Assembly (NCBI GenBank): GCA_903642325.1 | Contig: CAHJWM010000020.1 | Coordinates: 1 to 64,000 of the forward strand | Source of the DNA: Myxococcales bacterium | Lineage (GTDB): Bacteria > Myxococcota_A > Polyangia > Polyangiales > Polyangiaceae | Length of the DNA: 64,000 bases | Reading direction: 5' to 3' | Shown here: one piece after another, positions 1-64,000 of the stretch | Layout: every line of letters starts with the position of its first letter | Position numbering within the stretch: the first letter of the stretch is position 1 | Program-made: the position numbers and the translations under genes | Notes under the pieces: generated by a model | Databases searched by the model: none | The model's input: only the letters and a program-made list of their open reading frames with translations | Told to the model about the DNA's origin: nothing

Positions 1-661
1 CCTGCGCGGAAGCTGCGCCTCCGCCCCCGCCGCTCGCGCCCCCGCCGGCCGCGGTCCCTGCGCTGCCGCCGGCGCCCTTACCGCCGCCTCCTGTGCGGGG
101 CACCCGATTGATCACCACGCCATCGTTGTAGCGCATGCTGCCGTCCGTCCAATCCTCCGGCGTCGCGGAAGTGATGGTCAGCAGCGACGAACCGCACAGA
201 TCTCCGGCACTAGCGATGATCGTAACTTTGCCAGCCTTCCGCGTCGTGATCATCACGCCACCCGTCGTCGGGTCGGGCTCGAGCTTGACCATTGTCGGAT
301 CAGAGGCACTCCAGTTGATGGTGACCTGGGTGGGATCGAGGCTGCTCACCACTGCCGGAATTTGGAATGTGTGCATTCCATCGTAGGCAGAGTACATCGG
401 CGAAAACAGAATGTTCAGCGCACTCTTCGGGCAGCCAGTTGCCGCGTTGCTGGTGCCGCCCGTGGTCGCAGTCGAGCTGTCTCCCGCGCTGTCCGCGTTG
501 TTATTGTCGCCGCCGCTCCCTCCGCCGCCACCGCTTTTGCCTCCAGTGCCGCTGGTGCTCGCCGCGTCGGAATTGGAGCTACTCCCGCATGCGCTGCCGA
601 GCAGTAACGAACCTAAGGCCACAACACGTGTGAGTGCTTCAACGCTTCGAAATTTTGCCAT
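1..661 (-). CDS. Secreted Ig-like (Big-2-like) lipoprotein, 3' end outside window
   Basis: Starts at ATG 661 and runs off the left edge, leaving 220 visible residues. Residues 1-25 form a lipoprotein signal peptide ending in the lipobox LGSAC (Cys25). A Ser/Gly/Asn-rich linker follows to about residue 75. Residues about 80-165 look like a bacterial Ig-like domain of the Big-2 type, with the pattern WSASDP, then MVKLEP, then AGKVTIIAS near its end. After that the chain becomes Gly/Ala-rich again before the edge. The likely location is the outer membrane or cell surface. The linker style is shared with the lipoproteins at 19389 and 60462. No enzymatic motif is visible, so the function is unknown. 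Confidence 0.75.
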   Translation of the reverse strand, partial: MAKFRSVEALTRVVALGSLLLGSACGSSSNSDAASTSGTGGKSGGGGGSGGDNNNADSAGDSSTATTGGTSNAATGCPKSALNILFSPMYSAYDGMHTFQIPAVVSSLDPTQVTINWSASDPTMVKLEPDPTTGGVMITTRKAGKVTIIASAGDLCGSSLLTITSATPEDWTDGSMRYNDGVVINRVPRTGGGGKGAGGSAGTAAGGGASGGGGGAASAQ

Positions 662-845
662 TGAACCTACAGTGTCGAAGGGGCACCCCGATCAGGCACC
701 CCGACACACATCGACAAAGATAGACACACTCAGAAATTGGCGCAGTAAGGTAACTTTCCAGTGCGACGAAGCTAGCGCTATCGGCCCTCTCACATCTCGT
801 TTTATCGAGAACGGGCCGCGCGGGCCCGAGGCCGGTCGGGCGGAC

Positions 846-869
846 GCGTGGGCGGGCGCGTGGGCGGGC
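846..869. repeat. 12-bp direct repeat, two copies
   Basis: The unit GCGTGGGCGGGC occurs twice back to back in the 256-bp stretch between two leftward genes. It is GC-skewed low-complexity DNA. No gene or terminator is evident around it. Confidence 0.6.
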
Positions 870-917
870 GCGCGAGAGGGACGCCTGCGTGGCTGAACAC
901 GGCCACGCTGCCTTGAA

Positions 918-1376
918 TCAACTTTGCGGCGCCGGGCTCGTCCTCTGACCCGCGTCTTTCCAACCTCGAATGCCGGCTCGCATGACGCTGACGTCGCTGT
1001 AACCGACGGCGGACGCGCGCGAGGCCGCTGCGTCGGAGGCGCGGCACTGAGCTCCGCCGCAGTAGAAAACGAGCTTCTCGGTTTTTGCCGCGGGCAATAC
1101 ACTCAGCGGATAGTTCGTGTGGCTTGTCAGGAGCACCGCGCCTGGCAGCACACCGTACTCCTTTCGTGTATCGTCATCATTCGCGTCGAACACGGTAGCG
1201 CCCTTATTCTGGATTAGGGTTTGCACTTCGCCGACGGTCACTTCAGCGACTCGCTTGGCTTCCGAAGCCGGCGCGCTGGGCACTGCATGTTCGGTCGACG
1301 GCGAAGAATGACAAGCGACGACCAGCGCTGCGCATAGCCCGCTCAGTGAAATGAGTTTTGGAATTTGACGGTTCAT
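918..1376 (-). CDS. Rhodanese-like domain lipoprotein
   Basis: 152 residues from ATG 1376; the longer upstream frame adds only low-complexity sequence before the signal peptide. Lipobox LVVAC with Cys22. Residues about 42-150 form a single rhodanese domain, with the aspartate-containing TVFDAND strand near 61-67 and the active-site loop YCGGAQCRAS, where Cys106 is the expected catalytic thiol and Cys111 a second nearby thiol. Rhodaneses carry sulfane sulfur as a persulfide. A periplasmic, membrane-anchored form could take part in sulfur transfer or redox sensing, but the substrate cannot be told. It is divergent from the ZIP-permease gene at 1463. Confidence 0.85.
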   Translation of the reverse strand: MNRQIPKLISLSGLCAALVVACHSSPSTEHAVPSAPASEAKRVAEVTVGEVQTLIQNKGATVFDANDDDTRKEYGVLPGAVLLTSHTNYPLSVLPAAKTEKLVFYCGGAQCRASDAAASRASAVGYSDVSVMRAGIRGWKDAGQRTSPAPQS

Positions 1377-1441
1377 ATGCGTAGTGTACGCCGGGCTGGG
1401 ACCGCGCAAGCGAGATCTAGCGATTCGGCGCGAGTCACCGG

Positions 1442-1459
1442 CGCCTCGCTTTCGAGGCG
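1442..1459. promoter_or_regulatory. Perfect hairpin in divergent intergenic region
   Basis: CGCCTCG, four-base loop, CGAGGCG: a 7-bp perfect stem three bases upstream of the TTG start at 1463 and between two divergent genes. It could be an operator or a 5'-leader hairpin. If the GTG at 1526 is the true start, it sits inside the leader instead. Confidence 0.35.
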
Positions 1460-1462
1460 TTA

Positions 1463-3067
1463 TTGCCGCCGTCGCGCCGTCACTTTGGCGATCGCTCGCG
1501 ACTCGGGCTAACACGGGCGTCTCGCGTGCTGTTTGCCGTCCTCGTCGCCGTAAGTTCCGTTCTATTGGGGGCGGCAGTGTCCTTCGTCCCGAACCGTTCG
1601 AGAACGGTACTCGGTTATATGCGGACTTTCGCGACCTTGGCCGCGCTGGCAGTGGTCGTCACGCATCTGCTACCCGAAGCACTACGGCAGCTCGGGCTGC
1701 CGGCGCTGCTGCTCTTTCTTGGCGGCTGGTTCGCTCCCGCCGCCGCGCATTTCGTCGGCCAGCGTTCGACGAGAGGCCGAGTCGCGCACGCGGTGTTGGA
1801 GGCCGGCTATTGGGGGCTGGTCGTGCACCATGTCGCCGACGGTATCGGCCTGGGGACGTACACGCGCTTGCCCACGGCTCAGGGTACACACCTCGATGTG
1901 ATCGTAGCGCTCGCGGCGCACACGGTGCCGCTGATTGCAGTCGTCTCGCTCGCCTATCGAACGACCTACGGCGCGCGCTCGGCCGTGTTGCGCTCGCTCG
2001 GTTTGGCTCTCGCGAGCGTGGTCGGGATCGCGTTCTCGAGTCTGATTAGTGCGCAAACCATAGAACGCTTCGCCCCGATCATCGCGGCCGTTGCCGCCGG
2101 ATTGCTGCTGCACGTGGTCACCCATGACTTGACGGCAGACCAAGCCTTCACGCCGTTTGCGCGGCTCCTAGATCTCGGTGTTGCCGCGCTCGGCGTTAGC
2201 GTGAGCTTGCTCGGCGTGTGGCATAGCACCGAGCCGGGCATTCGCGCCTTCGCGCGCCGGCTAGCGGAGCTGAGCGAGCGAACTTCCCTCGTGATCTTGG
2301 TGGGTTTGCTGGCGGCCGCATTTTCCTTGCGGTTGCCCGACCGACGTTCGGTGCTGGCGCGCGCAACGCTGCCCGCGGGCGCGCTCGGTCCAGAGAGTGT
2401 GCTCCTCACTCTCGCGCTGTTGGGTTTCACTGGCGGAGGTTTGCGCTTGCTTCTGACGGGCGCCGCGGTTGCCGCCCGCGGCCTCATGCAGCATGCGCCG
2501 ATGCCCGAAGAGCTCATTACGGATCCTCCGTGGCGGGCTCGCGCGCTGGAGGCGCTCGAGCGTTCCGGGCCCTGGCTCGTGCTCGGACTGCTGTTTGGCG
2601 CGCTGTTATCCACGGCACCGGTGAACGCGGCGGCGCTGCGATCAGCGAACCTTTCTAGCCTGCTCGCCATCGCGTTGGTCGCAAATTTGACGCCCATGGC
2701 GGCGCCGGCCGCAGTTCTCATCGCCACCGGTCTGAGCGCGATCGGTTTTTCATCGGGCGCCAGCCTACTGTTTGCGACGCTCGCGCCGATCTGCGCCTTG
2801 CTGGGACCTGCTCTGTGGGTACGTTTGCTGGCGAGTGGCGTGTGCATGGCGGCCGCGGCGGCCAGTGACGGGCTGGGCCTTTCGGCTAGTGCGCTGGATG
2901 GCTCGCTCTCCGCTGGAGGCTTCGGCGCCCGCGCCGCGGTTGCCCTGGCTTTGCTTTTTCTCTTCGGGATCTGGCAGCGAGGCGCGCGGCTCTGGCTATC
3001 GACGATCGTGCCGCCGGCGCCGCACGAGCATGAGCACGCCCACGACGTGCACGGCCCTCATTCGTAA
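1463..3067 (+). CDS. ZIP-type metal transporter fused to a permease-like domain
   Basis: 534 residues, very hydrophobic. The N-terminal half (about 20-220) resembles ZIP divalent-metal transporters: VVTHLLPEAL near 65-74, HHVADG at 122-127 (equivalent of the ZIP TM4 HNxxDG motif) and AAHTVPL at 151-157 (equivalent of the TM5 HExPHE motif, reduced here). After a short linker, residues about 270-510 add a second bundle of membrane segments with a stretch (ALERSGPWLVLGLLFGALLS) like the ArsP_1/DUF318 permease family. The C-terminus is a short His/Glu-rich tail (HEHEHAHDVHGPHS), which suggests metal binding. Start is TTG 1463 or GTG 1526. Metal identity and direction of transport cannot be read from sequence. 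Confidence 0.7.
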   Translation: MPPSRRHFGDRSRLGLTRASRVLFAVLVAVSSVLLGAAVSFVPNRSRTVLGYMRTFATLAALAVVVTHLLPEALRQLGLPALLLFLGGWFAPAAAHFVGQRSTRGRVAHAVLEAGYWGLVVHHVADGIGLGTYTRLPTAQGTHLDVIVALAAHTVPLIAVVSLAYRTTYGARSAVLRSLGLALASVVGIAFSSLISAQTIERFAPIIAAVAAGLLLHVVTHDLTADQAFTPFARLLDLGVAALGVSVSLLGVWHSTEPGIRAFARRLAELSERTSLVILVGLLAAAFSLRLPDRRSVLARATLPAGALGPESVLLTLALLGFTGGGLRLLLTGAAVAARGLMQHAPMPEELITDPPWRARALEALERSGPWLVLGLLFGALLSTAPVNAAALRSANLSSLLAIALVANLTPMAAPAAVLIATGLSAIGFSSGASLLFATLAPICALLGPALWVRLLASGVCMAAAAASDGLGLSASALDGSLSAGGFGARAAVALALLFLFGIWQRGARLWLSTIVPPAPHEHEHAHDVHGPHS

Positions 3068-3089
3068 CTCAATGGCCGCCTACGCAACG

Positions 3090-4901
3090 TCAGTGGATCA
3101 GCAGGCCATAAGGCAGGGCCACGGCCATGTGCTCATGGCCCGCCAAGGGCGAGAAGGCTGCGACGACTGCGCGCAGCTCGAGCGGCACGTCCGCCAATGG
3201 GTTCGCAGTAGCGCTCAGGCGGGCAAATGCTGCGGCGGCCTCCGCGTCGCTGGCGTCGTCGGATACGAGCAGGCTGTCGAGTAAGCCTTCGCGACCGCCT
3301 TCGACCGTTATGGGTATCTCCGCGTCGACGTGCGCCGCTTTACGCGCGGCAGCCAACGCCTCCGATAGACCACCGATCTCGTCAATCAGCCCACGCCCCA
3401 ACCCTTGATCCCCGCTCCAGATGTGGCCCTCCGCAGAGGCGCGCACCTTCTCGACTTCCATATGACGAGCGTGTGCCACCCGGGCGAGGAACAGATCATA
3501 GATGCCTTGCATCTGCGCGCGCACACGCTCGCGGGTCGCGTCATCCCACGCCGTGAGCGGTGAATTGAACGCGGCGCGCTCGGCCGCCCCAAGCTCGGGG
3601 CTCGCGGCGAACGTTTCGGCATGCACTCCGAATTGCTCGAGCGCAGGTGCCACATTGATCTTACCCCCAAAGACGCCGATGGAGCCGACGATACTGGTAC
3701 GTTCGGCGAAGATGCGCTGGCCCGCGCAGGCAATGTAATAGCCTCCACTAGCCGCCATGTTGCCCACCGAAACGATGATCGGTTTCTTTTTTCGCAGCTC
3801 CATCATTTCGTGCCAAATCAAGTCGCTCGCGAGTGGCGAGCCCCCGGGCGAATCAATGCGCAGCACGACCGCTTTGACGGAGTCGTCGTTTTGCATGCGG
3901 CGTAGTGTCTTGCAGAGTGCGCTAGCGGTGATGCCCCCTTGCTGCAAGGGTCCGCCTGACTCCAGGGTGATCGCGCCCTCCGCAGGCACCACCGCAACGT
4001 GGGGTTTGTGCTCGCGGGAGCTACTCGAGCCGGCGAGCATGCGCAGCAGCTGGCCAATGTCGAAGCCGCGCCCGGTCTGTGCGCGCGGTCCAAAAATCGC
4101 CTCGACTGCGCTGACCTTCGCGGCCTTTTTCGCGGCTTCCAGGGCTTCGTTCTCGAAGCCGATCTCATCGACCAAGCCTCGCCCCAACGCCTCGCCCGCG
4201 CTGAACGGGCCGTGCTCGAGAGCGCCACGCAAGGCGTCGTTCTTGCGTACCTCGTTGCTCTCGTCGAGCCAGGCGCCCCGGATCGCGGCCAGCGTTTCGA
4301 CGAGTGATGCCCGCGCTTCTTCGCTTGGCCCCTCACGCGTCAGGGGCTCGGCTCCGCTCTTGAACTTGCCCATATGCAAGAAGTCGACATCGACCTTCAG
4401 CTTGGCGAAGATACTGTGCAGGTACACCATCTGCGCGGCGATACCGATGGTCGAGACCTCACCAGCTGGGCTCAGCCAAACCTTGCCGCAACCACGTGAC
4501 GTGAAGAGCGCGGTCGAGTTGTTCAGCTCGTGCGCGTGGCACGTCACCGGCTTGCCACTGGCTTGGACTTTCCCGAGCAAGCGCGATAGTTCTTCGCTCT
4601 GCGACAGATTGAAGCTGGCCGCACCCAAGCGCACGAACAGGCCTCGCGCCTTGTCATCCGTCGCGGTGTGCAAGATAGCGCGGACCAGGCCGGTATACGT
4701 TTGCGCGGCTGGCGTATGAAACAGAGCGCTCGAGTCGATGGTCTCGGGCACACCCGCGCTAAGATCCAACTCGATCAGTCGCGGCTCGTCGTCTTTGATC
4801 GCGACCACCTTGGGCGAGGCGCTCGAGTCGATGTGCCGCGGACGCCCGCTGCAGGCGACGACCAACAAGGGGGCAAGCAGCCAGCGCGCGGGGAATTTCA
4901 T
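3090..4901 (-). CDS. sppA: Signal peptide peptidase SppA, 67K type, lipoprotein form
   Basis: 603 residues with two tandem S49 protease domains, the long SppA architecture. The N-terminal domain holds the general base Lys181 in MGKFKSGAEP (cf. GKYKSA in E. coli). The C-terminal domain holds the nucleophile Ser385 in NMAASGGYYIA, preceded by DSPGGS. SppA degrades cleaved signal peptides at the membrane. The usual TM anchor is replaced by a lipoprotein signal, LLVVAC with Cys17, so anchoring is by lipid. The start codon overlaps the stop of the upstream zinc-ribbon/TPR gene by 4 bp, so the two are translationally coupled. Confidence 0.93.
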   Translation of the reverse strand: MKFPARWLLAPLLVVACSGRPRHIDSSASPKVVAIKDDEPRLIELDLSAGVPETIDSSALFHTPAAQTYTGLVRAILHTATDDKARGLFVRLGAASFNLSQSEELSRLLGKVQASGKPVTCHAHELNNSTALFTSRGCGKVWLSPAGEVSTIGIAAQMVYLHSIFAKLKVDVDFLHMGKFKSGAEPLTREGPSEEARASLVETLAAIRGAWLDESNEVRKNDALRGALEHGPFSAGEALGRGLVDEIGFENEALEAAKKAAKVSAVEAIFGPRAQTGRGFDIGQLLRMLAGSSSSREHKPHVAVVPAEGAITLESGGPLQQGGITASALCKTLRRMQNDDSVKAVVLRIDSPGGSPLASDLIWHEMMELRKKKPIIVSVGNMAASGGYYIACAGQRIFAERTSIVGSIGVFGGKINVAPALEQFGVHAETFAASPELGAAERAAFNSPLTAWDDATRERVRAQMQGIYDLFLARVAHARHMEVEKVRASAEGHIWSGDQGLGRGLIDEIGGLSEALAAARKAAHVDAEIPITVEGGREGLLDSLLVSDDASDAEAAAAFARLSATANPLADVPLELRAVVAAFSPLAGHEHMAVALPYGLLIH

Positions 4902-7042
4902 TTTGGTTCAGGCACATCCGTGGTGTCGATGCTGGGGGGAGTGGGGCTCGAAGCTTCCGGCATCGAGGAGCCCGCGTCGAGTGAGGCGGCTTCGCCGCTG
5001 CTGGCCGCACCTTCGGCAAGACGCGCGCTGGCGTGCGTGCCATATTCGGAGCCGGGGCGAGCCTGCTCGAGCAAGCGCCGATATAAAGAAAGCGCTTCGG
5101 CCCGCTCTCCGGCGGCCCACTTTTGGTCGGCGCTAGCCACGAGCGCCGGCAAATACGCTGGATTTTCGAGCAATATGCGATCGTACAGCTTCGCGGCCAG
5201 CGCCGGATCGTGACGCGCCTCCGCTACATCGGCCAAGCCGCTCAGCGCCTCGGCGTTCCACGCCTGTTCGTCGACGACCGAGTCATACAATTGCGCGGCG
5301 CGGGTCAGGTCACCTTGACGCAGCGCAACCGCTGCCTGCGACAGGCGGGATCTGAAGTCGCCGGTGGCTTCGGGTGCAGGTGAGGTATCGAGCTTCGGTA
5401 ACGTGCTCAAGTCGAGCGTCGCGAGCTTCGGCGGGGTGCCCGTGCTCACGTCGAGCGAGCTTTTGGAGCGCTGCAAGAAAGCGCGCAGCTCTTCCAGCAG
5501 TGGGTGCGGTCGGGACCGACCGTCCACCTTCGCGAACTCGCTGTCTGCTTCGCTGAGCCGGCCGGTGCGTGCCAATGCATAGATCAGCGCTGCGCGCGCT
5601 TGTCCTGGGTTACGCTCGGCTGCCGCGGCCGTGCGCAATCGATCGATCACGGCGGGCCAAAGCGGGGTCGGTTCGGCGAGATCGAGCGCCGCAAGCACGT
5701 AAGCGTTCTCGGGCAGGCTGGCGTTGGCGCTGAGGGGCGCCAGCCATTCGCGGGCTTTGTCGCCTTCGCCGCTCAGCCGGAGCACGTCGACGCGCGCGCG
5801 AAGCAGCGAGGGATCTTCGGGAGAAACCGCGAATGCGCGGTCAACCGAGGACCGGGCCTTGCCCACGCGCCGGCCGAGCTCGCGGTACGTGGCTTGCACG
5901 AGGTCGTTCGAGCTCGGATCGATCAGACGCAGCCTGAGCCACCAAAGGTCGGCCCGCCGCGTTTCGAGGCGAGCCAACGCAGTGAGGAGCGCGGGATCCT
6001 TTTCGGCGAGCGCCGTCGCTTTGTCGAATTGCTCTTTGGCGCCTTCGAAATCGTCGTCGTCCAGCAGGCGATTGCCGTCGCTCAAAAAAACCGCGACTCG
6101 TACGTCGCTCGAGGCTTTGACATCGGCCGCACTCGTGAGCCGCGCGAGGTAGCGCCGCCCCACCGTAGAAGCGAGCAGGCCGAGCACTCCGACCACCACG
6201 ACGCCGGCAATCCAACGCGAACGCGCGCTGCGCGCATGGCTGTGATCGAGAGCGGGCTCGCTGTGCAGCTCGTCGTATGACTTGAAGCTTTCGCGGATGC
6301 TCTCCACCTCGATCGGCGGCAGATTGCGCGGCGACGAGACAGGCGCCCGTAGGCCCGGCGGTACCTCGAGCGTGGAATCGAAGGCCACCAGCCGCGACGA
6401 GGAAGGGGCCTGCGGCGTGAACGGCGACGAATCGGGTAGGCGTTCGGAGGGCACTTGTGGACCGACGACCGCGGGGTCATCGGCGTGCAGCATCGCGGCA
6501 TTCGAGCCACCGGGCAGCGTGGCTCGAGGCATGAAAACGCCCGCCAGCGGCGATGGCGGCGCACCAGGGAGCCCTTCAGGCTTGCCCAGTGCTGGGGGAG
6601 AATGATCGCCTACCGAGGTGGCCGCCGCTCTCGGCTGCGCGGGTGCAGCGGAGACGGCGGGGGGGGCCACACCCTGGAGCGTTTGCCGCACGGGTGCGGG
6701 CTCGCCCGCTCTACGGAGTGCCGGCCCCGCTTGGAACAGCGGTTCGAGCTCTGCGATCGAAGCCAATGCGCGCGGTGGTTGCTTGCCGCGCGACAGCAGG
6801 TCGGTCGCGCCTATCTTCTTGTCGGCGATCCCTCGTTGCAGCTCGCGCAGCGACGTATACACGAGCTCACGCCCAGAGCCGGTGCGTACGACCCACCGCT
6901 CGGGCGCGAGGCCTTTGCCCGCGCTCGGAAGGATTTTGAATTGGAGCCCACAGTTCGTACACTTCACCGTGGTGCCCCGTTCCGATATCAGGGCATCGTC
7001 GAATTCGTACTCGGTGGCGCAGCGACTACAACGAACGTCCAT
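4898..7042 (-). CDS. Zinc-ribbon / GYF-like / TPR membrane protein
   Basis: 714 residues. Residues 1-40 are an MJ0042-type zinc ribbon with Cys5, Cys8, Cys28 and Cys31. Residues about 48-104 resemble the GYF_2/DUF4339-like module common in myxobacteria. A Pro/Ala-rich linker leads to one transmembrane helix near 277-294. The C-terminal 400 residues are alpha-helical repeats of TPR type, rich in Ala/Leu with patterns such as AAKLYDRIL and AEALSLYRRLLEQA. Expected topology is cytoplasmic zinc ribbon and periplasmic TPR array. It is the first gene of a two-gene unit with sppA. A scaffold or quality-control role is inference only. Confidence 0.78.
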   Translation of the reverse strand: MDVRCSRCATEYEFDDALISERGTTVKCTNCGLQFKILPSAGKGLAPERWVVRTGSGRELVYTSLRELQRGIADKKIGATDLLSRGKQPPRALASIAELEPLFQAGPALRRAGEPAPVRQTLQGVAPPAVSAAPAQPRAAATSVGDHSPPALGKPEGLPGAPPSPLAGVFMPRATLPGGSNAAMLHADDPAVVGPQVPSERLPDSSPFTPQAPSSSRLVAFDSTLEVPPGLRAPVSSPRNLPPIEVESIRESFKSYDELHSEPALDHSHARSARSRWIAGVVVVGVLGLLASTVGRRYLARLTSAADVKASSDVRVAVFLSDGNRLLDDDDFEGAKEQFDKATALAEKDPALLTALARLETRRADLWWLRLRLIDPSSNDLVQATYRELGRRVGKARSSVDRAFAVSPEDPSLLRARVDVLRLSGEGDKAREWLAPLSANASLPENAYVLAALDLAEPTPLWPAVIDRLRTAAAAERNPGQARAALIYALARTGRLSEADSEFAKVDGRSRPHPLLEELRAFLQRSKSSLDVSTGTPPKLATLDLSTLPKLDTSPAPEATGDFRSRLSQAAVALRQGDLTRAAQLYDSVVDEQAWNAEALSGLADVAEARHDPALAAKLYDRILLENPAYLPALVASADQKWAAGERAEALSLYRRLLEQARPGSEYGTHASARLAEGAASSGEAASLDAGSSMPEASSPTPPSIDTTDVPEPK

Positions 7043-7181
7043 ATCGCCCGGGGTGAAGGGTGAAAAAACTTAGCATGCTCGCGAATTTGCCACCGAAATC
7101 TTTGGCCCTAGCAGTGCCGTTCGCGCTGCCGTTTTACAGCATAGGCCGCAGAGCGCAGCCTGGTTATTGGAGGCGCTTCAC

Positions 7182-7235
7182 TTGTACCGGGCATGTCGCT
7201 TGCTAGGCTGAGTGCTCTACGAGCTTTTATGGAGG
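7182..7235 (+). promoter_or_regulatory. Candidate promoter and RBS for the 7243 lipoprotein gene
   Basis: TTGTAC at 7182-7187 and TAGGCT at 7204-7209 are 16 bp apart, a weak sigma70-like pair. GGAGG at 7231-7235 lies 7 bases before ATG 7243, an unusually clear Shine-Dalgarno for this window, and fixes the start. Confidence 0.4.
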
Positions 7236-7242
7236 CCATCTC

Positions 7243-7656
7243 ATGAAGCGACCGGTGTTGACGGCATTGATATTGTGCGCGGTAGCGGTGCTTCCCGGTT
7301 GCCCCATCTACGACCATGACGCCGGCAACTGTAACTCGAGCGATGACTGCGCGCCCGGGTTCGACTGTGACGACCACAGCGGCGACTGTTATCAGCAGAC
7401 CCCGCGGTCCACCTGCCGAGCGCCGGCCGACTGCAGCGTGAACGAGACCTGCGGTACGGCCGGCCAGTGCGTCACTGGCGACTGCACTTTCAGTGGCTGC
7501 GTTCACGGCTACGTCTGCAATTCGAGCTCGGAACGTTGGGAATGCGTCAGGGGAGAGGCCGGCGTCGCCGGCGCCCCCAACGAGCCCGCTGCCGGTTCAG
7601 CGGGCGCTGCGGGTGAGTCGTCTCTCGCGGTGGCGGGCGCTGCGGGCGCGCCCTGA
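7243..7656 (+). CDS. Small Cys-rich secreted lipoprotein
   Basis: 137 residues. Signal peptide with lipobox VLPGC at about residue 20. The mature part has about a dozen cysteines spaced in the manner of small EGF-like or metal-binding modules (for example CNSSDDCAPGFDCDD, CRAPADCSVNETCG). A Gly/Ala/Ser-rich C-terminus follows from about residue 105. This is typical of polyangial surface proteins with low-complexity tails. No catalytic motif; function unknown. It converges on the sspB gene with a 3-bp gap. Confidence 0.75.
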   Translation: MKRPVLTALILCAVAVLPGCPIYDHDAGNCNSSDDCAPGFDCDDHSGDCYQQTPRSTCRAPADCSVNETCGTAGQCVTGDCTFSGCVHGYVCNSSSERWECVRGEAGVAGAPNEPAAGSAGAAGESSLAVAGAAGAP

Positions 7657-7659
7657 GCT

Positions 7660-8466
7660 TTACTTCACGACACGCAGGTATGGCGGGAGCTCACGCTTCG
7701 GCTTGCTGCCGTGCTCCGTGTCCGCGGCCGCAGCTTCAGGCTTTGGTTGCGCCGCTTTCTTGGCAGGGACGGGAGCGGGCCGGGCTTCCCCGGTCGGAGG
7801 GCGACTCGCGGGCACGGGGGCCGACGCGCCCTTCTTGGCGCGGACTTTCGGATTAGCGGGCAGTCGCGCGAGCGATTTTGGCGGCGTAGCTTTTGGTTCC
7901 TTGTCGGGCTCGAGCTTGGGTCGCGGCGAGGCCTTCGATGCGCGCTTGGTACCCTCCGCCGCAGCCTTCGCCGCGTCCACCTTCGTTTTGCCCGGCTTGC
8001 TCGCAAGCTTCTTGTCCGTGAGCTTCGCCGCAGGCTCGTCGACCGCCTTGTCCGCTGCAGCCGCTTGATCGTCAGCGCCGACGGAGCGCAAGTGCGGACG
8101 GGGTTTTTCTGGTGCCTTCTGCGCTTGGGCTTGTGCCGCCACCTCGGCGGGCACGTCCTCCGCCCAGACCATGGCTTGCCCGTTCTCGCCCACCAAAGCA
8201 AAGATCGCCGGCCAGGGAATCATGCAAAAAAACGGCGAGCGGTTGAAGCTCAGCGTGCAGGACAAGCCGTGCTCGTCGACATGGAGATCCGGTATCGGAA
8301 CGGCCATGTTCAGCCCGACTTGCAGCACCAGCTGCGGTTGCTTCTTGAACCATGTTGGCACCTGCACGGCCTCCGCACGCGGATCGAGATGAACGTACAT
8401 CGACGCCTGTTCGAGCAACGCCAGTGCGACGTCCTTCTTAGGTGGAAGGCGAGCCGTCGGAGCCAT
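7660..8466 (-). CDS. sspB: SspB-type ClpXP adaptor with long Ala/Lys/Pro linker
   Basis: 268 residues. Residues about 15-125 match the SspB substrate-binding fold: VHLDPRAEAVQVPTWF, then VLQVGLNMAVPIPDL, then SFNRSPFFCMIPWPAIFALV, in the order seen in E. coli SspB. SspB binds ssrA-tagged proteins and delivers them to ClpXP. Residues 126-255 are a low-complexity linker rich in Ala, Lys and Pro. The last residues are LRVVK, the same as the ClpX-binding tail (XB motif) of E. coli SspB, so tethering to ClpX should be preserved. The linker is longer than in enterobacterial SspB (165 residues in total). Confidence 0.85.
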   Translation of the reverse strand: MAPTARLPPKKDVALALLEQASMYVHLDPRAEAVQVPTWFKKQPQLVLQVGLNMAVPIPDLHVDEHGLSCTLSFNRSPFFCMIPWPAIFALVGENGQAMVWAEDVPAEVAAQAQAQKAPEKPRPHLRSVGADDQAAAADKAVDEPAAKLTDKKLASKPGKTKVDAAKAAAEGTKRASKASPRPKLEPDKEPKATPPKSLARLPANPKVRAKKGASAPVPASRPPTGEARPAPVPAKKAAQPKPEAAAADTEHGSKPKRELPPYLRVVK

Positions 8467-8524
8467 ATGAGCGACCTTACTTAGCGCCCCCCGCGCGAAA
8501 TTGCCAGCCGCCGGACCGAGCGCA

Positions 8525-9016
8525 TCAGTCGATCAGGTCCCGCGGACGCTCGAATCCGGTGAGATTCCCGGTAACAGTCAACGATAGCTCGGAAAAACTG
8601 GAAATCGGCAGTGCGCACACGATCAGGCCGGCGGTTGGGAGCGACGTGCGCTCGCGGGTCAGCACCAGCGCCAGCGCTTCTAGCCCGGGGTTGTGCCCGA
8701 CCACCAACACGCGTTCGGCCTCGGATCCTAGCCGCTGTAGCGCCTCCACATACTTCTCCGGGCCGGCCAAGTAGAGCTCGTCTAGCTCATCCACGGTGCC
8801 GGCGAACCGTGTCACGCGTGCGACACGGCGGGCTGTCTCGCTAGCTCGGAGCGCGGTCGAGCTCAGGATGCGATTCGGCACGAGCTCCTCCTTGGCGAGC
8901 CATTGGCCCATCAGCTCGGCTTCACGCTCACCTCGTTTGGTCAGCGGACGATCGCGATCTAGCCCCTCGTCCTCTTGGCTGGCTTTGCCATGGCGCAGGA
9001 TGAGCAAGGTTCTCAT
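8525..9016 (-). CDS. sixA: SixA-type phosphohistidine phosphatase
   Basis: 163 residues, typical SixA length, histidine-phosphatase superfamily. The RHGKAS motif at 8-13 supplies the catalytic phospho-accepting His9. VVGHNPG near 110 holds the second active-site His, and PLTKRGEREAELMG is a conserved family segment. In E. coli SixA removes phosphate from phosphohistidine carriers (ArcB HPt, PTS NPr). It is divergent, 62 bp apart, from a CreB/CreC-like two-component operon, which suggests possible coupling to phospho-signalling. Confidence 0.88.
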   Translation of the reverse strand: MRTLLILRHGKASQEDEGLDRDRPLTKRGEREAELMGQWLAKEELVPNRILSSTALRASETARRVARVTRFAGTVDELDELYLAGPEKYVEALQRLGSEAERVLVVGHNPGLEALALVLTRERTSLPTAGLIVCALPISSFSELSLTVTGNLTGFERPRDLID

Positions 9017-9078
9017 GACCCCCGACGATAGCGCTCTCTTCGTCGTTTCAGTGCTCGAATGCTAACGTAGGGTCGGAA

Positions 9079-9762
9079 ATGTCTGCCCGTATTCTGGTCG
9101 TCGAAGATGAGCCGGCGATCGCAGAGTCGGTGGCTTACGCGCTCGGCCGGGACGGCTTCTCCGTAACGGTCGCGGCCACCGCGAGCGCCGCTAGCGCGCT
9201 CGCAGACACGGCAGAGCTGGTCGTTTTGGACTTGATGCTGCCCGACGGTAGCGGCTTCGACCTGATCGCCATTTGGCGCAAAACCAAAAAAATACCGATC
9301 ATCGTGCTGTCCAGCCGGGATGGGGAGGCGGACCGCGTGGCCGCGCTCGAAGCGGGAGCGGACGACTACGTGACCAAGCCGTTTTCGCCGCGCGAGGTCG
9401 TGGCTCGCGTGCGCGCGGTTCTGCGTCGATCGCAAGTGGAGATTCCTCTGCAGGGAGCGCCGGTGCTGGCACTGGACGCAGTCACCCGCCGTGCTCGAGC
9501 AAACGGCTCGAGCTTGGAGCTGACGCGCGTAGAGTTCGACGTCCTGGCTTGCTTGTTGGAACAGCCGGGGCGCGTCTACAGCCGCGGCGAGCTGATCGGG
9601 AGGGTTTGGGGTGATGGATTCGCGATCACCGACCGCACCATCGATTCGCACGTCAAAGCCTTACGCAAAAAGGTCGCCGAAGCGGGTGCGGAGCCTGGTT
9701 TGATCGAGACCGTGCGCGGTGTCGGCTATCGCGTCACGGACGCGCCGAGCAGCCCGCCGTGA
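9079..9762 (+). CDS. OmpR-family response regulator, CreB-like
   Basis: 227 residues. Receiver domain 1-115 with acidic pocket (VVEDEP), phospho-acceptor Asp51 in LVVLDLMLPD and Lys100 in DDYVTKPFSPRE. The C-terminal winged-helix DNA-binding domain (about 130-225) contains LTRVEFDVLACLLEQPGRV and ITDRTIDSHVKALRKK. The segment EAGADDYVTKPFSPREV is very like E. coli CreB. The stop overlaps the start of the kinase gene by 4 bp (9759-9762), so they form one operon. Target genes are unknown. Confidence 0.92.
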   Translation: MSARILVVEDEPAIAESVAYALGRDGFSVTVAATASAASALADTAELVVLDLMLPDGSGFDLIAIWRKTKKIPIIVLSSRDGEADRVAALEAGADDYVTKPFSPREVVARVRAVLRRSQVEIPLQGAPVLALDAVTRRARANGSSLELTRVEFDVLACLLEQPGRVYSRGELIGRVWGDGFAITDRTIDSHVKALRKKVAEAGAEPGLIETVRGVGYRVTDAPSSPP

Positions 9763-11243
9763 TTCGCTTGGTCGTCGTTGCGGCGGCCGCCGTCGGGCTG
9801 ATCGTGTTCGTGGCCTTCGTGGTGTCGCGGCTGTTGCGAACGCGCACGCGCGGCATGTCGATCCGCATGCAAATATTTTTGGCCTTAGCCGTGATCGTTG
9901 GCGCCTTCGCCTTTGGGCTCGGGTTGATGGTGATCGATCGCATCGAGGCGAGGGCGGTGCGCATCGCCTCTCAGGCAGCAGAAGACGAAGCCGCGGCATT
10001 GGCCGGGATGATGGCCGGCGAGCTCGACCGCACCGGCGTCAGTGTCGCTGACCTGGCGGCACGCCTCGAGCACGAACGCGGTCGCGGCGCGGATCTCAGG
10101 CTGATGCTGCTCGACGCTCGAGGCGCGCGCCTGTTTCCGATCCAAGCCCCGAATCAAGAGCGCGGCGTGGTCTCGGTGGACGTGCCCATTCGGCTGCGCG
10201 GGGCGCGGGTGGGTGCGGTGCGGGTGGTCAAACCGACGGTCGCGATGCGCAACTTGCTGGCCGACTTTGCGCCCACTGTGTTGGTCATCAGTCTGATCCT
10301 CGGTACTGCGGCGGCGCTCGCCGCCGCCTGGATCGGGCGCGCCATCGCGGCGCCGATCGAGGCGCTGAGCGTCTTCGGTGAGCGTGTGAGCCTGGGCGAG
10401 CGCGTCGGCGCGCCGCCCATCGCATTTGGTAGGGAAGTGATGCGACTCACGCGCGCCATCGATTCCATGCGCCGGGATTTGGAAGGGCGACCGTTCGTCG
10501 AGACCTTCGCTTCCGACCTGTCGCACGAGTTGAAAAATCCCGTCGCTGCCATTCGAGCCAGCGCGGAAGTTCTAGAGGAGAGTGCGCTCGAAGAACCTCT
10601 GGAGGCTCGGCGCTTCGTAGCGCGTATTCGCGAAGCGACCGCGCGCATCGAGCGTTTGCTTGGAGAGCTCTTGAGCTTGGCGCGTATCGAGGCGCGCGGC
10701 GTAGAGTCGTTCACGCCGGTGGACCTGACCGAGCTCACTCGACGTGCCATCGACTCGTTCGGCGATGGCCAGGCGCGAGTTTCACTCCAGAGCTCGGGCG
10801 ATACCCGCGTCCGCGGCGACGAGCAATGGATCGTACGGGCTCTGACCAATTTGATCGAGAACGGCCTGACCCACGGCGCCGTCGGGTCGGCGCCCGACGT
10901 CCAACTGTCGCGCAGCGAGCAATGGGTCGACCTGCGGGTGATCAGCCGAGGATCCATCTCGCGTCACGTTCGAGAGCGGCTGTTCCGCCGTTTCGTGACG
11001 ACGCGCTCGGACAAGGGCGGTACTGGGCTCGGTTTGGCCATCGTGCGAGCCGTGACCGAGGCCCACGGCGGGCATGTCGAGTTACTGAATCCAGGACCGC
11101 CGGAAGTCATTTTCCAAGTCAGCTTTCCGCCAGCTCGGCGTCGCGCCGCGCAACGACTTCTGGAGGCAGTCCAAGACGCGCGCCAGGAGTTGACGGCCGC
11201 GGGCGAAGGCAGAAGCTCGAGCCCAAGGAATATCGTGAGTTAA
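9759..11243 (+). CDS. Sensor histidine kinase, CreC-like
   Basis: 494 residues from a GTG start overlapping the response regulator stop. Two N-terminal hydrophobic segments (about 3-25 and 37-58), a periplasmic sensor region, a third TM near 172-192, then HAMP, HisKA with His256 in FASDLSHELKNP, and a HATPase domain with N-box (LTNLIENGLTH) and G2 box (GGTGLGLAI). VRVVKPTVAMRNLL and the segment ending GRPFVETFASDLSHELK parallel E. coli CreC. It should phosphorylate the CreB-like partner. The signal is unknown. Confidence 0.9.
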   Translation: MIRLVVVAAAAVGLIVFVAFVVSRLLRTRTRGMSIRMQIFLALAVIVGAFAFGLGLMVIDRIEARAVRIASQAAEDEAAALAGMMAGELDRTGVSVADLAARLEHERGRGADLRLMLLDARGARLFPIQAPNQERGVVSVDVPIRLRGARVGAVRVVKPTVAMRNLLADFAPTVLVISLILGTAAALAAAWIGRAIAAPIEALSVFGERVSLGERVGAPPIAFGREVMRLTRAIDSMRRDLEGRPFVETFASDLSHELKNPVAAIRASAEVLEESALEEPLEARRFVARIREATARIERLLGELLSLARIEARGVESFTPVDLTELTRRAIDSFGDGQARVSLQSSGDTRVRGDEQWIVRALTNLIENGLTHGAVGSAPDVQLSRSEQWVDLRVISRGSISRHVRERLFRRFVTTRSDKGGTGLGLAIVRAVTEAHGGHVELLNPGPPEVIFQVSFPPARRRAAQRLLEAVQDARQELTAAGEGRSSSPRNIVS

Positions 11244-11246
11244 ATT

Positions 11247-11261
11247 CGACGCTTAGCGTCG
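11247..11261 (+). terminator. Hairpin directly after the kinase stop codon
   Basis: CGACGC-TTA-GCGTCG, a perfect 6-bp stem beginning three bases after the TAA at 11241-11243. There is no U-tract, so it may mark transcript end or 3' stability rather than a classical intrinsic terminator. Confidence 0.4.
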
Positions 11262-11415
11262 CTATGCGAACTCCATGAAAGCTCCACACTGTTTTGGCGC
11301 CCGCTGTGGGAAAACGTAGTCAAGCCGCCAACTTGCGTCTGCACGTTCCCGGCCGCGTCTTAACTTCCAACTGCGCTTTGCCTGGCTATGCCTAGGCAGC
11401 GGAAAGAGAGCTTTC

Positions 11416-12201
11416 GTGGTCAGTGGCAACAACGGGTCGAACAGCGCCTCGCTCATTCCCCGCCACGTGGCGATCATCATGGACGGCAACGGGCGCTGGG
11501 CAAAATCCCGCGGCCTGCAACGAGCGGAGGGTCACGCCGAAGGCGCGCGCGCGGTGCGCGAAGCGGTGGAGACGGCGACGCGGGTGGGCGTCAAATACCT
11601 CACCTTGTACGCCTTCAGCGTCGCCAACTGGGCGCGTCCGCGTCTGGAGGTCGAAGCCTTGATGCGGTTACTCGTGGAATTTGCGCGTCAAGAGCGAGCG
11701 GATCTTCGCCAGAACGGCATTCGCGTGAACGTCATCGGCGCGCTCGAAGATCTCCCTACTTCGACGCGCCACGCGGTCGAGGACCTGATGGCATACACGG
11801 CCGAGGGTGAGCGTATGACGTTGACGCTCGCGCTCTCGTATGGTGGCCGGCAAGACATCGTGGAAGCCGCTCGCTCCTTGGCCGTGCGCGCGCGCGCCGG
11901 CCTGGTCTTACCCGAGGAGATCGACGAGACCTTTTTCCACCGCGAGATGACCACCCATTCGCTGCCTGACGTCGACCTGCTCATACGGACCGGAGGGGAA
12001 ACTCGCGTCAGTGACTTTTTGCTCTTCGAATCTGCCTACGCGGAGCTCGTTTTCTTGCCCATCATGTGGCCCGACTTCAAGCCCGAAACGCTCACCACTG
12101 CGATCGCCGAGTATGGCCACAAAGAGCGTCGGTTCGGCAAAACTTCCGAGCAAGTACAAATGCCGCAAAGTGCTTTCGACCCGTTGGATCGAGTGGGCTA
12201 G
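11416..12201 (+). CDS. uppS: Isoprenyl transferase (undecaprenyl diphosphate synthase)
   Basis: 261 residues from a GTG start with AGAGAG-like purines upstream. Hallmark cis-prenyltransferase motifs are present: HVAIIMDGNGRWAK with catalytic Asp23, RAEGHAEGARAVRE, TLYAFSVANWARP, and near the C-terminus DLLIRTGGETRVSDFLLFE and YAELVFLPIMWPDF. The enzyme adds isopentenyl units to farnesyl diphosphate to make the C55 lipid carrier for peptidoglycan and O-antigen. The motif usually read as SxxxSNFLLWQ is RVSDFLLFE here, a conservative change. No cdsA or dxr follows, so it is outside its usual cluster. Confidence 0.95.
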   Translation: MVSGNNGSNSASLIPRHVAIIMDGNGRWAKSRGLQRAEGHAEGARAVREAVETATRVGVKYLTLYAFSVANWARPRLEVEALMRLLVEFARQERADLRQNGIRVNVIGALEDLPTSTRHAVEDLMAYTAEGERMTLTLALSYGGRQDIVEAARSLAVRARAGLVLPEEIDETFFHREMTTHSLPDVDLLIRTGGETRVSDFLLFESAYAELVFLPIMWPDFKPETLTTAIAEYGHKERRFGKTSEQVQMPQSAFDPLDRVG

Positions 12202-12210
12202 CGCAAAGCG

Positions 12211-12226
12211 CGACGAGCTTTCGTCG
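12211..12226. terminator. Hairpin between convergent genes
   Basis: CGACGA-GCTT-TCGTCG, a perfect 6-bp stem in the 83-bp gap between uppS and the convergent lipoprotein gene. It could serve as a bidirectional terminator. There is no T-run on either side. Confidence 0.4.
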
Positions 12227-12284
12227 AGTTGTCACGCAATGCGCGCGGGCGCGTTCCGAGGCAAAGCCGAACGTGACGGCGCAC

Positions 12285-12794
12285 TCAGAGCGAGTATTCG
12301 ACCGTATTCAGCGAGGGCACCTTTGCCGACCACGTGAGCTCCCGAATGCGGTTTTTCAAACATTCAGCAAGCTTCGGATTCTTTGGGGCGGTCGTCAGAT
12401 CGATGGCCACCGCTTTGCCGCGCCAGACCGCGACACGCAGTGTGAAGTGCGCCGCGCCTGGCTTGCACGGCGCGTATAGCGACTCCTCCTGAAGAGGCTT
12501 GCTGAGCGTTTCCTGATCGAGGTTGATGCGTTCGGCCGACTGCGGGATGGCTTCAATCGCTTCTTCGACGGACATCTCGGGGTTGAAGGTAGGCTCGGGG
12601 ACCCCTTCTTGGGTCGGGGCTTCGCTGGTCGCGGCGTCGGAGCTCGTTTCGGGCTCTGCGGTGACGGCCGGCGCTGCGGCTCGCTCGGTGGCCGGCGCTA
12701 CCTCGCTCGGAGCTTCTGCGGTCGGATTGGATCCAGCACAAGCTGCGGAAAAAGACGCGGATAACACGAAGAAAGCGAGCTGACCCCTGAACAT
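12285..12794 (-). CDS. Lipoprotein with TonB/AgmX-like C-terminal domain
   Basis: 169 residues. Lipobox SAAC near residue 19, then an Ala/Glu/Pro/Thr-rich linker to about 90. The C-terminal 70 residues have the beta-alpha-beta pattern of the TonB-C/AgmX-PglI-like domains abundant in myxobacteria, for example FTLRVAVWRGKAVAIDLT, a Cys near AECLKNRI, and a final VEYSL strand. These domains usually sit in periplasmic envelope complexes. It lies 104 bp downstream of dapE on the same strand. A second protein of this type is at 59582. Partner unknown. Confidence 0.7.
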   Translation of the reverse strand: MFRGQLAFFVLSASFSAACAGSNPTAEAPSEVAPATERAAAPAVTAEPETSSDAATSEAPTQEGVPEPTFNPEMSVEEAIEAIPQSAERINLDQETLSKPLQEESLYAPCKPGAAHFTLRVAVWRGKAVAIDLTTAPKNPKLAECLKNRIRELTWSAKVPSLNTVEYSL

Positions 12795-12898
12795 AGAGCC
12801 ACTTTACCACAGCCCACACGCGCGGCTCGGCAGACACGTTTGCCGGAAGACGCTGTCTCGACGCAACCTGACCAGTAGCGCTGAAGTTTTGCAGCTGC

Positions 12899-13969
12899 TC
12901 ACGTGGTGTGAGCGGCAACCTTGCCCAGCCACCCTCGCAAAATGTCGCGGCCTACATCGAGCAAGGCCAACTCCGTCCATTCGTTCTTTTGATGAGCTTG
13001 CGCTTGCGTCCCCGGTCCGAAGTTGACGGCGGGGATGCCAAGGCTTGCGAAGCGGGCAACGTCGGTCCATGCCTGCTTTGGCTCGACGCTCACGACGCCA
13101 CTTTCAGCCAGCAGACGCACGAGCGGATGCGAGCGTTGAGGTGCGGCTGATGGCGAAACGTCCGTGAATTCGAGCTCAGCCTCGTTGGCGACCAGACCGC
13201 GCACGTAGCTCTGCGCGTCCTCTGCGCTCGTTCCAGGCGCAAATCGATGATTCAAGTTGAGCTCGAACACGTCGGGAATGACGTTTCTACCGCGGCCACC
13301 GCTTGCCATCGTGGCGCTGATCACGCTGCGCCATTCCAGATCGTCGACAACGTGCGAGATGGGCGCTTCGGCGGCGAGCCTCGCCAGAAATGACGCGGAT
13401 TTTTGAATCGCGTTCTCGCCTTGCCAGGGACGGGCGCTGTGGGCCGTCCGGCCGCGGAAACGCGCGGTTGCGTGCAGCGAGCCACCGCAACCCAATTGCA
13501 ATTTGTTGTCGCTTGGTTCGAGCGCGACGGCTACGTCCACCCGACTCAGCTCGGGGTCCTGTTCCAAAACCGGGCCAAGCTCATTTTCGGCAAACGGGCC
13601 TTCTTCACGAGCATAGAACACCAGTGTCACGTCCACGGCTGGACGGTTCGCCGCTTCGGCCAGCTCGAGCATCAGGGCCAAGCCGCTCTTCATGTCCGCG
13701 GCCCCCGCGCCGTACAGTTTATTGCCCTCGATGCGGGCAGGACCCTCGTGCTCTGTTCGGACTACGTCTAGATGCCCGGCTAACGCCACGTGTGGTCCGC
13801 GGTTGCCACGCGTGAGCGGGACGACGATCGACTCGCCGTAGCGGCGAATCGGCGCGGCGAGCGCCACCCCTTGCAGCCGTTCGCTGACACGGTCGCAAAT
13901 CTCTCGCTCCTCACCGATCGGTGACTTGATCCGACACAGCCAAAGTAGTGTCTCCGCCAAAGTTTGCAT
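12899..13969 (-). CDS. dapE: Succinyl-diaminopimelate desuccinylase (M20 family)
   Basis: 356 residues, M20 metallopeptidase fold. Metal-binding AGHLDVV near 82-88, YGAGAADMKSG with the bridging Asp, and the EEG motif in FYAREEGPFAENE that supplies the catalytic base. The lid/dimerisation region contains GSLHATARFRGRTAHSARP. The C-terminal metal His is in FGPGTQAQAHQKNE. DapE hydrolyses N-succinyl-LL-diaminopimelate to LL-DAP for lysine and peptidoglycan. It overlaps the dapD stop by one base, and this coupling with dapD supports the assignment over other M20 deacylases. Confidence 0.92.
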   Translation of the reverse strand: MQTLAETLLWLCRIKSPIGEEREICDRVSERLQGVALAAPIRRYGESIVVPLTRGNRGPHVALAGHLDVVRTEHEGPARIEGNKLYGAGAADMKSGLALMLELAEAANRPAVDVTLVFYAREEGPFAENELGPVLEQDPELSRVDVAVALEPSDNKLQLGCGGSLHATARFRGRTAHSARPWQGENAIQKSASFLARLAAEAPISHVVDDLEWRSVISATMASGGRGRNVIPDVFELNLNHRFAPGTSAEDAQSYVRGLVANEAELEFTDVSPSAAPQRSHPLVRLLAESGVVSVEPKQAWTDVARFASLGIPAVNFGPGTQAQAHQKNEWTELALLDVGRDILRGWLGKVAAHTT

Positions 13970-14793
13970 CAGACTGACACGTTGAAATCGCGAAGGGCCG
14001 AATTCAAGCTGGTTTTTTTGTCGGTGCTTTCGGTGCGCCGACCGATGATCAACGCGCAGCCGATTTGGTAAACGCCGGCGGCAAATTGCTTGCTGCGCAT
14101 GCCGGGGATCACGACGCTGCGCGCCGGAACGCGTCCGCGATACTCGACCGGCTCGGGACCGGTCACGTCGATGATGGCAGTCGAAGCCGTCAGCGCAACC
14201 CCCGCTCCGATCACCGCTTCACGCTCGACCAACATGCCTTCCACCACGATTGCGCGCGAGCCGATGAAGCAGCCATCTTCGATGATCACCGGCTGCGCCC
14301 CCGGAGGCTCGAGCACCCCACCGAGGCCAACGCCGCCGGACAAATGACAATCTTTACCGACCTGCGCACATGAGCCAACGGTCGCCCAAGTGTCGACCAT
14401 CGTTCCCGAGCCAACGTAGGCCCCGATATTCACGTAGCCCGGCATCACTATCGCGCCCGATTCTATGAACGCACCGTAGCGCACGGTGCCGGGCGGCACG
14501 ACGCGCACGCCCGCTCTATCGAGGTTTTTCTTGAGCGGGATCTTGTCGTAGAACTCGAATGGGCCAAGCTCGATACGTTCCATCTTCGCGATCCCGAAAT
14601 ACAGCAACACGGCTTGCTTCAACCAAGCGTGAGTCGTCCACTTTCCCGGGCCGTCCTGCGTTGCAACACGGTATTTGCCCTGATCGAGGTCGTCGACCAC
14701 CTGGGTTACGGCCGCCTTGTATACCTCATCGGCGAGCAACGAACGGTCGGCGTAAGCGGCTTCGATCAGCGGTTTTAGCTCGGATGCGGACAT
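13969..14793 (-). CDS. dapD: 2,3,4,5-tetrahydrodipicolinate N-succinyltransferase
   Basis: 274 residues, the usual DapD length. An N-terminal helical domain is followed by a left-handed beta-helix of hexapeptide repeats (ESGAIVMPGYVNIGAYVGSG, DCHLSGGVGLGGVLEPPGAQ, GCFIGSRAIVVEGMLVE). The enzyme transfers succinyl from succinyl-CoA to tetrahydrodipicolinate in the succinylase branch of the DAP pathway. It is immediately followed by dapE. The succinyl-CoA synthetase genes sucCD lie 6 kb away, a metabolic but not an operonic link. Confidence 0.95.
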   Translation of the reverse strand: MSASELKPLIEAAYADRSLLADEVYKAAVTQVVDDLDQGKYRVATQDGPGKWTTHAWLKQAVLLYFGIAKMERIELGPFEFYDKIPLKKNLDRAGVRVVPPGTVRYGAFIESGAIVMPGYVNIGAYVGSGTMVDTWATVGSCAQVGKDCHLSGGVGLGGVLEPPGAQPVIIEDGCFIGSRAIVVEGMLVEREAVIGAGVALTASTAIIDVTGPEPVEYRGRVPARSVVIPGMRSKQFAAGVYQIGCALIIGRRTESTDKKTSLNSALRDFNVSV

Positions 14794-14852
14794 TGGGTCT
14801 CAATACGCGGCCTTCCGGACGGTCGCAAGAGCCAGCATAATCCGTCAGCGCG

Positions 14853-15725
14853 TCAGCTCGCTTCGCAATTCTCCTTCGCTCGCTCGGGAAAGGCTAGGTG
14901 CAGGCTCGCAGTCTCCTCTTCCCAAAGCAGAGACACACCAGAGATACGCGCCACCGCTCGCAAACAGCTCAAGGTTGGACCGATCACTCCGCGCGCAATG
15001 AGCATGAGATCCTCCCCTTCTCGGGCGGCGCGTCGCTCGATCCCTACTCGGTAACCCCCTGATGAATCTCGGTCGACCAAGACATGAGGCGTGCCCACGC
15101 CGCCCTTGGCTACGAGCTCTACTCCAAGCGCGAACAGAGCCGTGATGACGCGCGGGCTCAGCTCAACTTCTACCTTCACCGCGGCGAAACTGACCGTCGC
15201 GAGGATGCGTTCGCGATTCCAAGAACCACCGCTCGGCGGTGCGGAAAAGCTTTGGTGCACGAGCTCGAACAGATCCACCGGCAGCGAGCGTTCGGCGACT
15301 GCATCAGCCAAAAGATCGAGCAGGCCGCGCGCAGTATCGAGCTCGAGCGAAAGCTTGGTGATGACCTGCTCCAGGGCCAGCCTCGATTTTGCGGTGAGGG
15401 GTCGGGGCCCGGCGAGCTCGAGCTCGCCGCTCAAGCGTTCCAAACGAGGCGCGAAGTAGGCTTGCAATGCCTGGCTGGCCTCCGCAAGCTCCGGTCTCAC
15501 GGCCACCGCACGCAACAAGTCATCGACCGTGCCCTGCATCGGTGCGCAACCAGCGGCGACGTCGGGTAGCACCGAGATTAGCGCTTTCGAGCCAACTCGA
15601 ACCGAGTGCAGCAGCTCGGCGAAATTGCGCAGCGCACTCATGGCCTCCCGTAACGTACCGCGCGCGGCGCCCGCAGTGCCGAACCCGTCGCTGCCGGATA
15701 CTGAAGGCGGCTTTCCGCTCTGCAT
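14853..15725 (-). CDS. Degenerate histidine-kinase-like protein of unknown function
   Basis: 290 residues, no membrane segment or signal peptide. The layout resembles the HisKA-HATPase core: helical region about 110-165, then VDLFELVHQSF (where kinases have VDLNELV), helix VITALFALGVELV in the N-box position, strand VLVDRDSSGGYRVGI, and a C-terminal helix-strand GVIGPTLSCLRAVA then SLLWEEETASLHLAFP. The phosphorylatable His, the N-box Asn and the G-box glycines are absent, so it is either a pseudokinase or a chance likeness. It sits between ndk and dapD on the same strand with short gaps (69 and 59 bp). Confidence 0.6.
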   Translation of the reverse strand: MQSGKPPSVSGSDGFGTAGAARGTLREAMSALRNFAELLHSVRVGSKALISVLPDVAAGCAPMQGTVDDLLRAVAVRPELAEASQALQAYFAPRLERLSGELELAGPRPLTAKSRLALEQVITKLSLELDTARGLLDLLADAVAERSLPVDLFELVHQSFSAPPSGGSWNRERILATVSFAAVKVEVELSPRVITALFALGVELVAKGGVGTPHVLVDRDSSGGYRVGIERRAAREGEDLMLIARGVIGPTLSCLRAVARISGVSLLWEEETASLHLAFPERAKENCEAS

Positions 15726-15794
15726 TCGTGTTCTAGGCTAGACCAGTTTCGCCGCAGCGCTGACAAGCAACTCGCAGCCGCAGCGGCCGGCCGA

Positions 15795-16214
15795 TCAGAC
15801 CAGCTCTGAGCCTTGAAAGTAATAGCTCGTCTCCAGTCGGCCATTTTCGGGGGAATCCGAGCCATGCACGGCGTTTTCCGCAACACTGGAGCCGAATTGC
15901 TTGCGCACGGTGCCTTCCGCGGCCTTGGCTGGGTCGGTCGCGCCGATCACGCTTCGAAGGTGTTGAACGGCATTCTCACGCTCTAGCGCAATCAGGAGCA
16001 CAGGGCTGCGCGTCATGAAGGTGCACAGCTCTGCGAAAAATGGACGCTCGCGATGGACCGCGTAAAACCCCTCCGCGATTTGACGCGCGAGCTGGGCTTG
16101 GCGGAGACCGATGATCTGGAAGCCTTCCTCCTGCAAGCGCTGCAGGATGGCCCCTTGCTTTCGCTTTTCGACGGCGTCGGGTTTGATGATGCAGAGCGTG
16201 CGCTCGAGAGCCAT
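15795..16214 (-). CDS. ndk: Nucleoside diphosphate kinase
   Basis: 139 residues, standard Ndk length. MALERTLCIIKPDAV at the N-terminus and the active site NAVHGSDSPE with catalytic His117 are diagnostic. The enzyme passes the gamma phosphate from ATP to other NDPs through a phospho-His. It is first of a leftward group with the kinase-like gene, dapD and dapE. Confidence 0.97.
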   Translation of the reverse strand: MALERTLCIIKPDAVEKRKQGAILQRLQEEGFQIIGLRQAQLARQIAEGFYAVHRERPFFAELCTFMTRSPVLLIALERENAVQHLRSVIGATDPAKAAEGTVRKQFGSSVAENAVHGSDSPENGRLETSYYFQGSELV

Positions 16215-16470
16215 ATCGTTTCTCTTTTCCGGCTAGGGCGATTTGTTCCGCGCACTCATAGCAAGACTCGGCGCTTTGACAATCGCGAAGTGCGGCCGTC
16301 CGGCCTCGTGGCAGCGCCCGCATGAGGGCAGCGGGGCCGAATCGAAGGCTAGGCGCGCGCCGAAGTGCGGTCGAGGCGACGAACGCCAACGGCAACGCCA
16401 GGTAAGCACGCGCGGCCGAGCTGAGTCTGCCGTGCTCTCGACCCTTACGGCTCGTGCCGGCCGTGAGGGG

Positions 16471-17772
16471 TCATTGGCGTGCTACGCGCTTGGCGGCGGA
16501 AGCGATCAGTGGATTGCCGCGCCGGAAGTCGTCTTGATCTATTTCCCAAATCATCGCACCGCCGAGGCCTTTTTCTTCGATGAAGTCGAGTTTCTGCGCC
16601 CATGATCTGGGATCGTCATAGCTGAAGAAAACGCGATTCTTTTCGTCGTATGCGAAGGGCACGTGGGCCTTCTCGTCCCATTCGGCTTTTGCTCGGCCGC
16701 TGTTCAGGAGCTCCTGCATCTCGAAGTAGGCCACCAGCCCGGGCTCTTGGGTGCAGCGTTGCTTCGGGCCGCTCGCGCTCGACAAGGTCCCGACCTTCGC
16801 CTCTTCCACCCCGCCGAAGGTGTGACCGTAGGCCGCGAGCCCGACGACGATCTTGTCCGCCGGAACCCCGAAGCCCTCGTAAATCGACACGCTCGCGGCG
16901 ACCCCTGGCCCGAGCTCGGGGTTCGGCGCATTGTGCCCGGTCCGGTGATCCCATGCCCCCGCATAGTCGTAGCTCATCAGGTTTATCCAATCGAGTGAGC
17001 CGTGAATCTTCGGCAGATCATACCACTTGATATACACGCCGCTCGGCGCGGCCACGGTAAACAGCAACTCATCTTTGCCGGTAGCCCGCGCCTCGGCATC
17101 GAAGCCAGCGCGTATATCATGCAGTAGTTTAACGTAATTTGCCGTATCTATCGCGCGCCCTCCACGCGTCGGCTCGGAGGGATACTCCCAATCCAAGTCG
17201 AGCCCGTCGAAGCCGTTTTCTCTGAGGTACTTGATGGCCGACTCGACGAACTGATTACGAGTCGCCGAGGTTTCGGCCATCGCCGAAAAGATCCAATCGT
17301 TGGGTGGATCGCTGTGACTCCAACCGCCCACGGACAGTAATGCTTTCAAGTTCGGGTTCTTCTTCTTCAACGCGACGAACCGCGCATACTGTCCGGTTGG
17401 CCCGAGGTCGGTCTTATCGAACGGCGCGAGCTTGAAGCTCGGCGCGTTGCGATCTCCGCCATCCACGCGCGCGAACGCGAAGTTCAAATGCGTGAACAAG
17501 GTCGGGTCGATATCTTCGACCGTGAAGCGGCACTTCGCGTCGCGCGCGTAGGTCCAGTCGGGAAAATAGCCGACCACGCGTTGGATCGGCCGACGTGCGG
17601 CGGGGGCGACGACGTGCCTACCGGGGCCGCTCTCGGTTCGCCCCGTGCTCCTTCCGGGATCGCCCGCTCCAGCGGCGGGCGCGGCGCTCGGAGTGGCGTT
17701 CGGCATACTCGTCAGGCAGCCGGACAGGGCCAACGACCACAGCGCAGCGAAACGGCGGTTCATGGCCAGCAT
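16471..17772 (-). CDS. Secreted GH18 glycoside hydrolase (chitinase-like) lipoprotein
   Basis: 433 residues; ATG 17772 or 17763. Signal peptide with lipobox ALSGC (Cys19), Ala/Gly/Pro linker to about 60, then a complete GH18 TIM barrel. Catalytic motif DGLDLDWEYP (the DxxDxDxE signature) gives acid/base Glu196. Other family segments are VVGYFPDWTYA, KALLSVGGWSHSDP, INLMSYDYAGAWD and the C-terminal GGAMIWEIDQDDF. GH18 enzymes cleave beta-1,4-GlcNAc links in chitin or peptidoglycan with substrate-assisted catalysis. Surface anchoring fits scavenging or predation on fungal or bacterial walls. Confidence 0.93.
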   Translation of the reverse strand: MLAMNRRFAALWSLALSGCLTSMPNATPSAAPAAGAGDPGRSTGRTESGPGRHVVAPAARRPIQRVVGYFPDWTYARDAKCRFTVEDIDPTLFTHLNFAFARVDGGDRNAPSFKLAPFDKTDLGPTGQYARFVALKKKNPNLKALLSVGGWSHSDPPNDWIFSAMAETSATRNQFVESAIKYLRENGFDGLDLDWEYPSEPTRGGRAIDTANYVKLLHDIRAGFDAEARATGKDELLFTVAAPSGVYIKWYDLPKIHGSLDWINLMSYDYAGAWDHRTGHNAPNPELGPGVAASVSIYEGFGVPADKIVVGLAAYGHTFGGVEEAKVGTLSSASGPKQRCTQEPGLVAYFEMQELLNSGRAKAEWDEKAHVPFAYDEKNRVFFSYDDPRSWAQKLDFIEEKGLGGAMIWEIDQDDFRRGNPLIASAAKRVARQ

Positions 17773-18193
17773 TTGAGCGCACCCGCGGCCTTCGGTCTTG
17801 TCGACTTCATACCCAGAATATGGCCTTTTTTCGCCACGCGCGGTAGGCGGGGAGCTGCGGAGGCACTATCGAAGCAGGGGCTCGCACAAGTACTGCGCTA
17901 CTTGCCAGCTGGCGACTAGGGCGCTGGCGTATGCGATGGCCTGGCCGACACCGACCTCGAGCCCCGCGGCACGCCCTGTTACGGCGCGACTGCGTTCGCT
18001 GGCGGCCCGGCCGCTGTTCGAGCGGATGGGCAATAACATCACCCGATCGGGTGAGACATCTTTCGTTGGCGGTGGCCGGAGCGCGAGAGGCGGGCGTCGC
18101 GTTGTCAGTGACGGCATCTTTCAGCATTCGATTTTCCGCCAACCAACCGCCGAGCGCGCTGGTCTTTCGCGGGTCTTGCGATAGCGTTCCGTG
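17773..18193. other. 421-bp intergenic region, no supported gene
   Basis: Lies between the divergent GH18 and CAP-domain genes. Short open frames on both strands have no recognisable domain, no convincing start and no Shine-Dalgarno. It presumably holds both promoters. I see no tRNA or clear repeat. Confidence 0.5.
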
Positions 18194-19192
18194 ATGGGTG
18201 CAACGTTACGTGACCGCCCGCTCGTGGGGTTTGCCGTAGGGCTGGGCTTTGGCGCGTGCGCCGCCACGCCCGCGCCGAGCAAACCAGCGTCGATACCCGC
18301 CCCGCATGCAACGATCACGGCCGCGCAGGGGCAGGGTGCGCCTGCGCCACGGCCGAATGCCGCGCCGCGTGGGCCGCTCGATCTCGAGCAGGCGCGCCAA
18401 TATCTGTTGTCGTTGGTGAATCGCGATCGCTCGGGGTACGGACTGCCACCGCTGCCACTCGATGAAGCGGCGACGCGTGCGGGTCAGCGCCACGCCGAAG
18501 ACATGGCGCACGCGGGTTACACCGCCCACCTGGGTACGGACGGCTCGGTTCCGGAGCAACGCTATTCAGAGGCCGGCGGCACGGACTTCGTCCAAGAAAA
18601 CGCGGGATGTTTAGCCGACGGTCGCTCCCGTGTCCTCGAAGCCCCCGCGCATTTCGAAGCGCGGCAAATCGAGCGAGTCGAGCGCGCATTCATGGATGAG
18701 ACGCCACCACGCGACGGCCATCGGAGAAATATCCTCAAGCCGACGCACAGCGCTCTCGGGCTGGGCATCGCAAAGCCCGTGGGCGTTGATCTCGCGTGTC
18801 TGTCACAGGAATTCGTCGATGACTACGGCGACTACGGTGCACTGCCGAGGTCCGCCGCACCGGGCGCGATGATTCACATCGAGGGTGACGTGAAAAGCAG
18901 CGTGGCATTCGGCGGCGTTGGCATCGGTCGCATCGAGCTGGGGCAGCCACTCACGGCCGCGTATTTGAACACCACTTACGTGTATCCGGTGCCCGCGCCG
19001 CAAGAGTTGTACTTTCCCGCCGGCTTCGTCACGAAGAAGCCGGTCCTTGTCCGCGGCAAACACTTCAGTATCGACGTTCCCCTCGGCAACGCGGGCGAGT
19101 CGGGCCGTTACGAGGTGAGCATTTGGGGAAGATTTCCCGGCGCCGGACCGCAACTGGATATGATTAGCCTGCGCGTACTCACTTCCAAGTAG
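18194..19192 (+). CDS. CAP (SCP/PR-1) domain lipoprotein
   Basis: 332 residues from ATG 18194, with a GTG immediately before it. Lipobox-like GFGAC near residue 21, Pro/Ala linker to about 60, then a CAP domain (about 65-200). The domain shows LVNRDRSGYGLPPL, AGQRHAEDMAHAGYTAH and DGHRRNILKPTHSALGLGI, with the His residues of the CAP cavity. The remaining 130 residues are beta-rich (AMIHIEGDVKSS to SLRVLTSK), possibly a separate Ig-like domain. CAP proteins are secreted, and functions range from lipid binding to proteolysis. It cannot be specified here. Confidence 0.85.
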   Translation: MGATLRDRPLVGFAVGLGFGACAATPAPSKPASIPAPHATITAAQGQGAPAPRPNAAPRGPLDLEQARQYLLSLVNRDRSGYGLPPLPLDEAATRAGQRHAEDMAHAGYTAHLGTDGSVPEQRYSEAGGTDFVQENAGCLADGRSRVLEAPAHFEARQIERVERAFMDETPPRDGHRRNILKPTHSALGLGIAKPVGVDLACLSQEFVDDYGDYGALPRSAAPGAMIHIEGDVKSSVAFGGVGIGRIELGQPLTAAYLNTTYVYPVPAPQELYFPAGFVTKKPVLVRGKHFSIDVPLGNAGESGRYEVSIWGRFPGAGPQLDMISLRVLTSK

Positions 19193-19267
19193 GTGCTTGT
19201 GGTCAGGGCTTGCACTCACTACATCAAGCTGAAACCTGGTTGTAAGTGTCACGCGCAATTCCGGTGC

Positions 19268-19296
19268 GCTCACTGTCTCCTTCACTTTTAGTGAGC
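19268..19296. promoter_or_regulatory. Inverted repeats between the CAP and repeat-lipoprotein genes
   Basis: GCTCACT at 19268-19274 pairs with AGTGAGC at 19290-19296, and an alternative tight hairpin TCACT-TTT-AGTGA (19282-19294) uses the same right arm. Mutually exclusive stems like these can act in attenuation or as a transcript end. No further evidence is available. Confidence 0.3.
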
Positions 19297-19311
19297 TGAA
19301 GAAGAGGATAA

Positions 19312-19323
19312 CAGTTACAACTG
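19312..19323. promoter_or_regulatory. 12-bp palindrome upstream of the 19389 gene
   Basis: CAGTTACAACTG is a perfect palindrome 65 bp upstream of the ATG, in a locally AT-richer stretch. It is a candidate operator for the lipoprotein gene. Confidence 0.3.
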
Positions 19324-19388
19324 CTCTAAGGTTCTATCTGTTGCCTGCCGTCGGTTAGACGTCGAGCCCAGTAGTCTTCGGAGCACCT

Positions 19389-20309
19389 ATGACATTAGCG
19401 CGTGGTTTTTTCTTCGTGTCTTGGGCCATGAGCTCCGCGGTGCTGAGCGCCGGGTGTGGCTCGGGCAATACGGGGCTTTTTTCCGAGACGACCGCGGGAT
19501 CTAGCAAAGGCGGTGCCGATGGTGGAGCTTCCAATCCAGGATCAAGCGCGGCGAGCTCAGGTGGCTCTGACTCCGCCGCAGCAGCAGGTGCGCTTGGCGT
19601 GGGCGGTAAAGACACCGACGTTGGCGGGGCGAGCGGCGGCGGTGGTGCAGGCAGCGAAACAACCGGCGTCGGCGGTGAGAGTGGCGCTGTGCATGGCGGC
19701 GTGGCGGGCTCGGGTGGAACTACGGCAGGCTCCGGCGGAGCACTGGCCGCCATGGGCGGTACAGCGGCGGGCGGTACAGCGGCGGGCGGTACAGCGGCGG
19801 GCGGTACAGCGGCGGGCGGTACAGCGGCGGGCGGTACAGCCGCAGGCTCCGCGGGCAGGGGCGGCAGCAGCGTCGGCGGCATGAGCGGCGGCGCGGATTG
19901 TCCAGCTGCAGCCCCGACGCCGGGCAACGGTTGCTCCGTGAGCACGCCCGATAGCTGCTTCTATTCAGGCGTTGCCTGCAGTTGCCTTCCTGCTGCCGGA
20001 CCTGGACCGCTCGCCCATCGGTGGGGCTGCTACGGAGCTCCGGAAAAGTGTCCCGCTGCCGCGCCAGCGCCGTCGTCTCCGTGCAAGCCACCGAGCTTTG
20101 GCGCGGAGTGCCCCTATCCGGGCGCCGAGTTCTGCGTGTGCGAGGGAAGGTACGGCAACGAGGACAAGTGGAGCTGTGCGGTGCCTGCGCCCGCGTGCCC
20201 GGCGGAAAGGCCGAAAGAAGGCGGGTCCTGCACGGGCGTCCGCGCTTGCAACTATGCGGACCGCGCGTGCTTCTGCAATGGGGCCAGCTGGGGATGTGAA
20301 GGCGACTGA
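19389..20309 (+). CDS. Repeat-containing, Cys-rich secreted lipoprotein
   Basis: 306 residues. Signal peptide with lipobox LSAGC near residue 23. Residues about 30-170 are Gly/Ala/Ser/Thr-rich, including six exact GGTAA pentapeptides encoded by a 15-bp tandem repeat. The C-terminal 130 residues hold about 16 cysteines in motifs such as CPAAAPTPGNGCSV, CFYSGVACSCLPA and CNYADRACFCNGASWGC. These suggest disulfide-bonded modules, each with a C-x-C pair. The structure (lipid anchor, flexible stalk, Cys-rich head) fits a cell-surface protein. Function unknown. Confidence 0.8.
   Translation: MTLARGFFFVSWAMSSAVLSAGCGSGNTGLFSETTAGSSKGGADGGASNPGSSAASSGGSDSAAAAGALGVGGKDTDVGGASGGGGAGSETTGVGGESGAVHGGVAGSGGTTAGSGGALAAMGGTAAGGTAAGGTAAGGTAAGGTAAGGTAAGSAGRGGSSVGGMSGGADCPAAAPTPGNGCSVSTPDSCFYSGVACSCLPAAGPGPLAHRWGCYGAPEKCPAAAPAPSSPCKPPSFGAECPYPGAEFCVCEGRYGNEDKWSCAVPAPACPAERPKEGGSCTGVRACNYADRACFCNGASWGCEGD
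19755..19844 (+). repeat. 15-bp coding tandem repeat, six units
   Basis: Units of GGCGGTACAGCGGCG run in frame and encode GGTAA. The first five are identical at the nucleotide level and the sixth differs by two substitutions. Nucleotide identity between units suggests recent expansion by slippage, so copy number probably varies between strains. Confidence 0.9.
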
Positions 20310-20459
20310 ACGGTGCCAACGCCAAACGGTGCAGCCAGACCGTCGTGCGAGGCCGCCGCACGTTGCGCCGAAGTCGACTAATGTCCCGGACCTGCGCCGA
20401 GAGCGGGTCGAGCCGGCGCGAGCGGCTTCCAGCTCCGTTCAGCAGCCAGACTGAGGCCT

Positions 20460-21359
20460 CTAGTTTTCGAGCAAGCTCCGTAGCGTCGTTCCCATATCGC
20501 TCGGGGTTGGCGCAACGCGCACCCCCGCCGCCTCCAACGCGGCGATCTTGTCCTTCGCCGTGCCCTTGCCGCCGCTGATGATGGCACCCGCGTGGCCCAT
20601 CCGCTTGCCAGGCGGCGCGGTCGTGCCGGCAATGAAGCCCGCGACCGGCTTCTTCATGTGTTTGGCGATGTACTCGGCGCCCCGCTCTTCGGCATTGCCG
20701 CCGATTTCGCCGATCATGATCACACCCTCGGTGTCTGGATCGTCGTTGAACAGCTTCAGCACGTCCACGAAGTCCATGCCGGCGACAGGGTCGCCGCCGA
20801 TGCCCACGCACGTTGACTGACCCATGCCCAGGGCGGTCAATTGCCCAACTGCTTCGTACGTCAGGGTGCCAGATTTGGACACGACTCCGTATTTCCCGAT
20901 GCGGTGAATATGCCCCGGCATAATGCCAATTTTGCACGCGCCCGGGGTGATGATGCCTGGACAGTTCGGGCCGATCAGACGCCCCTTCCGGCCCTCGATC
21001 ACGCGCCGCACGCGGAGCATGTCCATCACCGGGATGCCCTCGGTGATGCACACCACGAGCGCGAGCTCGGCGTCGAACGCTTCCAAGATAGAGTCGGCCG
21101 CGCCGAGCGGCGGCACGAAGATGCAGGAGGTGTTAGCGCCAGTTTGCTTCACCGCGTCGGCAACCGTGTCGAACACCGGCACAACGACCTTCTTACCGTC
21201 CGGTCCTGCGGCTTCGAACTGCTCCCCACCGCGGTTGGGTGTCACCCCTGCCACGATTTGCGTGCCGTAAGCGATGCATTGCTTGGCGTGGAACGAGCCT
21301 GCCGAGCCGGTGATCCCTTGAACCAGGACCTTGGTGTTCTTGTCGACCAGAATTGCCAT
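20460..21359 (-). CDS. sucD: Succinyl-CoA synthetase alpha subunit
   Basis: 299 residues, standard length. CoA-binding N-terminus ([21 protein letters not shown]), [23 protein letters not shown] and the phosphohistidine segment represented by [17 protein letters not shown]. Together with SucC it converts succinyl-CoA plus NDP and phosphate to succinate, CoA and NTP in the TCA cycle. Last gene of mdh-sucC-sucD, 15 bp after sucC. Confidence 0.97.
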
Positions 21360-21374
21360 GCTCTTGAACCCTAT

Positions 21375-22574
21375 TCACGCAGCGCGCACGGCGGCGACGA
21401 TTTTCTTGGCCCCGTCCGACATCGTGTCGGCGGCCTGAATTGAAAGCCCGCTATCTTTTAGGATTTGCTTACCTAGATCCACGTTCGTACCTTCCAAGCG
21501 GACGACGAGCGGCACTTTGAGGCCCAGCTCTTTGGTGGCCGCGACCACGCCTTCCGCAATCACGTCGCACTTCATGATCCCGCCGAAAATGTTGACGAAG
21601 ATGCCTTTGACCTTGGCGCTGGACAAGATCATCGAGAACGCTTTTTTGACCTGATCCTTGGTGGCGCCACCGCCCACGTCTAGGAAGTTCGCAGGTGCGC
21701 CGCCCTCGTGCTTGATGATGTCCATCGTGGACATCGCCAAACCGGCGCCGTTGACCAAGCAGCCGATGTCGCCGTCCAGTGAGACGTAGCTGAGGCCTGC
21801 ATCTTTGGCCTCGAGCTCTACGGGGTCTTCTTCGGCCTTGTCCATTTGCTCGATCCACTCCTTATGGCGGCCCGAGGCGTTGTCGTCGAAGGTGATCTTG
21901 GCGTCGAGCGCGACCACTTTACCGTCTTTGGTGACGACGAGCGGATTGATTTCACACAAGGAGCAATCTTCCTTCTCGAACAGCTCACTCAGCTTTTGCA
22001 CGAGCTTCACGAAGGCACCGATGGTCTCTTTCGGGCTCGGCGTGCCTTTGCCGATTTCCAGCGCGTAAGCAAGATCTCGAGCTTGATAAGCGCTCAGGCC
22101 CGTGACCGGATCCACGTGCACCGTCAGGATCTTCTCCGGCGTATGCTCAGCCACGGTCTCGATTTCGACGCCGCCTTCCGTGGACGCCATGACGGCGATG
22201 CGCCGTTCTTCGCGATCTACGACCAGGCCCAGATACAGCTCGCGCGCGATATCGAGCCCTTGCTCCACGTACAGCCGCTGCACCTTTTGGCCTTCGGGCC
22301 CGGTCTGATGCGTGATCAGCTGCATGCCCAAGATCTGCGAAGCAACGACTTTGGCTTCCGCCGCGCCGCCTTTGACGACCTTGACGCCGCCGCCCTTACC
22401 GCGGCCGCCGGCGTGGATCTGCGCTTTGACGACTACGACCGGGATTTTGGTCTCGTCGATCAGCTTTTGAGCCGCGATTTCGACCTCGGCCGCCGTGAAG
22501 CACGGGTAACCCTTGGGGGTTACTATGCCGTAGCGCTGAAACAACTGCTTGCCCTGGTATTCGTGAATTTTCAT
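21375..22574 (-). CDS. sucC: Succinyl-CoA synthetase beta subunit
   Basis: 399 residues. ATP-grasp N-terminus starting [17 protein letters not shown], the Gly-rich [16 protein letters not shown] loop, CEINPLVV and the C-terminal ligase domain with [13 protein letters not shown] and [10 protein letters not shown]. It binds the nucleotide and succinate. Start lies 3 bp after the mdh stop, and sucD follows directly. Confidence 0.97.
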
Positions 22575-22577
22575 GGT

Positions 22578-23516
22578 TCAGGACTTGGCTTTGACGATGT
22601 CGACGACTTTTTGCACGCTGTCGGCACTGGTCTTGAGCATGGTTTTTTCAACGTCCGACAGCTCGATCTCGAGGATCTTCTCGACGCCGCCCGCACCGAT
22701 GACGACTGGTACGCCCAGGTACAAATCCTTGTAGCCGTACTCGCCCTCCAGGTACGCTGCGGCGGGCAGAATGCGCTTTTGGTCGTACAAGTACGCCTCG
22801 GCCATGGCAATCGCGCTGGAAGCCGGCGCGTAATAAGCGCTGGTGCCCATCAGGCCGACGATTTCGCCGCCGCCCTTGCGTGTGCGGTCGATGATCGCAT
22901 TCAGGCGATCTTCCTTGATCAGTTGCTGCACGGGAATGCCGTTGATCGTCGTGTATCCGAGCACCGGCACCATATCGTCGCCGTGGCCGCCGAGCACCGT
23001 GGCGCGCACATCCTTGATGCTAGCGCCCACCTCGCGCGCCAAAAAGAGGGAAAAACGGGCGCTGTCCAAAACTCCCGCCATGCCCACGACCTTCTCGCGC
23101 GGGGCCCCCACGCGGCGCTTGTACTCGTAAACCATGGCATCTAGCGGATTCGAGATCACGATCACGAACGCGTCCGGGCAGTGCTTCTTGGCGTTGTCGG
23201 CGACGTTCTGGATGATAGGGAGGTTCGAGCCAACCAGATCGTCACGCGACTGACCGGGTTTTCTGGGAATGCCGGCGGTGATGATCAGAACATCGACGCC
23301 CGCTAGATCCTCCCAGCTCGAGGTCCCCGTGATCTTGGCGTCGCTGCCCGAAAGTGCGCTGGCTTGCTCGAGGTCAAGGGCCTTCCCTTGCGCGAACTTT
23401 TCTTTCGCCGGAATGTCGAACAGCACCACGTCTCCGAGCTGCTTCGTCGCGGCCAGGCTCGCAAGCTCACCACCGATGTTGCCCGCGCCGATGAGGCCAA
23501 TCTTCTTTCGTGCCAT
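22578..23516 (-). CDS. mdh: Malate dehydrogenase (LDH-like type)
   Basis: 312 residues from ATG 23516, set by AGGAG about 9 bases upstream; a longer frame to 23582 lacks a ribosome site. NAD-binding GLIGAGNIGG, then DIPAKEKFAQGKALDL, substrate loop ITAGIPRKPGQSRDDLV, and catalytic His in VLGGHGDDMVPV. The RKPGQSR loop indicates malate rather than lactate specificity. It oxidises malate to oxaloacetate. First gene of a TCA operon with sucC and sucD. Confidence 0.96.
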   Translation of the reverse strand: MARKKIGLIGAGNIGGELASLAATKQLGDVVLFDIPAKEKFAQGKALDLEQASALSGSDAKITGTSSWEDLAGVDVLIITAGIPRKPGQSRDDLVGSNLPIIQNVADNAKKHCPDAFVIVISNPLDAMVYEYKRRVGAPREKVVGMAGVLDSARFSLFLAREVGASIKDVRATVLGGHGDDMVPVLGYTTINGIPVQQLIKEDRLNAIIDRTRKGGGEIVGLMGTSAYYAPASSAIAMAEAYLYDQKRILPAAAYLEGEYGYKDLYLGVPVVIGAGGVEKILEIELSDVEKTMLKTSADSVQKVVDIVKAKS

Positions 23517-24228
23517 GTTCAATAACTCCTGAGTAAATGCGCCGACTTGGCGATTGTCACGCCGACCGCTGGTCCGTACCACTTCTGAAATAAATTACCG
23601 TCTTCGCGAGCGGCGGCGCTCGGGCAATTCGCGACGGTTGACGCCTAACGACCAGCGATTAGACCAGGGGCAAGGCCGGAGCAACAACACATCCGCTCAG
23701 GCTGAAACTTCGCGAACGCGCGCGCAGTGAGGCCCGGTTTGTCCGTGAGTCTTGGTGTTCGGGGAAGCTTTCCAGGCTGGCGGCGCCGATGCTGGTTGGC
23801 GCAGTTTTTGGCGAATACGGCGGAGCGCCAGAACCGGCCTCCAGCCCACATCCGCCTTCAGCTGCGGGCTCGAGATCGATTCCCAACGCGGTTCGGGTCG
23901 AAGCACCCGCACTCGACGAATGCGAGGTGCAGCCCGGTCGCCCCCCCGGAGCCCCTTTGGCGCGCTAACACCAACGTTGTCGCGAAGGCTCGCTGCGAGG
24001 GCGAGGTGTACACGGTCGTGGGCGGCGTCAGCGACGCTCTGCGGCGCAGAGCCGCGGATGACGACGCACCTCGTGGCCGACTTTCGAATGGCGCGCGGCG
24101 CGGCCTTGCACGGCAAAAGCTGCCACCAGGCGAACCCCGGGTCGCCGGACTTCCAAAGTAACTCCTGTCCGAGCACTTGCCTGTGAAGTGAAAATCCAAG
24201 AGCTTGGGCGTCGCGCTATAATCGCGGC
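23517..24228. other. 712-bp region without a supported gene, upstream of mdh
   Basis: The stretch separates the leftward mdh operon from a rightward gene. Overlapping open frames exist on both strands (for example 23697-24176 minus and 23727-24161 plus). They are Arg/Pro/Ser-rich in all readings and show no domain. It contains a folded element at 23598-23637. It could hold regulatory DNA, a decayed gene or a genome-specific repeat. I cannot support a gene. Confidence 0.5.
23598..23637. promoter_or_regulatory. Imperfect long inverted repeat upstream of mdh
   Basis: CCGTC-TT-CGCGA at 23598-23609 pairs with TCGCGACGG at 23629-23637 except for the TT bulge, and a short GAGC/GCTC stem lies inside. 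It sits 82-121 bp before the mdh start and could be an operator or 5'-leader structure of the TCA operon. Confidence 0.35.
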
Positions 24229-24606
24229 GTGACCGAAGCGGCCCTCAACGACGATCATTGTTTGCTGTTCGTCTATGGCTCGCTACAACGCGGGCACTCG
24301 AATCATCGCGAGCTCGGCTCAGCGCGTTTCCTCACTGAGACGCGCACGGCGCCGCGCTTCGCGCTCCGCGTAATATCGGGTTATCCGTTGCTCGTCCCAG
24401 GCGTGCGCTCGGTGCGAGGCGAGCTCTTCGAGGTGCCGCCCGCGCGTTTGGCCTTTCTCGACGCATTCGAAGGGTCGCTGTACGTTCGAACGGAAATCGA
24501 GCTGGAAAATGGCGGGCGCGCCCTCGGCTATTTGGCGCGGGACGAAGCGGCCGGGGTGGCCTACGAGGCAGACCATTGGCTCGATCTCAGCCTGATTCGA
24601 TGTTAA
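24229..24606 (+). CDS. Gamma-glutamylcyclotransferase-like (AIG2/GGCT fold) protein
   Basis: 125 residues from GTG 24229. The family signature FVYGSLQRG is at 14-22. It is followed by VRGELFEVPPARLAFLDAFEG, where a Glu/Asp supplies the expected catalytic acid, and YVRTEIELENG. Members cyclise gamma-glutamyl amino acids or amines to 5-oxoproline, but many are uncharacterised. The stop overlaps the stop of the convergent phosphatase gene by about 4 bp. Confidence 0.85.
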   Translation: MTEAALNDDHCLLFVYGSLQRGHSNHRELGSARFLTETRTAPRFALRVISGYPLLVPGVRSVRGELFEVPPARLAFLDAFEGSLYVRTEIELENGGRALGYLARDEAAGVAYEADHWLDLSLIRC

Positions 24607-25355
24607 TCCCGGGATTCGTAAACGTTCATGGCGGGCAGCTCGAGCGCAGTGAGAAAACCACCATTGCCGCAGCCGGTGTCGATGCCCACCACGTTCTCAC
24701 CCGCCCAGAGGTCGCTTGGATCCTCCGGCGTGTAGCCGGAGAGCTCGGGCGGTAAGTATTCCGTGCGCGTGTGCCCGAAGACCACGAGCTTGCCCCGGTA
24801 ATTACGAAAAAAATGCTCGTCGCGCAGCCACAAGAGCACGATCGGGTCGGACACGGCACTGGGGTGGAGAAAGCCTTGTGGCGCGCGCGGTAAGCCAGCG
24901 TGAACGTAGATGGCGTGCTCGTCCTCGTACCAATAAGGCAACCCGCGGAGCCAATCCACGACCTCCGTGGGGAAGAAATCACCGGAGGTAAAAATCATGG
25001 CCTCGTTCTGCAACGGCCCCTCGTTCTCCTTGGGCACGGCGCCGCCTACGAAGGAGCGGTACGCGGCAAGGCAGCCGTTGCCTGGTGGAGTCACGAACTC
25101 GTCCCAACCCCGTTCGATCACGCGCAGCCAGGCGTCTTCATGGTTGCCGCGGAGCGCTACGATCTTGGCGACCGTCTTGTCCTTGAGCGTGCGCACGTAA
25201 TCCACGACCTGCGCAGATTGCGGGCCGCGGTCGATGTAGTCGCCCAAGAACACGATAGTGTCCTCGACCGTCAGCGTTGGGAGGGTCGACATCAGCTTGT
25301 ACAGGTGCTTGGTCTCACCGTGAATATCGCCGATCGCGAACGTGCGCTTCGCCAT
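24603..25355 (-). CDS. PPP-family metallophosphatase (Ser/Thr phosphatase-like)
   Basis: 250 residues from ATG 25355. The longer frame reads through a 9-bp tandem repeat and is rejected. Metal-binding motifs come in order: GDIHGE at residues 7-12, FLGDYIDRGPQS, LRGNHEDAWL, then His in YVHAGLPRAP and VFGHTRTEY. These match bacterial PrpA/ApaH-like PPP phosphatases, which hydrolyse phosphoprotein or diadenosine polyphosphate substrates. The gene is divergent from the ABC-F gene. Confidence 0.9.
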   Translation of the reverse strand: MAKRTFAIGDIHGETKHLYKLMSTLPTLTVEDTIVFLGDYIDRGPQSAQVVDYVRTLKDKTVAKIVALRGNHEDAWLRVIERGWDEFVTPPGNGCLAAYRSFVGGAVPKENEGPLQNEAMIFTSGDFFPTEVVDWLRGLPYWYEDEHAIYVHAGLPRAPQGFLHPSAVSDPIVLLWLRDEHFFRNYRGKLVVFGHTRTEYLPPELSGYTPEDPSDLWAGENVVGIDTGCGNGGFLTALELPAMNVYESRD

Positions 25356-25417
25356 ATGCAGCCAAGCTATCACAGCGCTACCCATCGACGAAGAATACGA
25401 GGCGAGCGCCCACCGCC

Positions 25418-25462
25418 GCGCCCATCGCGCCCATCGCGCCCATCGCGCCCATCGCGCCCATC
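25418..25462. repeat. 9-bp tandem repeat, five units
   Basis: GCGCCCATC five times in a row, followed by a degenerate unit, in the 145-bp divergent region between the phosphatase and ABC-F genes. A length change would alter promoter spacing of one or both genes. Confidence 0.85.
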
Positions 25463-25500
25463 GCGTCCGAGCCGCATCGGTGTTAGGGCGCCGCCCACCA

Positions 25501-27420
25501 GTGTCTATCGTCACCGCACAAGGAATTCATCGAGCTTACGGCAATCATACCGTGCTGCGCGCAGCAGACTTATCGATTGATCCGGGCGAGCGCATCGGCA
25601 TCGTTGGTCTGAACGGCGCGGGCAAGAGTACGCTCTCGCGTATCCTGGCGGGAACCGAGCCCGCCGATCTGGGCACAGTCGCTCGGCGCCGAGGTGCCTC
25701 GATCGCTTACTTGGAGCAGGTGCCGAGCTTCGAGGGGGACCCGACGGCGTTCGAGGCCGTCACGAGCGGCCTGCTCGGGTGGTCGGACGCCGTCGCACGT
25801 CACGAGGCGGCAAGCCTTGCTCTGTCCAGCGGCGTCGGCAACATCGGATATCTGCTGGAGCAGCAGGCTACGGCGCAGGCCGACGTCGAACGGCTCGGAG
25901 GCTGGGATCGCGAGCACAACGTTCTCGCGTTCATGAACCATCTCAGCATCCGTCGCCCCGACGCCAAGGTCTCGAGCTTGAGCGGCGGTGAGCAACGGCG
26001 CGTTGCGCTGGCCCGCGTGCTGATCTCGAGCCCGGACCTTGCAATCCTCGACGAGCCCACCAATCATCTCGACGCTGAAACGATCGAGTGGCTGGAAGCG
26101 TATTTGATTGACGAATACCAGAACGCGATCTTGCTCATTACCCATGATCGCTATTTGCTCGACCGAGTCGCCCAGCGCACCGTCGAGGTCGCCAATGGCG
26201 AAGTGTACAGTTACGATGGCGGATACCAGTTGTACTTGGAGCAGAAGGCGGAACGCCTGGCGCACATGGAGCGCACGGAGTCGAACCGGCAAAACTTTTT
26301 GCGCAAAGAGCTCGAATGGCTGAGTCGGCAACCCAAGGCGCGAAGCACCAAGCAAAAGGCTCGCATCGAGCGAGCTGAAACCGCCAAAGGCGTCAGTGCT
26401 CCCAAGCTCGACCGCACCGCGACTCTCGAGTTAGACGTCGTGCGCAGCGGAAAGACCATCCTCGAGTTGCGCGATCTGCGCGTCGAGATCGGAGGCCGCG
26501 TACTGATCCACGATCTGAGCCTATTTTTGACGGAGGGCGAGCGCATCGGCATCGTCGGCCCAAACGGCAGCGGCAAGACTACCTTGCTGAAGACCCTGCT
26601 CGGTGAGCTAAAGCCCGCGTCGGGCAGCGTGGTGTTGGGCCAGAACACCAAGGTGGCTTATTTCGATCAGCGTCGCTCGGGCCTCGACGACTCGAAGTCG
26701 ATTTTCGACAACGTGGCGGGTGACCAATCGAAAATCGAGCTCGGCGGAGAGGTCATCGAAGCGCGTTCTTATTTGGAGCGGTTCGCATTCGATCCTCACA
26801 AGCAGCGCCAGATCGTCGGCTCCCTTTCTGGTGGCGAGCGCGCCCGCGTGGCACTGGCGCGGCTTTTGCGTCAGAGCGCCAACCTGGTCATCTTGGACGA
26901 GCCCACCAATGACCTGGATACCGCCACCCTGGGCGCACTGGAGAGCATGTTGGTCGACTTCGGCATCACCGCTTTGGTCGTGACGCATGACCGCTGGTTT
27001 CTGGATCGCGTCGCGACCAGTGTGCTCGCGTTCGAAGACGGTGGACATGCCACGCGCTACCCCGGTAACTACGAGACTTATCGGCGCTTGCGAGCCGAGC
27101 GCGAGAGCGTACCCAAACCGAGCAGCCCTCCCTCGGCGCCGGCGAAAACGTTACCGGTCGCGGCTGTGGCCAAGGACCGCTCCGCAAAGAAAAAAGGCCT
27201 CAACAACGTGGAGCAGCGAGAGTTAGGGAGCCTCCCCGACGCCATCGAACGCGCCGAAAGGCGAGTCAGCGACCTCGGCCAAGCTCTAGCCAATCCGAAG
27301 ACCTATGCGGCAAGCGGCAAAGAAATTGCCAAGGTCGGCGCGGAGCTCGAGCTGGCCAAAGCCGAGGTCGACACGCTCACCCAGCGCTGGGAAGAATTGG
27401 AGCGGAAGAAGAGCGAGTGA
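25501..27420 (+). CDS. uup: ABC-F family ATPase, Uup type
   Basis: 639 residues from GTG 25501, the first start after the repeat tract. Two ABC domains: first with GLNGAGKST and LSGGEQRRVALARVL, second with GPNGSGKTT and LSGGERARVALARLL, each followed by ILDEPTN. The interdomain linker (about 240-320) is charged and helical. The C-terminal extension (about 560-639) is a Lys/Glu-rich coiled coil, characteristic of Uup. ABC-F proteins act on ribosomes; Uup also binds DNA branch points and lowers excision of transposons in E. coli. Overlaps the next gene by 4 bp. Confidence 0.92.
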   Translation: MSIVTAQGIHRAYGNHTVLRAADLSIDPGERIGIVGLNGAGKSTLSRILAGTEPADLGTVARRRGASIAYLEQVPSFEGDPTAFEAVTSGLLGWSDAVARHEAASLALSSGVGNIGYLLEQQATAQADVERLGGWDREHNVLAFMNHLSIRRPDAKVSSLSGGEQRRVALARVLISSPDLAILDEPTNHLDAETIEWLEAYLIDEYQNAILLITHDRYLLDRVAQRTVEVANGEVYSYDGGYQLYLEQKAERLAHMERTESNRQNFLRKELEWLSRQPKARSTKQKARIERAETAKGVSAPKLDRTATLELDVVRSGKTILELRDLRVEIGGRVLIHDLSLFLTEGERIGIVGPNGSGKTTLLKTLLGELKPASGSVVLGQNTKVAYFDQRRSGLDDSKSIFDNVAGDQSKIELGGEVIEARSYLERFAFDPHKQRQIVGSLSGGERARVALARLLRQSANLVILDEPTNDLDTATLGALESMLVDFGITALVVTHDRWFLDRVATSVLAFEDGGHATRYPGNYETYRRLRAERESVPKPSSPPSAPAKTLPVAAVAKDRSAKKKGLNNVEQRELGSLPDAIERAERRVSDLGQALANPKTYAASGKEIAKVGAELELAKAEVDTLTQRWEELERKKSE

Positions 27421-28166
27421 GCTCGGAGGCTGAGCTCTATGCGCTGACCCACCGGGGAAATCCCGGAGATCTGGAGTTTTATCAACGCCTCTGTCGAGGC
27501 GCTCGCACCGTACTCGAGCTTGGCTCGGGCTACGGTCGGGTGCTTGCGGGGTTGAGCGATGGGTCGCGCTCGGTCGTGGGCCTCGAGTGCGACGCGGCAG
27601 TCATCGCGTTGGCGCGGCGGAGGCTGCGCGCGTTGAGCCCCGCCCAACGCAGATTGGCGCGCCTCGTCCAGGGCGATTTCCGCCACTTCGAGCTTGCCGA
27701 GCGTTTCGACCGCGTGCTCTTGCCCTACAATGCGTTGTACTGCCTGCTTCGCAAACGGGACGCGCTCGCATGCTTTCGATCGGCGCGGCTGGCCCTGAAG
27801 CCGCGCGGAGTCTTCGCGTTCGATGTTTGGAACGCGGCTCCACTCGACCGGTCGGCTCGCGCGCGAAACGCGCACGAGAGCGAGCCGATCGTCTGCCTAG
27901 CGCACCGCGGGCGCATGTACGACGTGTTCGAGCGCTCGCGCCTGAACCGAGCGAGGAAGCGCGTCGATGTAACTTACGGCTATCGTCCGCGCGATGGCGG
28001 CCAAGGGCTCGAGGTCGCCATTCCACAGCGCTATTTTTTGGTCTCCGAAATCGACGAGTTGTTACAGCGCGCGGGCCTCGTCTTGGCGGCGCGCTACGGC
28101 GATTTCCGGGGCGGGCGCTATACGGCAAACGCTCCTCATCAGATCGTCTTGGCCCGCACGGGCTGA
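27417..28166 (+). CDS. Class I SAM-dependent methyltransferase
   Basis: 249 residues, GTG start overlapping the uup stop by 4 bp. SAM-binding motif I VLELGSGYGRVL near 34-45, acidic motif II VVGLECD, motif IV VLLPYNALYCLL and VFAFDVWNAAP. The coupling to an ABC-F gene could mean a ribosome- or translation-linked substrate, but that is inference from context only. Confidence 0.85.
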   Translation: MSSEAELYALTHRGNPGDLEFYQRLCRGARTVLELGSGYGRVLAGLSDGSRSVVGLECDAAVIALARRRLRALSPAQRRLARLVQGDFRHFELAERFDRVLLPYNALYCLLRKRDALACFRSARLALKPRGVFAFDVWNAAPLDRSARARNAHESEPIVCLAHRGRMYDVFERSRLNRARKRVDVTYGYRPRDGGQGLEVAIPQRYFLVSEIDELLQRAGLVLAARYGDFRGGRYTANAPHQIVLARTG

Positions 28167-28181
28167 GGCCACCTCTTCGCC

Positions 28182-29528
28182 TCAGCGCATGGTCACGAGC
28201 TCTTCGGCCGCGGTCGGATGGACCGCGACCGTGCGATCGAAATCTGCTTTGGTAGCACGGAGCTTCACCGCTACGGCAAAGCCTTGAATCATCTCGTCCG
28301 CGCCCTTGCCAATCACGTGGACGCCGACCACACGCTCTTCGCTGCCGACGGTGACGAGCTTCATCAACGTGGGCTGTTTGTGCTCAGAGAGGGCATAAAA
28401 CATGTTGCTGAAGCGCGTAGTATATACTTTTACGTCGTGGCCATGGGCGGCGCGGGCATCCGCTTCGCTCAACCCCACGCTGCCGATCGGCGGATGGCTG
28501 AAGACGACACTCGGGATATCCTCGTAGTCGAGTTTGGCATCCGGTTTACCGCCGAAGAGCCGATCCGAAAGCTTGCGCCCGGCAGCGATGGCGACGGGAG
28601 TGAGCGTTGCGCGGCCGGTCACGTCCCCGATCGCGTAGACACCGGGTGCGCTGGTGTTTTGCCATTCATCGACCGCTACGTGGCCCGTCGAGTCACACTG
28701 TACCGAGGCCGCCCGGAGGTCGAGATCGATCACGTTGGCATGGCGCCCGATGGTCCAGAAAAGTGCGTCGACCGGGGGTAGTACGTAGCCGTCCGAGAGC
28801 GTTGCAACGCGCGCTCCGTGCTCTACGCTTTCCACTTTGACCACGTTTACCTCGTGCAACACGGCAATTCCGGCCTGTTCCATGCAAGTCCGCAGGGCAT
28901 CTCCCAACATCTGGTCGAAGCCGCGGAGCGGTCGCTCGTGGCGCATTGCAACCGTCACGTCACTGCCCAGACCAGCGAGGGCGCCCGCGAGCTCCACCGC
29001 GATATACCCGGCGCCCACGATCAACACGCGCTTGGGCAGCGCCTCGAGCGCAAAAAAGCCGTCCGACGTCGAGCCGAGCTCGGCGCCCACTACGTCCGGG
29101 ATGCTTGCGGCGGAGCCGGTGGCAATCAACACGTGGGCGGCGCTGATCGCCCGCTCTCCGACGCTGACCTCTCGCGGTCCCGTGAAACGGCCGCGCCCAA
29201 TCACCAGCTCCACGTTGTCTCGCTCGAGGTTCTTTGCGTAGACCTCACGCAGGCGAGCGATGTAGGCTTCGCGGCGTTGGCGAAGAGCGCCAAAGTCATG
29301 GCCGCGGACCAGGACGTCGAAGCCGTAACCAGCGGCGGCCTGACAGGCTTCCGCCACCTGCGCCGCGTTCCACATTACTTTTTTGGGAACACAACCCAAA
29401 TTGACGCATGTGCCGCCCAAGCTGCCTGCTTCGACCAATGCCACACGCGCACCGTGAGATGCGGCGCGACGCGCGGCCGCGAGGCCGCCGCTGCCGCCTC
29501 CAATTACCAAGTAGTCGACCCGCTCCAT
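28182..29528 (-). CDS. gor: Glutathione reductase
   Basis: 448 residues, standard for glutathione reductase. FAD site VIGGGSGGLAAARRAA, redox-active disulfide GGTCVNLGCVPKK, NADPH domain VLIVGAGYIAVELAG with an Arg-containing segment after it (MRHERPLRGFD) favouring NADPH, and the dimer-interface motif AVHPTAAEELV with the catalytic His. It reduces GSSG to GSH. The VPKKVMW and HPTxAEE spacing matches Gor rather than lipoamide or mercuric reductase. Confidence 0.92.
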   Translation of the reverse strand: MERVDYLVIGGGSGGLAAARRAASHGARVALVEAGSLGGTCVNLGCVPKKVMWNAAQVAEACQAAAGYGFDVLVRGHDFGALRQRREAYIARLREVYAKNLERDNVELVIGRGRFTGPREVSVGERAISAAHVLIATGSAASIPDVVGAELGSTSDGFFALEALPKRVLIVGAGYIAVELAGALAGLGSDVTVAMRHERPLRGFDQMLGDALRTCMEQAGIAVLHEVNVVKVESVEHGARVATLSDGYVLPPVDALFWTIGRHANVIDLDLRAASVQCDSTGHVAVDEWQNTSAPGVYAIGDVTGRATLTPVAIAAGRKLSDRLFGGKPDAKLDYEDIPSVVFSHPPIGSVGLSEADARAAHGHDVKVYTTRFSNMFYALSEHKQPTLMKLVTVGSEERVVGVHVIGKGADEMIQGFAVAVKLRATKADFDRTVAVHPTAAEELVTMR

Positions 29529-29651
29529 ATACCAATGGTCATCGGGCTTTGTGGCAAATTTTGCAAGCTCTCATGCACGAAACCGGTTCCGCTGTGAGCG
29601 GCGATGTTAGTTGTGTCCCGTGCTGGCGAACTTTTGAGCGAGAGCGAACAC

Positions 29652-30806
29652 ATGGGCCCTCATCGTAGCGTGCGAATTGCAGTGATTGGAGTTGGCCGTA
29701 TGGGCGCCGCGCATGCTCGCCAACTGGCGCAGGACAAGATCCCGCGAGCCATCCTTTCGGCGGTGTGTGACACGGATCCCGAGGCGCGGGCGCGCTTCGC
29801 GGGCGTCCCCGCTTTTTCCGACGGGGCCACGCTGTTCGCGTCCGGCGTCGCCGATGCGGTGTTGATTGCCACTCCGCATTACTCTCACACGCCTCTGGCG
29901 ATCGCGGCGCTCGGCGCAGGGCTCGATGTCTTGACCGAGAAGCCGCTGGCCGTGCACAAGGCGGATTGTCTGCGCATGCTAGCCGCTTATGACACGCGCC
30001 CCAAGGCCGAGCAGGTGTTCGCGGAGATGTTCAATCAGCGTACCGACCCGCGGTTCCTCAAGCTGCGTGAGTTGATTCGAGGCGGTGTGCTCGGCACGTT
30101 GCGGCGGATGAATTGGATCATCACCGATTGGTTTCGAACCGAGGCCTACTACCGGAGCGGCGGCTGGCGCGCGACCTGGGCCGGCGAAGGCGGCGGCGCG
30201 CTCCTCAATCAGTGTCCGCATAATTTGGATTTGTGGCAGTGGCTGTTCGGCATGCCCGAGCGCATTCACGCGTTTTGCGGATTCGGTCGCTTTCACGAGA
30301 TCGAGGTAGAGGATCAAGTGACCGCGTACCTCGAATACGCTCACGGCGCGAATGGCGTTTTCGTGACCACCACGGGTGAGGCTCCGGGCACCAATCGCTT
30401 GGAGGTCATCGGCGACTTGGGCAAAGTCATTCTAGATAGCCGAGGCCTCGAAATCACGCGTAATCAGGCGTCGGTGATGGACTACGTAAAGAACAGCCCC
30501 GATCGTTACGAGCGGCCGCCGTCGACCACGGAGCTGTTGAAGCTCGCGCCGGGCGCCGGTCAGCACAACGCGATCATCACGAATTTCGTGAATGCAATCT
30601 TGGACGGCGATGCGTTGATCGCCCCAGCGAGCGACGGTATCCGGAGTGTGGAGCTGGCGAACGCCATGATCTATTCCGGGCTAACGAAGCAGACGGTGGA
30701 GCTGCCCCTCGACGCCGCGCTGTACGAGGCCGAGCTCCGCCGCCTGATCGAGCAATCATCCTTCTTCGAGCCTAGGCTTGGGCGTGCTGACCCCGACGGA
30801 CGATAA
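29652..30806 (+). CDS. Gfo/Idh/MocA family oxidoreductase
   Basis: 384 residues from ATG 29652 (an in-frame ATG at 29604 adds 16 residues with no RBS). Rossmann motif IAVIGVGRMGAAHA, then TEKPLAVHKADC with the EKP catalytic lysine, and the C-terminal beta-sheet domain with GGGALLNQCPHNLDLWQWLFG, whose His/Asp are family active-site residues. The family oxidises or reduces sugars and related polyols with NAD(P). Substrate unknown. No sugar transporter is adjacent. Confidence 0.88.
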   Translation: MGPHRSVRIAVIGVGRMGAAHARQLAQDKIPRAILSAVCDTDPEARARFAGVPAFSDGATLFASGVADAVLIATPHYSHTPLAIAALGAGLDVLTEKPLAVHKADCLRMLAAYDTRPKAEQVFAEMFNQRTDPRFLKLRELIRGGVLGTLRRMNWIITDWFRTEAYYRSGGWRATWAGEGGGALLNQCPHNLDLWQWLFGMPERIHAFCGFGRFHEIEVEDQVTAYLEYAHGANGVFVTTTGEAPGTNRLEVIGDLGKVILDSRGLEITRNQASVMDYVKNSPDRYERPPSTTELLKLAPGAGQHNAIITNFVNAILDGDALIAPASDGIRSVELANAMIYSGLTKQTVELPLDAALYEAELRRLIEQSSFFEPRLGRADPDGR

Positions 30807-30946
30807 GCACTTAATTCCGCTGAGCATTCGCGTTTACCGCGCGGTGCTAAGCCCAAGAATGCCCAGCGAGGCCTTCTGAAAACGCTTACCTCTTAAAGCT
30901 CGCACGCTAATGCCGTTCATGAGCGTGGCGCCGCCTGGCGTTCACC

Positions 30947-32101
30947 ATGACCGGTTTTCCCGATGTAGGCGCTTCGCGCTCCCGCCCGCCCCGTGCCATA
31001 CGCGAGGCCCGAGCCGACGCCTCCGACGTCACCGACAGTGGCGTCTTCCAGTTATTCGAGTCGGCTGTTCTGGTGTTTGCTAGCCCAGGCGGGGATTTGA
31101 GCTTGGCTGCCGATGCGCTCGAAGAGTCGGGGTTCACCATGGTGTTCGTGCCCGCCTCGGCGCGCGTCGAGGATCTGGCTTTCGTGCCTCGCTTCGCGAT
31201 CATCGAGCTTGCCGTGCCTGGTGCGATCGAGCTGCTGCGCAGCATCTCTCGCCCGGACTCGGCCGTACAAGCGTTGGCATTGCTCGGCCCCGACGAGCCG
31301 GAGGGCCCAGCCTTGGCGGCTGGTGCGACGCTCACTCTGCGACGGCCATTGTCGACGGAGGACGCCTTGTTCTGTCTCCGACGTTTTCGCACCGATGACG
31401 AAGAACGACGTCAGCCGCCACACGTCTTCGACCAAGCGCGAGGCATGCCAAAGGCTATCTTAGAATCGGTTTTGGCGACGATCGGCCATGAAATCAAAAA
31501 CCCCTTGGCGGCGGCCTTGGCCAGTGTCGAATGCTTGCGTGAGCCGGAGCTCACACGACGCTTGTCCGAGAACGAACGCGCGGCCGCCGTCGACGACGTT
31601 GCCATCGCCCTGCGACGCATCAGAGACGTAATGGGTGCGGTTACGTCGCTGGTGCGCGGTACCCAGCCGGTGCTGGAAAAGCTCTTGCTGTGGGACTCGG
31701 CCGAGCGGGCGATCGCGACGCTCGACTCGAGCTTGCGTGTGGAATTGGCGGGCGATCGCCACGTTCGCGGCTTCGGCAATGGGCCGTTGCTCGAGCAAGT
31801 CATCGTCAACCTACTGCAAAATGCCGTGGATGCGACGAGCGACGCCGAGCATCCTCAAATCCTGGTGCGCGTTTACAGCGCGGCGCACGAAGCACGCATC
31901 TCCGTGCGAGACAACGGCCCAGGCGTCCCCGTCATGCTCCGGGAACGCATCTTCGATCCATTCTTTACGACCAAGGGTGAACGCGGCACCGGTCTCGGTT
32001 TGGTGCTCGTCCACCACGCCGTAGGGCGCATGGGGGGAACCGTGACCTTGGGACCAACGCAAAGCGGCGCCGTTTTTCGAGTTCGCCTGCGCGGTGTGTG
32101 A
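30947..32101 (+). CDS. Soluble histidine kinase with N-terminal pseudo-receiver
   Basis: 384 residues, no membrane segments. Residues about 40-150 look like a response-regulator receiver fold (VLVFASPGG, EESGFTMVFVPA, FAIIELAVPGAIELL, TLTLRRPLSTEDALF). The phospho-accepting Asp is Glu87 and the Lys loop is RRPLS. Residues 165-235 are HisKA with His181 in ATIGHEIKNPLAAA. The HATPase follows with VNLLQNAVDAT, DNGPGVPV and GTGLGLVLV. It should autophosphorylate on His181. No cognate regulator is adjacent. Confidence 0.87.
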   Translation: MTGFPDVGASRSRPPRAIREARADASDVTDSGVFQLFESAVLVFASPGGDLSLAADALEESGFTMVFVPASARVEDLAFVPRFAIIELAVPGAIELLRSISRPDSAVQALALLGPDEPEGPALAAGATLTLRRPLSTEDALFCLRRFRTDDEERRQPPHVFDQARGMPKAILESVLATIGHEIKNPLAAALASVECLREPELTRRLSENERAAAVDDVAIALRRIRDVMGAVTSLVRGTQPVLEKLLLWDSAERAIATLDSSLRVELAGDRHVRGFGNGPLLEQVIVNLLQNAVDATSDAEHPQILVRVYSAAHEARISVRDNGPGVPVMLRERIFDPFFTTKGERGTGLGLVLVHHAVGRMGGTVTLGPTQSGAVFRVRLRGV

Positions 32102-32168
32102 ACGGCCTTTGTAACGCCGCGTGGCTCGTCACTCGTAACACCTAGGTTTCGATTCATTCGCGTGCCGC

Positions 32169-33953
32169 TCATTGGCCGAGCGCGTTCAAAAAGCGTTCCC
32201 CGTAATGCTCCAGCTTGGTCGGGCCGACACCGGAGATACAGAGGAGCTGAGCGCTGTTTTGCGGCTTAGTGCGGGCCATTTCCAGCAACGTGGCGTCCGA
32301 AAAGACCACGTACGGCGGTACGCCTCGCTCGCGGGCGATGTCTTTGCGAAGTGCACGCAGGCGGTCGAAGAGCGACACATCGGAGTCGAAGGGAGTCGAT
32401 TCGGTTGGCTCGGGGCGATCCCGCTTGCGAGCAGCGCGCGCCTGGGCGCGCTCTTCGGCGGTGGCGCGCTTCGGCTGCTTGGAGAAAAGCTCGAAATTCC
32501 GGCATACGTCACAAGCGGCCCCACACGCGGCCAGCTCTTCCCCAAAGTAGCTCGCTAGCTGCGCGTGGCGGCACGTGCGCGTTTCGGCCATGCGAAACAC
32601 CTCGCGCGCCTGCGCGCGCGTTCGATCGGCTTGCGCGTCGTCGTCGGTGTTGTCTGCGAAGCGGTCATAGGCCTTGACCTCCGACCACGAGTACAGGAGC
32701 ACGCAATCGGCCTCCAAACCGTCGCGGCCCGCTCGCCCTAGCTCTTGGTAGTAGCCCTCGACGGAACGGGGCATGTCGTGATGCACGACGAAGCGCACGT
32801 TCGATTTATCGATCCCCATGCCGAAGGCGATGGTCGCCACGACCACGTCGATTTCGTCGTTCTGAAATGCGTCTTGCACGGCCGCGCGCTGGGTGGCCTC
32901 GAGCCCCGCGTGATAGTGCCCCGCCCGCACGCCGTGTTTTTTGAGGAACTCGGACACGCTTTCCACCGTTTTCCGCGATAAACAATAGACGATACCGCTC
33001 TGACGAGGACGGCTGCGCGCGACGGCCAAGGCGGCCTCCTTGGCAGTGCGGCCGAGCGAGTCGCCTTTGGCAAAGGCGTGCAAGTGCAGATTCTTTCTGA
33101 AGAACGAGCCGCGGTAGCGCGCCGGGGAACGCATGCCGAGCTGCTGCACGATGTCCGCCGTCACCTGGGGCGTGGCGGTGGCGGTCAGGGCGAGCACCGG
33201 AACGTGGGGAAACTTCGCCTTGAGTCCGGAAAGATTACGATAGGCGGGCCTGAAATCGTGGCCCCAGTGGCTGATGCAGTGTGCTTCGTCGACGGCGATC
33301 AGGTTCAATTTCAGCTCACCCAACGCGCGTCCGACCGACGCTTCGAGGCCTTCCGGAGCGCAGTACAAAAGCTCGTAACGACCGGCGCGCAGCTCGGAAA
33401 CGCGTGCGCGCCGCTCGTCTGCCGAAAGCGTCGAATTCAAATAGGTGGCCCGCACGCCCACCTCGGTCATGGCATCCACCTGATCTTTCATCAACGCAAT
33501 CAACGGCGAGATGACCAGCGTTAGCCCACCCAAGATGCGAGCGGGGATCTGATAGGTGATGGATTTTCCCGCGCCGGTCGGCATCACCCCGATGCAGTCC
33601 CGCCCGCTCAGCACGGTGTCGATGATCTCGCGCTGACCGGGGCGGAAGGCATCGTAGCCAAAGCACTCTTTCAACACACCGGCCGGATCACTCTGCTTGT
33701 GGAGGACCGCACCTTCCGCCAAGAGGCTCGCAATTCTCTTCAACATCTCCAAAAGCTCGGGCGGGAATTCCGATGGGTTGCGCTTCCACGCCAAACGAAG
33801 CACCGAAAGCTCCGCCTCACAGGCTCGTTGCTCGCCGACCGATAGCGTTTGGGAGACTTTTTCGGCCAGCGCCGCCGTGGTCTCGTGCACCGAATTTCCG
33901 GTTAGCTCGCTCAAAATAGGGGTCCGAGCAGGTCGATAGCGCCAGCCGGCCAA
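32169..33953 (-). CDS. recQ: ATP-dependent DNA helicase RecQ
   Basis: 594 residues. Superfamily 2 helicase: PTGAGKS (Walker A), VDEAHCISHWGHDFRP, LTATATPQV, and motif VI in YYQELGRAGRDG. A zinc-binding RQC region has CRHAQLASYFGEE then CGAACDVC. A C-terminal HRDC domain (ISGVGPTKLEHYGERFLNAL) closes the protein, after a Lys/Arg-rich linker. It unwinds 3'-tailed DNA in recombination repair. The ATG start overlaps the upstream GNAT gene by 43 bp; a GTG at 33890 would avoid this. Confidence 0.94.
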   Translation of the reverse strand: MAGWRYRPARTPILSELTGNSVHETTAALAEKVSQTLSVGEQRACEAELSVLRLAWKRNPSEFPPELLEMLKRIASLLAEGAVLHKQSDPAGVLKECFGYDAFRPGQREIIDTVLSGRDCIGVMPTGAGKSITYQIPARILGGLTLVISPLIALMKDQVDAMTEVGVRATYLNSTLSADERRARVSELRAGRYELLYCAPEGLEASVGRALGELKLNLIAVDEAHCISHWGHDFRPAYRNLSGLKAKFPHVPVLALTATATPQVTADIVQQLGMRSPARYRGSFFRKNLHLHAFAKGDSLGRTAKEAALAVARSRPRQSGIVYCLSRKTVESVSEFLKKHGVRAGHYHAGLEATQRAAVQDAFQNDEIDVVVATIAFGMGIDKSNVRFVVHHDMPRSVEGYYQELGRAGRDGLEADCVLLYSWSEVKAYDRFADNTDDDAQADRTRAQAREVFRMAETRTCRHAQLASYFGEELAACGAACDVCRNFELFSKQPKRATAEERAQARAARKRDRPEPTESTPFDSDVSLFDRLRALRKDIARERGVPPYVVFSDATLLEMARTKPQNSAQLLCISGVGPTKLEHYGERFLNALGQ

Positions 33954-34474
33954 GGCTCGTCGGTCAGCGCCAAATGCAGAAGATCTGCCATTTTGCCGGT
34001 TTCATGAGCTTGCGTTCCGACGTCGAGGCGACGGATCTCGACATCCAACCCCCGGTAACCAAGCGATGCATAGATGGCGGCCTCTCCAAACAAGAGCGCA
34101 TGCTTGATTCCGCGTTCGACCAAGCCGCTGTGAGCGCGCTCCAATAAATGGCGCACCAAGCCGAGGCCACGCCGGGAGGCGTGCACGCATACTTCCGCCA
34201 CGCCGCCGGTCATGAGCTCCGCGCCGCCAACACGGATTCGTTTTTCGTGTACCGCAGCATGAGCCACCAGCCGACCGTCCGGTGCTCGCAACAGGTAGCG
34301 GTGCAGCGGCATTTCCTGAGCGTAGCGGCGTTCCCGAAAGAACGCCTGCCAAGGCTGATTGAAGCAGCCACCCAGCAGCTCACGCAGCTCTCGATCGAGT
34401 ACCGCCGAGACGTCCGGCTCGCGGGTATATTCGAGCCGAAGTGAGGCTAGCGTCGATGGCATCGGCGCGCGCAT
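33911..34474 (-). CDS. GNAT-type acyltransferase, NodA-like
   Basis: 187 residues; a second ATG at 34462. Acetyl-CoA-binding segment ASRRGLGLVRHLLERA (R-x-x-G-x-G/A pattern) near 105-120, preceded by strands LVAHAAVHEKRIRVGG and TGGVAEVCVHA. The N-terminal FNQPWQAFFRERRYA and the VAH pattern recall NodA-type acyltransferases. Substrate unknown. It is just upstream of and overlapping recQ. Confidence 0.75.
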   Translation of the reverse strand: MRAPMPSTLASLRLEYTREPDVSAVLDRELRELLGGCFNQPWQAFFRERRYAQEMPLHRYLLRAPDGRLVAHAAVHEKRIRVGGAELMTGGVAEVCVHASRRGLGLVRHLLERAHSGLVERGIKHALLFGEAAIYASLGYRGLDVEIRRLDVGTQAHETGKMADLLHLALTDEPWPAGAIDLLGPLF

Positions 34475-34811
34475 TCTGCGCTCGAATAGCGGGTCCCGCC
34501 AATACCGAAAACTTAGTCATCCACGCAAACGTTTGCGGCTGAGCGGGCGTGTGCCAGGCTCGCCCGACGGTCGGTTCACGTTCGCGCCGATAGGGTCGGG
34601 AAACACGCGCCGGAAAATTTGACCGAAAGGGGTGTCTCCGTCGACGACGCTTCGCGCTCGACGCCCTGCAAATCTTCGTTGCGCAAGTCGCCCCTCACGC
34701 AAATCGAAGCGCCTGGGTATTGGGCCGGCAAAACGTTCGACGCCAAGCTCGAGCAGTGGATGCCCCGCGCCTCACTCGCACCACGCCGCTCGCGTGCACC
34801 GCGCCGCACAC

Positions 34812-34838
34812 CGTGCACGCCGTGCACGCCGTGCACGC
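34812..34838. repeat. 9-bp tandem repeat, three units
   Basis: CGTGCACGC three times in a row, each containing the palindrome GTGCAC. It lies about 150 bp upstream of the CTDC-repeat lipoprotein gene. Confidence 0.85.
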
Positions 34839-34871
34839 CGTCTCGCGGCACTCGAGTCTCACCGAATGCGC

Positions 34872-34921
34872 GGTGTAAGTGCGACACCTCCAAACCAGCA
34901 GTGTCAATGACACGGGGTGTC
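34872..34921. promoter_or_regulatory. Interlocked GTGTC/GACAC palindromes, candidate operator
   Basis: GGTGT (34872-34876) pairs with ACACC (34884-34888). Then GTGTCA-A-TGACAC (34901-34913) overlaps GACAC-GGG-GTGTC (34909-34921). The repeated half-site GTGTC just upstream of the predicted -35 region suggests cooperative regulator binding. Confidence 0.5.
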
Positions 34922-34950
34922 GCGCGGGATCGATTTTAGGCGAGGATTGC

Positions 34951-34975
34951 TATAGTCTTGGTTATTTCCAGGGAG
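34951..34975 (+). promoter_or_regulatory. Candidate -10 element and RBS for the CTDC-repeat gene
   Basis: TATAGT at 34951-34956 is a good -10 match in a locally AT-rich stretch; no clear -35 is seen, which fits an activated promoter. GGGAG at 34971-34975 lies 8 bases before GTG 34984 and decides that start over upstream ones. Confidence 0.45.
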
Positions 34976-34983
34976 ACTTATCC

Positions 34984-36477
34984 GTGAAGCCCAACCGCCT
35001 CAGTCAGTGGTTACGTGCGAGCGTCTTGCTAGCCATTTGTTCCTTCACGGCCTACGCGTGTGATGGCTCGACATTCACTGCCACCGGCGGCGGCCATGGC
35101 GGCGGCGCCAGCGGGCGGAGCGGGTCGACCGCTCGCGGCGGTGGGCCAAGCGCGGATGCCGGTGATTTCTCGGCGGGCGGTGAGACCGTCAAAGGCAACT
35201 GTCGGGGCCCGGAAGACTGCGACGATGGGGACCCGTGCACGCTCGACGATTGCGGAAAAGACGGGATATGTACGATCTCGCCCAAGTGCGGCCCGACAGA
35301 GAAATGCTGTGACGGGGCCTGCGGTCAGTGCTGCGGTCAAGCGGACTGCAATGATGAAGTGAAGTGCACGGACGACGTTTGCTTCGCCGGGGCCTGTACC
35401 CACGCTGCGAACAACGCCACGTGCAAGGCCGACGAATACTGCTCCGTCACCAACGGTTGCCGCAAGAAGGAGGCCTGCTCGGTCGCGATGGACTGTGACG
35501 ATGCGGACAAGTGCACGGACGATGCTTGTAGCGCCTCGTTGTGTAATCACGTCGCCACCGCCTGCCCGAACAACGGCGTGTGCTGTCCCGGTGTCGGTTG
35601 CGCTGAATGCTGCGATGACGCGGGCTGCAACGACAAGGATCCGTGCACGAAGGACTCGTGCTCGGCAGGCAAGTGCAAACATGCCGATTTTTGCGGAGAC
35701 GGCAAATGTTGTCCCGCTGCCGACAAAACCTCGGCTACGTGTGGCTCGTGTTGCTCAGCCGCTGATTGCAACGACTCCGTGAGCTGCACCAAAGACTCGT
35801 GCGCGCAGGGTGCGTGCGGTCACACCGCCGACCCGGCGCAGTGCCGCCTGGGTTACGCATGCGATCCGGTCAAGGGCTGCCAAGTGACCGACAAGTGCAT
35901 CAAAGCATCCGACTGCGCGCCGGGCAGCGGCTGCCAGACGGCGTCCTGTGTCTCGGGCAAATGCAGTTATACCGACTGCGGAACGGGGACCAACTGCTGC
36001 TCGGACAAGACCTGCAAGGCCTGCTGCGCGGACGCAGACTGCAACGACAACGTGTCGTGTACCGTCGATACCTGTAATGACGGGGTTTGCTCGCACAAAG
36101 CAGATCAAAGCCTCTGCGGGAGGGCCACTCCCACGTGCGATCCCGCGAACGGCGGCTGCATTCAATGCACGACCGACGCGCAATGTGACGACAAGAGCGA
36201 ATGCACCGTGGACAGCTGTGACCTGAGCAGTCACACGTGTAGGAACGTGGCCAAGGTGTGCGCCGCGAAGGGTTTGCTCTGCTGCGGCACGTCGTGCGCC
36301 GCCTGCTGCAACAACCTCGATTGCCAGGGTGGCGTTACCGCGTTCATCGCGCCCATTGGCGGAAACTCGTGCCCAGTGTCTACGTGCAGCAATGGCACCT
36401 GTGTGACAACCAAGAGGACCTGCCCGTTCGGTAGCAGTTGTTGCGCCTCCGGGTGCTGCAGCATCGAGGTGCAATAA
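34984..36477 (+). CDS. CTDC-repeat Cys-rich surface lipoprotein
   Basis: 497 residues from GTG 34984. Signal peptide with lipobox-like TAYAC near residue 26 and a Gly/Ser-rich linker to about 65. The rest is cysteine-rich with seven to eight copies of the Dictyostelium-type CTDC repeat (for example CNDEVKCTDDVCFAGACTH, CNDKDPCTKDSCSAGKCKH, CNDNVSCTVDTCNDGVCSH). Between copies lies a second module of type CC-x4-5-C-x2-CC (CCDGACGQCC, CCPGVGCAECC, CCSDKTCKACC). Many Asp/Asn residues suggest calcium binding. Such repeats occur in large surface proteins of myxobacteria and slime moulds. Role unknown; adhesion or matrix function is inference. Confidence 0.85.
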   Translation: MKPNRLSQWLRASVLLAICSFTAYACDGSTFTATGGGHGGGASGRSGSTARGGGPSADAGDFSAGGETVKGNCRGPEDCDDGDPCTLDDCGKDGICTISPKCGPTEKCCDGACGQCCGQADCNDEVKCTDDVCFAGACTHAANNATCKADEYCSVTNGCRKKEACSVAMDCDDADKCTDDACSASLCNHVATACPNNGVCCPGVGCAECCDDAGCNDKDPCTKDSCSAGKCKHADFCGDGKCCPAADKTSATCGSCCSAADCNDSVSCTKDSCAQGACGHTADPAQCRLGYACDPVKGCQVTDKCIKASDCAPGSGCQTASCVSGKCSYTDCGTGTNCCSDKTCKACCADADCNDNVSCTVDTCNDGVCSHKADQSLCGRATPTCDPANGGCIQCTTDAQCDDKSECTVDSCDLSSHTCRNVAKVCAAKGLLCCGTSCAACCNNLDCQGGVTAFIAPIGGNSCPVSTCSNGTCVTTKRTCPFGSSCCASGCCSIEVQ

Positions 36478-36493
36478 CCTCCCACCCCGAGCA

Positions 36494-36517
36494 GGCCCTC
36501 TTACGCCGCGCAGGGCC
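36494..36517. terminator. Weak hairpin after the CTDC-repeat gene
   Basis: GGCCCT pairs with AGGGCC across a 12-base loop, 17 bases after the stop codon. It has no T-tract and is only a possible transcript end. Confidence 0.25.
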
Positions 36518-36635
36518 CGAACCTTCCTCGTTCATGCCCGTTCCGCCTCGCCGGGCAAGTCGCGCGACTCGAGCAGAATCGCCCAACTTGCAATAGACGA
36601 CAGAACTTTCTCGTTCTTGCGGCGTCACAACACGG

Positions 36636-38573
36636 ATGAACGTTGTTAGCCGCTCGAAGTCCTCTCGTTCTCTCGTTCGCTCCCTACTAGGCCGCCGTGC
36701 TGCGTTTCTGCTGGTGCTCGCCAGCGGTTGCTCGCAGACGCCGGCATCACGCGACACGTCCGGGTCAAGTGTGTCGTCTGCAGGCCCGAAAGATGGGCGC
36801 CTCGGGCGCCCTGAGGGCATTCCGAGTCTCGCCCAGCCGCCCGGGAACGAAGCGCAGCCGAGCGTGGAGCTGGACCAAAAATCACCTGCTGCCCCTCCAG
36901 AAGCGTCGCGTGCATTCCTCGCGACACGCAAAAGTGTTGCCCCTACGACCGCCGCAGCCGGCCCCCGCAAAGGCGTCAGCGGTGTGGGCGTGAGCAGCGT
37001 CGGTATGTCTGGCCGCGGAGCAATGGCGGCAGAAAGCTTCGCCTTTGGCCGCTCTCGAGGGCGACTGAATGCCCCGCACCCTTTGCCGAGGTCTGCCGCG
37101 CCCTTCCCGCGCGACGCCGAGCTGAACACCGAGAGCTACGCCCACATCACCGAAAACTCATTCCAGGCCGTCGCCGACCAGCCACTGTCGACATTCTCTA
37201 TCGACGTGGACACGGCCTCGTACAGCAACGCCCGGCGCTTCCTGAACGACGGCACGCTGCCGCCAAAAGACGCGATCCGCGTCGAGGAGTGGCTCAACTA
37301 TTTTGGCTATAGCTATCCCGAACCACTTGGCAATGAGCCCTTTTCGGTGACGAGTGAGATCTCCGCGTGTCCCTGGAATCCGGCGCATCGCTTGGTCCGC
37401 CTCGGCTTGAAGAGCCAGCAAATATCGCAGTCCGACACGCCCGCGCGTAACCTCGTGTTCTTGGTCGACGTGTCGGGCTCGATGATGCCCGAAAATCGGT
37501 TGCCCCTGTTGAAGCGAGGGCTTGCCCTGCTCGCCGATAACTTGCGTCCCAAAGATACGATCTCGATCGTGGTGTACGCGGGCGCGTCGGGGCTCGCTCT
37601 GCCGGCGACAACGGGAGCCGATCGCGGTCGAGTGCTCGACGCACTAGGTCGTTTGGAGGCGGGAGGCTCGACCAACGGCGGGGACGGCATTCGCCTGGCA
37701 TACGCTACCGCTCGTCAGCACTTCAGCAGGGCCGGCATCAATCGCGTGATCTTGGCGACCGACGGCGACTTCAATGTCGGAACGTCCAGCCCCGGCGAGC
37801 TCGAACGGCTGATCGAAGAAGAAAGGAAGTCGGGCGTTTTCCTGACCGTGCTCGGCTTCGGCGAAGGCAATACCAAAGACAACACGATGGAAATGCTGGC
37901 CGACAAAGGCAACGGCAATTACGCATACATCGACTCCATTGCCGAAGCGCGCAAGGTGCTGGTGCGTGAAGCAGGTGGCACCCTGATTACGGTCGCCAAA
38001 GACGTGAAGCTGCAGGTCGAGTTCAACCCCGCGCGAGTCGCTAGCTACAAGCTAATCGGCTACGAAAACCGGCTCTTGGCCAAAGAAGACTTCAACGACG
38101 ACTCCAAAGATGCTGGCGAAATTGGCGCAGGTCACGCGGTCACGGCCTTGTACGAGGTCGTGCCGAAGGGCGAGGCAAGCGGCGCCGCCCCCAAGACCGA
38201 CCCGCTGAAATATCAAACCGCGCCTGCTATCGCCACCGCCGCCGCCAGCGACGAGCTCTTGACGGTGAATATCCGTTACAAGCAACCTTCATCGGAGCTC
38301 AGCTCGAAATTCTCTCGCGTAGTCCCGGACAGCGCGCTCTCGCTCGCGCAAAGCTCGGAGGACTTTCGCTTCGCCGCAGCCGTGGCGGAAGCGGCCTTGG
38401 TTCTTCGCGGCGCGCCCGACATGTCGTACGCATCACTGGATGCGGCGCGCAGCTTGGCTCAAGGAGCTGTCGGTCGAGATCCCAGCGGCGACCGCCACGA
38501 GTTCATTTCTCTGCTGGCGAAAGCGAGGGATTTGTCGCCCGTCACCGCGGCCATCGCCGTACGTGCGCCGTGA
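36636..38573 (+). CDS. YfbK-like VWA-domain lipoprotein
   Basis: 645 residues. Lipobox LASGC near residue 32, then a low-complexity Ser/Gly/Pro region to about 165. The conserved block follows: YAHITENSFQAV, TFSIDVDTASYSNARRFL and RVEEWLNYFGYSYP (the VWF-associated N-terminal domain), then a VWA domain with the MIDAS motif DVSGSMM and conserved TNGGDGI and ATDGDFNVG. The C-terminal DUF3520-like region closes the chain. The layout matches E. coli YfbK. VWA domains bind metal and mediate protein contacts at the cell surface. Function in this family is not established. Confidence 0.9.
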   Translation: MNVVSRSKSSRSLVRSLLGRRAAFLLVLASGCSQTPASRDTSGSSVSSAGPKDGRLGRPEGIPSLAQPPGNEAQPSVELDQKSPAAPPEASRAFLATRKSVAPTTAAAGPRKGVSGVGVSSVGMSGRGAMAAESFAFGRSRGRLNAPHPLPRSAAPFPRDAELNTESYAHITENSFQAVADQPLSTFSIDVDTASYSNARRFLNDGTLPPKDAIRVEEWLNYFGYSYPEPLGNEPFSVTSEISACPWNPAHRLVRLGLKSQQISQSDTPARNLVFLVDVSGSMMPENRLPLLKRGLALLADNLRPKDTISIVVYAGASGLALPATTGADRGRVLDALGRLEAGGSTNGGDGIRLAYATARQHFSRAGINRVILATDGDFNVGTSSPGELERLIEEERKSGVFLTVLGFGEGNTKDNTMEMLADKGNGNYAYIDSIAEARKVLVREAGGTLITVAKDVKLQVEFNPARVASYKLIGYENRLLAKEDFNDDSKDAGEIGAGHAVTALYEVVPKGEASGAAPKTDPLKYQTAPAIATAAASDELLTVNIRYKQPSSELSSKFSRVVPDSALSLAQSSEDFRFAAAVAEAALVLRGAPDMSYASLDAARSLAQGAVGRDPSGDRHEFISLLAKARDLSPVTAAIAVRAP

Positions 38574-39140
38574 TCAGAGCGCTGTTTTGAACAATAAACT
38601 TCGATAGAAGGTAAGCTCGGCGATCGAGTTCTTGATGTCGACTAGGGCGTCGTGCTCTCCCTGCGTCGGCTTTGGAAATACGCCGGCTTCACCGTACCAG
38701 AGCTTGGCCAAGATTTTGATCGAGGTCACATCGACGGTGCGATAGCTCAAGTAACCGCTCAACCCCGGCAACCAGCGGTCGACGAAGCGTTTGTCTTGGC
38801 CGATGCTGTTGCCGCATAAAATTGCCCCGAAACCGCACCAGCCGGCGACGCGCTCCATCAACTTACGTTCCGCCGCCCCCAGGTCGAGCTTCGATGCCCG
38901 GACGCGTGACGTAAGGCCAGTGGTGTCGTGCATCGACCGCACGAACGGCACCATGCGGGCCAGCGCTTCGTCTGGCTGCCAGATGTCACACACGTATTCT
39001 TCCAGCGGCTGAAGATTCGCGTTCGTGATGATCAGCGCGGCTTGAAGGATGACGTCGTGCTGGGCGTCGAGGCCCGTCATCTCCAGATCGAGCCAAGCCA
39101 GATTGCCCTCTTTTTGCATTCGGACGACGCGATCAGCCAT
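38574..39140 (-). CDS. orn: Oligoribonuclease
   Basis: 188 residues, standard length. DEDDh exonuclease: WLDLEMTGLD with Asp18 and Glu20, a central Asp, and the C-terminal HDALVDIKNSIAEL with catalytic His and Asp. FVRSMHDTTGL and YRTVDVTSIKILAKLW are family segments. It degrades 2-5-nt RNAs and linear pGpG from c-di-GMP turnover. Its stop lies directly against the stop of the convergent VWA gene, and it is downstream of the CRM gene. Confidence 0.96.
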   Translation of the reverse strand: MADRVVRMQKEGNLAWLDLEMTGLDAQHDVILQAALIITNANLQPLEEYVCDIWQPDEALARMVPFVRSMHDTTGLTSRVRASKLDLGAAERKLMERVAGWCGFGAILCGNSIGQDKRFVDRWLPGLSGYLSYRTVDVTSIKILAKLWYGEAGVFPKPTQGEHDALVDIKNSIAELTFYRSLLFKTAL

Positions 39141-39142
39141 GG

Positions 39143-39604
39143 TTAACCCCGCTTGCCAAACTTACTCGGCTTGACGAACTTGCTCGGCAGCTTGGCGCCC
39201 GTCCTGGAAGTCGCCGACCGCGGAGGCTTAGCACCCGTGCTCGGTTTGCTTTTCGACGGGACCGCGAGCTTACCGGGCGTCCCGTCTGCTTGCGGCAGGA
39301 TGATCGAAGGACTTTTTTTTCGAGCGCGGTAAACGACCAGCGTTTTACCGATCACCTGCGCCACGCTGGAGCGGGTCCGCTGCTCGACCTCCGATGCGAT
39401 GTTTCCTGCCGACACTTGCTCGTTGCCGGTCACCCGGATCTTGACCAATTCGTGCACCAAGAGGGCGCCGTCTATGGCATTAAGCACGGCCTCGGTCAGG
39501 CCGCCGTGGCCAATCTGCACGACCGGCTTCAGTGGATGCGCCAGCGCGCGCAGGTAGCTGCGCTGTTTGCCGGTCAGTTTCGTCGAGCTCTGCGGAGTCA
39601 CCAA
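39143..39604 (-). CDS. CRM-domain RNA-binding protein, YhbY family
   Basis: 153 residues from GTG 39604. Residues 10-98 are a CRM domain: LTGKQRSYLRALAHPLKPVV, IGHGGLTEAVLNAIDGAL, HELVKIRV and VIGKTLVVYR. The GxxG loop (GHGG) is the RNA-contact motif. YhbY binds the pre-50S ribosome. An extra basic tail of about 55 residues rich in Lys, Ser and Pro follows and is not present in E. coli YhbY. It ends 2 bp before the orn start, so the two are in one operon and both act on RNA. Confidence 0.9.
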   Translation of the reverse strand: MVTPQSSTKLTGKQRSYLRALAHPLKPVVQIGHGGLTEAVLNAIDGALLVHELVKIRVTGNEQVSAGNIASEVEQRTRSSVAQVIGKTLVVYRARKKSPSIILPQADGTPGKLAVPSKSKPSTGAKPPRSATSRTGAKLPSKFVKPSKFGKRG

Positions 39605-39649
39605 AGCGTAATCAGACTATGGCATGCTTGGCCGCGGAGCAAATAGGAC

Positions 39650-40804
39650 GTGCGCATACTGTACGGAGTCGTGGGCGAGGGCATGGGTCACGCGACGCGG
39701 AGTCACGTCGTTTTAGAGCATGTGCTACGGGCAGGCCATGAAGTGCGCGTCGTCGTCTCCGGGCGGGCGCATCGTTTTCTGAGCGAGCGGCTGACGGGCT
39801 ACGCGAACGTGAGCATCGAAGAGATCCATGGCCTGACCCTGAGCTATTTCGGAAACTCGCTCGATCGGTCGAAGAGCTTGTTCGAAAATTTGCGCAAGGC
39901 CCCCAAGGGCTTACGAAAAAACGTCAAAGTTTACCAGCGCGTGGCCGAAAGCGGCTTCATTCCCGAGCTCGTGATCAGCGACTTCGAGTCGTGGGCGGCC
40001 CTGTACGGTCTCAACCATCGTTTGCCGGTGGTCAGCATCGACAACATGCAAATCATCAACCGTGCTCGCCACGACGAGGATGTCACCACCGGCAAAGGGT
40101 TCGACTTCGACCTTGCACGCTTGGCCGTGAAAATCAAAATGCCGGGCGCATTTCACTACCTTGTCACGAGCTTCTTCTTCCCAGAGCTGCGCAAGAAGTA
40201 CACCACCCTCGTGCCGCCCATCCTGCGGCCCGAAGTGATCGCCGCCAAGCGCGAGCCTGGCGCGCACGTGTTGGTGTATCAAACCACGCCCACCAATCAG
40301 AGCCTGGTGCCCACGCTGAACAAGTTACCGTACCGCTTCCGCGTCTACGGCATGGGCCGGGAAGGGCAGGAGGGTAATGTGACGATGTGCGGCTTCTCGG
40401 AGACCGGCTTCCTAGACGACCTGAGAACCGCCCGGGCGGTGATCGCGGGCGGCGGCTTCAGCTTGCTAAGCGAGGCCGTCAGCTTGAAAGTGCCACTTTT
40501 TTCGATCCCGGTCGCGCATCAGTACGAGCAAGAGTTGAACGCGCGCTATCTGGAAAAGCTTGGCTACGGCGCGTGGGCCCGTCAGCTGGAGCTCGAGCCG
40601 ATTCAGCAGTTCTTGGAGCGCGTCGACGTCTACCAAGATCACTTGCAAAGCTATCCGTCGCGCGACAACTCGATCTTGTTTGCATGCGTGGACGAGCTCA
40701 TCGAGCGCGTCGCTCGCGGCGAGCCGCGCCCCCTGCGCCTCGATGCCGAAGCTCCCGGCAAGTTCCCGATCGTTGCCGGCCCCGCCCCGGAACCCTCGAC
40801 CTAG
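39650..40804 (+). CDS. MJ1255-type glycosyltransferase
   Basis: 384 residues, GTG start. GT-B fold: N-terminal ILYGVVGEGMGHATRSHVV with the Gly-rich donor-domain loop and His, VVVSGRAHRFL, and a C-terminal nucleotide-binding domain with AVIAGGGFSLLSEAVSLKVPL and PVAHQYEQELNARYL. This is the layout of the MJ1255/VC2487 family, related to MurG and UGT enzymes. Acceptor unknown. Divergent from the CRM gene. Confidence 0.82.
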   Translation: MRILYGVVGEGMGHATRSHVVLEHVLRAGHEVRVVVSGRAHRFLSERLTGYANVSIEEIHGLTLSYFGNSLDRSKSLFENLRKAPKGLRKNVKVYQRVAESGFIPELVISDFESWAALYGLNHRLPVVSIDNMQIINRARHDEDVTTGKGFDFDLARLAVKIKMPGAFHYLVTSFFFPELRKKYTTLVPPILRPEVIAAKREPGAHVLVYQTTPTNQSLVPTLNKLPYRFRVYGMGREGQEGNVTMCGFSETGFLDDLRTARAVIAGGGFSLLSEAVSLKVPLFSIPVAHQYEQELNARYLEKLGYGAWARQLELEPIQQFLERVDVYQDHLQSYPSRDNSILFACVDELIERVARGEPRPLRLDAEAPGKFPIVAGPAPEPST

Positions 40805-40805
40805 C

Positions 40806-42323
40806 TCAAGCCAATTCGCGCGCGGCGGTCAAGGCAGCGTTATACCCGCACATGCCATGAACGCCCCCGCCGGGGTGCGTATAGCTCGAGCACAAGTACA
40901 GGCCTTTCAGCGGGGTGCGATAGCGAAAGTAGGGAAAGACGGGACGAAACAACAGCTGCTGATGCCAAGCATTGGTTCCTCCGCCCAAGTCTCCGCCGAT
41001 CAAGTTGGCGTTGCCCGCCTCCAGCTCCAGCGGCGAGCTGACGGCACGCGCCAGTACCGTGGCTTTGAAGCCGGGCGCTAGGCCCTCCAGACGCTCGCTC
41101 ACGCGATCGGCGAAGCTTTCTCGCTGCTGCGCCCAGCCGCCCGCTATCTGCGACGGAACGTGTGAATAGCAATAAAGCGTGTGTCGACCGTTTGGAGCAC
41201 GCCGCGGATCGGCAAGGCTCTGCTGCCCGACGACCAAGTAGGGCTCTTCCGGCAGCCTGCCTTCGCGCACGTCGCGTGTGAACCGCCCGAGATCGCGGAG
41301 GCTTTCCGTAACGTGCACGACCGCGCTTTCGCGCGCGACCGCGAGCGACCAAGGCACCGGCTCGGACAAGGCGTAATCGACTTTGAACGTGCCAAAGCCT
41401 TGGCGAAAGCCGAGCATTCTTCGAACCAGCCAGCGGGGCACGTTGGCCGGTTCGAGCAGTTTCAGATACAAATTGGGCGCGGCCGTATCCGCAACTACCC
41501 CGCGCAGCGCGCGCAGCTCTTCGCCGTCTTCGAGCAGGACGGCCACCGCGCGGCCCTGCCGGACCACGATGCGTTTTACGCGCGCTCCCAATCTCAGCCG
41601 TCCGCCACACCCTTCCAGCATGGTGACCAGGGCATTGGTGATGCTCTGCGCGCCCCCCGCGGGCACCGCATAACCGCCGGTGGATGCGGTCAAGCCCAAA
41701 ATATACGATACGGCCGCGCCGAACCAGTCATCCGGACCGACATCGACGTGCAAGCCGAGGCTCGGCAAGACGCGCCGCGCTGCTTCGCTCTGAAATAGCG
41801 AGCGCGCCAAGCTTCCGCTGCTGCGCGCGAATGACCGCGCGAGCTTGAATAAGTTTCGCAGCCCGAGCCGCGGCGCTGAAGTCAAGGAGGGGAACGGCCC
41901 CAGCAACATAGCCAGCAGATCCGGTTCCGTGCGCGCGTGAAAAGCGGCAAGCTTTCGCCACGCCTCACCGTCCCGCGGCGAGCCGAAGTGCTGGGCCCCG
42001 AGCTCGCGATCCCGTGCGATGCACGCATAGCTGCCGTCGAGCGCGGGGTGACAGCTCTCGAAGCGCAAGTTCGACCACTTCACCCCAGCCTGCTCGAGAT
42101 CGAGCTCACGGAACGCGGGACTCGTCTTCGCAAATGGAAAAAATGCGGCTCCCACGTCGTGCACGAAGCCGGGCAAGGTGAGCTCCTCCGAGCCCAGCGC
42201 CCCGCCGGGCCGTTTGGCATTGGCCTCGACGAGCAGCACGCGAAATCCCCGGCGCGCCAAAATGTTGGCCGCGACTAGGCCATTTGGCCCCGAGCCGATC
42301 ACGATCACATCCGGGTCACGCAC
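40806..42323 (-). CDS. Phytoene-desaturase-like FAD oxidoreductase (COG1233)
   Basis: 505 residues from GTG 42323; an in-frame ATG at 42383 adds 20 residues upstream of the FAD motif. FAD-binding VIVIGSGPNGLVAANILARRG, then VEANAKRPGGALGSEE, and the C-terminal signature YLCSSYTHPGGGVHGMCGYNAA, where FAD is contacted. The family includes carotenoid desaturases/isomerases and many proteins of unknown substrate. There are no crt genes nearby, so a carotenoid role is not supported. Divergent from ruvC by 88 bp. Confidence 0.83.
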   Translation of the reverse strand: MRDPDVIVIGSGPNGLVAANILARRGFRVLLVEANAKRPGGALGSEELTLPGFVHDVGAAFFPFAKTSPAFRELDLEQAGVKWSNLRFESCHPALDGSYACIARDRELGAQHFGSPRDGEAWRKLAAFHARTEPDLLAMLLGPFPSLTSAPRLGLRNLFKLARSFARSSGSLARSLFQSEAARRVLPSLGLHVDVGPDDWFGAAVSYILGLTASTGGYAVPAGGAQSITNALVTMLEGCGGRLRLGARVKRIVVRQGRAVAVLLEDGEELRALRGVVADTAAPNLYLKLLEPANVPRWLVRRMLGFRQGFGTFKVDYALSEPVPWSLAVARESAVVHVTESLRDLGRFTRDVREGRLPEEPYLVVGQQSLADPRRAPNGRHTLYCYSHVPSQIAGGWAQQRESFADRVSERLEGLAPGFKATVLARAVSSPLELEAGNANLIGGDLGGGTNAWHQQLLFRPVFPYFRYRTPLKGLYLCSSYTHPGGGVHGMCGYNAALTAARELA

Positions 42324-42411
42324 CAGCGCGAGACTACACCGGATCGAGGCTCGCCCTCGCCAGCATCGCAGCTCTCTTTCCATCTGCGCTCGGACGGGCT
42401 ATGAAACTCGT

Positions 42412-43014
42412 GTGCTCGCGCTCGGCATCGACCCCGGTACACTTCACCTCGGCTGGGGCGTGGTTTCGCGCGAGGGCAATCGCCTGTGCCACATTGCTCA
42501 CGGCGTGATTCATCTCGACGGCAAAGCGGCCATCGCGTCCCGCCTCACCCGCATCGAGGTCGAGCTTGGGGCCGTGATCGACCGACATCAGCCGGAAGTT
42601 GGCTCCGTCGAAAATTTATTCTTCCACAAAGACGCACAGGCCGCGTCCAAGCTCGGCCACGCGCGCGGCGTCGTGCTTCTGCTGTTGGCGCGTGCCGGTG
42701 TCGAAATCGCAGAGTATCCGCCGGCTCGCGTCAAGCGCACCATCGCCGGCTCGGGCCAGGCGGACAAGCAGCAAGTTGCGATGATGGTGCGCGCGCTCCT
42801 TGCGCTCGACGCTCTGCCGCCGGCCGACGCCGCGGATGCGCTCGCCCTTGCCATCACTCATTTACGCATCGGCGGTTTGATTCAAGCATTGCGTCCCAAA
42901 GATAAAGGCGGCGCCCAGCGCGTATCCAACAGCGGGCTGCGCGCCCTGCTCGGAAAGACGCGACGCGGTCGAGCGACAGGCCCAAAGCTCCCGAAGCTCA
43001 GCCGTATCCGCTGA
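42412..43014 (+). CDS. ruvC: Holliday junction endonuclease RuvC
   Basis: 200 residues from GTG 42412. Catalytic carboxylates in order and spacing of E. coli RuvC: Asp7 (LGIDPGT), Glu67 (VENLFF), Asp139 and Asp142 (ADAADALALA). FFHKDAQAASKLGHARGV and the basic segment VKRTIAGSGQADKQQV are conserved. It cuts Holliday junctions symmetrically. An extra basic tail of about 40 residues follows residue 160. ruvA and ruvB are not in the window. Confidence 0.94.
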   Translation: MLALGIDPGTLHLGWGVVSREGNRLCHIAHGVIHLDGKAAIASRLTRIEVELGAVIDRHQPEVGSVENLFFHKDAQAASKLGHARGVVLLLLARAGVEIAEYPPARVKRTIAGSGQADKQQVAMMVRALLALDALPPADAADALALAITHLRIGGLIQALRPKDKGGAQRVSNSGLRALLGKTRRGRATGPKLPKLSRIR

Positions 43015-43181
43015 GCGGCTCGGCGAAAGCAAGCCTGTGGCGCCCGCGCTCGCGTCCGCTCAAACTTACAGTGTGAGCGTGAAGGTGCGAAATGAGGAAG
43101 AACCGAAGGCTCTCGTGCGTATCGAGCTGCTAAAGGATTGCCTGCCTCGCCGGACGCTGCCATCTAGTCCGACTCGATGAA

Positions 43182-43889
43182 ATGTTACCCATCATGAATC
43201 GCCGCCCGCTGTTATTCGGTTTCCTCGGTCTGCTGTTCGCGTCGGTGCCGGGGCCTGCGGCCCTCGCGGACCCGGCCAAAGGCGTGCCGGTCAAAGGGGC
43301 GCCCGCCCTCAGCGCAGAGCAGATCGTCGAGCGTGTGCAGGGCTTCTACGATCGCTCGCACACGTTCCGCGCCGGGTTCAAGCAGCAGTATCGGGTACGC
43401 GCTTACGATAAAGTCATCGACAGCCAGGGTCAGGTCGTATTCGAGAAGCCGGGCAAGATGAGCTGGCGCTACACGAACAACGGCAACCGCGTGGTCTCGG
43501 ATGGCAAGCTCGTGAAGGTGTACGAAAAAGAAAACAAGCAAATGTACGAGCAGCCGCTCGACAAGAGCCAATATCCCGCCGCTCTCTCGTTTTTGGTTGG
43601 CGGTGGCAACTTGAAAACCTCTTTCAAGTTCAGCAAGCGTGACGCAAAGCAGATGGGCTTCGAGGGGGGCTACGTGATCGTCGGCGATCCGCTCGAGGCG
43701 TCACCCTCCTATCAATCGATCATTTTGTACGTGGACGGGGCGACCTATCAAGTGCGGCGCGTGCTCTTGTTGGACGCGCAAGGCAACCGTAACCGTTTCG
43801 ATTTTCTCAATCCGGAGATCAACAATAAGGCGCCCGGCGGCGAGTTCAACTTCACGCCGCCCCCTGGCACTCAGGTCATTCGCCCCTGA
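43182..43889 (+). CDS. lolA: LolA-like lipoprotein carrier
   Basis: 235 residues; ATG 43182 or 43194 (MNRRPLL). Sec signal peptide ending near residue 29 without a lipobox Cys. The mature part is the open beta-barrel of LolA, starting with IVERVQGFYDRSHTFRAGF, then GQVVFEKPGKMSWRYT, DGKLVKVYEKENKQ and a C-terminal FNFTPPPGTQVI. LolA ferries lipoproteins across the periplasm from LolCDE to the outer membrane. Its presence fits the many lipoproteins in this window. Confidence 0.9.
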   Translation: MLPIMNRRPLLFGFLGLLFASVPGPAALADPAKGVPVKGAPALSAEQIVERVQGFYDRSHTFRAGFKQQYRVRAYDKVIDSQGQVVFEKPGKMSWRYTNNGNRVVSDGKLVKVYEKENKQMYEQPLDKSQYPAALSFLVGGGNLKTSFKFSKRDAKQMGFEGGYVIVGDPLEASPSYQSIILYVDGATYQVRRVLLLDAQGNRNRFDFLNPEINNKAPGGEFNFTPPPGTQVIRP

Positions 43890-43944
43890 ACTTGGGGTTG
43901 CCTCGAAGTGGCCGCGCTTGCACAAGTGCGGGGCCGCGCTCAGC

Positions 43945-45087
43945 TCAAATACGCTCCAGGCGAAGTGCTCCAGTTTCATCCACCCTCACGTAGGGGCGGC
44001 CGCTTTGCGCATAGCCGAAGGAGCCGGAATTCGCGTAGCCGGGTACCTCGTCAACCTGGTGGGTGTGGCCGAAAATGCAAGACTTCGCCGCGGTCAGCTC
44101 GCGCACACGCTGGGCCGCCGCGCGCAAGCGCTCGACCGGCAGATCCTCGTAGCGGTTGCCGGTGCGTTGCACGGACTGAATCAGATAGAGACCGGCGAGC
44201 AGACTAGCGATGCCTGCCGCGCGGCTCTTCCAGGCGAGGTAAGCCGCGCTGCTGAGCAGCAAGCCGCTACTCGCGAAGACGCGATCGAAGTAAAGCCGCA
44301 TGAACGTTTTGCGAAAGTTCCGATGCGTGGGCACGGCCCCGGACGCCAGCAACTCGCGTAAAATGTCGACGTCCAACTGCACCAGCTCCGCAAAGCCGGC
44401 GAGCGCGGCCTCGCCGCGGCTGAGCTCGTCCTCGAATCGGTTTGGCTGCCGCGTTTCCATACACAGCTTGCCGGCGATCTGAAACCATTGCGCGATGATC
44501 AGCGGTGTGCGCGCGCCATACACGCGAAAGGCCTTGGCGATACCTGCCAGGGGCGTGGTCTCGTGCGCATGCGAAAAGTGATACGCGCCGCTCGGGCGCA
44601 CGAAGCGGCGCGTCAACGCGATTCCAAGCGGCTCGGTGTCTGGCGTCCACTCCGCCAGAGGATGAGCGGGGGCGTTGTCCGGATCGTAGAAGTGACCGTG
44701 CTCGACGTGCACGTCCCCGCGGCGCACGAACCAAGGCGCAATCTCCAGCGCACTGTCTTGCGAAAGTTCCAATTTTCGTAGCAACGCTTCCCGGAGCTCA
44801 GGCGCCAAGAGTCCGGCGTCATGATTGCCGGCCACGAACACGACCGGCGCGCCGTTGACCAAGTGCGCGCGCAGCGCGCGGCCGAGCTCGGGATACGCAG
44901 ACAGTAGCGTCAAGACTGCGGCTACGGGAGAGTTGCCCGGCGCCTCCCAGGACAGGTTGAACACGTCCCCCGCCAAAATCAGCTCGTGGCCGGGGTTGTC
45001 GCGAAGCAAGCGTGTCAGATCCCGCACCGTGCCCAGCGAGGCTTCGGCCGACAAGTGCAGGTCGCTGGTGACGAGGAGGGGTCGCAT
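43945..45087 (-). CDS. Metallophosphoesterase with membrane insertion
   Basis: 380 residues from ATG 45087, where VTSDLHLS begins. Metal motifs: DLHLS near 9-13, LAGDVFNL, FVAGNHDAG, and near the C-terminus FGHTHQVDEVPG. Between the last two, a long helical insert contains a hydrophobic stretch (LLLSSAAYLAW then GIASLLAGLYLIQSV) likely to anchor it in the membrane. General fold is that of the calcineurin family, as in LpxH. Substrate cannot be assigned. Confidence 0.83.
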   Translation of the reverse strand: MRPLLVTSDLHLSAEASLGTVRDLTRLLRDNPGHELILAGDVFNLSWEAPGNSPVAAVLTLLSAYPELGRALRAHLVNGAPVVFVAGNHDAGLLAPELREALLRKLELSQDSALEIAPWFVRRGDVHVEHGHFYDPDNAPAHPLAEWTPDTEPLGIALTRRFVRPSGAYHFSHAHETTPLAGIAKAFRVYGARTPLIIAQWFQIAGKLCMETRQPNRFEDELSRGEAALAGFAELVQLDVDILRELLASGAVPTHRNFRKTFMRLYFDRVFASSGLLLSSAAYLAWKSRAAGIASLLAGLYLIQSVQRTGNRYEDLPVERLRAAAQRVRELTAAKSCIFGHTHQVDEVPGYANSGSFGYAQSGRPYVRVDETGALRLERI

Positions 45088-45307
45088 GACGACGAGGCGA
45101 TCGAAGCGTCTAGAATCGATCAGCGGCAGCCTAGCATCGTCCCTACATCGGCGCGCCCAGGTTGGTAAGCTCCGACGCGCGCGTAGCCGATGACGCACTC
45201 GACGTACCGGTACACGCTCGCAAAAGCGTGACAAATTGCCTTTGAATTGGCCCATATCTAACGGACTGCGGCGCTCGAATCCTGTTGGCCCGGATGCGGG
45301 CGCGTGT

Positions 45308-47236
45308 ATGCTTCAGCGCATGCAGAAGGCTTTGGAACGCATTACTCTCGAGACCGAAAAGCTCGTGGGCAAAGCCGTGAATCGCGTTTGGCCGCTGTAC
45401 CAGAAGTACAACGAGCGCTTTCCGGGCGGTCGCCTGCAGCCCAAGTGGGCCCCGGCGCCGCTCCTGCGCAAGAAAGAACGAACGAAGCCCGAGCTCGGCT
45501 GGCCGCGGCGCACGGACTCACTTTGTCCGCAGTGCGTGAGAGAAGTGAGGGGCGCAGTGCTCTCCGGCGAACGAGATCTGCAGGCGTTCGTGGAGGGAAA
45601 TCCCGGAGAAATAAAAGCCGACATCATCGAGCGCGACGGGCAAATACTGATGGTCAAGAGTTGCCCCAAGCACGGCGCCTTCGAAGACGTGATGAGCGTC
45701 GATCCCGCATTCATGGCCCGCATCGAGGGCTTATTTCCCGGCCGCGATTTCGAAGCGCCCAAGACCAAGCTCCGCAACCACGGGAGCTCGACGATCAAGT
45801 ACGGGCGCGGCTCGGTGCTCACCGTCGATCTGACGAACCGCTGCAATATGATGTGCGACCCATGCTTCATGGACGCCAATCAGGTCGGCTTCGTGCACGA
45901 GCTCGAGTGGGTGGACATCAAACAGATTTTGGACGACAGCTTGAACATCAAGCCGCGTCGTCAATTGAGCGTTCAGTTCTCGGGGGGCGAGCCGACACTC
46001 AGCCCGTTCTTTCTCGACGCGATCAAATACGCCCGAGACGTTGGTTACTTCTGCGTGCAGTGTGCGAGCAATGGCGTGCTGTTCGCGCAGGACCCCGAGC
46101 TGTGCCACGCGGCCAAGCGCGCAGGCCTGCGTCTGTGTTACTTGCAGTTCGACGGTGTCACCAATGCGGCCAATAGCCACCGCAAGGTCGGCAACCTGTT
46201 CGACGTGAAGCTGCGCGCCATCGAGAACCTGGCCGCCGCCGGTATCGATGTCGTGCTCGTCGTTACCGTAGTGAACGGCATCAACAATGAGCAGGTAGGC
46301 CCCATCGTCAGGTTCGCGATCGACAATGCGGACAAGGTTACCGTCGTTTCATTTCAACCGGTCAGCTTTACGGGCCGGGACGAAGAAGTGAGTGATGATC
46401 GCCGCCAGCGCGAGCGCTACACGCTCAGCCATCTGGTTCACGATCTACACGACCAGCTGGGGGTTACCGAGCCCATGCGAGACTGGTTTCCGCTTTCGGC
46501 GATGAATCCATTCAGTGACGTGGTCGATCTCCTGCTCGGCCAAAGCGCGGAATTTGGCGCGCTCAAGTGCGGTTGTCATCCCAACTGTGGAATCGGGACC
46601 GCACTGCTCGTGAACAAACGCTCCAAGCAAATGGTGCCCGTGTCTCAGTTCCTGAACCTGGATCAAGTCCTGCTCGACCTCCAAGGCATCGCGGACGCAG
46701 GCCAGACGCGCGCTCAAACCGTTACTGGGATCGCCCTCTCGTTGCTGCGCAATTTCGACCCGGAAAAGGCGCCGCCGGGTTACAGCTTCACCGAGTTCGC
46801 GCGTCAATTCCTGAGTCAGATCGGCGCCAATGGCTCGAAAGTCGGCGAGAGCGAGGGGGACGCGCACAAGTTCGAGTGGCGATTCTTATTCGTCGCCGGC
46901 ATGTGGTTTCAGGATCTCTTCAACTACGATTTTAGGCGCACGGAGATGTGCATCATCCCTTACGGTACCCAGATGGGCGAGATTTCCTTTTGCGCCTACA
47001 ATACCGGGGTTGGCTTTCGCCAAATCATCGAGAAGATGAAGAAGACCGCGACCATTGCCGAGTGGTACAAAACGCGCGGTCGGCACCCGGTTTACGCCAA
47101 GAATCAGCATTTGCCCTTGGCGGACGGCCCGCTCAGCGTGGTGGTTCGGCCTGACACGCCCAACTCGGCCGGCGCGCTCGCGCCGAGCTTCGGTGAAGCG
47201 AGTGACGGTCGGAAGCGACTCCGTCTCGTATCGTGA
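45308..47236 (+). CDS. Radical SAM enzyme of the Tes/MJ0619 (tetraether synthase) family
   Basis: 642 residues from ATG 45308. N-terminal rubredoxin-like site: CPQC (Cys73, Cys76) and CPKHG (Cys119). SAM cluster motif C-x3-C-x2-C: Cys179, Cys183, Cys186 in NRCNMMCDPCF, followed by FSGGEPTLS. Auxiliary cluster ligands: CGCHPNCG (Cys421, 423, 427) and RRTEMC with FCAYN (Cys548, Cys562). The segment FNYDFRRTEMCIIPYG with FCAYN is a hallmark of the MJ0619 family. The archaeal Tes enzyme of this family joins lipid tails by C-C bond formation between methyl groups. Related bacterial enzymes are implicated in membrane-spanning lipids, so a lipid substrate is likely but unproven. Possible alternative: a pterin or other methylase in the same broad family. 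Confidence 0.85.
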   Translation: MLQRMQKALERITLETEKLVGKAVNRVWPLYQKYNERFPGGRLQPKWAPAPLLRKKERTKPELGWPRRTDSLCPQCVREVRGAVLSGERDLQAFVEGNPGEIKADIIERDGQILMVKSCPKHGAFEDVMSVDPAFMARIEGLFPGRDFEAPKTKLRNHGSSTIKYGRGSVLTVDLTNRCNMMCDPCFMDANQVGFVHELEWVDIKQILDDSLNIKPRRQLSVQFSGGEPTLSPFFLDAIKYARDVGYFCVQCASNGVLFAQDPELCHAAKRAGLRLCYLQFDGVTNAANSHRKVGNLFDVKLRAIENLAAAGIDVVLVVTVVNGINNEQVGPIVRFAIDNADKVTVVSFQPVSFTGRDEEVSDDRRQRERYTLSHLVHDLHDQLGVTEPMRDWFPLSAMNPFSDVVDLLLGQSAEFGALKCGCHPNCGIGTALLVNKRSKQMVPVSQFLNLDQVLLDLQGIADAGQTRAQTVTGIALSLLRNFDPEKAPPGYSFTEFARQFLSQIGANGSKVGESEGDAHKFEWRFLFVAGMWFQDLFNYDFRRTEMCIIPYGTQMGEISFCAYNTGVGFRQIIEKMKKTATIAEWYKTRGRHPVYAKNQHLPLADGPLSVVVRPDTPNSAGALAPSFGEASDGRKRLRLVS

Positions 47237-47282
47237 CCGCGCGTAGGTTGTGAGCGGTGCCCGAACGATTAGTGGGCTCGCA

Positions 47283-48326
47283 CTAAAGATCGCGCAGATC
47301 GACCGGGCCGTCGAACGGAGGACTCTGCATGCGGCCGAAGTCGCAGAGCCGAGCGCCGCGTAGGCTGCCCTCGAGCGCGTGGCGGCGCGCGGCGCTGCCC
47401 GCGAAGGCGCAGCTCGTGATCATCGGCCGGAGAGCGCTCCAGGCCTGCGTGGCATCGTCGGTCGCCTGCACGTGTAAGTTGCGCCCGACCGGGGGCAGTA
47501 ACCAACGTTCGCTCGTGCTGACAAAACCGAGCCCCGCCGCGAAGACGGCTCCGCTGAAGCTCGCGCTGGCACAGTAGGTCGTCACTTCGGCTAATTCTTG
47601 GTCTGTCATATGACCACGCGGCACGGCTCGTTCTGCGTGCTCCAGCTCTAAAGCGATCGCTCGGGCCACGTCGCGCGCGAGCTCGGGGCCCGCTTCGACG
47701 AGCAGAACGCGCGGGCTCAAGCAGCCGCGTTGATCGAACAGCACGATGTCCTCGGCCAGGCGTGGGACGAGCTCGGCGAGCGCCTGTTCCGATAACGGGC
47801 CGTGAATCACGCCCACCCCAAACCCCGAGCCGTGACCATGAAACGCAACGCCGGGAGGCAGGGTTACGGCGATGTCCTGCAACGTCGAGTCGCGGCCATA
47901 TGCCCACACTCTGTCGCCAGCATGCGGAGTCAGCTCGCTCACGAGCTGAAAAGAGTTCGGCGCGCCGCTCGAGAGCAACTCCGCCATGTCCGGCTCTCGG
48001 CGAGAGGCGCGCACCTGCACGCGTTCGGAAGCCGCAAGGGCAATGGCGATGGCGCGATGCGCCGCTACGAAGACATTGGCCGAGAGCAGGACGTGGGCCA
48101 CCTGCGCGCTTGGGGTAGAGCGGATCAAGGATTCGATTTCTGCCTCGGAAGGCGCGGTCTCCAAGCAGCGCGTCAGCGCCAGCTCGACGCCCGCCGCGGA
48201 TAAGCCGCTCGATGCCTGCAAGCGCCTGCGCGCCGTCTGCCCGAGCTCGGAATGCGGATCGGCGATCTTGCGCGCGGACACGAGCAGCGGTTCGAGCCGA
48301 GCCCGACGAGCGTCTGAGTTACTCAT
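47283..48326 (-). CDS. LuxC-type acyl-CoA reductase
   Basis: 347 residues from ATG 48326, overlapping the LuxE-type stop by 4 bp. The fold is the aldehyde-dehydrogenase-like one of LuxC: YGRDSTLQDIAVTLPPGVAF, FHGHGSGFGVGVI and the catalytic Cys202 in DIVLFDQRGCLSPR. LuxC accepts an acyl group from LuxE or acyl-CoA and reduces it with NADPH to an aldehyde. Shorter than Vibrio LuxC (about 480). Third gene of the aminotransferase-LuxE-LuxC operon. No luxAB is nearby, so the aldehyde has another use. Confidence 0.85.
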   Translation of the reverse strand: MSNSDARRARLEPLLVSARKIADPHSELGQTARRRLQASSGLSAAGVELALTRCLETAPSEAEIESLIRSTPSAQVAHVLLSANVFVAAHRAIAIALAASERVQVRASRREPDMAELLSSGAPNSFQLVSELTPHAGDRVWAYGRDSTLQDIAVTLPPGVAFHGHGSGFGVGVIHGPLSEQALAELVPRLAEDIVLFDQRGCLSPRVLLVEAGPELARDVARAIALELEHAERAVPRGHMTDQELAEVTTYCASASFSGAVFAAGLGFVSTSERWLLPPVGRNLHVQATDDATQAWSALRPMITSCAFAGSAARRHALEGSLRGARLCDFGRMQSPPFDGPVDLRDL

Positions 48327-49435
48327 CGATGCCCGGTCATGAATTCTTCTACCGCTAGTGAGCAACCACGCTGGGGCGCGCCCGGAGCGCGCCCCAGAAG
48401 CTCGACGCCACCCGCGACCCGCCGCACGCGGTCCTGAGTTTGAACGGCCACCGCAGAATCCACGTTACCCAAGTCGATCACGCGTGCGATGCCGACTTCG
48501 CCCGCCGCCACCGGAAGCAGGGTGACTGGATCGACCGAGAGCACGCGCAGCCAGGCGGGCTCGTAGTACACGCCCGGGGCGCCCTGCAGTTGGCTCTGAA
48601 GGGCGGTGCCGGGCACCGTGGCTTCATACAGCTGACTCGTGAGCTCGGTCATGCCGTATTCGCTCACGATTTGCGCCTGTGCAATGCCGAACGCGGCGGC
48701 GACGCGAGCGCGTAGCGTGCTGGCCTCTACTTCTCGGGTTTTACCCTTGAAGCCCCCCGTTTGCATGACGACCGTCGAAGTGGGCAGCGGCAGCGCCCGC
48801 CCCTCGAGCGCGTCGAGCAAAGCCACCAAGGCAAAGGAGGTCGCGAGCACCAGTAATGACTCTTCGCGCTCCTGCGCTCGGAGCGCCGCTCGCGCCAGCC
48901 CGGCCACGTCCACCGACGCGTCAGCCATCAACCAGCGTGCGGCCGTGCGCACTTCGAAGTCGCCGCGCTCTTCGAAGTCGACCATGAACATCGCCATCAT
49001 CTGACCGAGCGAAGAGCTAGCCGGAGCATCGAGCTCAGGCGCTAGTGCGACCACGTGGCGCGGCCCGGGGACGGCCAGCAGCGCGGCACGACCGAAGCCC
49101 AGTGCCAGCGCGCGATACGTGTCGAGCGTGCGCATGGCATGTACGCCGCGCGCGCCTCCCGTCGTGCCGCTGGTGAGGAACCGAGCGCGGTCCTCGCTCT
49201 CTGGGTGCACGGCGACGCGAGCCATCCTAAAAGCGTCGCAGGGCACGCCCGGGATGCATTCGACCGCCTTGAGCGGATTTTGCTCGCGGGCGAGCAAGCG
49301 CGCGAAACCCGGCGAAAACTCGGCTTGAAATGCGGCGATGTCCAGAGCTAGCTCCTCGAAGCTCCGGCTTCGGTCGCCCGCTGCGAAGCTCCGCACCGCC
49401 GCATGCAGCGCATCCGATCGAACGTTTCGCGTCAT
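48323..49435 (-). CDS. LuxE-type acyl-protein synthetase
   Basis: 370 residues from ATG 49435, overlapping the aminotransferase stop by 4 bp. Adenylate-forming motif FLTSGTTGGARG near 87-98, VMQTGGFKGKTRE, VSEYGMTELTSQLYE, and near the C-terminus RGCSLAVEE with Cys358, the expected acyl-thioester residue. It activates a carboxylic acid with ATP to acyl-AMP and then carries it on Cys to the reductase. Sits between the aminotransferase and LuxC-type genes. Confidence 0.87.
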   Translation of the reverse strand: MTRNVRSDALHAAVRSFAAGDRSRSFEELALDIAAFQAEFSPGFARLLAREQNPLKAVECIPGVPCDAFRMARVAVHPESEDRARFLTSGTTGGARGVHAMRTLDTYRALALGFGRAALLAVPGPRHVVALAPELDAPASSSLGQMMAMFMVDFEERGDFEVRTAARWLMADASVDVAGLARAALRAQEREESLLVLATSFALVALLDALEGRALPLPTSTVVMQTGGFKGKTREVEASTLRARVAAAFGIAQAQIVSEYGMTELTSQLYEATVPGTALQSQLQGAPGVYYEPAWLRVLSVDPVTLLPVAAGEVGIARVIDLGNVDSAVAVQTQDRVRRVAGGVELLGRAPGAPQRGCSLAVEEFMTGHR

Positions 49436-50790
49436 GCTCCGAGCGCTCCCACGCACGGCACCAGCGCGTCCACGAATCCGTCCAGCAAGGCCTCGCCAAG
49501 CGTGAGCGGTGGGGTCAAAACCAAGACCTCGCGCCGCCCCCCGCCGGTGGAGGTGATGTAACCGCACTCCAGTAGCTTACTCGCCAACTGCGTCGCGCGC
49601 CCCGGTCGATCGCCGAGATCGATGGCGAGCATGAGCCCCACGCCACGCACCGAGATCTTCGAGAAGCGCGCGAGCCGGGCTTCGAGCATGCTCCGAAGCT
49701 TGGCCCCTAGCCGTTCCGACCGCTCCGGCAGATGCTCGCGTGAAATGAGATCGAGGCTGGCCAAGGCCGTGGCGGACGACAATGCCGCGCCCGCGAACGT
49801 CGAAGTGTGCACGACCTCTGGCTCGCGGCGCCACGCTTCCAACACCGCTCCACGCCCTATCAATGCGCTGACCGGCAGCCCCCCACCAAGCCCTTTGCCA
49901 AGGCAGACGAGGTCGGGCGTGAAGTCCGAGCGCATCGAAAACAGCATTTTCCCCGAGCGGCCGAGACCGGTCCAAATTTCATCGGCAATGCAAAGCACGC
50001 CAAACTCGCGCGCCAATTTGCCAATCTCCGGCAAGAAGGCGGGCGGCGGCACCAGCACGCCGCCGCGGCCCAAAACCGGTTCGACCAGCACGGCGCCGAT
50101 TTGACCGGTGACGAGCACTGCCCGCGCTTGCAGAAGCACGCGATCCAAATCGTCGTGCTGAGCTGGATAGTCAACGAAGGCGACGTGCGGATTGAGTTGA
50201 GCCGTAAACGGAGTGCGGTAACTCGCGCGCAGACCGCAGGCGGCGAGCGGGGCATGGCTCAAGCCGTGATATGCGCCACCGAAAGCAATCACGCCCGGCT
50301 TGCCGGTGAAAAGCAGGGCCGTCTTCAAGGCGGCGGTCACCGCGTCCGCGCCCGACTGACCCAACATCACGCGTGCGCTCGGATCTGGATGGAGGGCGGC
50401 CAAACGCTCGAGCAGCGCTACCTTGGCGTCGGCCGGGAACACGTCCCCCAGCGCCATGAGCAGTCGATGGCTCTGCAAATCGAGTACCCGCAGGATGCTG
50501 GGGTGCGAATGACCGACGAGCATGGCGCCGAAGCCGGCGGCAAAGTCGACGTAGCGATTGGCGTCGACATCGACCACGTTCGAGCCCTTCGCGCTCGCAT
50601 ACACGATGCCTACGGGCGGAGCTCGCAAATCGCCCGGTTCATGCCGCGGTTTCGCCCCCATCGGCGCGCTGCGATGGGCATGCCGTACGAGCCAGCTGCG
50701 CGATGACGGCCCCGGGGGGCGGCTTTTGATTTCGGGCAGGTCTTGGCCCGGTACGAGCTCGACCGGTGGCGGGATCTCGCTGAAGCTCAT
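49432..50790 (-). CDS. Class III PLP-dependent aminotransferase
   Basis: 452 residues from ATG 50790; a GTG at 50814 is also in frame. GVIAFGGAYHG (phosphate-binding and aromatic stacking region), Asp270 in CIADEIWTGLGRSG and the PLP lysine 299 in LVCLGKGLGGGLP. Fold type I, class III (omega-amino donor enzymes, GABA or ornithine type). First gene of a three-gene unit with 4-bp overlaps. In this context it could aminate the aldehyde made by the LuxE/LuxC pair, giving a terminal amine; this is inference. Confidence 0.88.
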   Translation of the reverse strand: MSFSEIPPPVELVPGQDLPEIKSRPPGPSSRSWLVRHAHRSAPMGAKPRHEPGDLRAPPVGIVYASAKGSNVVDVDANRYVDFAAGFGAMLVGHSHPSILRVLDLQSHRLLMALGDVFPADAKVALLERLAALHPDPSARVMLGQSGADAVTAALKTALLFTGKPGVIAFGGAYHGLSHAPLAACGLRASYRTPFTAQLNPHVAFVDYPAQHDDLDRVLLQARAVLVTGQIGAVLVEPVLGRGGVLVPPPAFLPEIGKLAREFGVLCIADEIWTGLGRSGKMLFSMRSDFTPDLVCLGKGLGGGLPVSALIGRGAVLEAWRREPEVVHTSTFAGAALSSATALASLDLISREHLPERSERLGAKLRSMLEARLARFSKISVRGVGLMLAIDLGDRPGRATQLASKLLECGYITSTGGGRREVLVLTPPLTLGEALLDGFVDALVPCVGALGA

Positions 50791-50845
50791 GCGCGCAGAG
50801 TACGCGCTTACCACGAAATCTAACGCGTGACGGGCTATAACGGGC

Positions 50846-51739
50846 TCAAGAACAAACGCGGTTTCGACCGCTGCGTTTGGCCTGATAGAGCTTTTCGTCG
50901 GCGCGCTGGATGAGGTCAGTCGCCGCCTTGTCGTCTTGAAGAAGGGCGCAGCCGATGCTGATGGTGACGGGGATCTGCTCGCCTTGGAAGCTGAAGCCGT
51001 GTGTGCCCACTCGCTCTCGTAAGTTTTCTGCGAGGGCGACCGCGCCGGCCAGCGATGTTTCCGGAAGCACGATCACGAATTCTTCGCCGCCATAACGCGC
51101 AAACACTTCGTCCCGGCGAATCCGGTCTTGCACGATGCGCGCAAGCTCGCGCAGCACGTGGTCACCGGCGAGGTGGCCGTATTGATCGTTGATGCGCTTG
51201 AAGAAGTCGATGTCGAACATCAGCACGCTCAAATCGCGCTCGTAGCGTCGAGCGCGGATCAGCTCTTTTTCGAGTGCTTCGAACAGGTATCGCTTGTTGT
51301 GGATTTGGGTGAGCCCATCCACGATCGTCATGCGATAGATTTCTTCGTGATATTTCGCTTCGGCGTCCGCGCCCGACAAAAACTTCAAGATCGAGGGCCC
51401 GACCTTGATCCGGTCCCCGTTGGTGAGCAGCGCTTCACGCGCGATCTGCTCCTCGTTCAAGTACGTGCCGTTGGTCGAGCCGTCGTCGACCGCGTACCAG
51501 GCGGTCGTCCGGCGCTCGAAATGGGCGTGCCGGCGCGACACCGAGTCCCCCTCGAGCACGATGTGGTTGTCCGCACCCCGACCCACCCGCAGCGGGCTGC
51601 GGTCGAGCACGAAGCGCTTGCCGAGCAGGCCAGGCTCGGCGGTGTAAATCACGACCAAGCAATCGTTGCTTGGGCCGTCGTCGGACGGGGGCGCCTGAAC
51701 GACTTGCGTGACTCTAGTTTTTTCGTCGTATTCGCTCAC
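50846..51739 (-). CDS. FHA-GGDEF diguanylate cyclase
   Basis: 297 residues, soluble. FHA domain (about 25-115) with LRVGRGADNHIVLEGDSVSRRHA and DDGSTNGTYL, which binds phosphothreonine. GGDEF domain (about 135-297) with the active RYGGEEF loop, DIDFFKRINDQYGH and TISIGCAL. The position of the inhibitory I-site R-x-x-D reads RRDE, so product inhibition may be altered. It should make c-di-GMP in response to Ser/Thr kinase signalling. No kinase is adjacent. Confidence 0.92.
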   Translation of the reverse strand: MSEYDEKTRVTQVVQAPPSDDGPSNDCLVVIYTAEPGLLGKRFVLDRSPLRVGRGADNHIVLEGDSVSRRHAHFERRTTAWYAVDDGSTNGTYLNEEQIAREALLTNGDRIKVGPSILKFLSGADAEAKYHEEIYRMTIVDGLTQIHNKRYLFEALEKELIRARRYERDLSVLMFDIDFFKRINDQYGHLAGDHVLRELARIVQDRIRRDEVFARYGGEEFVIVLPETSLAGAVALAENLRERVGTHGFSFQGEQIPVTISIGCALLQDDKAATDLIQRADEKLYQAKRSGRNRVCS

Positions 51740-52315
51740 GAACGCGGCCTCTCGCGTGCAACTTCAGCCGCGTGGAAATGATATCGAGCTCTGAGGCACG
51801 CTCGTGCGACGGTTCGCGTAGGTACTTGTTTCCATGTAATCGCCGAACACTCCAAGTTATCTTGGGCCAGAATTTCGTCAAGCCACGTTGCGGACAACGC
51901 CCGCCGCGGCCCTCATGCCTCTCGAACCCGCCACGACTCTACTCCAGTTCAGTTCCGTCAGTTCCACCGCGCGTCCGCCGCCTTCGCGCGCTCAGCCGCC
52001 CTCAACCGCTACCCGGCGCGCCCAATCAGGCCACGGGTCCGAGGATAGTACATGCGTGCATGTGCGTGCGTAGCGCTTTCTTGAGAACCATCGAGGATTT
52101 ATACGCAAGCACAACGGTCACGCGCGGCGGCCATCACTTTCGCGCAATTTTCCAGCGACCACGTTGCTCGAGCGCGGCTCAATATGAGACGGCGGCCCGG
52201 CTCCAACGGAGTGGCGATGAGTGCCGAGCGCGCCCCTGTTCCAGGCGCTTGAGTCCTGTCGATGACCGGCAAGGCACGCGGGTCAGACGACCCTGCGAGC
52301 CCTTCGACACACCGG
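51740..52315. other. 576-bp region without a supported gene
   Basis: Between two leftward genes. A 186-codon open frame on the plus strand (51772-52332) is rich in Arg, Ser and Pro, has no RBS and no domain, and overlaps the end of the next gene. The only clear element is the palindrome at 52050-52063. Confidence 0.5.
52050..52063. promoter_or_regulatory. 14-bp palindrome ACATGC-GT-GCATGT
   Basis: Perfect inverted repeat in the 576-bp intergenic stretch, followed by a GTGCGTGCG run. Possible operator; no adjacent promoter elements are clear. Confidence 0.3.
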
Positions 52316-53368
52316 TCAGCGCGTCATCGTGACCTTGGACAAACCGCGCGGCTTGTCCGGATTGTTGCCCGCTGCGAGTGCCAACGCGCCGGCGAAGAGC
52401 TGGCCAGGAACGATGCTCACGATCGGTGAAAGCCACTCCGGGACGCCCGCTGGCAGCTCGATGCGTGACTTAGCGCGGGCAAGAATCTCTGGGGAGTCGG
52501 AAAACGTGAGCACCTCGGCGCCGCGGTCTTCCAATAACGAAAGCAAAGCGGGGATGTCGGCGAGCGTCCGTCCGCTCGGTGCCAGCAAAACTACGGGGAA
52601 TCCGCGGTCGATCATGGCCACCGGGCCATGCAATAGGTCGGCAACGGAGTACGGCTCAGCAACCAAGTAGCTCGTTTCCTTCAGCTTTAGGGCGATCTCG
52701 AAGGCGGTGGAATAATTGAAGCCGCGCCCCAGCACGACGAGCTTCTGCGCGCCGTGGAAGCGCGCCGCTTGCCGCGTGAGATCCGAGCTCGTTTCGATGA
52801 CCTGTTCGACCCAAGCGGGCACGCGCTGCAATGCGGCCCACCGATCCGGATTGCCCTCCAGGGCCGCGCTCAACATGGCCAACGCGAAAAGCTCCGTGGT
52901 GTATGTCTTCGTCGCGGCCACGGCCTTTTCCAGCCCGGCCCAGAGGGGCAGCGTATGATCCGCGTTGCGAGAGAGGGGCGATCCGGGCTCGTTGGTTACG
53001 GCCAATGCTGCGCCGCCCTGGGCACGGGTCTCGGCCAGCACGCTGACGATATCGGGGGATTGCCCTGACTGACTGATGCCGATCGTCAGCGCGCGCGACA
53101 GGTTCGGAGGTGAGTCGTACAACGTGAAGAGCGACGGCACCGCCAAGGCGACGCCTAGGCGATTGTGCGCGCCCAGCAAGTATTGCGCGTACCGAGCAGC
53201 ATTGTCGGAGCTCCCGCGCGCGGCGATCAACACCCAATCTGGTTCGAATTTCTTGATCGCAATGGCCGCTTCTTCCGCGGCGGCGCGACCTTTTTCGAAT
53301 AGCTCGCGAAGGACGAGCGGCTGTTCGAGGATCTCATGCTCGAATTGATTGCGAGGCGTCGTTGTCAT
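52316..53368 (-). CDS. SIS-domain sugar-phosphate enzyme (GlcN-6-P deaminase-like)
   Basis: 350 residues from ATG 53368, with a GTG at 53383 also possible. Two SIS domains as in the isomerase half of GlmS: IAARGSSDNAARYAQYL, GISQSGQSPDIVSVL, then VVLGRGFNYSTAFEIALKLKE and EPYSVADLLHGPVAM. No glutaminase domain is present. Such stand-alone proteins include glucosamine-6-phosphate deaminases (NagB-II), AgaS and FrlB types. The SQSGxSxD and KLKE motifs fit amino-sugar phosphates. It is divergent from the GH9 gene. Confidence 0.85.
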   Translation of the reverse strand: MTTTPRNQFEHEILEQPLVLRELFEKGRAAAEEAAIAIKKFEPDWVLIAARGSSDNAARYAQYLLGAHNRLGVALAVPSLFTLYDSPPNLSRALTIGISQSGQSPDIVSVLAETRAQGGAALAVTNEPGSPLSRNADHTLPLWAGLEKAVAATKTYTTELFALAMLSAALEGNPDRWAALQRVPAWVEQVIETSSDLTRQAARFHGAQKLVVLGRGFNYSTAFEIALKLKETSYLVAEPYSVADLLHGPVAMIDRGFPVVLLAPSGRTLADIPALLSLLEDRGAEVLTFSDSPEILARAKSRIELPAGVPEWLSPIVSIVPGQLFAGALALAAGNNPDKPRGLSKVTMTR

Positions 53369-53650
53369 GCTTGGAAGCGACACCTTAGCAATTGGTCGGC
53401 AGCCGTTTCGGGATTTGATGTACGCGCCATAAATGAGCAGTCGAATGAGCCAAAACGCACACGCGGCAAAACCGCGCTCTGTTGCGCCCCGCGCTCGATT
53501 CGAGGCTATTTCTGCAGCAAGTGGCTAATCAGCCGGAGTCATTCGGCGAGCATGGGGAGTCAGCGCGCGGGCCCGGGATAGGACGAGCACCCCGACGGAT
53601 CATCGGAGAGGCGATCTTTCAATCTGAAAAAATTGGCGCACCATGGCGCG

Positions 53651-55621
53651 GTGAATCCATTCGCGCGCCGTCCCTTTAGGCTCGCTCGTTTGCTTGGTCT
53701 TTGCGCACTCGAGCTCGCGTGCTCGTCGCGATTGCAGGGCTCTCGAGGTCAACGCCCCGACTCCGGGCATCTGCAGGCTACATCACCATTACCGGCGCAA
53801 GAAGGCGTGCCGGCGATCCCTGCCGCGTCTTCTTCGGCCTCGGCGCGCCCGCTATCTATTCCTGCGCCGGCAATGCCGGGCATCAATGTGCCCGCGATCA
53901 AGGTCGACACTGTGGGCTATCCGAGCACGTGGCGGAAAGTCGCGATTTTCAACGTCGAGCCCAAAGGCGCGCTCGTCCGCGACGAAGCGGGGCACGTCGC
54001 ATACGCCTTCCGAGCTCGGGATATTGCGTCGAGCGGTCGCGATCGCTCATCCGGAGACTTGGTCTGGCAGGCCGACTTCAGCGCGCTTGCTCGACCCGGG
54101 CGGTACTGGATCGAGAACGGCGCGCAAAAATCCGACTCATTTTCGGTCGGGCCGCGCGTGTATGAGGAGGCCCTGACCGCTGGCTTGAAGTCTTTCTATT
54201 TTCAGCGCTGCCGCACCGCGCTGCTCGAGCCTTACGCGACTTGGGAAAGCCAGGCGTACGTACGCGCCACCGCCTGTCACGTGCACGAGGACGTCGCCTG
54301 GGACTACGCAACGTATCCGAAGAAGATCAAAAAATGGCAGCTCGCCGGCGGTTGGCATGACGCCGGCAACTTCGACATGTACATTCCATCCACCGGGCCC
54401 TCCGCCCAGGCGCTCCTGATCGCCTACGAATCACACCCCGGCCTGTTTGGGGACGATTCGAACATTCCCGAATCGCACAACCACACGCCGGACATTTTGG
54501 ACGAAGTGCGTTGGGGGCTGATTTGGATCCTGGGCATGCAGGAGCAAGAGACGGGCGCGTTTCGCGCGCGCGAGGCGGCGTTCGGCTGGTCCGATCCGGA
54601 CCCGGTCAAGGAACGCAAGCCACGCTGGGTGTCGGGCGTGGGTAGCGCGAGCACGGCCAAGGCCACGGCGGTTCTGGCGCAAGCAGCTCGCGTTTACCGA
54701 AAATTCGACGCGCCGTTTGCCGCGCGCTGCGAGGCCGCCGCCCGCGCGGGGTTTGCGTTCCTCGAGCGCCACCCCGAGCGAATTTTCGTGGACGGCAAAG
54801 GCAGCGAACAGCCGCTGTGGGATGACAGCGCCGAGTATCACGAGGTCGGAGCGCGTTTCACGGCAGCGGTCGAGGTGTACCGTTCCTTCCGCTTGCCCCT
54901 GGCCTTGACTCGGCTTCGCTCGTTCTTGAACGACCCGGAGACGCAGCCCGCTAAATTCGTGGAGGGGGGCTGGCCGAACCTGAGCCGCTTCGCCTTCATG
55001 AGCTTGGTGAGTGATGAGCGAGCGCCCGCGGATCTGCGTGCCGAAGCCAAACGACGGCTACTCGCTGCCGCCGAAACCCTGCGCTCGGACATCTCGGCAG
55101 ACGGCTATCTTTGTGCCACTACTGCCAAGGGTTACTATTGGGGTCACAACTCCAACTTATTGGAGAAGGCGCACGAGCTCGCATTCGCCGCTCGCCTCGA
55201 CCCGCTTAGCGCGTGGCTCGCGGAAGCGGCGCGCGATCAATGGCATTGGATTCTCGGTCGTAATCCGAATGGGTTCTCGATGGTCACCCGCGTCGGCAAG
55301 GGCCCCGAGCGCATCTATTCGATGGAGTGGGGTCACTCCGATCCCCCGCCACCCGGCTTCGTCGTCGGTGGCCCGAACTCCGTCCAGCTGGGCATGCTTG
55401 CGCCAGGAGCACCCGCTAAGGCCTTACTGTGGGATAACCCAGATAGGTTGTCCTCGGGACTAGCCGCTCATAGCCTATGGCATTGGGAGCAGTCCGACCT
55501 GTGGGACGGTGGCTTCGCCTCGAAAGGCTCGTACGACGTGGGTTGGTACGCGGCAACGGAGCCCGATATCTATTATCAAGCCAACTTCGTGCTGGCCGGC
55601 GCCGAAATGCAACGCCAATAA
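53651..55621 (+). CDS. Secreted GH9 glycoside hydrolase, lipoprotein
   Basis: 656 residues from GTG 53651; a TTG at 53633 is in frame. Lipobox LELAC near residue 24, Ser/Ala/Pro linker, then an Ig-like CelD_N domain (about 80-165) opening with VDTVGYPSTWRKVAIF. The (alpha/alpha)6 GH9 domain follows. In the catalytic-base loop the usual DAGD is D237-A-G-N240 (GGWHDAGNFDMY). The acid Glu637 is retained in ATEPDIYY. GH9 enzymes are mostly endoglucanases, with some exo-glucosaminidases. Activity is uncertain given Asn240. Confidence 0.85.
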   Translation: MNPFARRPFRLARLLGLCALELACSSRLQGSRGQRPDSGHLQATSPLPAQEGVPAIPAASSSASARPLSIPAPAMPGINVPAIKVDTVGYPSTWRKVAIFNVEPKGALVRDEAGHVAYAFRARDIASSGRDRSSGDLVWQADFSALARPGRYWIENGAQKSDSFSVGPRVYEEALTAGLKSFYFQRCRTALLEPYATWESQAYVRATACHVHEDVAWDYATYPKKIKKWQLAGGWHDAGNFDMYIPSTGPSAQALLIAYESHPGLFGDDSNIPESHNHTPDILDEVRWGLIWILGMQEQETGAFRAREAAFGWSDPDPVKERKPRWVSGVGSASTAKATAVLAQAARVYRKFDAPFAARCEAAARAGFAFLERHPERIFVDGKGSEQPLWDDSAEYHEVGARFTAAVEVYRSFRLPLALTRLRSFLNDPETQPAKFVEGGWPNLSRFAFMSLVSDERAPADLRAEAKRRLLAAAETLRSDISADGYLCATTAKGYYWGHNSNLLEKAHELAFAARLDPLSAWLAEAARDQWHWILGRNPNGFSMVTRVGKGPERIYSMEWGHSDPPPPGFVVGGPNSVQLGMLAPGAPAKALLWDNPDRLSSGLAAHSLWHWEQSDLWDGGFASKGSYDVGWYAATEPDIYYQANFVLAGAEMQRQ

Positions 55622-55780
55622 GCCGGCAATTAGCGCAAGATTTGCCAGTATCAGAGGCTTGCAGTAAAAAGAGCCGCGCGTCTGATAATATTTGGCCATC
55701 GGACAATCGGGCGGGCTGCTAGGTTTGAACAGGCGCCGCGTGCTCGAGCGCGTGCCACTCAGATTGCAGGGTTCTTCGCC

Positions 55781-57691
55781 GTGAAAGCCGAATCGTCCAT
55801 GGTCGAGTCCGACGAAGCATTGATGGATCGTAAAGAGCGACTGGCGGGGGCCCGCAGCGCGCTGGCACAAAAACCGCGCAGCAAGCCCGGCTGGCTCGAC
55901 CGCATCAACAACTACTATTGGGTTCAGAACATGGTTCGGATCCACGACGAGCTGCCGTTGTGGATCATTCAATGGGATGGCAAAAAGCAAATCGATTGGA
56001 TGTATCTGAACGAAACCGTCGACCAGATACAGCCTTTCCACTTCGAGATCTTTTACGGCAAAGAAGCCAAGCGTGACACGTATTATGCCGACACGATGAA
56101 GCGGGTCAGCGAGACCGGTAAGTTCGAGGTGAGCGAGCTGCACGGTTTCAACGATTTCTTTTTTCCGATGCCCGCTGACCCGCGCGGGAAAACGTTCTTG
56201 TTCGGCGGTCAATTTTTGACCGAGCCTCTCGACTGGGACGGCATTGCTTGGCGCTGGCGGGAGCTCACGGGCCAGTTGCCGGCCAGTGCAAACCCGGATT
56301 TCGTGCGATTCGTTCGGATGGCGTTGCGGCTACCCATTATCGACGGGCCGGTGATGCCTGCCGTCGAGGAGTTCATGGGCCTGCTGAGCCAACTACTCAC
56401 CGAAGATCACGCGAACTTGAAGATCAGCGAGCGCGTGAGGAAACTGAAGAGGGATGTGTTCGACCGCGCATGGCCCAACAACGACTGGGTCGACCGCAGC
56501 ATCACGCCAGAAAAGTTCGCGCTGACGCCCTGGTATTACGAGGGCAAATTATCCGAATGGCGCAGTGAAGAGATGGGGATCTGCCGCTTGCCGACGACGG
56601 CGATGGCTCTGATGCCGGTGGACCCGCGCAATCAGGCCCTCGACCCCGTGCAGGTGATGGTTCGTAATTACCAGATCCAGCGCGAGTGCGTGGCGTTCGC
56701 TAGCCAGATGCCCGAAACGGGGGCGAACAAACTACAGGATTACGGGGTCTCGTTCCTGACCTCCGCCGCGCCCGGTAAAAACTTGGCGCGGGCCAAGTTG
56801 GAGCTGCGTGAGCGCGCACAGAAGCTACAGACTTTCGTCAAAGAGAAATTCGGCGTCCATACCGTGGTTGGCATCGGCCGCACGATGCCGCCGGGCGAGC
56901 CGCTTTACCAGTCACACCACGACGCAGTTTTGGCCTTGCACCTCTGCGTGCAAATCGAGAAGGACATCCTTTTTTACGACGAGAAGACGACGTCGAAAGA
57001 TCAGATGCGTTACTCGCAGCTCAACCGCACGGCGGCCGAGCTGGCAGACGCCTTCGACCGCGTCGCGATGGACGAAATCAAGATTGCCAGCGATCACTAC
57101 GTGCGCATGGTCCTCGTATGGTCGAACGAACGCATCGAGGTGCTGCGCAGTCAGTTTTTGGCCATGCTGTTCCAGCTCATCAAAAACATCCAGAAACGCC
57201 ATCTCTTACGGAGTGAAGTGGCCGAGCACCTGGCCGACGACTTGAGCCAAAAGTTGGAAGAAGCGCCCAGCGTGTACCAGGTGATCGAGACGTTCAAAGA
57301 GGCCTTGCAGCGCCTGAGCGTGTTTGCGTCGCGTGCGCTCGAGGGGCCAAAGAGCATGCGGCTGGATACGACGTTGCAGTACATGAAAGACAATTTCGCG
57401 GAACCGCTCCGGCTTTCCGGGGTGGCGCGCAAAGCGGGTTTTTCCGTGCCGGCCTTCAGCCGCATCTTCAAGCAGGCCACGGGCACGTCCTTCCTCGCAT
57501 ATTTGCGGGCGGTGCGCGTGGAGCACGCCAAGATGCTGCTTCGCACGACCACGCTTTCCGCCGAGCAAATTGCCCAAGCGTGCGGCTTTCAATCGCAACA
57601 TCACTTGATCCGCTCGTTCAAGAAGGTCACGCAAAAAACGCCCGGCTCGTACCGCAAAGACGTCGCGAGCAAAGCCCGCGGAACGGCCTGA
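55781..57691 (+). CDS. AraC-type regulator with PocR-like sensor domain
   Basis: 636 residues from GTG 55781. N-terminal helical leader, then a PocR-like ligand domain (about 60-195: LPLWIIQWDGKKQ, FHFEIFYGKEA, FFFPMPADPRGKTFLFGG). A central region (about 200-500) is helical with a QAIR/GGDEF-like feel in AKLELRERAQKL but no catalytic motif. The C-terminal AraC HTH pair (about 535-630) has LRLSGVARKAGFSVPAFSRIFKQATG and AEQIAQACGFQSQHHLIRSFKKVT. It follows the GH9 gene by 159 bp, and control of that gene is plausible. Confidence 0.85.
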   Translation: MKAESSMVESDEALMDRKERLAGARSALAQKPRSKPGWLDRINNYYWVQNMVRIHDELPLWIIQWDGKKQIDWMYLNETVDQIQPFHFEIFYGKEAKRDTYYADTMKRVSETGKFEVSELHGFNDFFFPMPADPRGKTFLFGGQFLTEPLDWDGIAWRWRELTGQLPASANPDFVRFVRMALRLPIIDGPVMPAVEEFMGLLSQLLTEDHANLKISERVRKLKRDVFDRAWPNNDWVDRSITPEKFALTPWYYEGKLSEWRSEEMGICRLPTTAMALMPVDPRNQALDPVQVMVRNYQIQRECVAFASQMPETGANKLQDYGVSFLTSAAPGKNLARAKLELRERAQKLQTFVKEKFGVHTVVGIGRTMPPGEPLYQSHHDAVLALHLCVQIEKDILFYDEKTTSKDQMRYSQLNRTAAELADAFDRVAMDEIKIASDHYVRMVLVWSNERIEVLRSQFLAMLFQLIKNIQKRHLLRSEVAEHLADDLSQKLEEAPSVYQVIETFKEALQRLSVFASRALEGPKSMRLDTTLQYMKDNFAEPLRLSGVARKAGFSVPAFSRIFKQATGTSFLAYLRAVRVEHAKMLLRTTTLSAEQIAQACGFQSQHHLIRSFKKVTQKTPGSYRKDVASKARGTA

Positions 57692-57732
57692 TTCTCGGCG
57701 GCCCAACGCACTCACTCCGAAGTCGAGTGCGC

Positions 57733-59565
57733 CTACGCCAGGGGCACTTCCAGCCCGATGCGACGCATCAAGCGGAGGGCGTTGCCCGCCTGAACGGGGC
57801 CGGGATGGGCTTTGTAATCGAAGCTCATCTCGTTGTCGCGGACCGTCTCGCGGAAATGAATCAGGGTGACGCGTGCCATCAATGCGGGCTCGAGCTCGGC
57901 GAGGCCCATGTCGTGCGTCGAGACGGCGCCCAGCGCTCCGCGCTGGATCAATTCGCCGATCACCCAACGCGCGCCCAGCTGGCGCTCCAAGGAGTTCGTG
58001 CCGTGCAAAATCTCGTCTAGCAAAAAGAACACGGGTTTGGCACCAGCCGTCGCGTCGACGACCGCTTTCAGCTTGTTCAGCTCTGCATAAAAGTGGCTGA
58101 CGCCGCTCGACAACGAGTCACTGATACGAATGCTCGTAATCAGCGAAAGCTCGCTCAACGTGAGCTGAGTTGCGCACACCGGGCCGCCGGCGAACGCCAG
58201 CACGTTGGCCAGGCCCATGGAGCGTAGCATGGTGCTTTTTCCGGACATGTTCGAGCCAGTGACGAGCAGCGCCGTGCCGGCGCTCGCGAGCTCCACATCG
58301 TTCGTGACGCGCATTCTACGGTCGATGAGCACGTGGCCGAGGCCGGCGGCTCGAAAGCACGCCTCGCCGTCGAGCTCGGGGTAACAGAAGCTGGGCTCGT
58401 CGTGGGCCAGGGCGGCCAGTGACGACAATGCCTCGGCCTCTCCGACGACGTCGAGCCACTCGCGCACGTAACGGCCGGCGGACTCTTGCCACGCTTCGAG
58501 GGCGAGCACGCAATGCACGTCCCAGAGCAGGAACAGATTGACCACTGGGTAAATCATCCCGTTGTGTTTGAGCTCGAAGAAGCCAACCACCCGCTCGAAG
58601 CGGCGCATCTCTTCTGACGGCTTCTTTCCACTTTGGCGCAGACGTTTCTGAGCGGCGCGGATCAGCGGCGCGTCGACGTCGAGCCGCTCGAGCTCTTCGA
58701 GAAGCGTGCCGTAGCGAAGAAATGCGCCCTGCGTCTCCGAGACGGCGTGAAACACCCGCGACGTAACCGAGTTGGCCAAGGATAAGGCGAACATGGACAG
58801 CGCCGCCGGCACGGTGAACCAGAGCCAGGAGTGGTGAAACGTAGACCACAGCACCATCCCCCCAACGGTAAAAAACGGCAGAATGCGCGCCGCCCAGACC
58901 ACGTGTAGCCAATGCTTGAGCACGGCCTTTTCTTCGGCCCAGCGCAGTAACGGCTCCGGGTTCGGCGGTTCTTTATGCTTGCTCGCGGGATCGACCACGC
59001 CGAGCGCAAGTGCCTCGATCCGCTGCCGTAGATCCAAAAGTGGCGCGAGGGCGCGCACCGCCGTCTGCCGCTCACGAACGGCGGCAACCGGGCTCGGCTG
59101 ATTGAAAAAAATTGCGAGCTTTTCCTGGCCTACCCGGGTGTGGGCGACCGAGACACGCTGAAACAGCGAGCTCTGACCGAACACGTCCAGATCGCTCGTG
59201 TACGGGTGGGCAGCGTCGACGAAACGCGCGCCGGTCTCGGCAAGCTCGGCGAAGCGCCCGGTGTTGCGCACCAGCGCATCGCGATTCACGCGTGCGAAGC
59301 GGCGCGCCAAGTCTTCTTCCGCGATGATGCGGCTGTGCCACACCACGAGGGCCATGAACGCGGCCAGTGAAATCAGGCTGAGCGGCCCGTAGTAACCGCC
59401 TTTATCACCGAAAATCGCGAGCAAGAGGCTGACCACGAACACCGCAAACGCGAGCCCGCGCAGATTCGAAACGCTGCGGGAGCGCCCCGCGTGCCGATCC
59501 GCGTCGGCGTTGAAGCGTTGCTCGCGCGCGCTGTATTCGGCCTCTTGATCGAAGGGCGGCGTCAC
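57733..59565 (-). CDS. Membrane-anchored MutS-like ATPase
   Basis: 610 residues. Two N-terminal TM helices (about 36-52 and 60-77), then a MutS core-like region (about 100-200 with RVSVAHTRVGQEKLA), another hydrophobic pair (about 227-265), helical levers, and a MutS ATPase at the C-terminus: TGSNMSGKST (Walker A, 436-445), FLLDEILHGTNS with Asp517-Glu518 (Walker B) and STHDMGLAEL. It lacks the mismatch-recognition domain I, so it is not the repair MutS. Transcribed after the TonB-C-like gene with 16 bp between. Function unknown. Confidence 0.87.
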   Translation of the reverse strand: MTPPFDQEAEYSAREQRFNADADRHAGRSRSVSNLRGLAFAVFVVSLLLAIFGDKGGYYGPLSLISLAAFMALVVWHSRIIAEEDLARRFARVNRDALVRNTGRFAELAETGARFVDAAHPYTSDLDVFGQSSLFQRVSVAHTRVGQEKLAIFFNQPSPVAAVRERQTAVRALAPLLDLRQRIEALALGVVDPASKHKEPPNPEPLLRWAEEKAVLKHWLHVVWAARILPFFTVGGMVLWSTFHHSWLWFTVPAALSMFALSLANSVTSRVFHAVSETQGAFLRYGTLLEELERLDVDAPLIRAAQKRLRQSGKKPSEEMRRFERVVGFFELKHNGMIYPVVNLFLLWDVHCVLALEAWQESAGRYVREWLDVVGEAEALSSLAALAHDEPSFCYPELDGEACFRAAGLGHVLIDRRMRVTNDVELASAGTALLVTGSNMSGKSTMLRSMGLANVLAFAGGPVCATQLTLSELSLITSIRISDSLSSGVSHFYAELNKLKAVVDATAGAKPVFFLLDEILHGTNSLERQLGARWVIGELIQRGALGAVSTHDMGLAELEPALMARVTLIHFRETVRDNEMSFDYKAHPGPVQAGNALRLMRRIGLEVPLA

Positions 59566-59581
59566 GACCGAACCTTCTCAG

Positions 59582-60262
59582 TCACTTAGCGGGCCTCGCG
59601 AACTTGATCACTACGGTAGCGCCGACGATGGGCGCATCGGGCACGCCGACGAACCGGCGATCGACGATCTCGGATACGCAGCGCGCGGCCTCGGTCGTGA
59701 CCGCACTGCGCTTGGCCACGGAGACGCCCTCCGCGCGACCCTTGGCGCGAAGCATGAAGCGCACTTGGACCTCGCCCGTGGCTTCCTTCAAGCCGCCATT
59801 GTCGGTGACACACTTGACATACCTGTCCTTCGGCGCGCCGAGCTTTCCGATACCGAGTGTGCCGCTGTCCGCCGTCACCGGACCCACGGTGACGTCGAGT
59901 TTTTCGTCAGTGACCAGCAAAGGCGCGCCCGCATCTGGCTCGGCGGGTTCTTCCGTGGTGACGGGGGTGACCGTGGGCGCCGGGACCGCAATGGCTTGCA
60001 CCGTGCCGGCGGAAGCCGACGCGCTGGCCGCGGGCAAGGCCCCCGCGGCAACAGCGGAGCGCAGCGCCTGTGCTTCCGCTTCACTCAGGCAGCGCACGAT
60101 CAGCCCTTTGCCGTTGCCGATGCGGCCCCAGGCACACGCCGGGTCATACGGATAGCGGCGAAGCAAAGCGTCCACCGGTTCTCCGCTGGCAAGCGCGCCG
60201 AACGCAAGCAGAAGGCTCACGGCGGGCAGGACGATCAGGACGCGTTTGGCGATGGGATTCAT
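59582..60262 (-). CDS. Secreted protein with TonB/AgmX-like C-terminal domain
   Basis: 226 residues. N-terminal signal or anchor segment (about 7-25), short helical region, Ala/Pro/Thr-rich linker to about 115. C-terminal domain about 150-226 (VQVRFMLRAKGRAEGVSVAKR, AARCVSEIVDRRF, TVVIKFARP) of the TonB-C/AgmX type with one Cys pair (YVKCVTDNG and AARCVSE). Same domain class as 12285. Operon with the membrane MutS-like gene. Confidence 0.72.
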   Translation of the reverse strand: MNPIAKRVLIVLPAVSLLLAFGALASGEPVDALLRRYPYDPACAWGRIGNGKGLIVRCLSEAEAQALRSAVAAGALPAASASASAGTVQAIAVPAPTVTPVTTEEPAEPDAGAPLLVTDEKLDVTVGPVTADSGTLGIGKLGAPKDRYVKCVTDNGGLKEATGEVQVRFMLRAKGRAEGVSVAKRSAVTTEAARCVSEIVDRRFVGVPDAPIVGATVVIKFARPAK

Positions 60263-60461
60263 GACGCGGATAATCCTCGGAGGATGTCGCGCGCGGGACC
60301 GAAGTGCATGCCGCTATCCTACTCGACCCGCGTCGCGATGAGCAGGGAATGGGCAAACAGGACTGTTCTATCTGTTCGCCCTCGGCAACTGCGGCGACGC
60401 CCTTGTTTTTGAGGACGGCCGATTGCGAGGACCAGCGGCGGGTGATACGTGAAATGCCGGT

Positions 60462-61649
60462 ATGTCCGTCGCACGCGCGCACTCACGCTTCGGGTCGTCG
60501 CGGCTCGGCGCGTCGTATCTCTCCGGTGGGCTAGCCCTGGGAGGTTTGATTGCGGCGTGCAGCGGCGATCCGGTTCCCGTTGGTGGCGGCGACGCATCCA
60601 CCTCGCGGGCTGGCAGCTCGGGAGCACTCGCCATGGGCGGCGCATCCGCCAGCGCAGGAGCCCAGCCCGGATCGAGCGCGACCGGCAACAACGCTGAAAA
60701 TGCTGGCGTGGGCGCGGCTGCCGGCTCCCCGCGCGCGGGTGGTAGCGGCGGCCCCAGCGCCGGTGGTAATGGCGGTTCTGGAGGTGCCATCGGCGCAATG
60801 TGGACGATGAACGCTGGCAAATACGTGCTCACGTTGGGCGCTACATATCTCGAGATCGATCCGATGAACGGAGCGCGAATCACCGCCTTGCGAGTGGGGG
60901 GTAGCACGGGGCCGAACATGCTTGCGGATTCGACGGTGACTGGGCAAGCGGACAATTGGGGGTCGACCTTTTGGCCCAGCCCACAGACCTGGGTTTGGCC
61001 ACCCACCGCCGCGAACAGCATCGATGCCATCAACACGCTGCCTTACGCGGCCGTGCTGGATGGCGCCTCGCTCACTTTGACGAGCTCGGTCAACAGCACG
61101 GCGCCCAAGCTTTCGGTCACCAAGAAATTCTCCTCCGACCTAGCCAGAGAAGCGATCATCATCGATTACACGATGACCAACGGTGGCGTCGACCCCGTGA
61201 CGACGGCGCCATGGGAAATCACCCGCGTTGCGCCGGGCGGCATCACGTTCTACCCGGCTGCAACGCCGCCCTACACGCAGGCCACGCCACTGTTGGAGAC
61301 CACGGACACCGGGGGCGCCACTTGGTACCAGCACGACCCGACCGACCTGACCTTGTACAAACTGTTCGGCGACGGCAAAGACGGCTGGCTGGCCCACGCA
61401 GACGGTGATCTCCTCCTAATCAAGAGCTTTGCCGACCTGCCCGCCGAGTCCGCCGCCACGAACGAGGCCGAGATCGAGATCTACGCTGCCCCCAAATACG
61501 TGGAGGTAGAACATCAAGGCGCGGTCCAGACCCTGACCGCCGGCCAGGCGTTACATTGGACGGTACGTTGGTATGCGCGTAAGCTCGCCGCGCCGGCTGC
61601 CCTCGGCAGCGCAGAGCTCGTCGCTTACGTACAAAACCAGATCCGGTAG
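60462..61649 (+). CDS. DUF4380-like secreted lipoprotein
   Basis: 395 residues. Lipobox GLIAAC near residue 33, Gly/Ala/Ser-rich linker to about 110, then a beta-rich domain: KYVLTLGATYLEIDPMNGARITAL, WGSTFWPSPQTWVW, WEITRVAPGGITFYPA and ALHWTVRWYARKL. The order resembles DUF4380, related to galactose-mutarotase-like folds. It may bind carbohydrate at the cell surface. First of a three-gene rightward unit (3-bp and 14-bp gaps). Confidence 0.75.
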   Translation: MSVARAHSRFGSSRLGASYLSGGLALGGLIAACSGDPVPVGGGDASTSRAGSSGALAMGGASASAGAQPGSSATGNNAENAGVGAAAGSPRAGGSGGPSAGGNGGSGGAIGAMWTMNAGKYVLTLGATYLEIDPMNGARITALRVGGSTGPNMLADSTVTGQADNWGSTFWPSPQTWVWPPTAANSIDAINTLPYAAVLDGASLTLTSSVNSTAPKLSVTKKFSSDLAREAIIIDYTMTNGGVDPVTTAPWEITRVAPGGITFYPAATPPYTQATPLLETTDTGGATWYQHDPTDLTLYKLFGDGKDGWLAHADGDLLLIKSFADLPAESAATNEAEIEIYAAPKYVEVEHQGAVQTLTAGQALHWTVRWYARKLAAPAALGSAELVAYVQNQIR

Positions 61650-61652
61650 AGA

Positions 61653-62888
61653 GTGTCCGCGCCTGCACCCGCCTCGGCCGCCGCCGAAGCTGTGCTCACG
61701 TTTTTGGAAAGCGTGGGCCGACGTTCGGAGGCGGACTTTTACCTTCGCTTATTTTTGAAGCTCCCGAAAGAGAGCTTTGGCATCATTGCGCCGGGCGCGA
61801 CGGTCATTCGCTATGCCCTCGACTCATTGGTCGAGCAGCTCAAATTTTTGGCCGACTTGGGGCTGTACGCACCGGTGGTGCTCGGGCTTTACGATCCGGA
61901 GCGCGGTGCGGCCAGCTCCGACCGCTTGGTCAAGCGCCTGCCACCCGCCGGCGTGCAAGCACGTTGGCACGAGATGAGCGAGCCCGGTCTCGCCCAAACC
62001 GTACGTGGGGAGCTGCTCGCGGAGAAGCTGCCCGTGGTCCATTTTCGACCGACCGAAGGCCAGGGCATCGAGGAGCGTCTCGATGAGCTGGGCGCGCTCG
62101 CCCAACAGCTCGATACGCGCAAATTCGTGTTGCTGCGGCGGCGCGGTGGCCTGCGACCGCTTCGCAGCGGCAAGCTGGAGCTGGCTCCCGGCTACTATTT
62201 GCCGACCGAATCGGGGCGCATTTCAATCATCAATTTGCGCACGGATCGCGAGGGCATCGTGGCCGGCAAAATCTTGCCGAAGCGTGACGCCGAGTTGCTC
62301 GCGGCCGCCGCGCGTCTGATCGAGCTCTCCCAACCGACTCCGATTCTCGCCAGCATCACCTCGCCCTTGAATTTGCTGAAGGAGCTGTTCACGGTCAAAG
62401 GCGCAGGCACGTTGATCAAGGAAGGCAGCGCTGTCTCGCGACACCGATCCTACGCGAGGCTCGACACGGCGCGGCTGCGTCGGTTGTTGGAAGCGAGCTT
62501 CGGCCGCGTCCTGGACGCGGGCTTCTTCGAACGAGCGCCGCTGGCGGTGTACGTGGAGGCCGAGTATCGCGGCGCCGCCGTGATCTCTCACGGGGAACCG
62601 GTGCCTTATCTCAGTAAGTTTGCCGTGGAGCCCGAGGCCCAAGGTGAGGGCATGGGGCGCGATTTGTGGCAGGCCATCTCACGCGACTACCCAGCCTTGT
62701 ACTGGCGCGGACGTCCCGACAACCCAATCGCGTCTTGGTACGCGAGCGTGTGCGACGGCATGGTGCGTTTGGCCGAGTGGAACGTGTACTGGCGTGGCAT
62801 CGACATCCAGCGCATTCCGGACGTGATCGAGGCCGCGCGCGGTCACCGGGCGGACTTCGCGCCGCCGTTTCCGGACGCCGCCCGCTGA
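61653..62888 (+). CDS. N-acetylglutamate synthase-like protein (degenerate kinase domain plus GNAT)
   Basis: 411 residues from GTG 61653. Residues about 30-260 resemble the amino-acid-kinase domain of NAGS/NAGK fusion proteins, ending in GAGTLIKEGS. Residues 265-395 are the GNAT domain: LRRLLEASFGRVL, YLSKFAVEPEAQGEGMGRDLW, LYWRGRPDNPIASWY and WNVYWRGI. This is the pattern of vertebrate-like NAGS and Xanthomonas NAGS-K. The kinase part lacks clear nucleotide-binding glycines, so it is probably regulatory. Likely reaction: acetyl-CoA plus glutamate to N-acetylglutamate in arginine synthesis. No other arg gene is in the window. Confidence 0.75.
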   Translation: MSAPAPASAAAEAVLTFLESVGRRSEADFYLRLFLKLPKESFGIIAPGATVIRYALDSLVEQLKFLADLGLYAPVVLGLYDPERGAASSDRLVKRLPPAGVQARWHEMSEPGLAQTVRGELLAEKLPVVHFRPTEGQGIEERLDELGALAQQLDTRKFVLLRRRGGLRPLRSGKLELAPGYYLPTESGRISIINLRTDREGIVAGKILPKRDAELLAAAARLIELSQPTPILASITSPLNLLKELFTVKGAGTLIKEGSAVSRHRSYARLDTARLRRLLEASFGRVLDAGFFERAPLAVYVEAEYRGAAVISHGEPVPYLSKFAVEPEAQGEGMGRDLWQAISRDYPALYWRGRPDNPIASWYASVCDGMVRLAEWNVYWRGIDIQRIPDVIEAARGHRADFAPPFPDAAR

Positions 62889-62902
62889 CCGCGAGATTTG
62901 CA

Positions 62903-63244
62903 GTGTTTTACGGATTTTTGCTACTCGTTGCCGGTCTCGCCGTGGGTGTCTACCTAGTCTTCATCTTTAGGCTCGTGCCGGGTGCGGCGGAGGAACGGTT
63001 GGGGGTGCTGGAGCCGCTCCCGGAGGACATCGGCGAGTGGCACTTCGACGAGGCCTCCGAGCTAGGCCGGGCGGCGCTTGCGCGCCAGCAGAAGCGTGAG
63101 GAGCGGCTCTTCTTCGAAGAGGGAAAGGGCATGTTCGCGCAGGGCCGGCTGTTACGCCAAGTGCGCTATCGGAACCTCGTTAGCAACGCGATCGAAGACG
63201 TGGAGCCCGACCAGTCGGTGAAACGCAGACGCATCCCAAGTTAG
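62903..63244 (+). CDS. Small membrane-anchored protein of unknown function
   Basis: 113 residues from GTG 62903. One N-terminal TM helix (about 3-23, FLLLVAGLAVGVYLVFIF), then a soluble helical part (EPLPEDIGEWHFDE, RQQKREERLFFEEG) and a basic end (VKRRRIPS). No recognised domain. It is 14 bp after the NAGS-like gene on the same strand. Codon usage is like that of its neighbours, which supports a real gene. Confidence 0.6.
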   Translation: MFYGFLLLVAGLAVGVYLVFIFRLVPGAAEERLGVLEPLPEDIGEWHFDEASELGRAALARQQKREERLFFEEGKGMFAQGRLLRQVRYRNLVSNAIEDVEPDQSVKRRRIPS

Positions 63245-63248
63245 ACCA

Positions 63249-64000
63249 TCAGGCCACGTCTACGCTCGGGGCGAGATGCTCCCGGAGGGCGCGCGCAACG
63301 CCCGGAGCGTCGCGGCGGGCGACCGACAAACAGCGCAAGGCCTCGCGCTCCGACTCACCGATTGCGATGGCGCGGGCGGCGCGCTCGGCGAGATCCACCC
63401 GGCAGGCGCGCGGCCCGAGCTCGAGGTAACCCAGGCAACGCCAGATGCTCGCGGGAAGCGAACGCACCTCGTAACTGGTTTTGCCGAGCGGCGGCAACTC
63501 GAGCTCTGGCTCGAAAACCGTGGTCAGAATGGCGCGCTGCGCGAACGCGCCCCGACGCAGTAAGCTCGGCAAAAACACCGCCAATTCTCCGATCACGACC
63601 CCCGCCTGGCTGAGCATGCGGCGCGCCGCTTCGTTCAGCACGGCCAGCGAGGGTGAAAGCTCGCGCGCACTCGCCGTACCCAGCCCGCGCTCCAGCTGAT
63701 AGACGATCGCGCGCATTGCGGGCTCCTCCGAATGACGCAAAGGATCCAGGTCACTCAAATAACGACTGACCGAGTCGCGAGCAAACGCGAGCAAACGGCG
63801 TTGGAGCTGAAGCCGCACGCCGGCGCCCAGCTCGCTGCGCGCGGCGAGCTCTGCGTTCGGCGCGGCAAGGTTGGCGCCGCGTACTAGGCGACCGAGTAAG
63901 GTCCCGTGCGCGAACACCCGCCCGCGCGGATCGAGATCGAAAGCCTCGTGTGGCGCGTCGACCAAGGTCGACAGGCGGCTCGTCGGCGAAGCGGCGAGCG
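63249..64000 (-). CDS. C-terminal part of a probable SUV3-like helicase (5' end outside window)
   Basis: The frame is open to the right edge, giving 249 visible residues before the stop at 63249; the TTG at 63965 is not its true start. The visible part is helical. GTLLGRLVRGANLAAPNAEL, EEPAMRAIVYQLERGLG and QAGVVIGELAVFLPSLLRRGAFAQRAIL resemble the C-terminal region of bacterial SUV3-like helicases, where a gate of this kind follows the motor. The motor itself would lie outside the window, so this call rests on resemblance only. Confidence 0.5.
   Translation of the reverse strand, partial: LAASPTSRLSTLVDAPHEAFDLDPRGRVFAHGTLLGRLVRGANLAAPNAELAARSELGAGVRLQLQRRLLAFARDSVSRYLSDLDPLRHSEEPAMRAIVYQLERGLGTASARELSPSLAVLNEAARRMLSQAGVVIGELAVFLPSLLRRGAFAQRAILTTVFEPELELPPLGKTSYEVRSLPASIWRCLGYLELGPRACRVDLAERAARAIAIGESEREALRCLSVARRDAPGVARALREHLAPSVDVA

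Follow-up and report, generated by a model that had tools for sequence, protein, structure and literature searches.

The stretch of DNA analyzed here, 64,000 nucleotides long and hereafter called the window, carries at 45308-47236 on its forward strand a coding sequence for a Tes-related radical SAM protein of 642 amino acids. The reading frame opens with an ATG at 45308 and closes with a stop codon at 47234-47236; translation could equally well begin at a second in-frame ATG, at 45320, and no clear ribosome-binding site was seen before either of the two. The host genome holds a single copy of the gene. Its neighbors in the window encode RuvC, LolA, a metallophosphoesterase, LuxC, a weakly matching LuxE, a class III aminotransferase, and an FHA-GGDEF protein, and an Rfam scan of the window returned no match. 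The LuxC acyl-CoA reductase, the weak LuxE acyl-protein synthetase, and the class III aminotransferase stand in a row at 47283-50814 on the reverse strand and possibly form an acyl-to-aldehyde or amine cassette. As members of a conserved operon these three were set aside, being absent from other loci of the gene and lying on the opposite strand. Across 80 loci, no conserved operon was found around the gene, apart from neighbors that are local to particular lineages.

This is a real and conserved radical SAM gene, with matches far beyond chance and relatives of 56-78% identity in two phyla. Pfam recovers a radical SAM domain (E = 1.8e-16) and an N-terminal rubredoxin-like HMPTM zinc ribbon (1e-13), and the NCBIfam Tes model NF045702 aligns over nearly its entire length (model positions 2-482 of 486; E = 2.9e-97; 326.3 bits). 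By sequence, the nearest solved relative is Tes/MJ0619 (PDB 7tol; 231 bits, E = 1.5e-67), and the second-best PDB match, MoaA, follows at E = 9.4e-5. The preliminary description had taken the protein for a bacterial homolog of the archaeal tetraether synthase (Tes) family, and sequence, fold, and phylogeny all uphold that homology. The near-full-length profile match nevertheless misses the curated cut-off of NF045702 (450 bits); with one of the four metal sites gone and a long branch of its own, the protein should not be filed as Tes proper. On the TrsS model NF045646 it scores 208.8 bits, again under the cut-off (490 bits). The name HMPTM recalls hydroxymethylpterin methylase and might suggest that the lipid activity has been lost and that a pterin, a cofactor, or a peptide is modified instead. 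We consider this improbable: HMPTM is the old annotation of MJ0619, judged incorrect from its structure (PMC9433317), and the predicted model of our protein spans the whole Tes architecture.

Predicted fold and metal sites

An AlphaFold model of the 642-residue protein, built from 48 sequences comprising the window protein and loci from the contig scan (pLDDT 80.9, pTM 0.85), superimposes on Tes (7TOM) with a Z score of 39.7 and a deviation of 2.3 Å over 479 residues. The second-best fold match is MoaA, at Z 21, and no match other than 7TOL/7TOM spanned the whole protein. The comparison with Tes that the preliminary description had called for thus covers the entire architecture; the aligned range takes in the radical SAM core, the C-terminal domain, and the helical part (lipid pockets in MJ0619). 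The model is weak near residues 187-193 and 565-568 and over the last 26 residues. Secondary structure and alignment point to a long N-terminal helix, residues 2-37 (45311-45418, forward strand, as are all features below), that is absent from MJ0619 and may possibly serve as a membrane-surface anchor.

In MJ0619, a rubredoxin iron is bound by C9, C12, C33, and H36, and an N-terminal [Fe4S4]N cluster by C73, C77, C80, and a histidine; besides its radical SAM cluster, the enzyme has a C-terminal [Fe4S4] cluster with the labile ligand Met439 (PMC9433317). Ligands were compared in an alignment of the window protein with 30 close and 18 distant relatives and with MJ0619. The preliminary description had credited the protein with the full cysteine layout of Tes/MJ0619. 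The motifs that it listed (CPQC...CPKHG, CX3CX2C, CGCHPNCG, EMC, and FCAYN) are indeed present, but the layout is not the full one: in the alignment, three of the four MJ0619 metal sites are kept in the clade and the N-terminal [Fe4S4] site is absent. The rubredoxin-like site (45524-45673), identified by alignment with the ligands named in PMC9433317, consists of C73, C76, C119, and H122, all invariant in the clade, with a longer loop than that of MJ0619. In the region of the lost N-terminal cluster (45749-45802), the MJ0619 segment GCPYDCGLCPNH aligns with HGSSTIKYGRG in the window protein, and the three cysteines and one histidine of this cluster are replaced in every clade member inspected.

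Both Pfam and the alignment place the radical SAM CX3CX2C motif at C179, C183, and C186 (45842-45865), and an FQPVSFTGR loop (46352-46378) aligns with the adenosine-binding residues Gln268, Ser271, Thr273, and Arg275 of MJ0619. Residues contacting 5'-deoxyadenosine and its waters (contacts from PMC9433317) are mostly kept in the clade, with Arg210 of MJ0619 mostly replaced by lysine. Four further motifs were located by alignment: CGCHPNCG, residues 421-428 (46568-46591); GMWFQD, residues 531-536 (46898-46915); EMCIIPY, residues 546-552, with the ligand C548 (46943-46963); and FCAYN, residues 561-565, with C562, a C-terminal cluster ligand (46988-47002). C427, which corresponds to a Tes cysteine, C548, C562, Met532, and Tyr552 are conserved across the clade; Met532 is equivalent to the labile Met439 of MJ0619, with altered flanks (HF.M to WF.Q), and Tyr552 to Tyr459. 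From this conservation, we infer that C427, C548, and C562 are the ligands of the C-terminal [Fe4S4] cluster. The CGC preceding HPNCG is invariant in the clade; its first cysteine, C421, lies outside the Tes pattern, and its second is shared with some acidobacterial Tes (locus L192). Of the 112 invariant Tes columns, the clade retains 72 and differs at 30, the changed ones including residues that adjoin the C-terminal cluster. A further 59 residues are near-invariant in the clade and absent from the Tes rows, among them W533, Q535, and P551, which lie close to Met532 and Tyr552.

A distinct clade in Polyangia and Acidobacteriota

The relatives were sorted into group A, the clade of the window protein; group B, the TrsS-like proteins; and group C, which comprises the true Tes sequences that pass the curated cut-off. 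Scores on the Tes model are about 265-365 bits for group A and 472-619 bits for group C, whereas the similarity of group B is mainly confined to model positions 1-323. Group A forms one clade (support 100/100), its stem measuring 2.3 changes per site, and joins Tes, away from group B, with support of 100/100; placement in a different radical SAM clade, which the preliminary description had named as a possible refutation, is hence not what the tree shows. Within Tes, group A is nested beside the acidobacterial sequences (97/94), and the alternative placement as sister to all Tes is unrejected (AU p = 0.113).

Group A shares with Tes/MJ0619 (7TOL, 7TOM; NF045702) the whole fold, the rubredoxin site, the radical SAM cluster, the cysteine ligands of the C-terminal [Fe4S4] cluster with the accompanying Met and Tyr, and the adenosine-binding residues. 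It departs from Tes in its identity of about 30%, the loss of the N-terminal [Fe4S4] ligands, the extra invariant CGC, the extra N-terminal helix, the longer rubredoxin loop, the score below the cut-off, and the long stem. Against MJ0619, group A scores about 29-34% identity and 200-260 bits, a range that group B overlaps. The acidobacterial Tes of group C are nearest to group A in the tree and are sometimes encoded by adjacent genes, but unlike group A they retain the N-terminal cluster, show 40-48% identity to MJ0619, and are patchy in distribution. The TrsS-like proteins (NF045646) share the rubredoxin-like and radical SAM regions with group A; their match to Tes lies mainly in its N-terminal two thirds, they diverge at the C-terminal cluster, and in the tree they make up a clade of their own. 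Thermotoga maritima, a maker of diabolic acid, gave no match to the Tes model at 1e-30. By description, the bacterial membrane-spanning lipid synthase (Mss) resembles group A in its proposed tail coupling and in the Tes-like architecture modeled for it in a 2026 paper. A divergent form of group A, of 43-46% identity, occurs in a few Acidobacteriota genomes (G694:C61, G697:C159, G687:C214), sometimes as a second copy.

A contig scan recovered at least 582 relatives of the window protein. Among the best 80 of these, sequences from Polyangiaceae and other Polyangia, including Sorangium cellulosum, Polyangium fumosum, Minicystis rosea, and Byssovorax, are 61-76% identical, and those from Acidobacteriota 56-63%. 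The closest named relatives are Polyangiaceae MAGs, followed by Sorangium, Polyangium, and Minicystis, in agreement with the polyangial origin claimed earlier. The acidobacterial labels among the best 80 are Acidobacteriaceae, Bryobacteraceae, Blastocatellia, Chloracidobacterium, and Luteitalea, which we take to represent subdivisions 1, 3, 4, and 6 (Blastocatellia and Chloracidobacterium together standing for one of them), and a single MAG labeled Holophagales, a group not known to make iso-diabolic acid. The gene is thus not an isolated case: it is present in 24 of 59 genomes related to the host and, as group A, in about 100 of the 120 genomes of one acidobacterial family, identified through the submitter label of one member (Acidobacteriaceae). 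At 1e-60, 105 of these 120 genomes give a match, mostly to group A and at 55-60% identity; group C occurs in about 15 of them. Overall, 34 of 297 Acidobacteriota genomes have a true Tes, and no Myxococcota genome among 284 has one above 450 bits. Among 27 checked genomes that contain named loci, 16 have group A as their sole Tes relative at E ≤ 1e-30, two of the 16 giving partial matches on the Tes model. In the acidobacterial family, 13 genomes have both groups, and in 7 of them the group A gene and a true Tes gene are no more than 12 kb apart; at locus L192 (8818-13001, minus strand), the group A gene stands about 245 bp upstream of true Tes on the same strand. This proximity may be functional, or it may be left over from an ancient duplication.

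A candidate reaction on lipid tails

Iso-diabolic acid is a likely precursor of the brGDGTs, which underlie soil palaeothermometers. It has been found in Acidobacteria of subdivisions 1, 3, 4, and 6 and accounts for 20-40% of total fatty acids in cultures of subdivisions 1 and 3 (PMC13274423), and the acidobacterial enzyme that makes it has been described as still unknown (PMC10087280). The family of bacterial Tes homologs is itself not new, being already reported in 2022 by Zeng et al., who counted 456 of them and suggested a role in brGDGT synthesis (PMC8941075); according to later work, their function is unconfirmed (PMC11868695). In the open literature we found no prior description of the group A subfamily, its lost cluster, its near-universality in one acidobacterial family, or its occurrence in Polyangia. 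Our best inference, toward which we lean without great assurance, is that group A enzymes join bacterial acyl tails through a carbon-carbon bond and that the clade is a candidate iso-diabolic acid synthase.

The enzyme would be a soluble or peripheral radical SAM protein, from a clade that split from Tes and was then remodeled. By analogy with MJ0619 (PMC9433317), its CX3CX2C cluster would cleave SAM to yield a 5'-deoxyadenosyl radical, which would abstract a hydrogen from the terminus of a lipid tail lodged within a hydrophobic tunnel. Held on the retained C-terminal [Fe4S4] cluster as a carbon-sulfur intermediate, the tail radical would then be attacked by a second radical tail, and the resulting C(sp3)-C(sp3) bond would complete a membrane-spanning chain. 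In Acidobacteriota, the substrates would likely be two iso-C15 acyl tails, which share their terminal isopropyl group with phytanyl tails (PMC8941075), and the product iso-diabolic acid.

The coupling reading draws on the near-full-length profile match, the fold match to 7TOM, the position in the tree, and the retention of the SAM site, the C-terminal cluster ligands, the Met439 and Tyr459 equivalents, and 72 of the 112 columns, although part of this close fit to Tes is expected from common descent alone. It is further favored by the fit of the acidobacterial carrier labels to subdivisions with iso-diabolic acid, by the near-universality in one family, by the genomes in which group A is the sole Tes relative, and by the linkage to true Tes. 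Edaphobacter aggregans, of subdivision 1, produces both iso-diabolic acid and brGDGTs and has one Tes homolog (32% identity, 4e-61; PMC8941075), which plausibly belongs to group A because its identity falls within the range of that group against MJ0619, a range shared with group B. Against coupling speak the score below the Tes cut-off, the lack of a conserved neighborhood in most hosts, the Holophagales label of one carrier MAG, and Solibacter usitatus, which has two Tes homologs and makes brGDGTs but not iso-diabolic acid. A further point against it is that our search of the open literature gave no report of membrane-spanning lipids in Polyangia and, for Sorangium or Polyangium, no usable paper on fatty acids that are dicarboxylic or iso-branched.

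The long stem, the 30 changed columns, and the lost metal site also weigh against coupling, in that they suggest altered chemistry. The lost cluster and the site rebuilt around the C-terminal cluster could then reflect a changed reaction, with radical chemistry on lipid tails leading instead to ring closure, to a cross-link at some other position, or to chain methylation (e.g., at C5 or C6 of iso-diabolic chains). The clade-specific residues beside Met532 and Tyr552 agree with such a change, and in some genomes a neighboring true Tes could perform the coupling. Yet the Tes-type ligands of the C-terminal cluster are all retained, and the 16 genomes with no other Tes relative need no partner Tes. 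We regard a different outcome on the tails as unlikely, albeit a serious contender.

Host contig C56 encodes (locus L196, 695-4396, plus strand) a protein of 1233 amino acids with two BcrAD_BadFG domains (PF01869) and a DUF2229 domain (PF09989), the architecture of the PlsA/Ger ether-lipid enzymes. Such a protein would suit a plain bacterial tetraether synthase that turns diethers into ether-linked lipids of the brGDGT type, as homology would suggest and as has been proposed for the Solibacter and Edaphobacter homologs (PMC8941075, PMC10087280). A PF09989 protein is present in all 24 carriers among the 59 relatives, but also in 26 of the 35 noncarriers (p = 0.008, confounded by clade); this co-occurrence was dismissed as a clue, since the protein is widespread in the order with and without the gene. 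Moreover, a gene that is near-universal in one acidobacterial family sits poorly with brGDGTs detected in few acidobacterial species, and we give this proposal only a small chance.

Returning to the coupling of acyl tails, one widespread gene clade that tracks the groups with iso-diabolic acid opens the way to a direct deletion or expression test. The suggestion in the preliminary description of membrane-spanning or cross-linked fatty acids in Polyangia becomes more concrete through the acidobacterial distribution and stands as a testable prediction: such lipids can be sought in the cultured Sorangium cellulosum, Polyangium fumosum, and Minicystis rosea. The fuller proposal, in which aerobic Acidobacteriota owe their iso-diabolic acid to group A as the missing synthase, a Tes-derived enzyme that does without the N-terminal cluster, and in which the Polyangia hosts, Sorangium and Polyangium included, make spanning lipids that have so far escaped report, is tentative and on balance doubtful. 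Apart from the C-terminal cluster, the auxiliary cofactors of Tes have no assigned role, and a clade that has naturally lost one metal site could help to reveal what that site does in Tes.

Two further observations concern more distant relatives. A search of plasmids with named hosts returned distant haloarchaeal matches alone (26-28% identity); plasmids NZ_CP147842.1 and NZ_CP119560.1 encode such proteins at about 26% identity, and haloarchaea are a group in which Tes homologs have been reported in the absence of GDGTs. In other Myxococcota, TrsS-like radical SAM genes related to Tes stand side by side in sets of two or more (G236:C78, G160:C61, G028:C309, and G198:C67).
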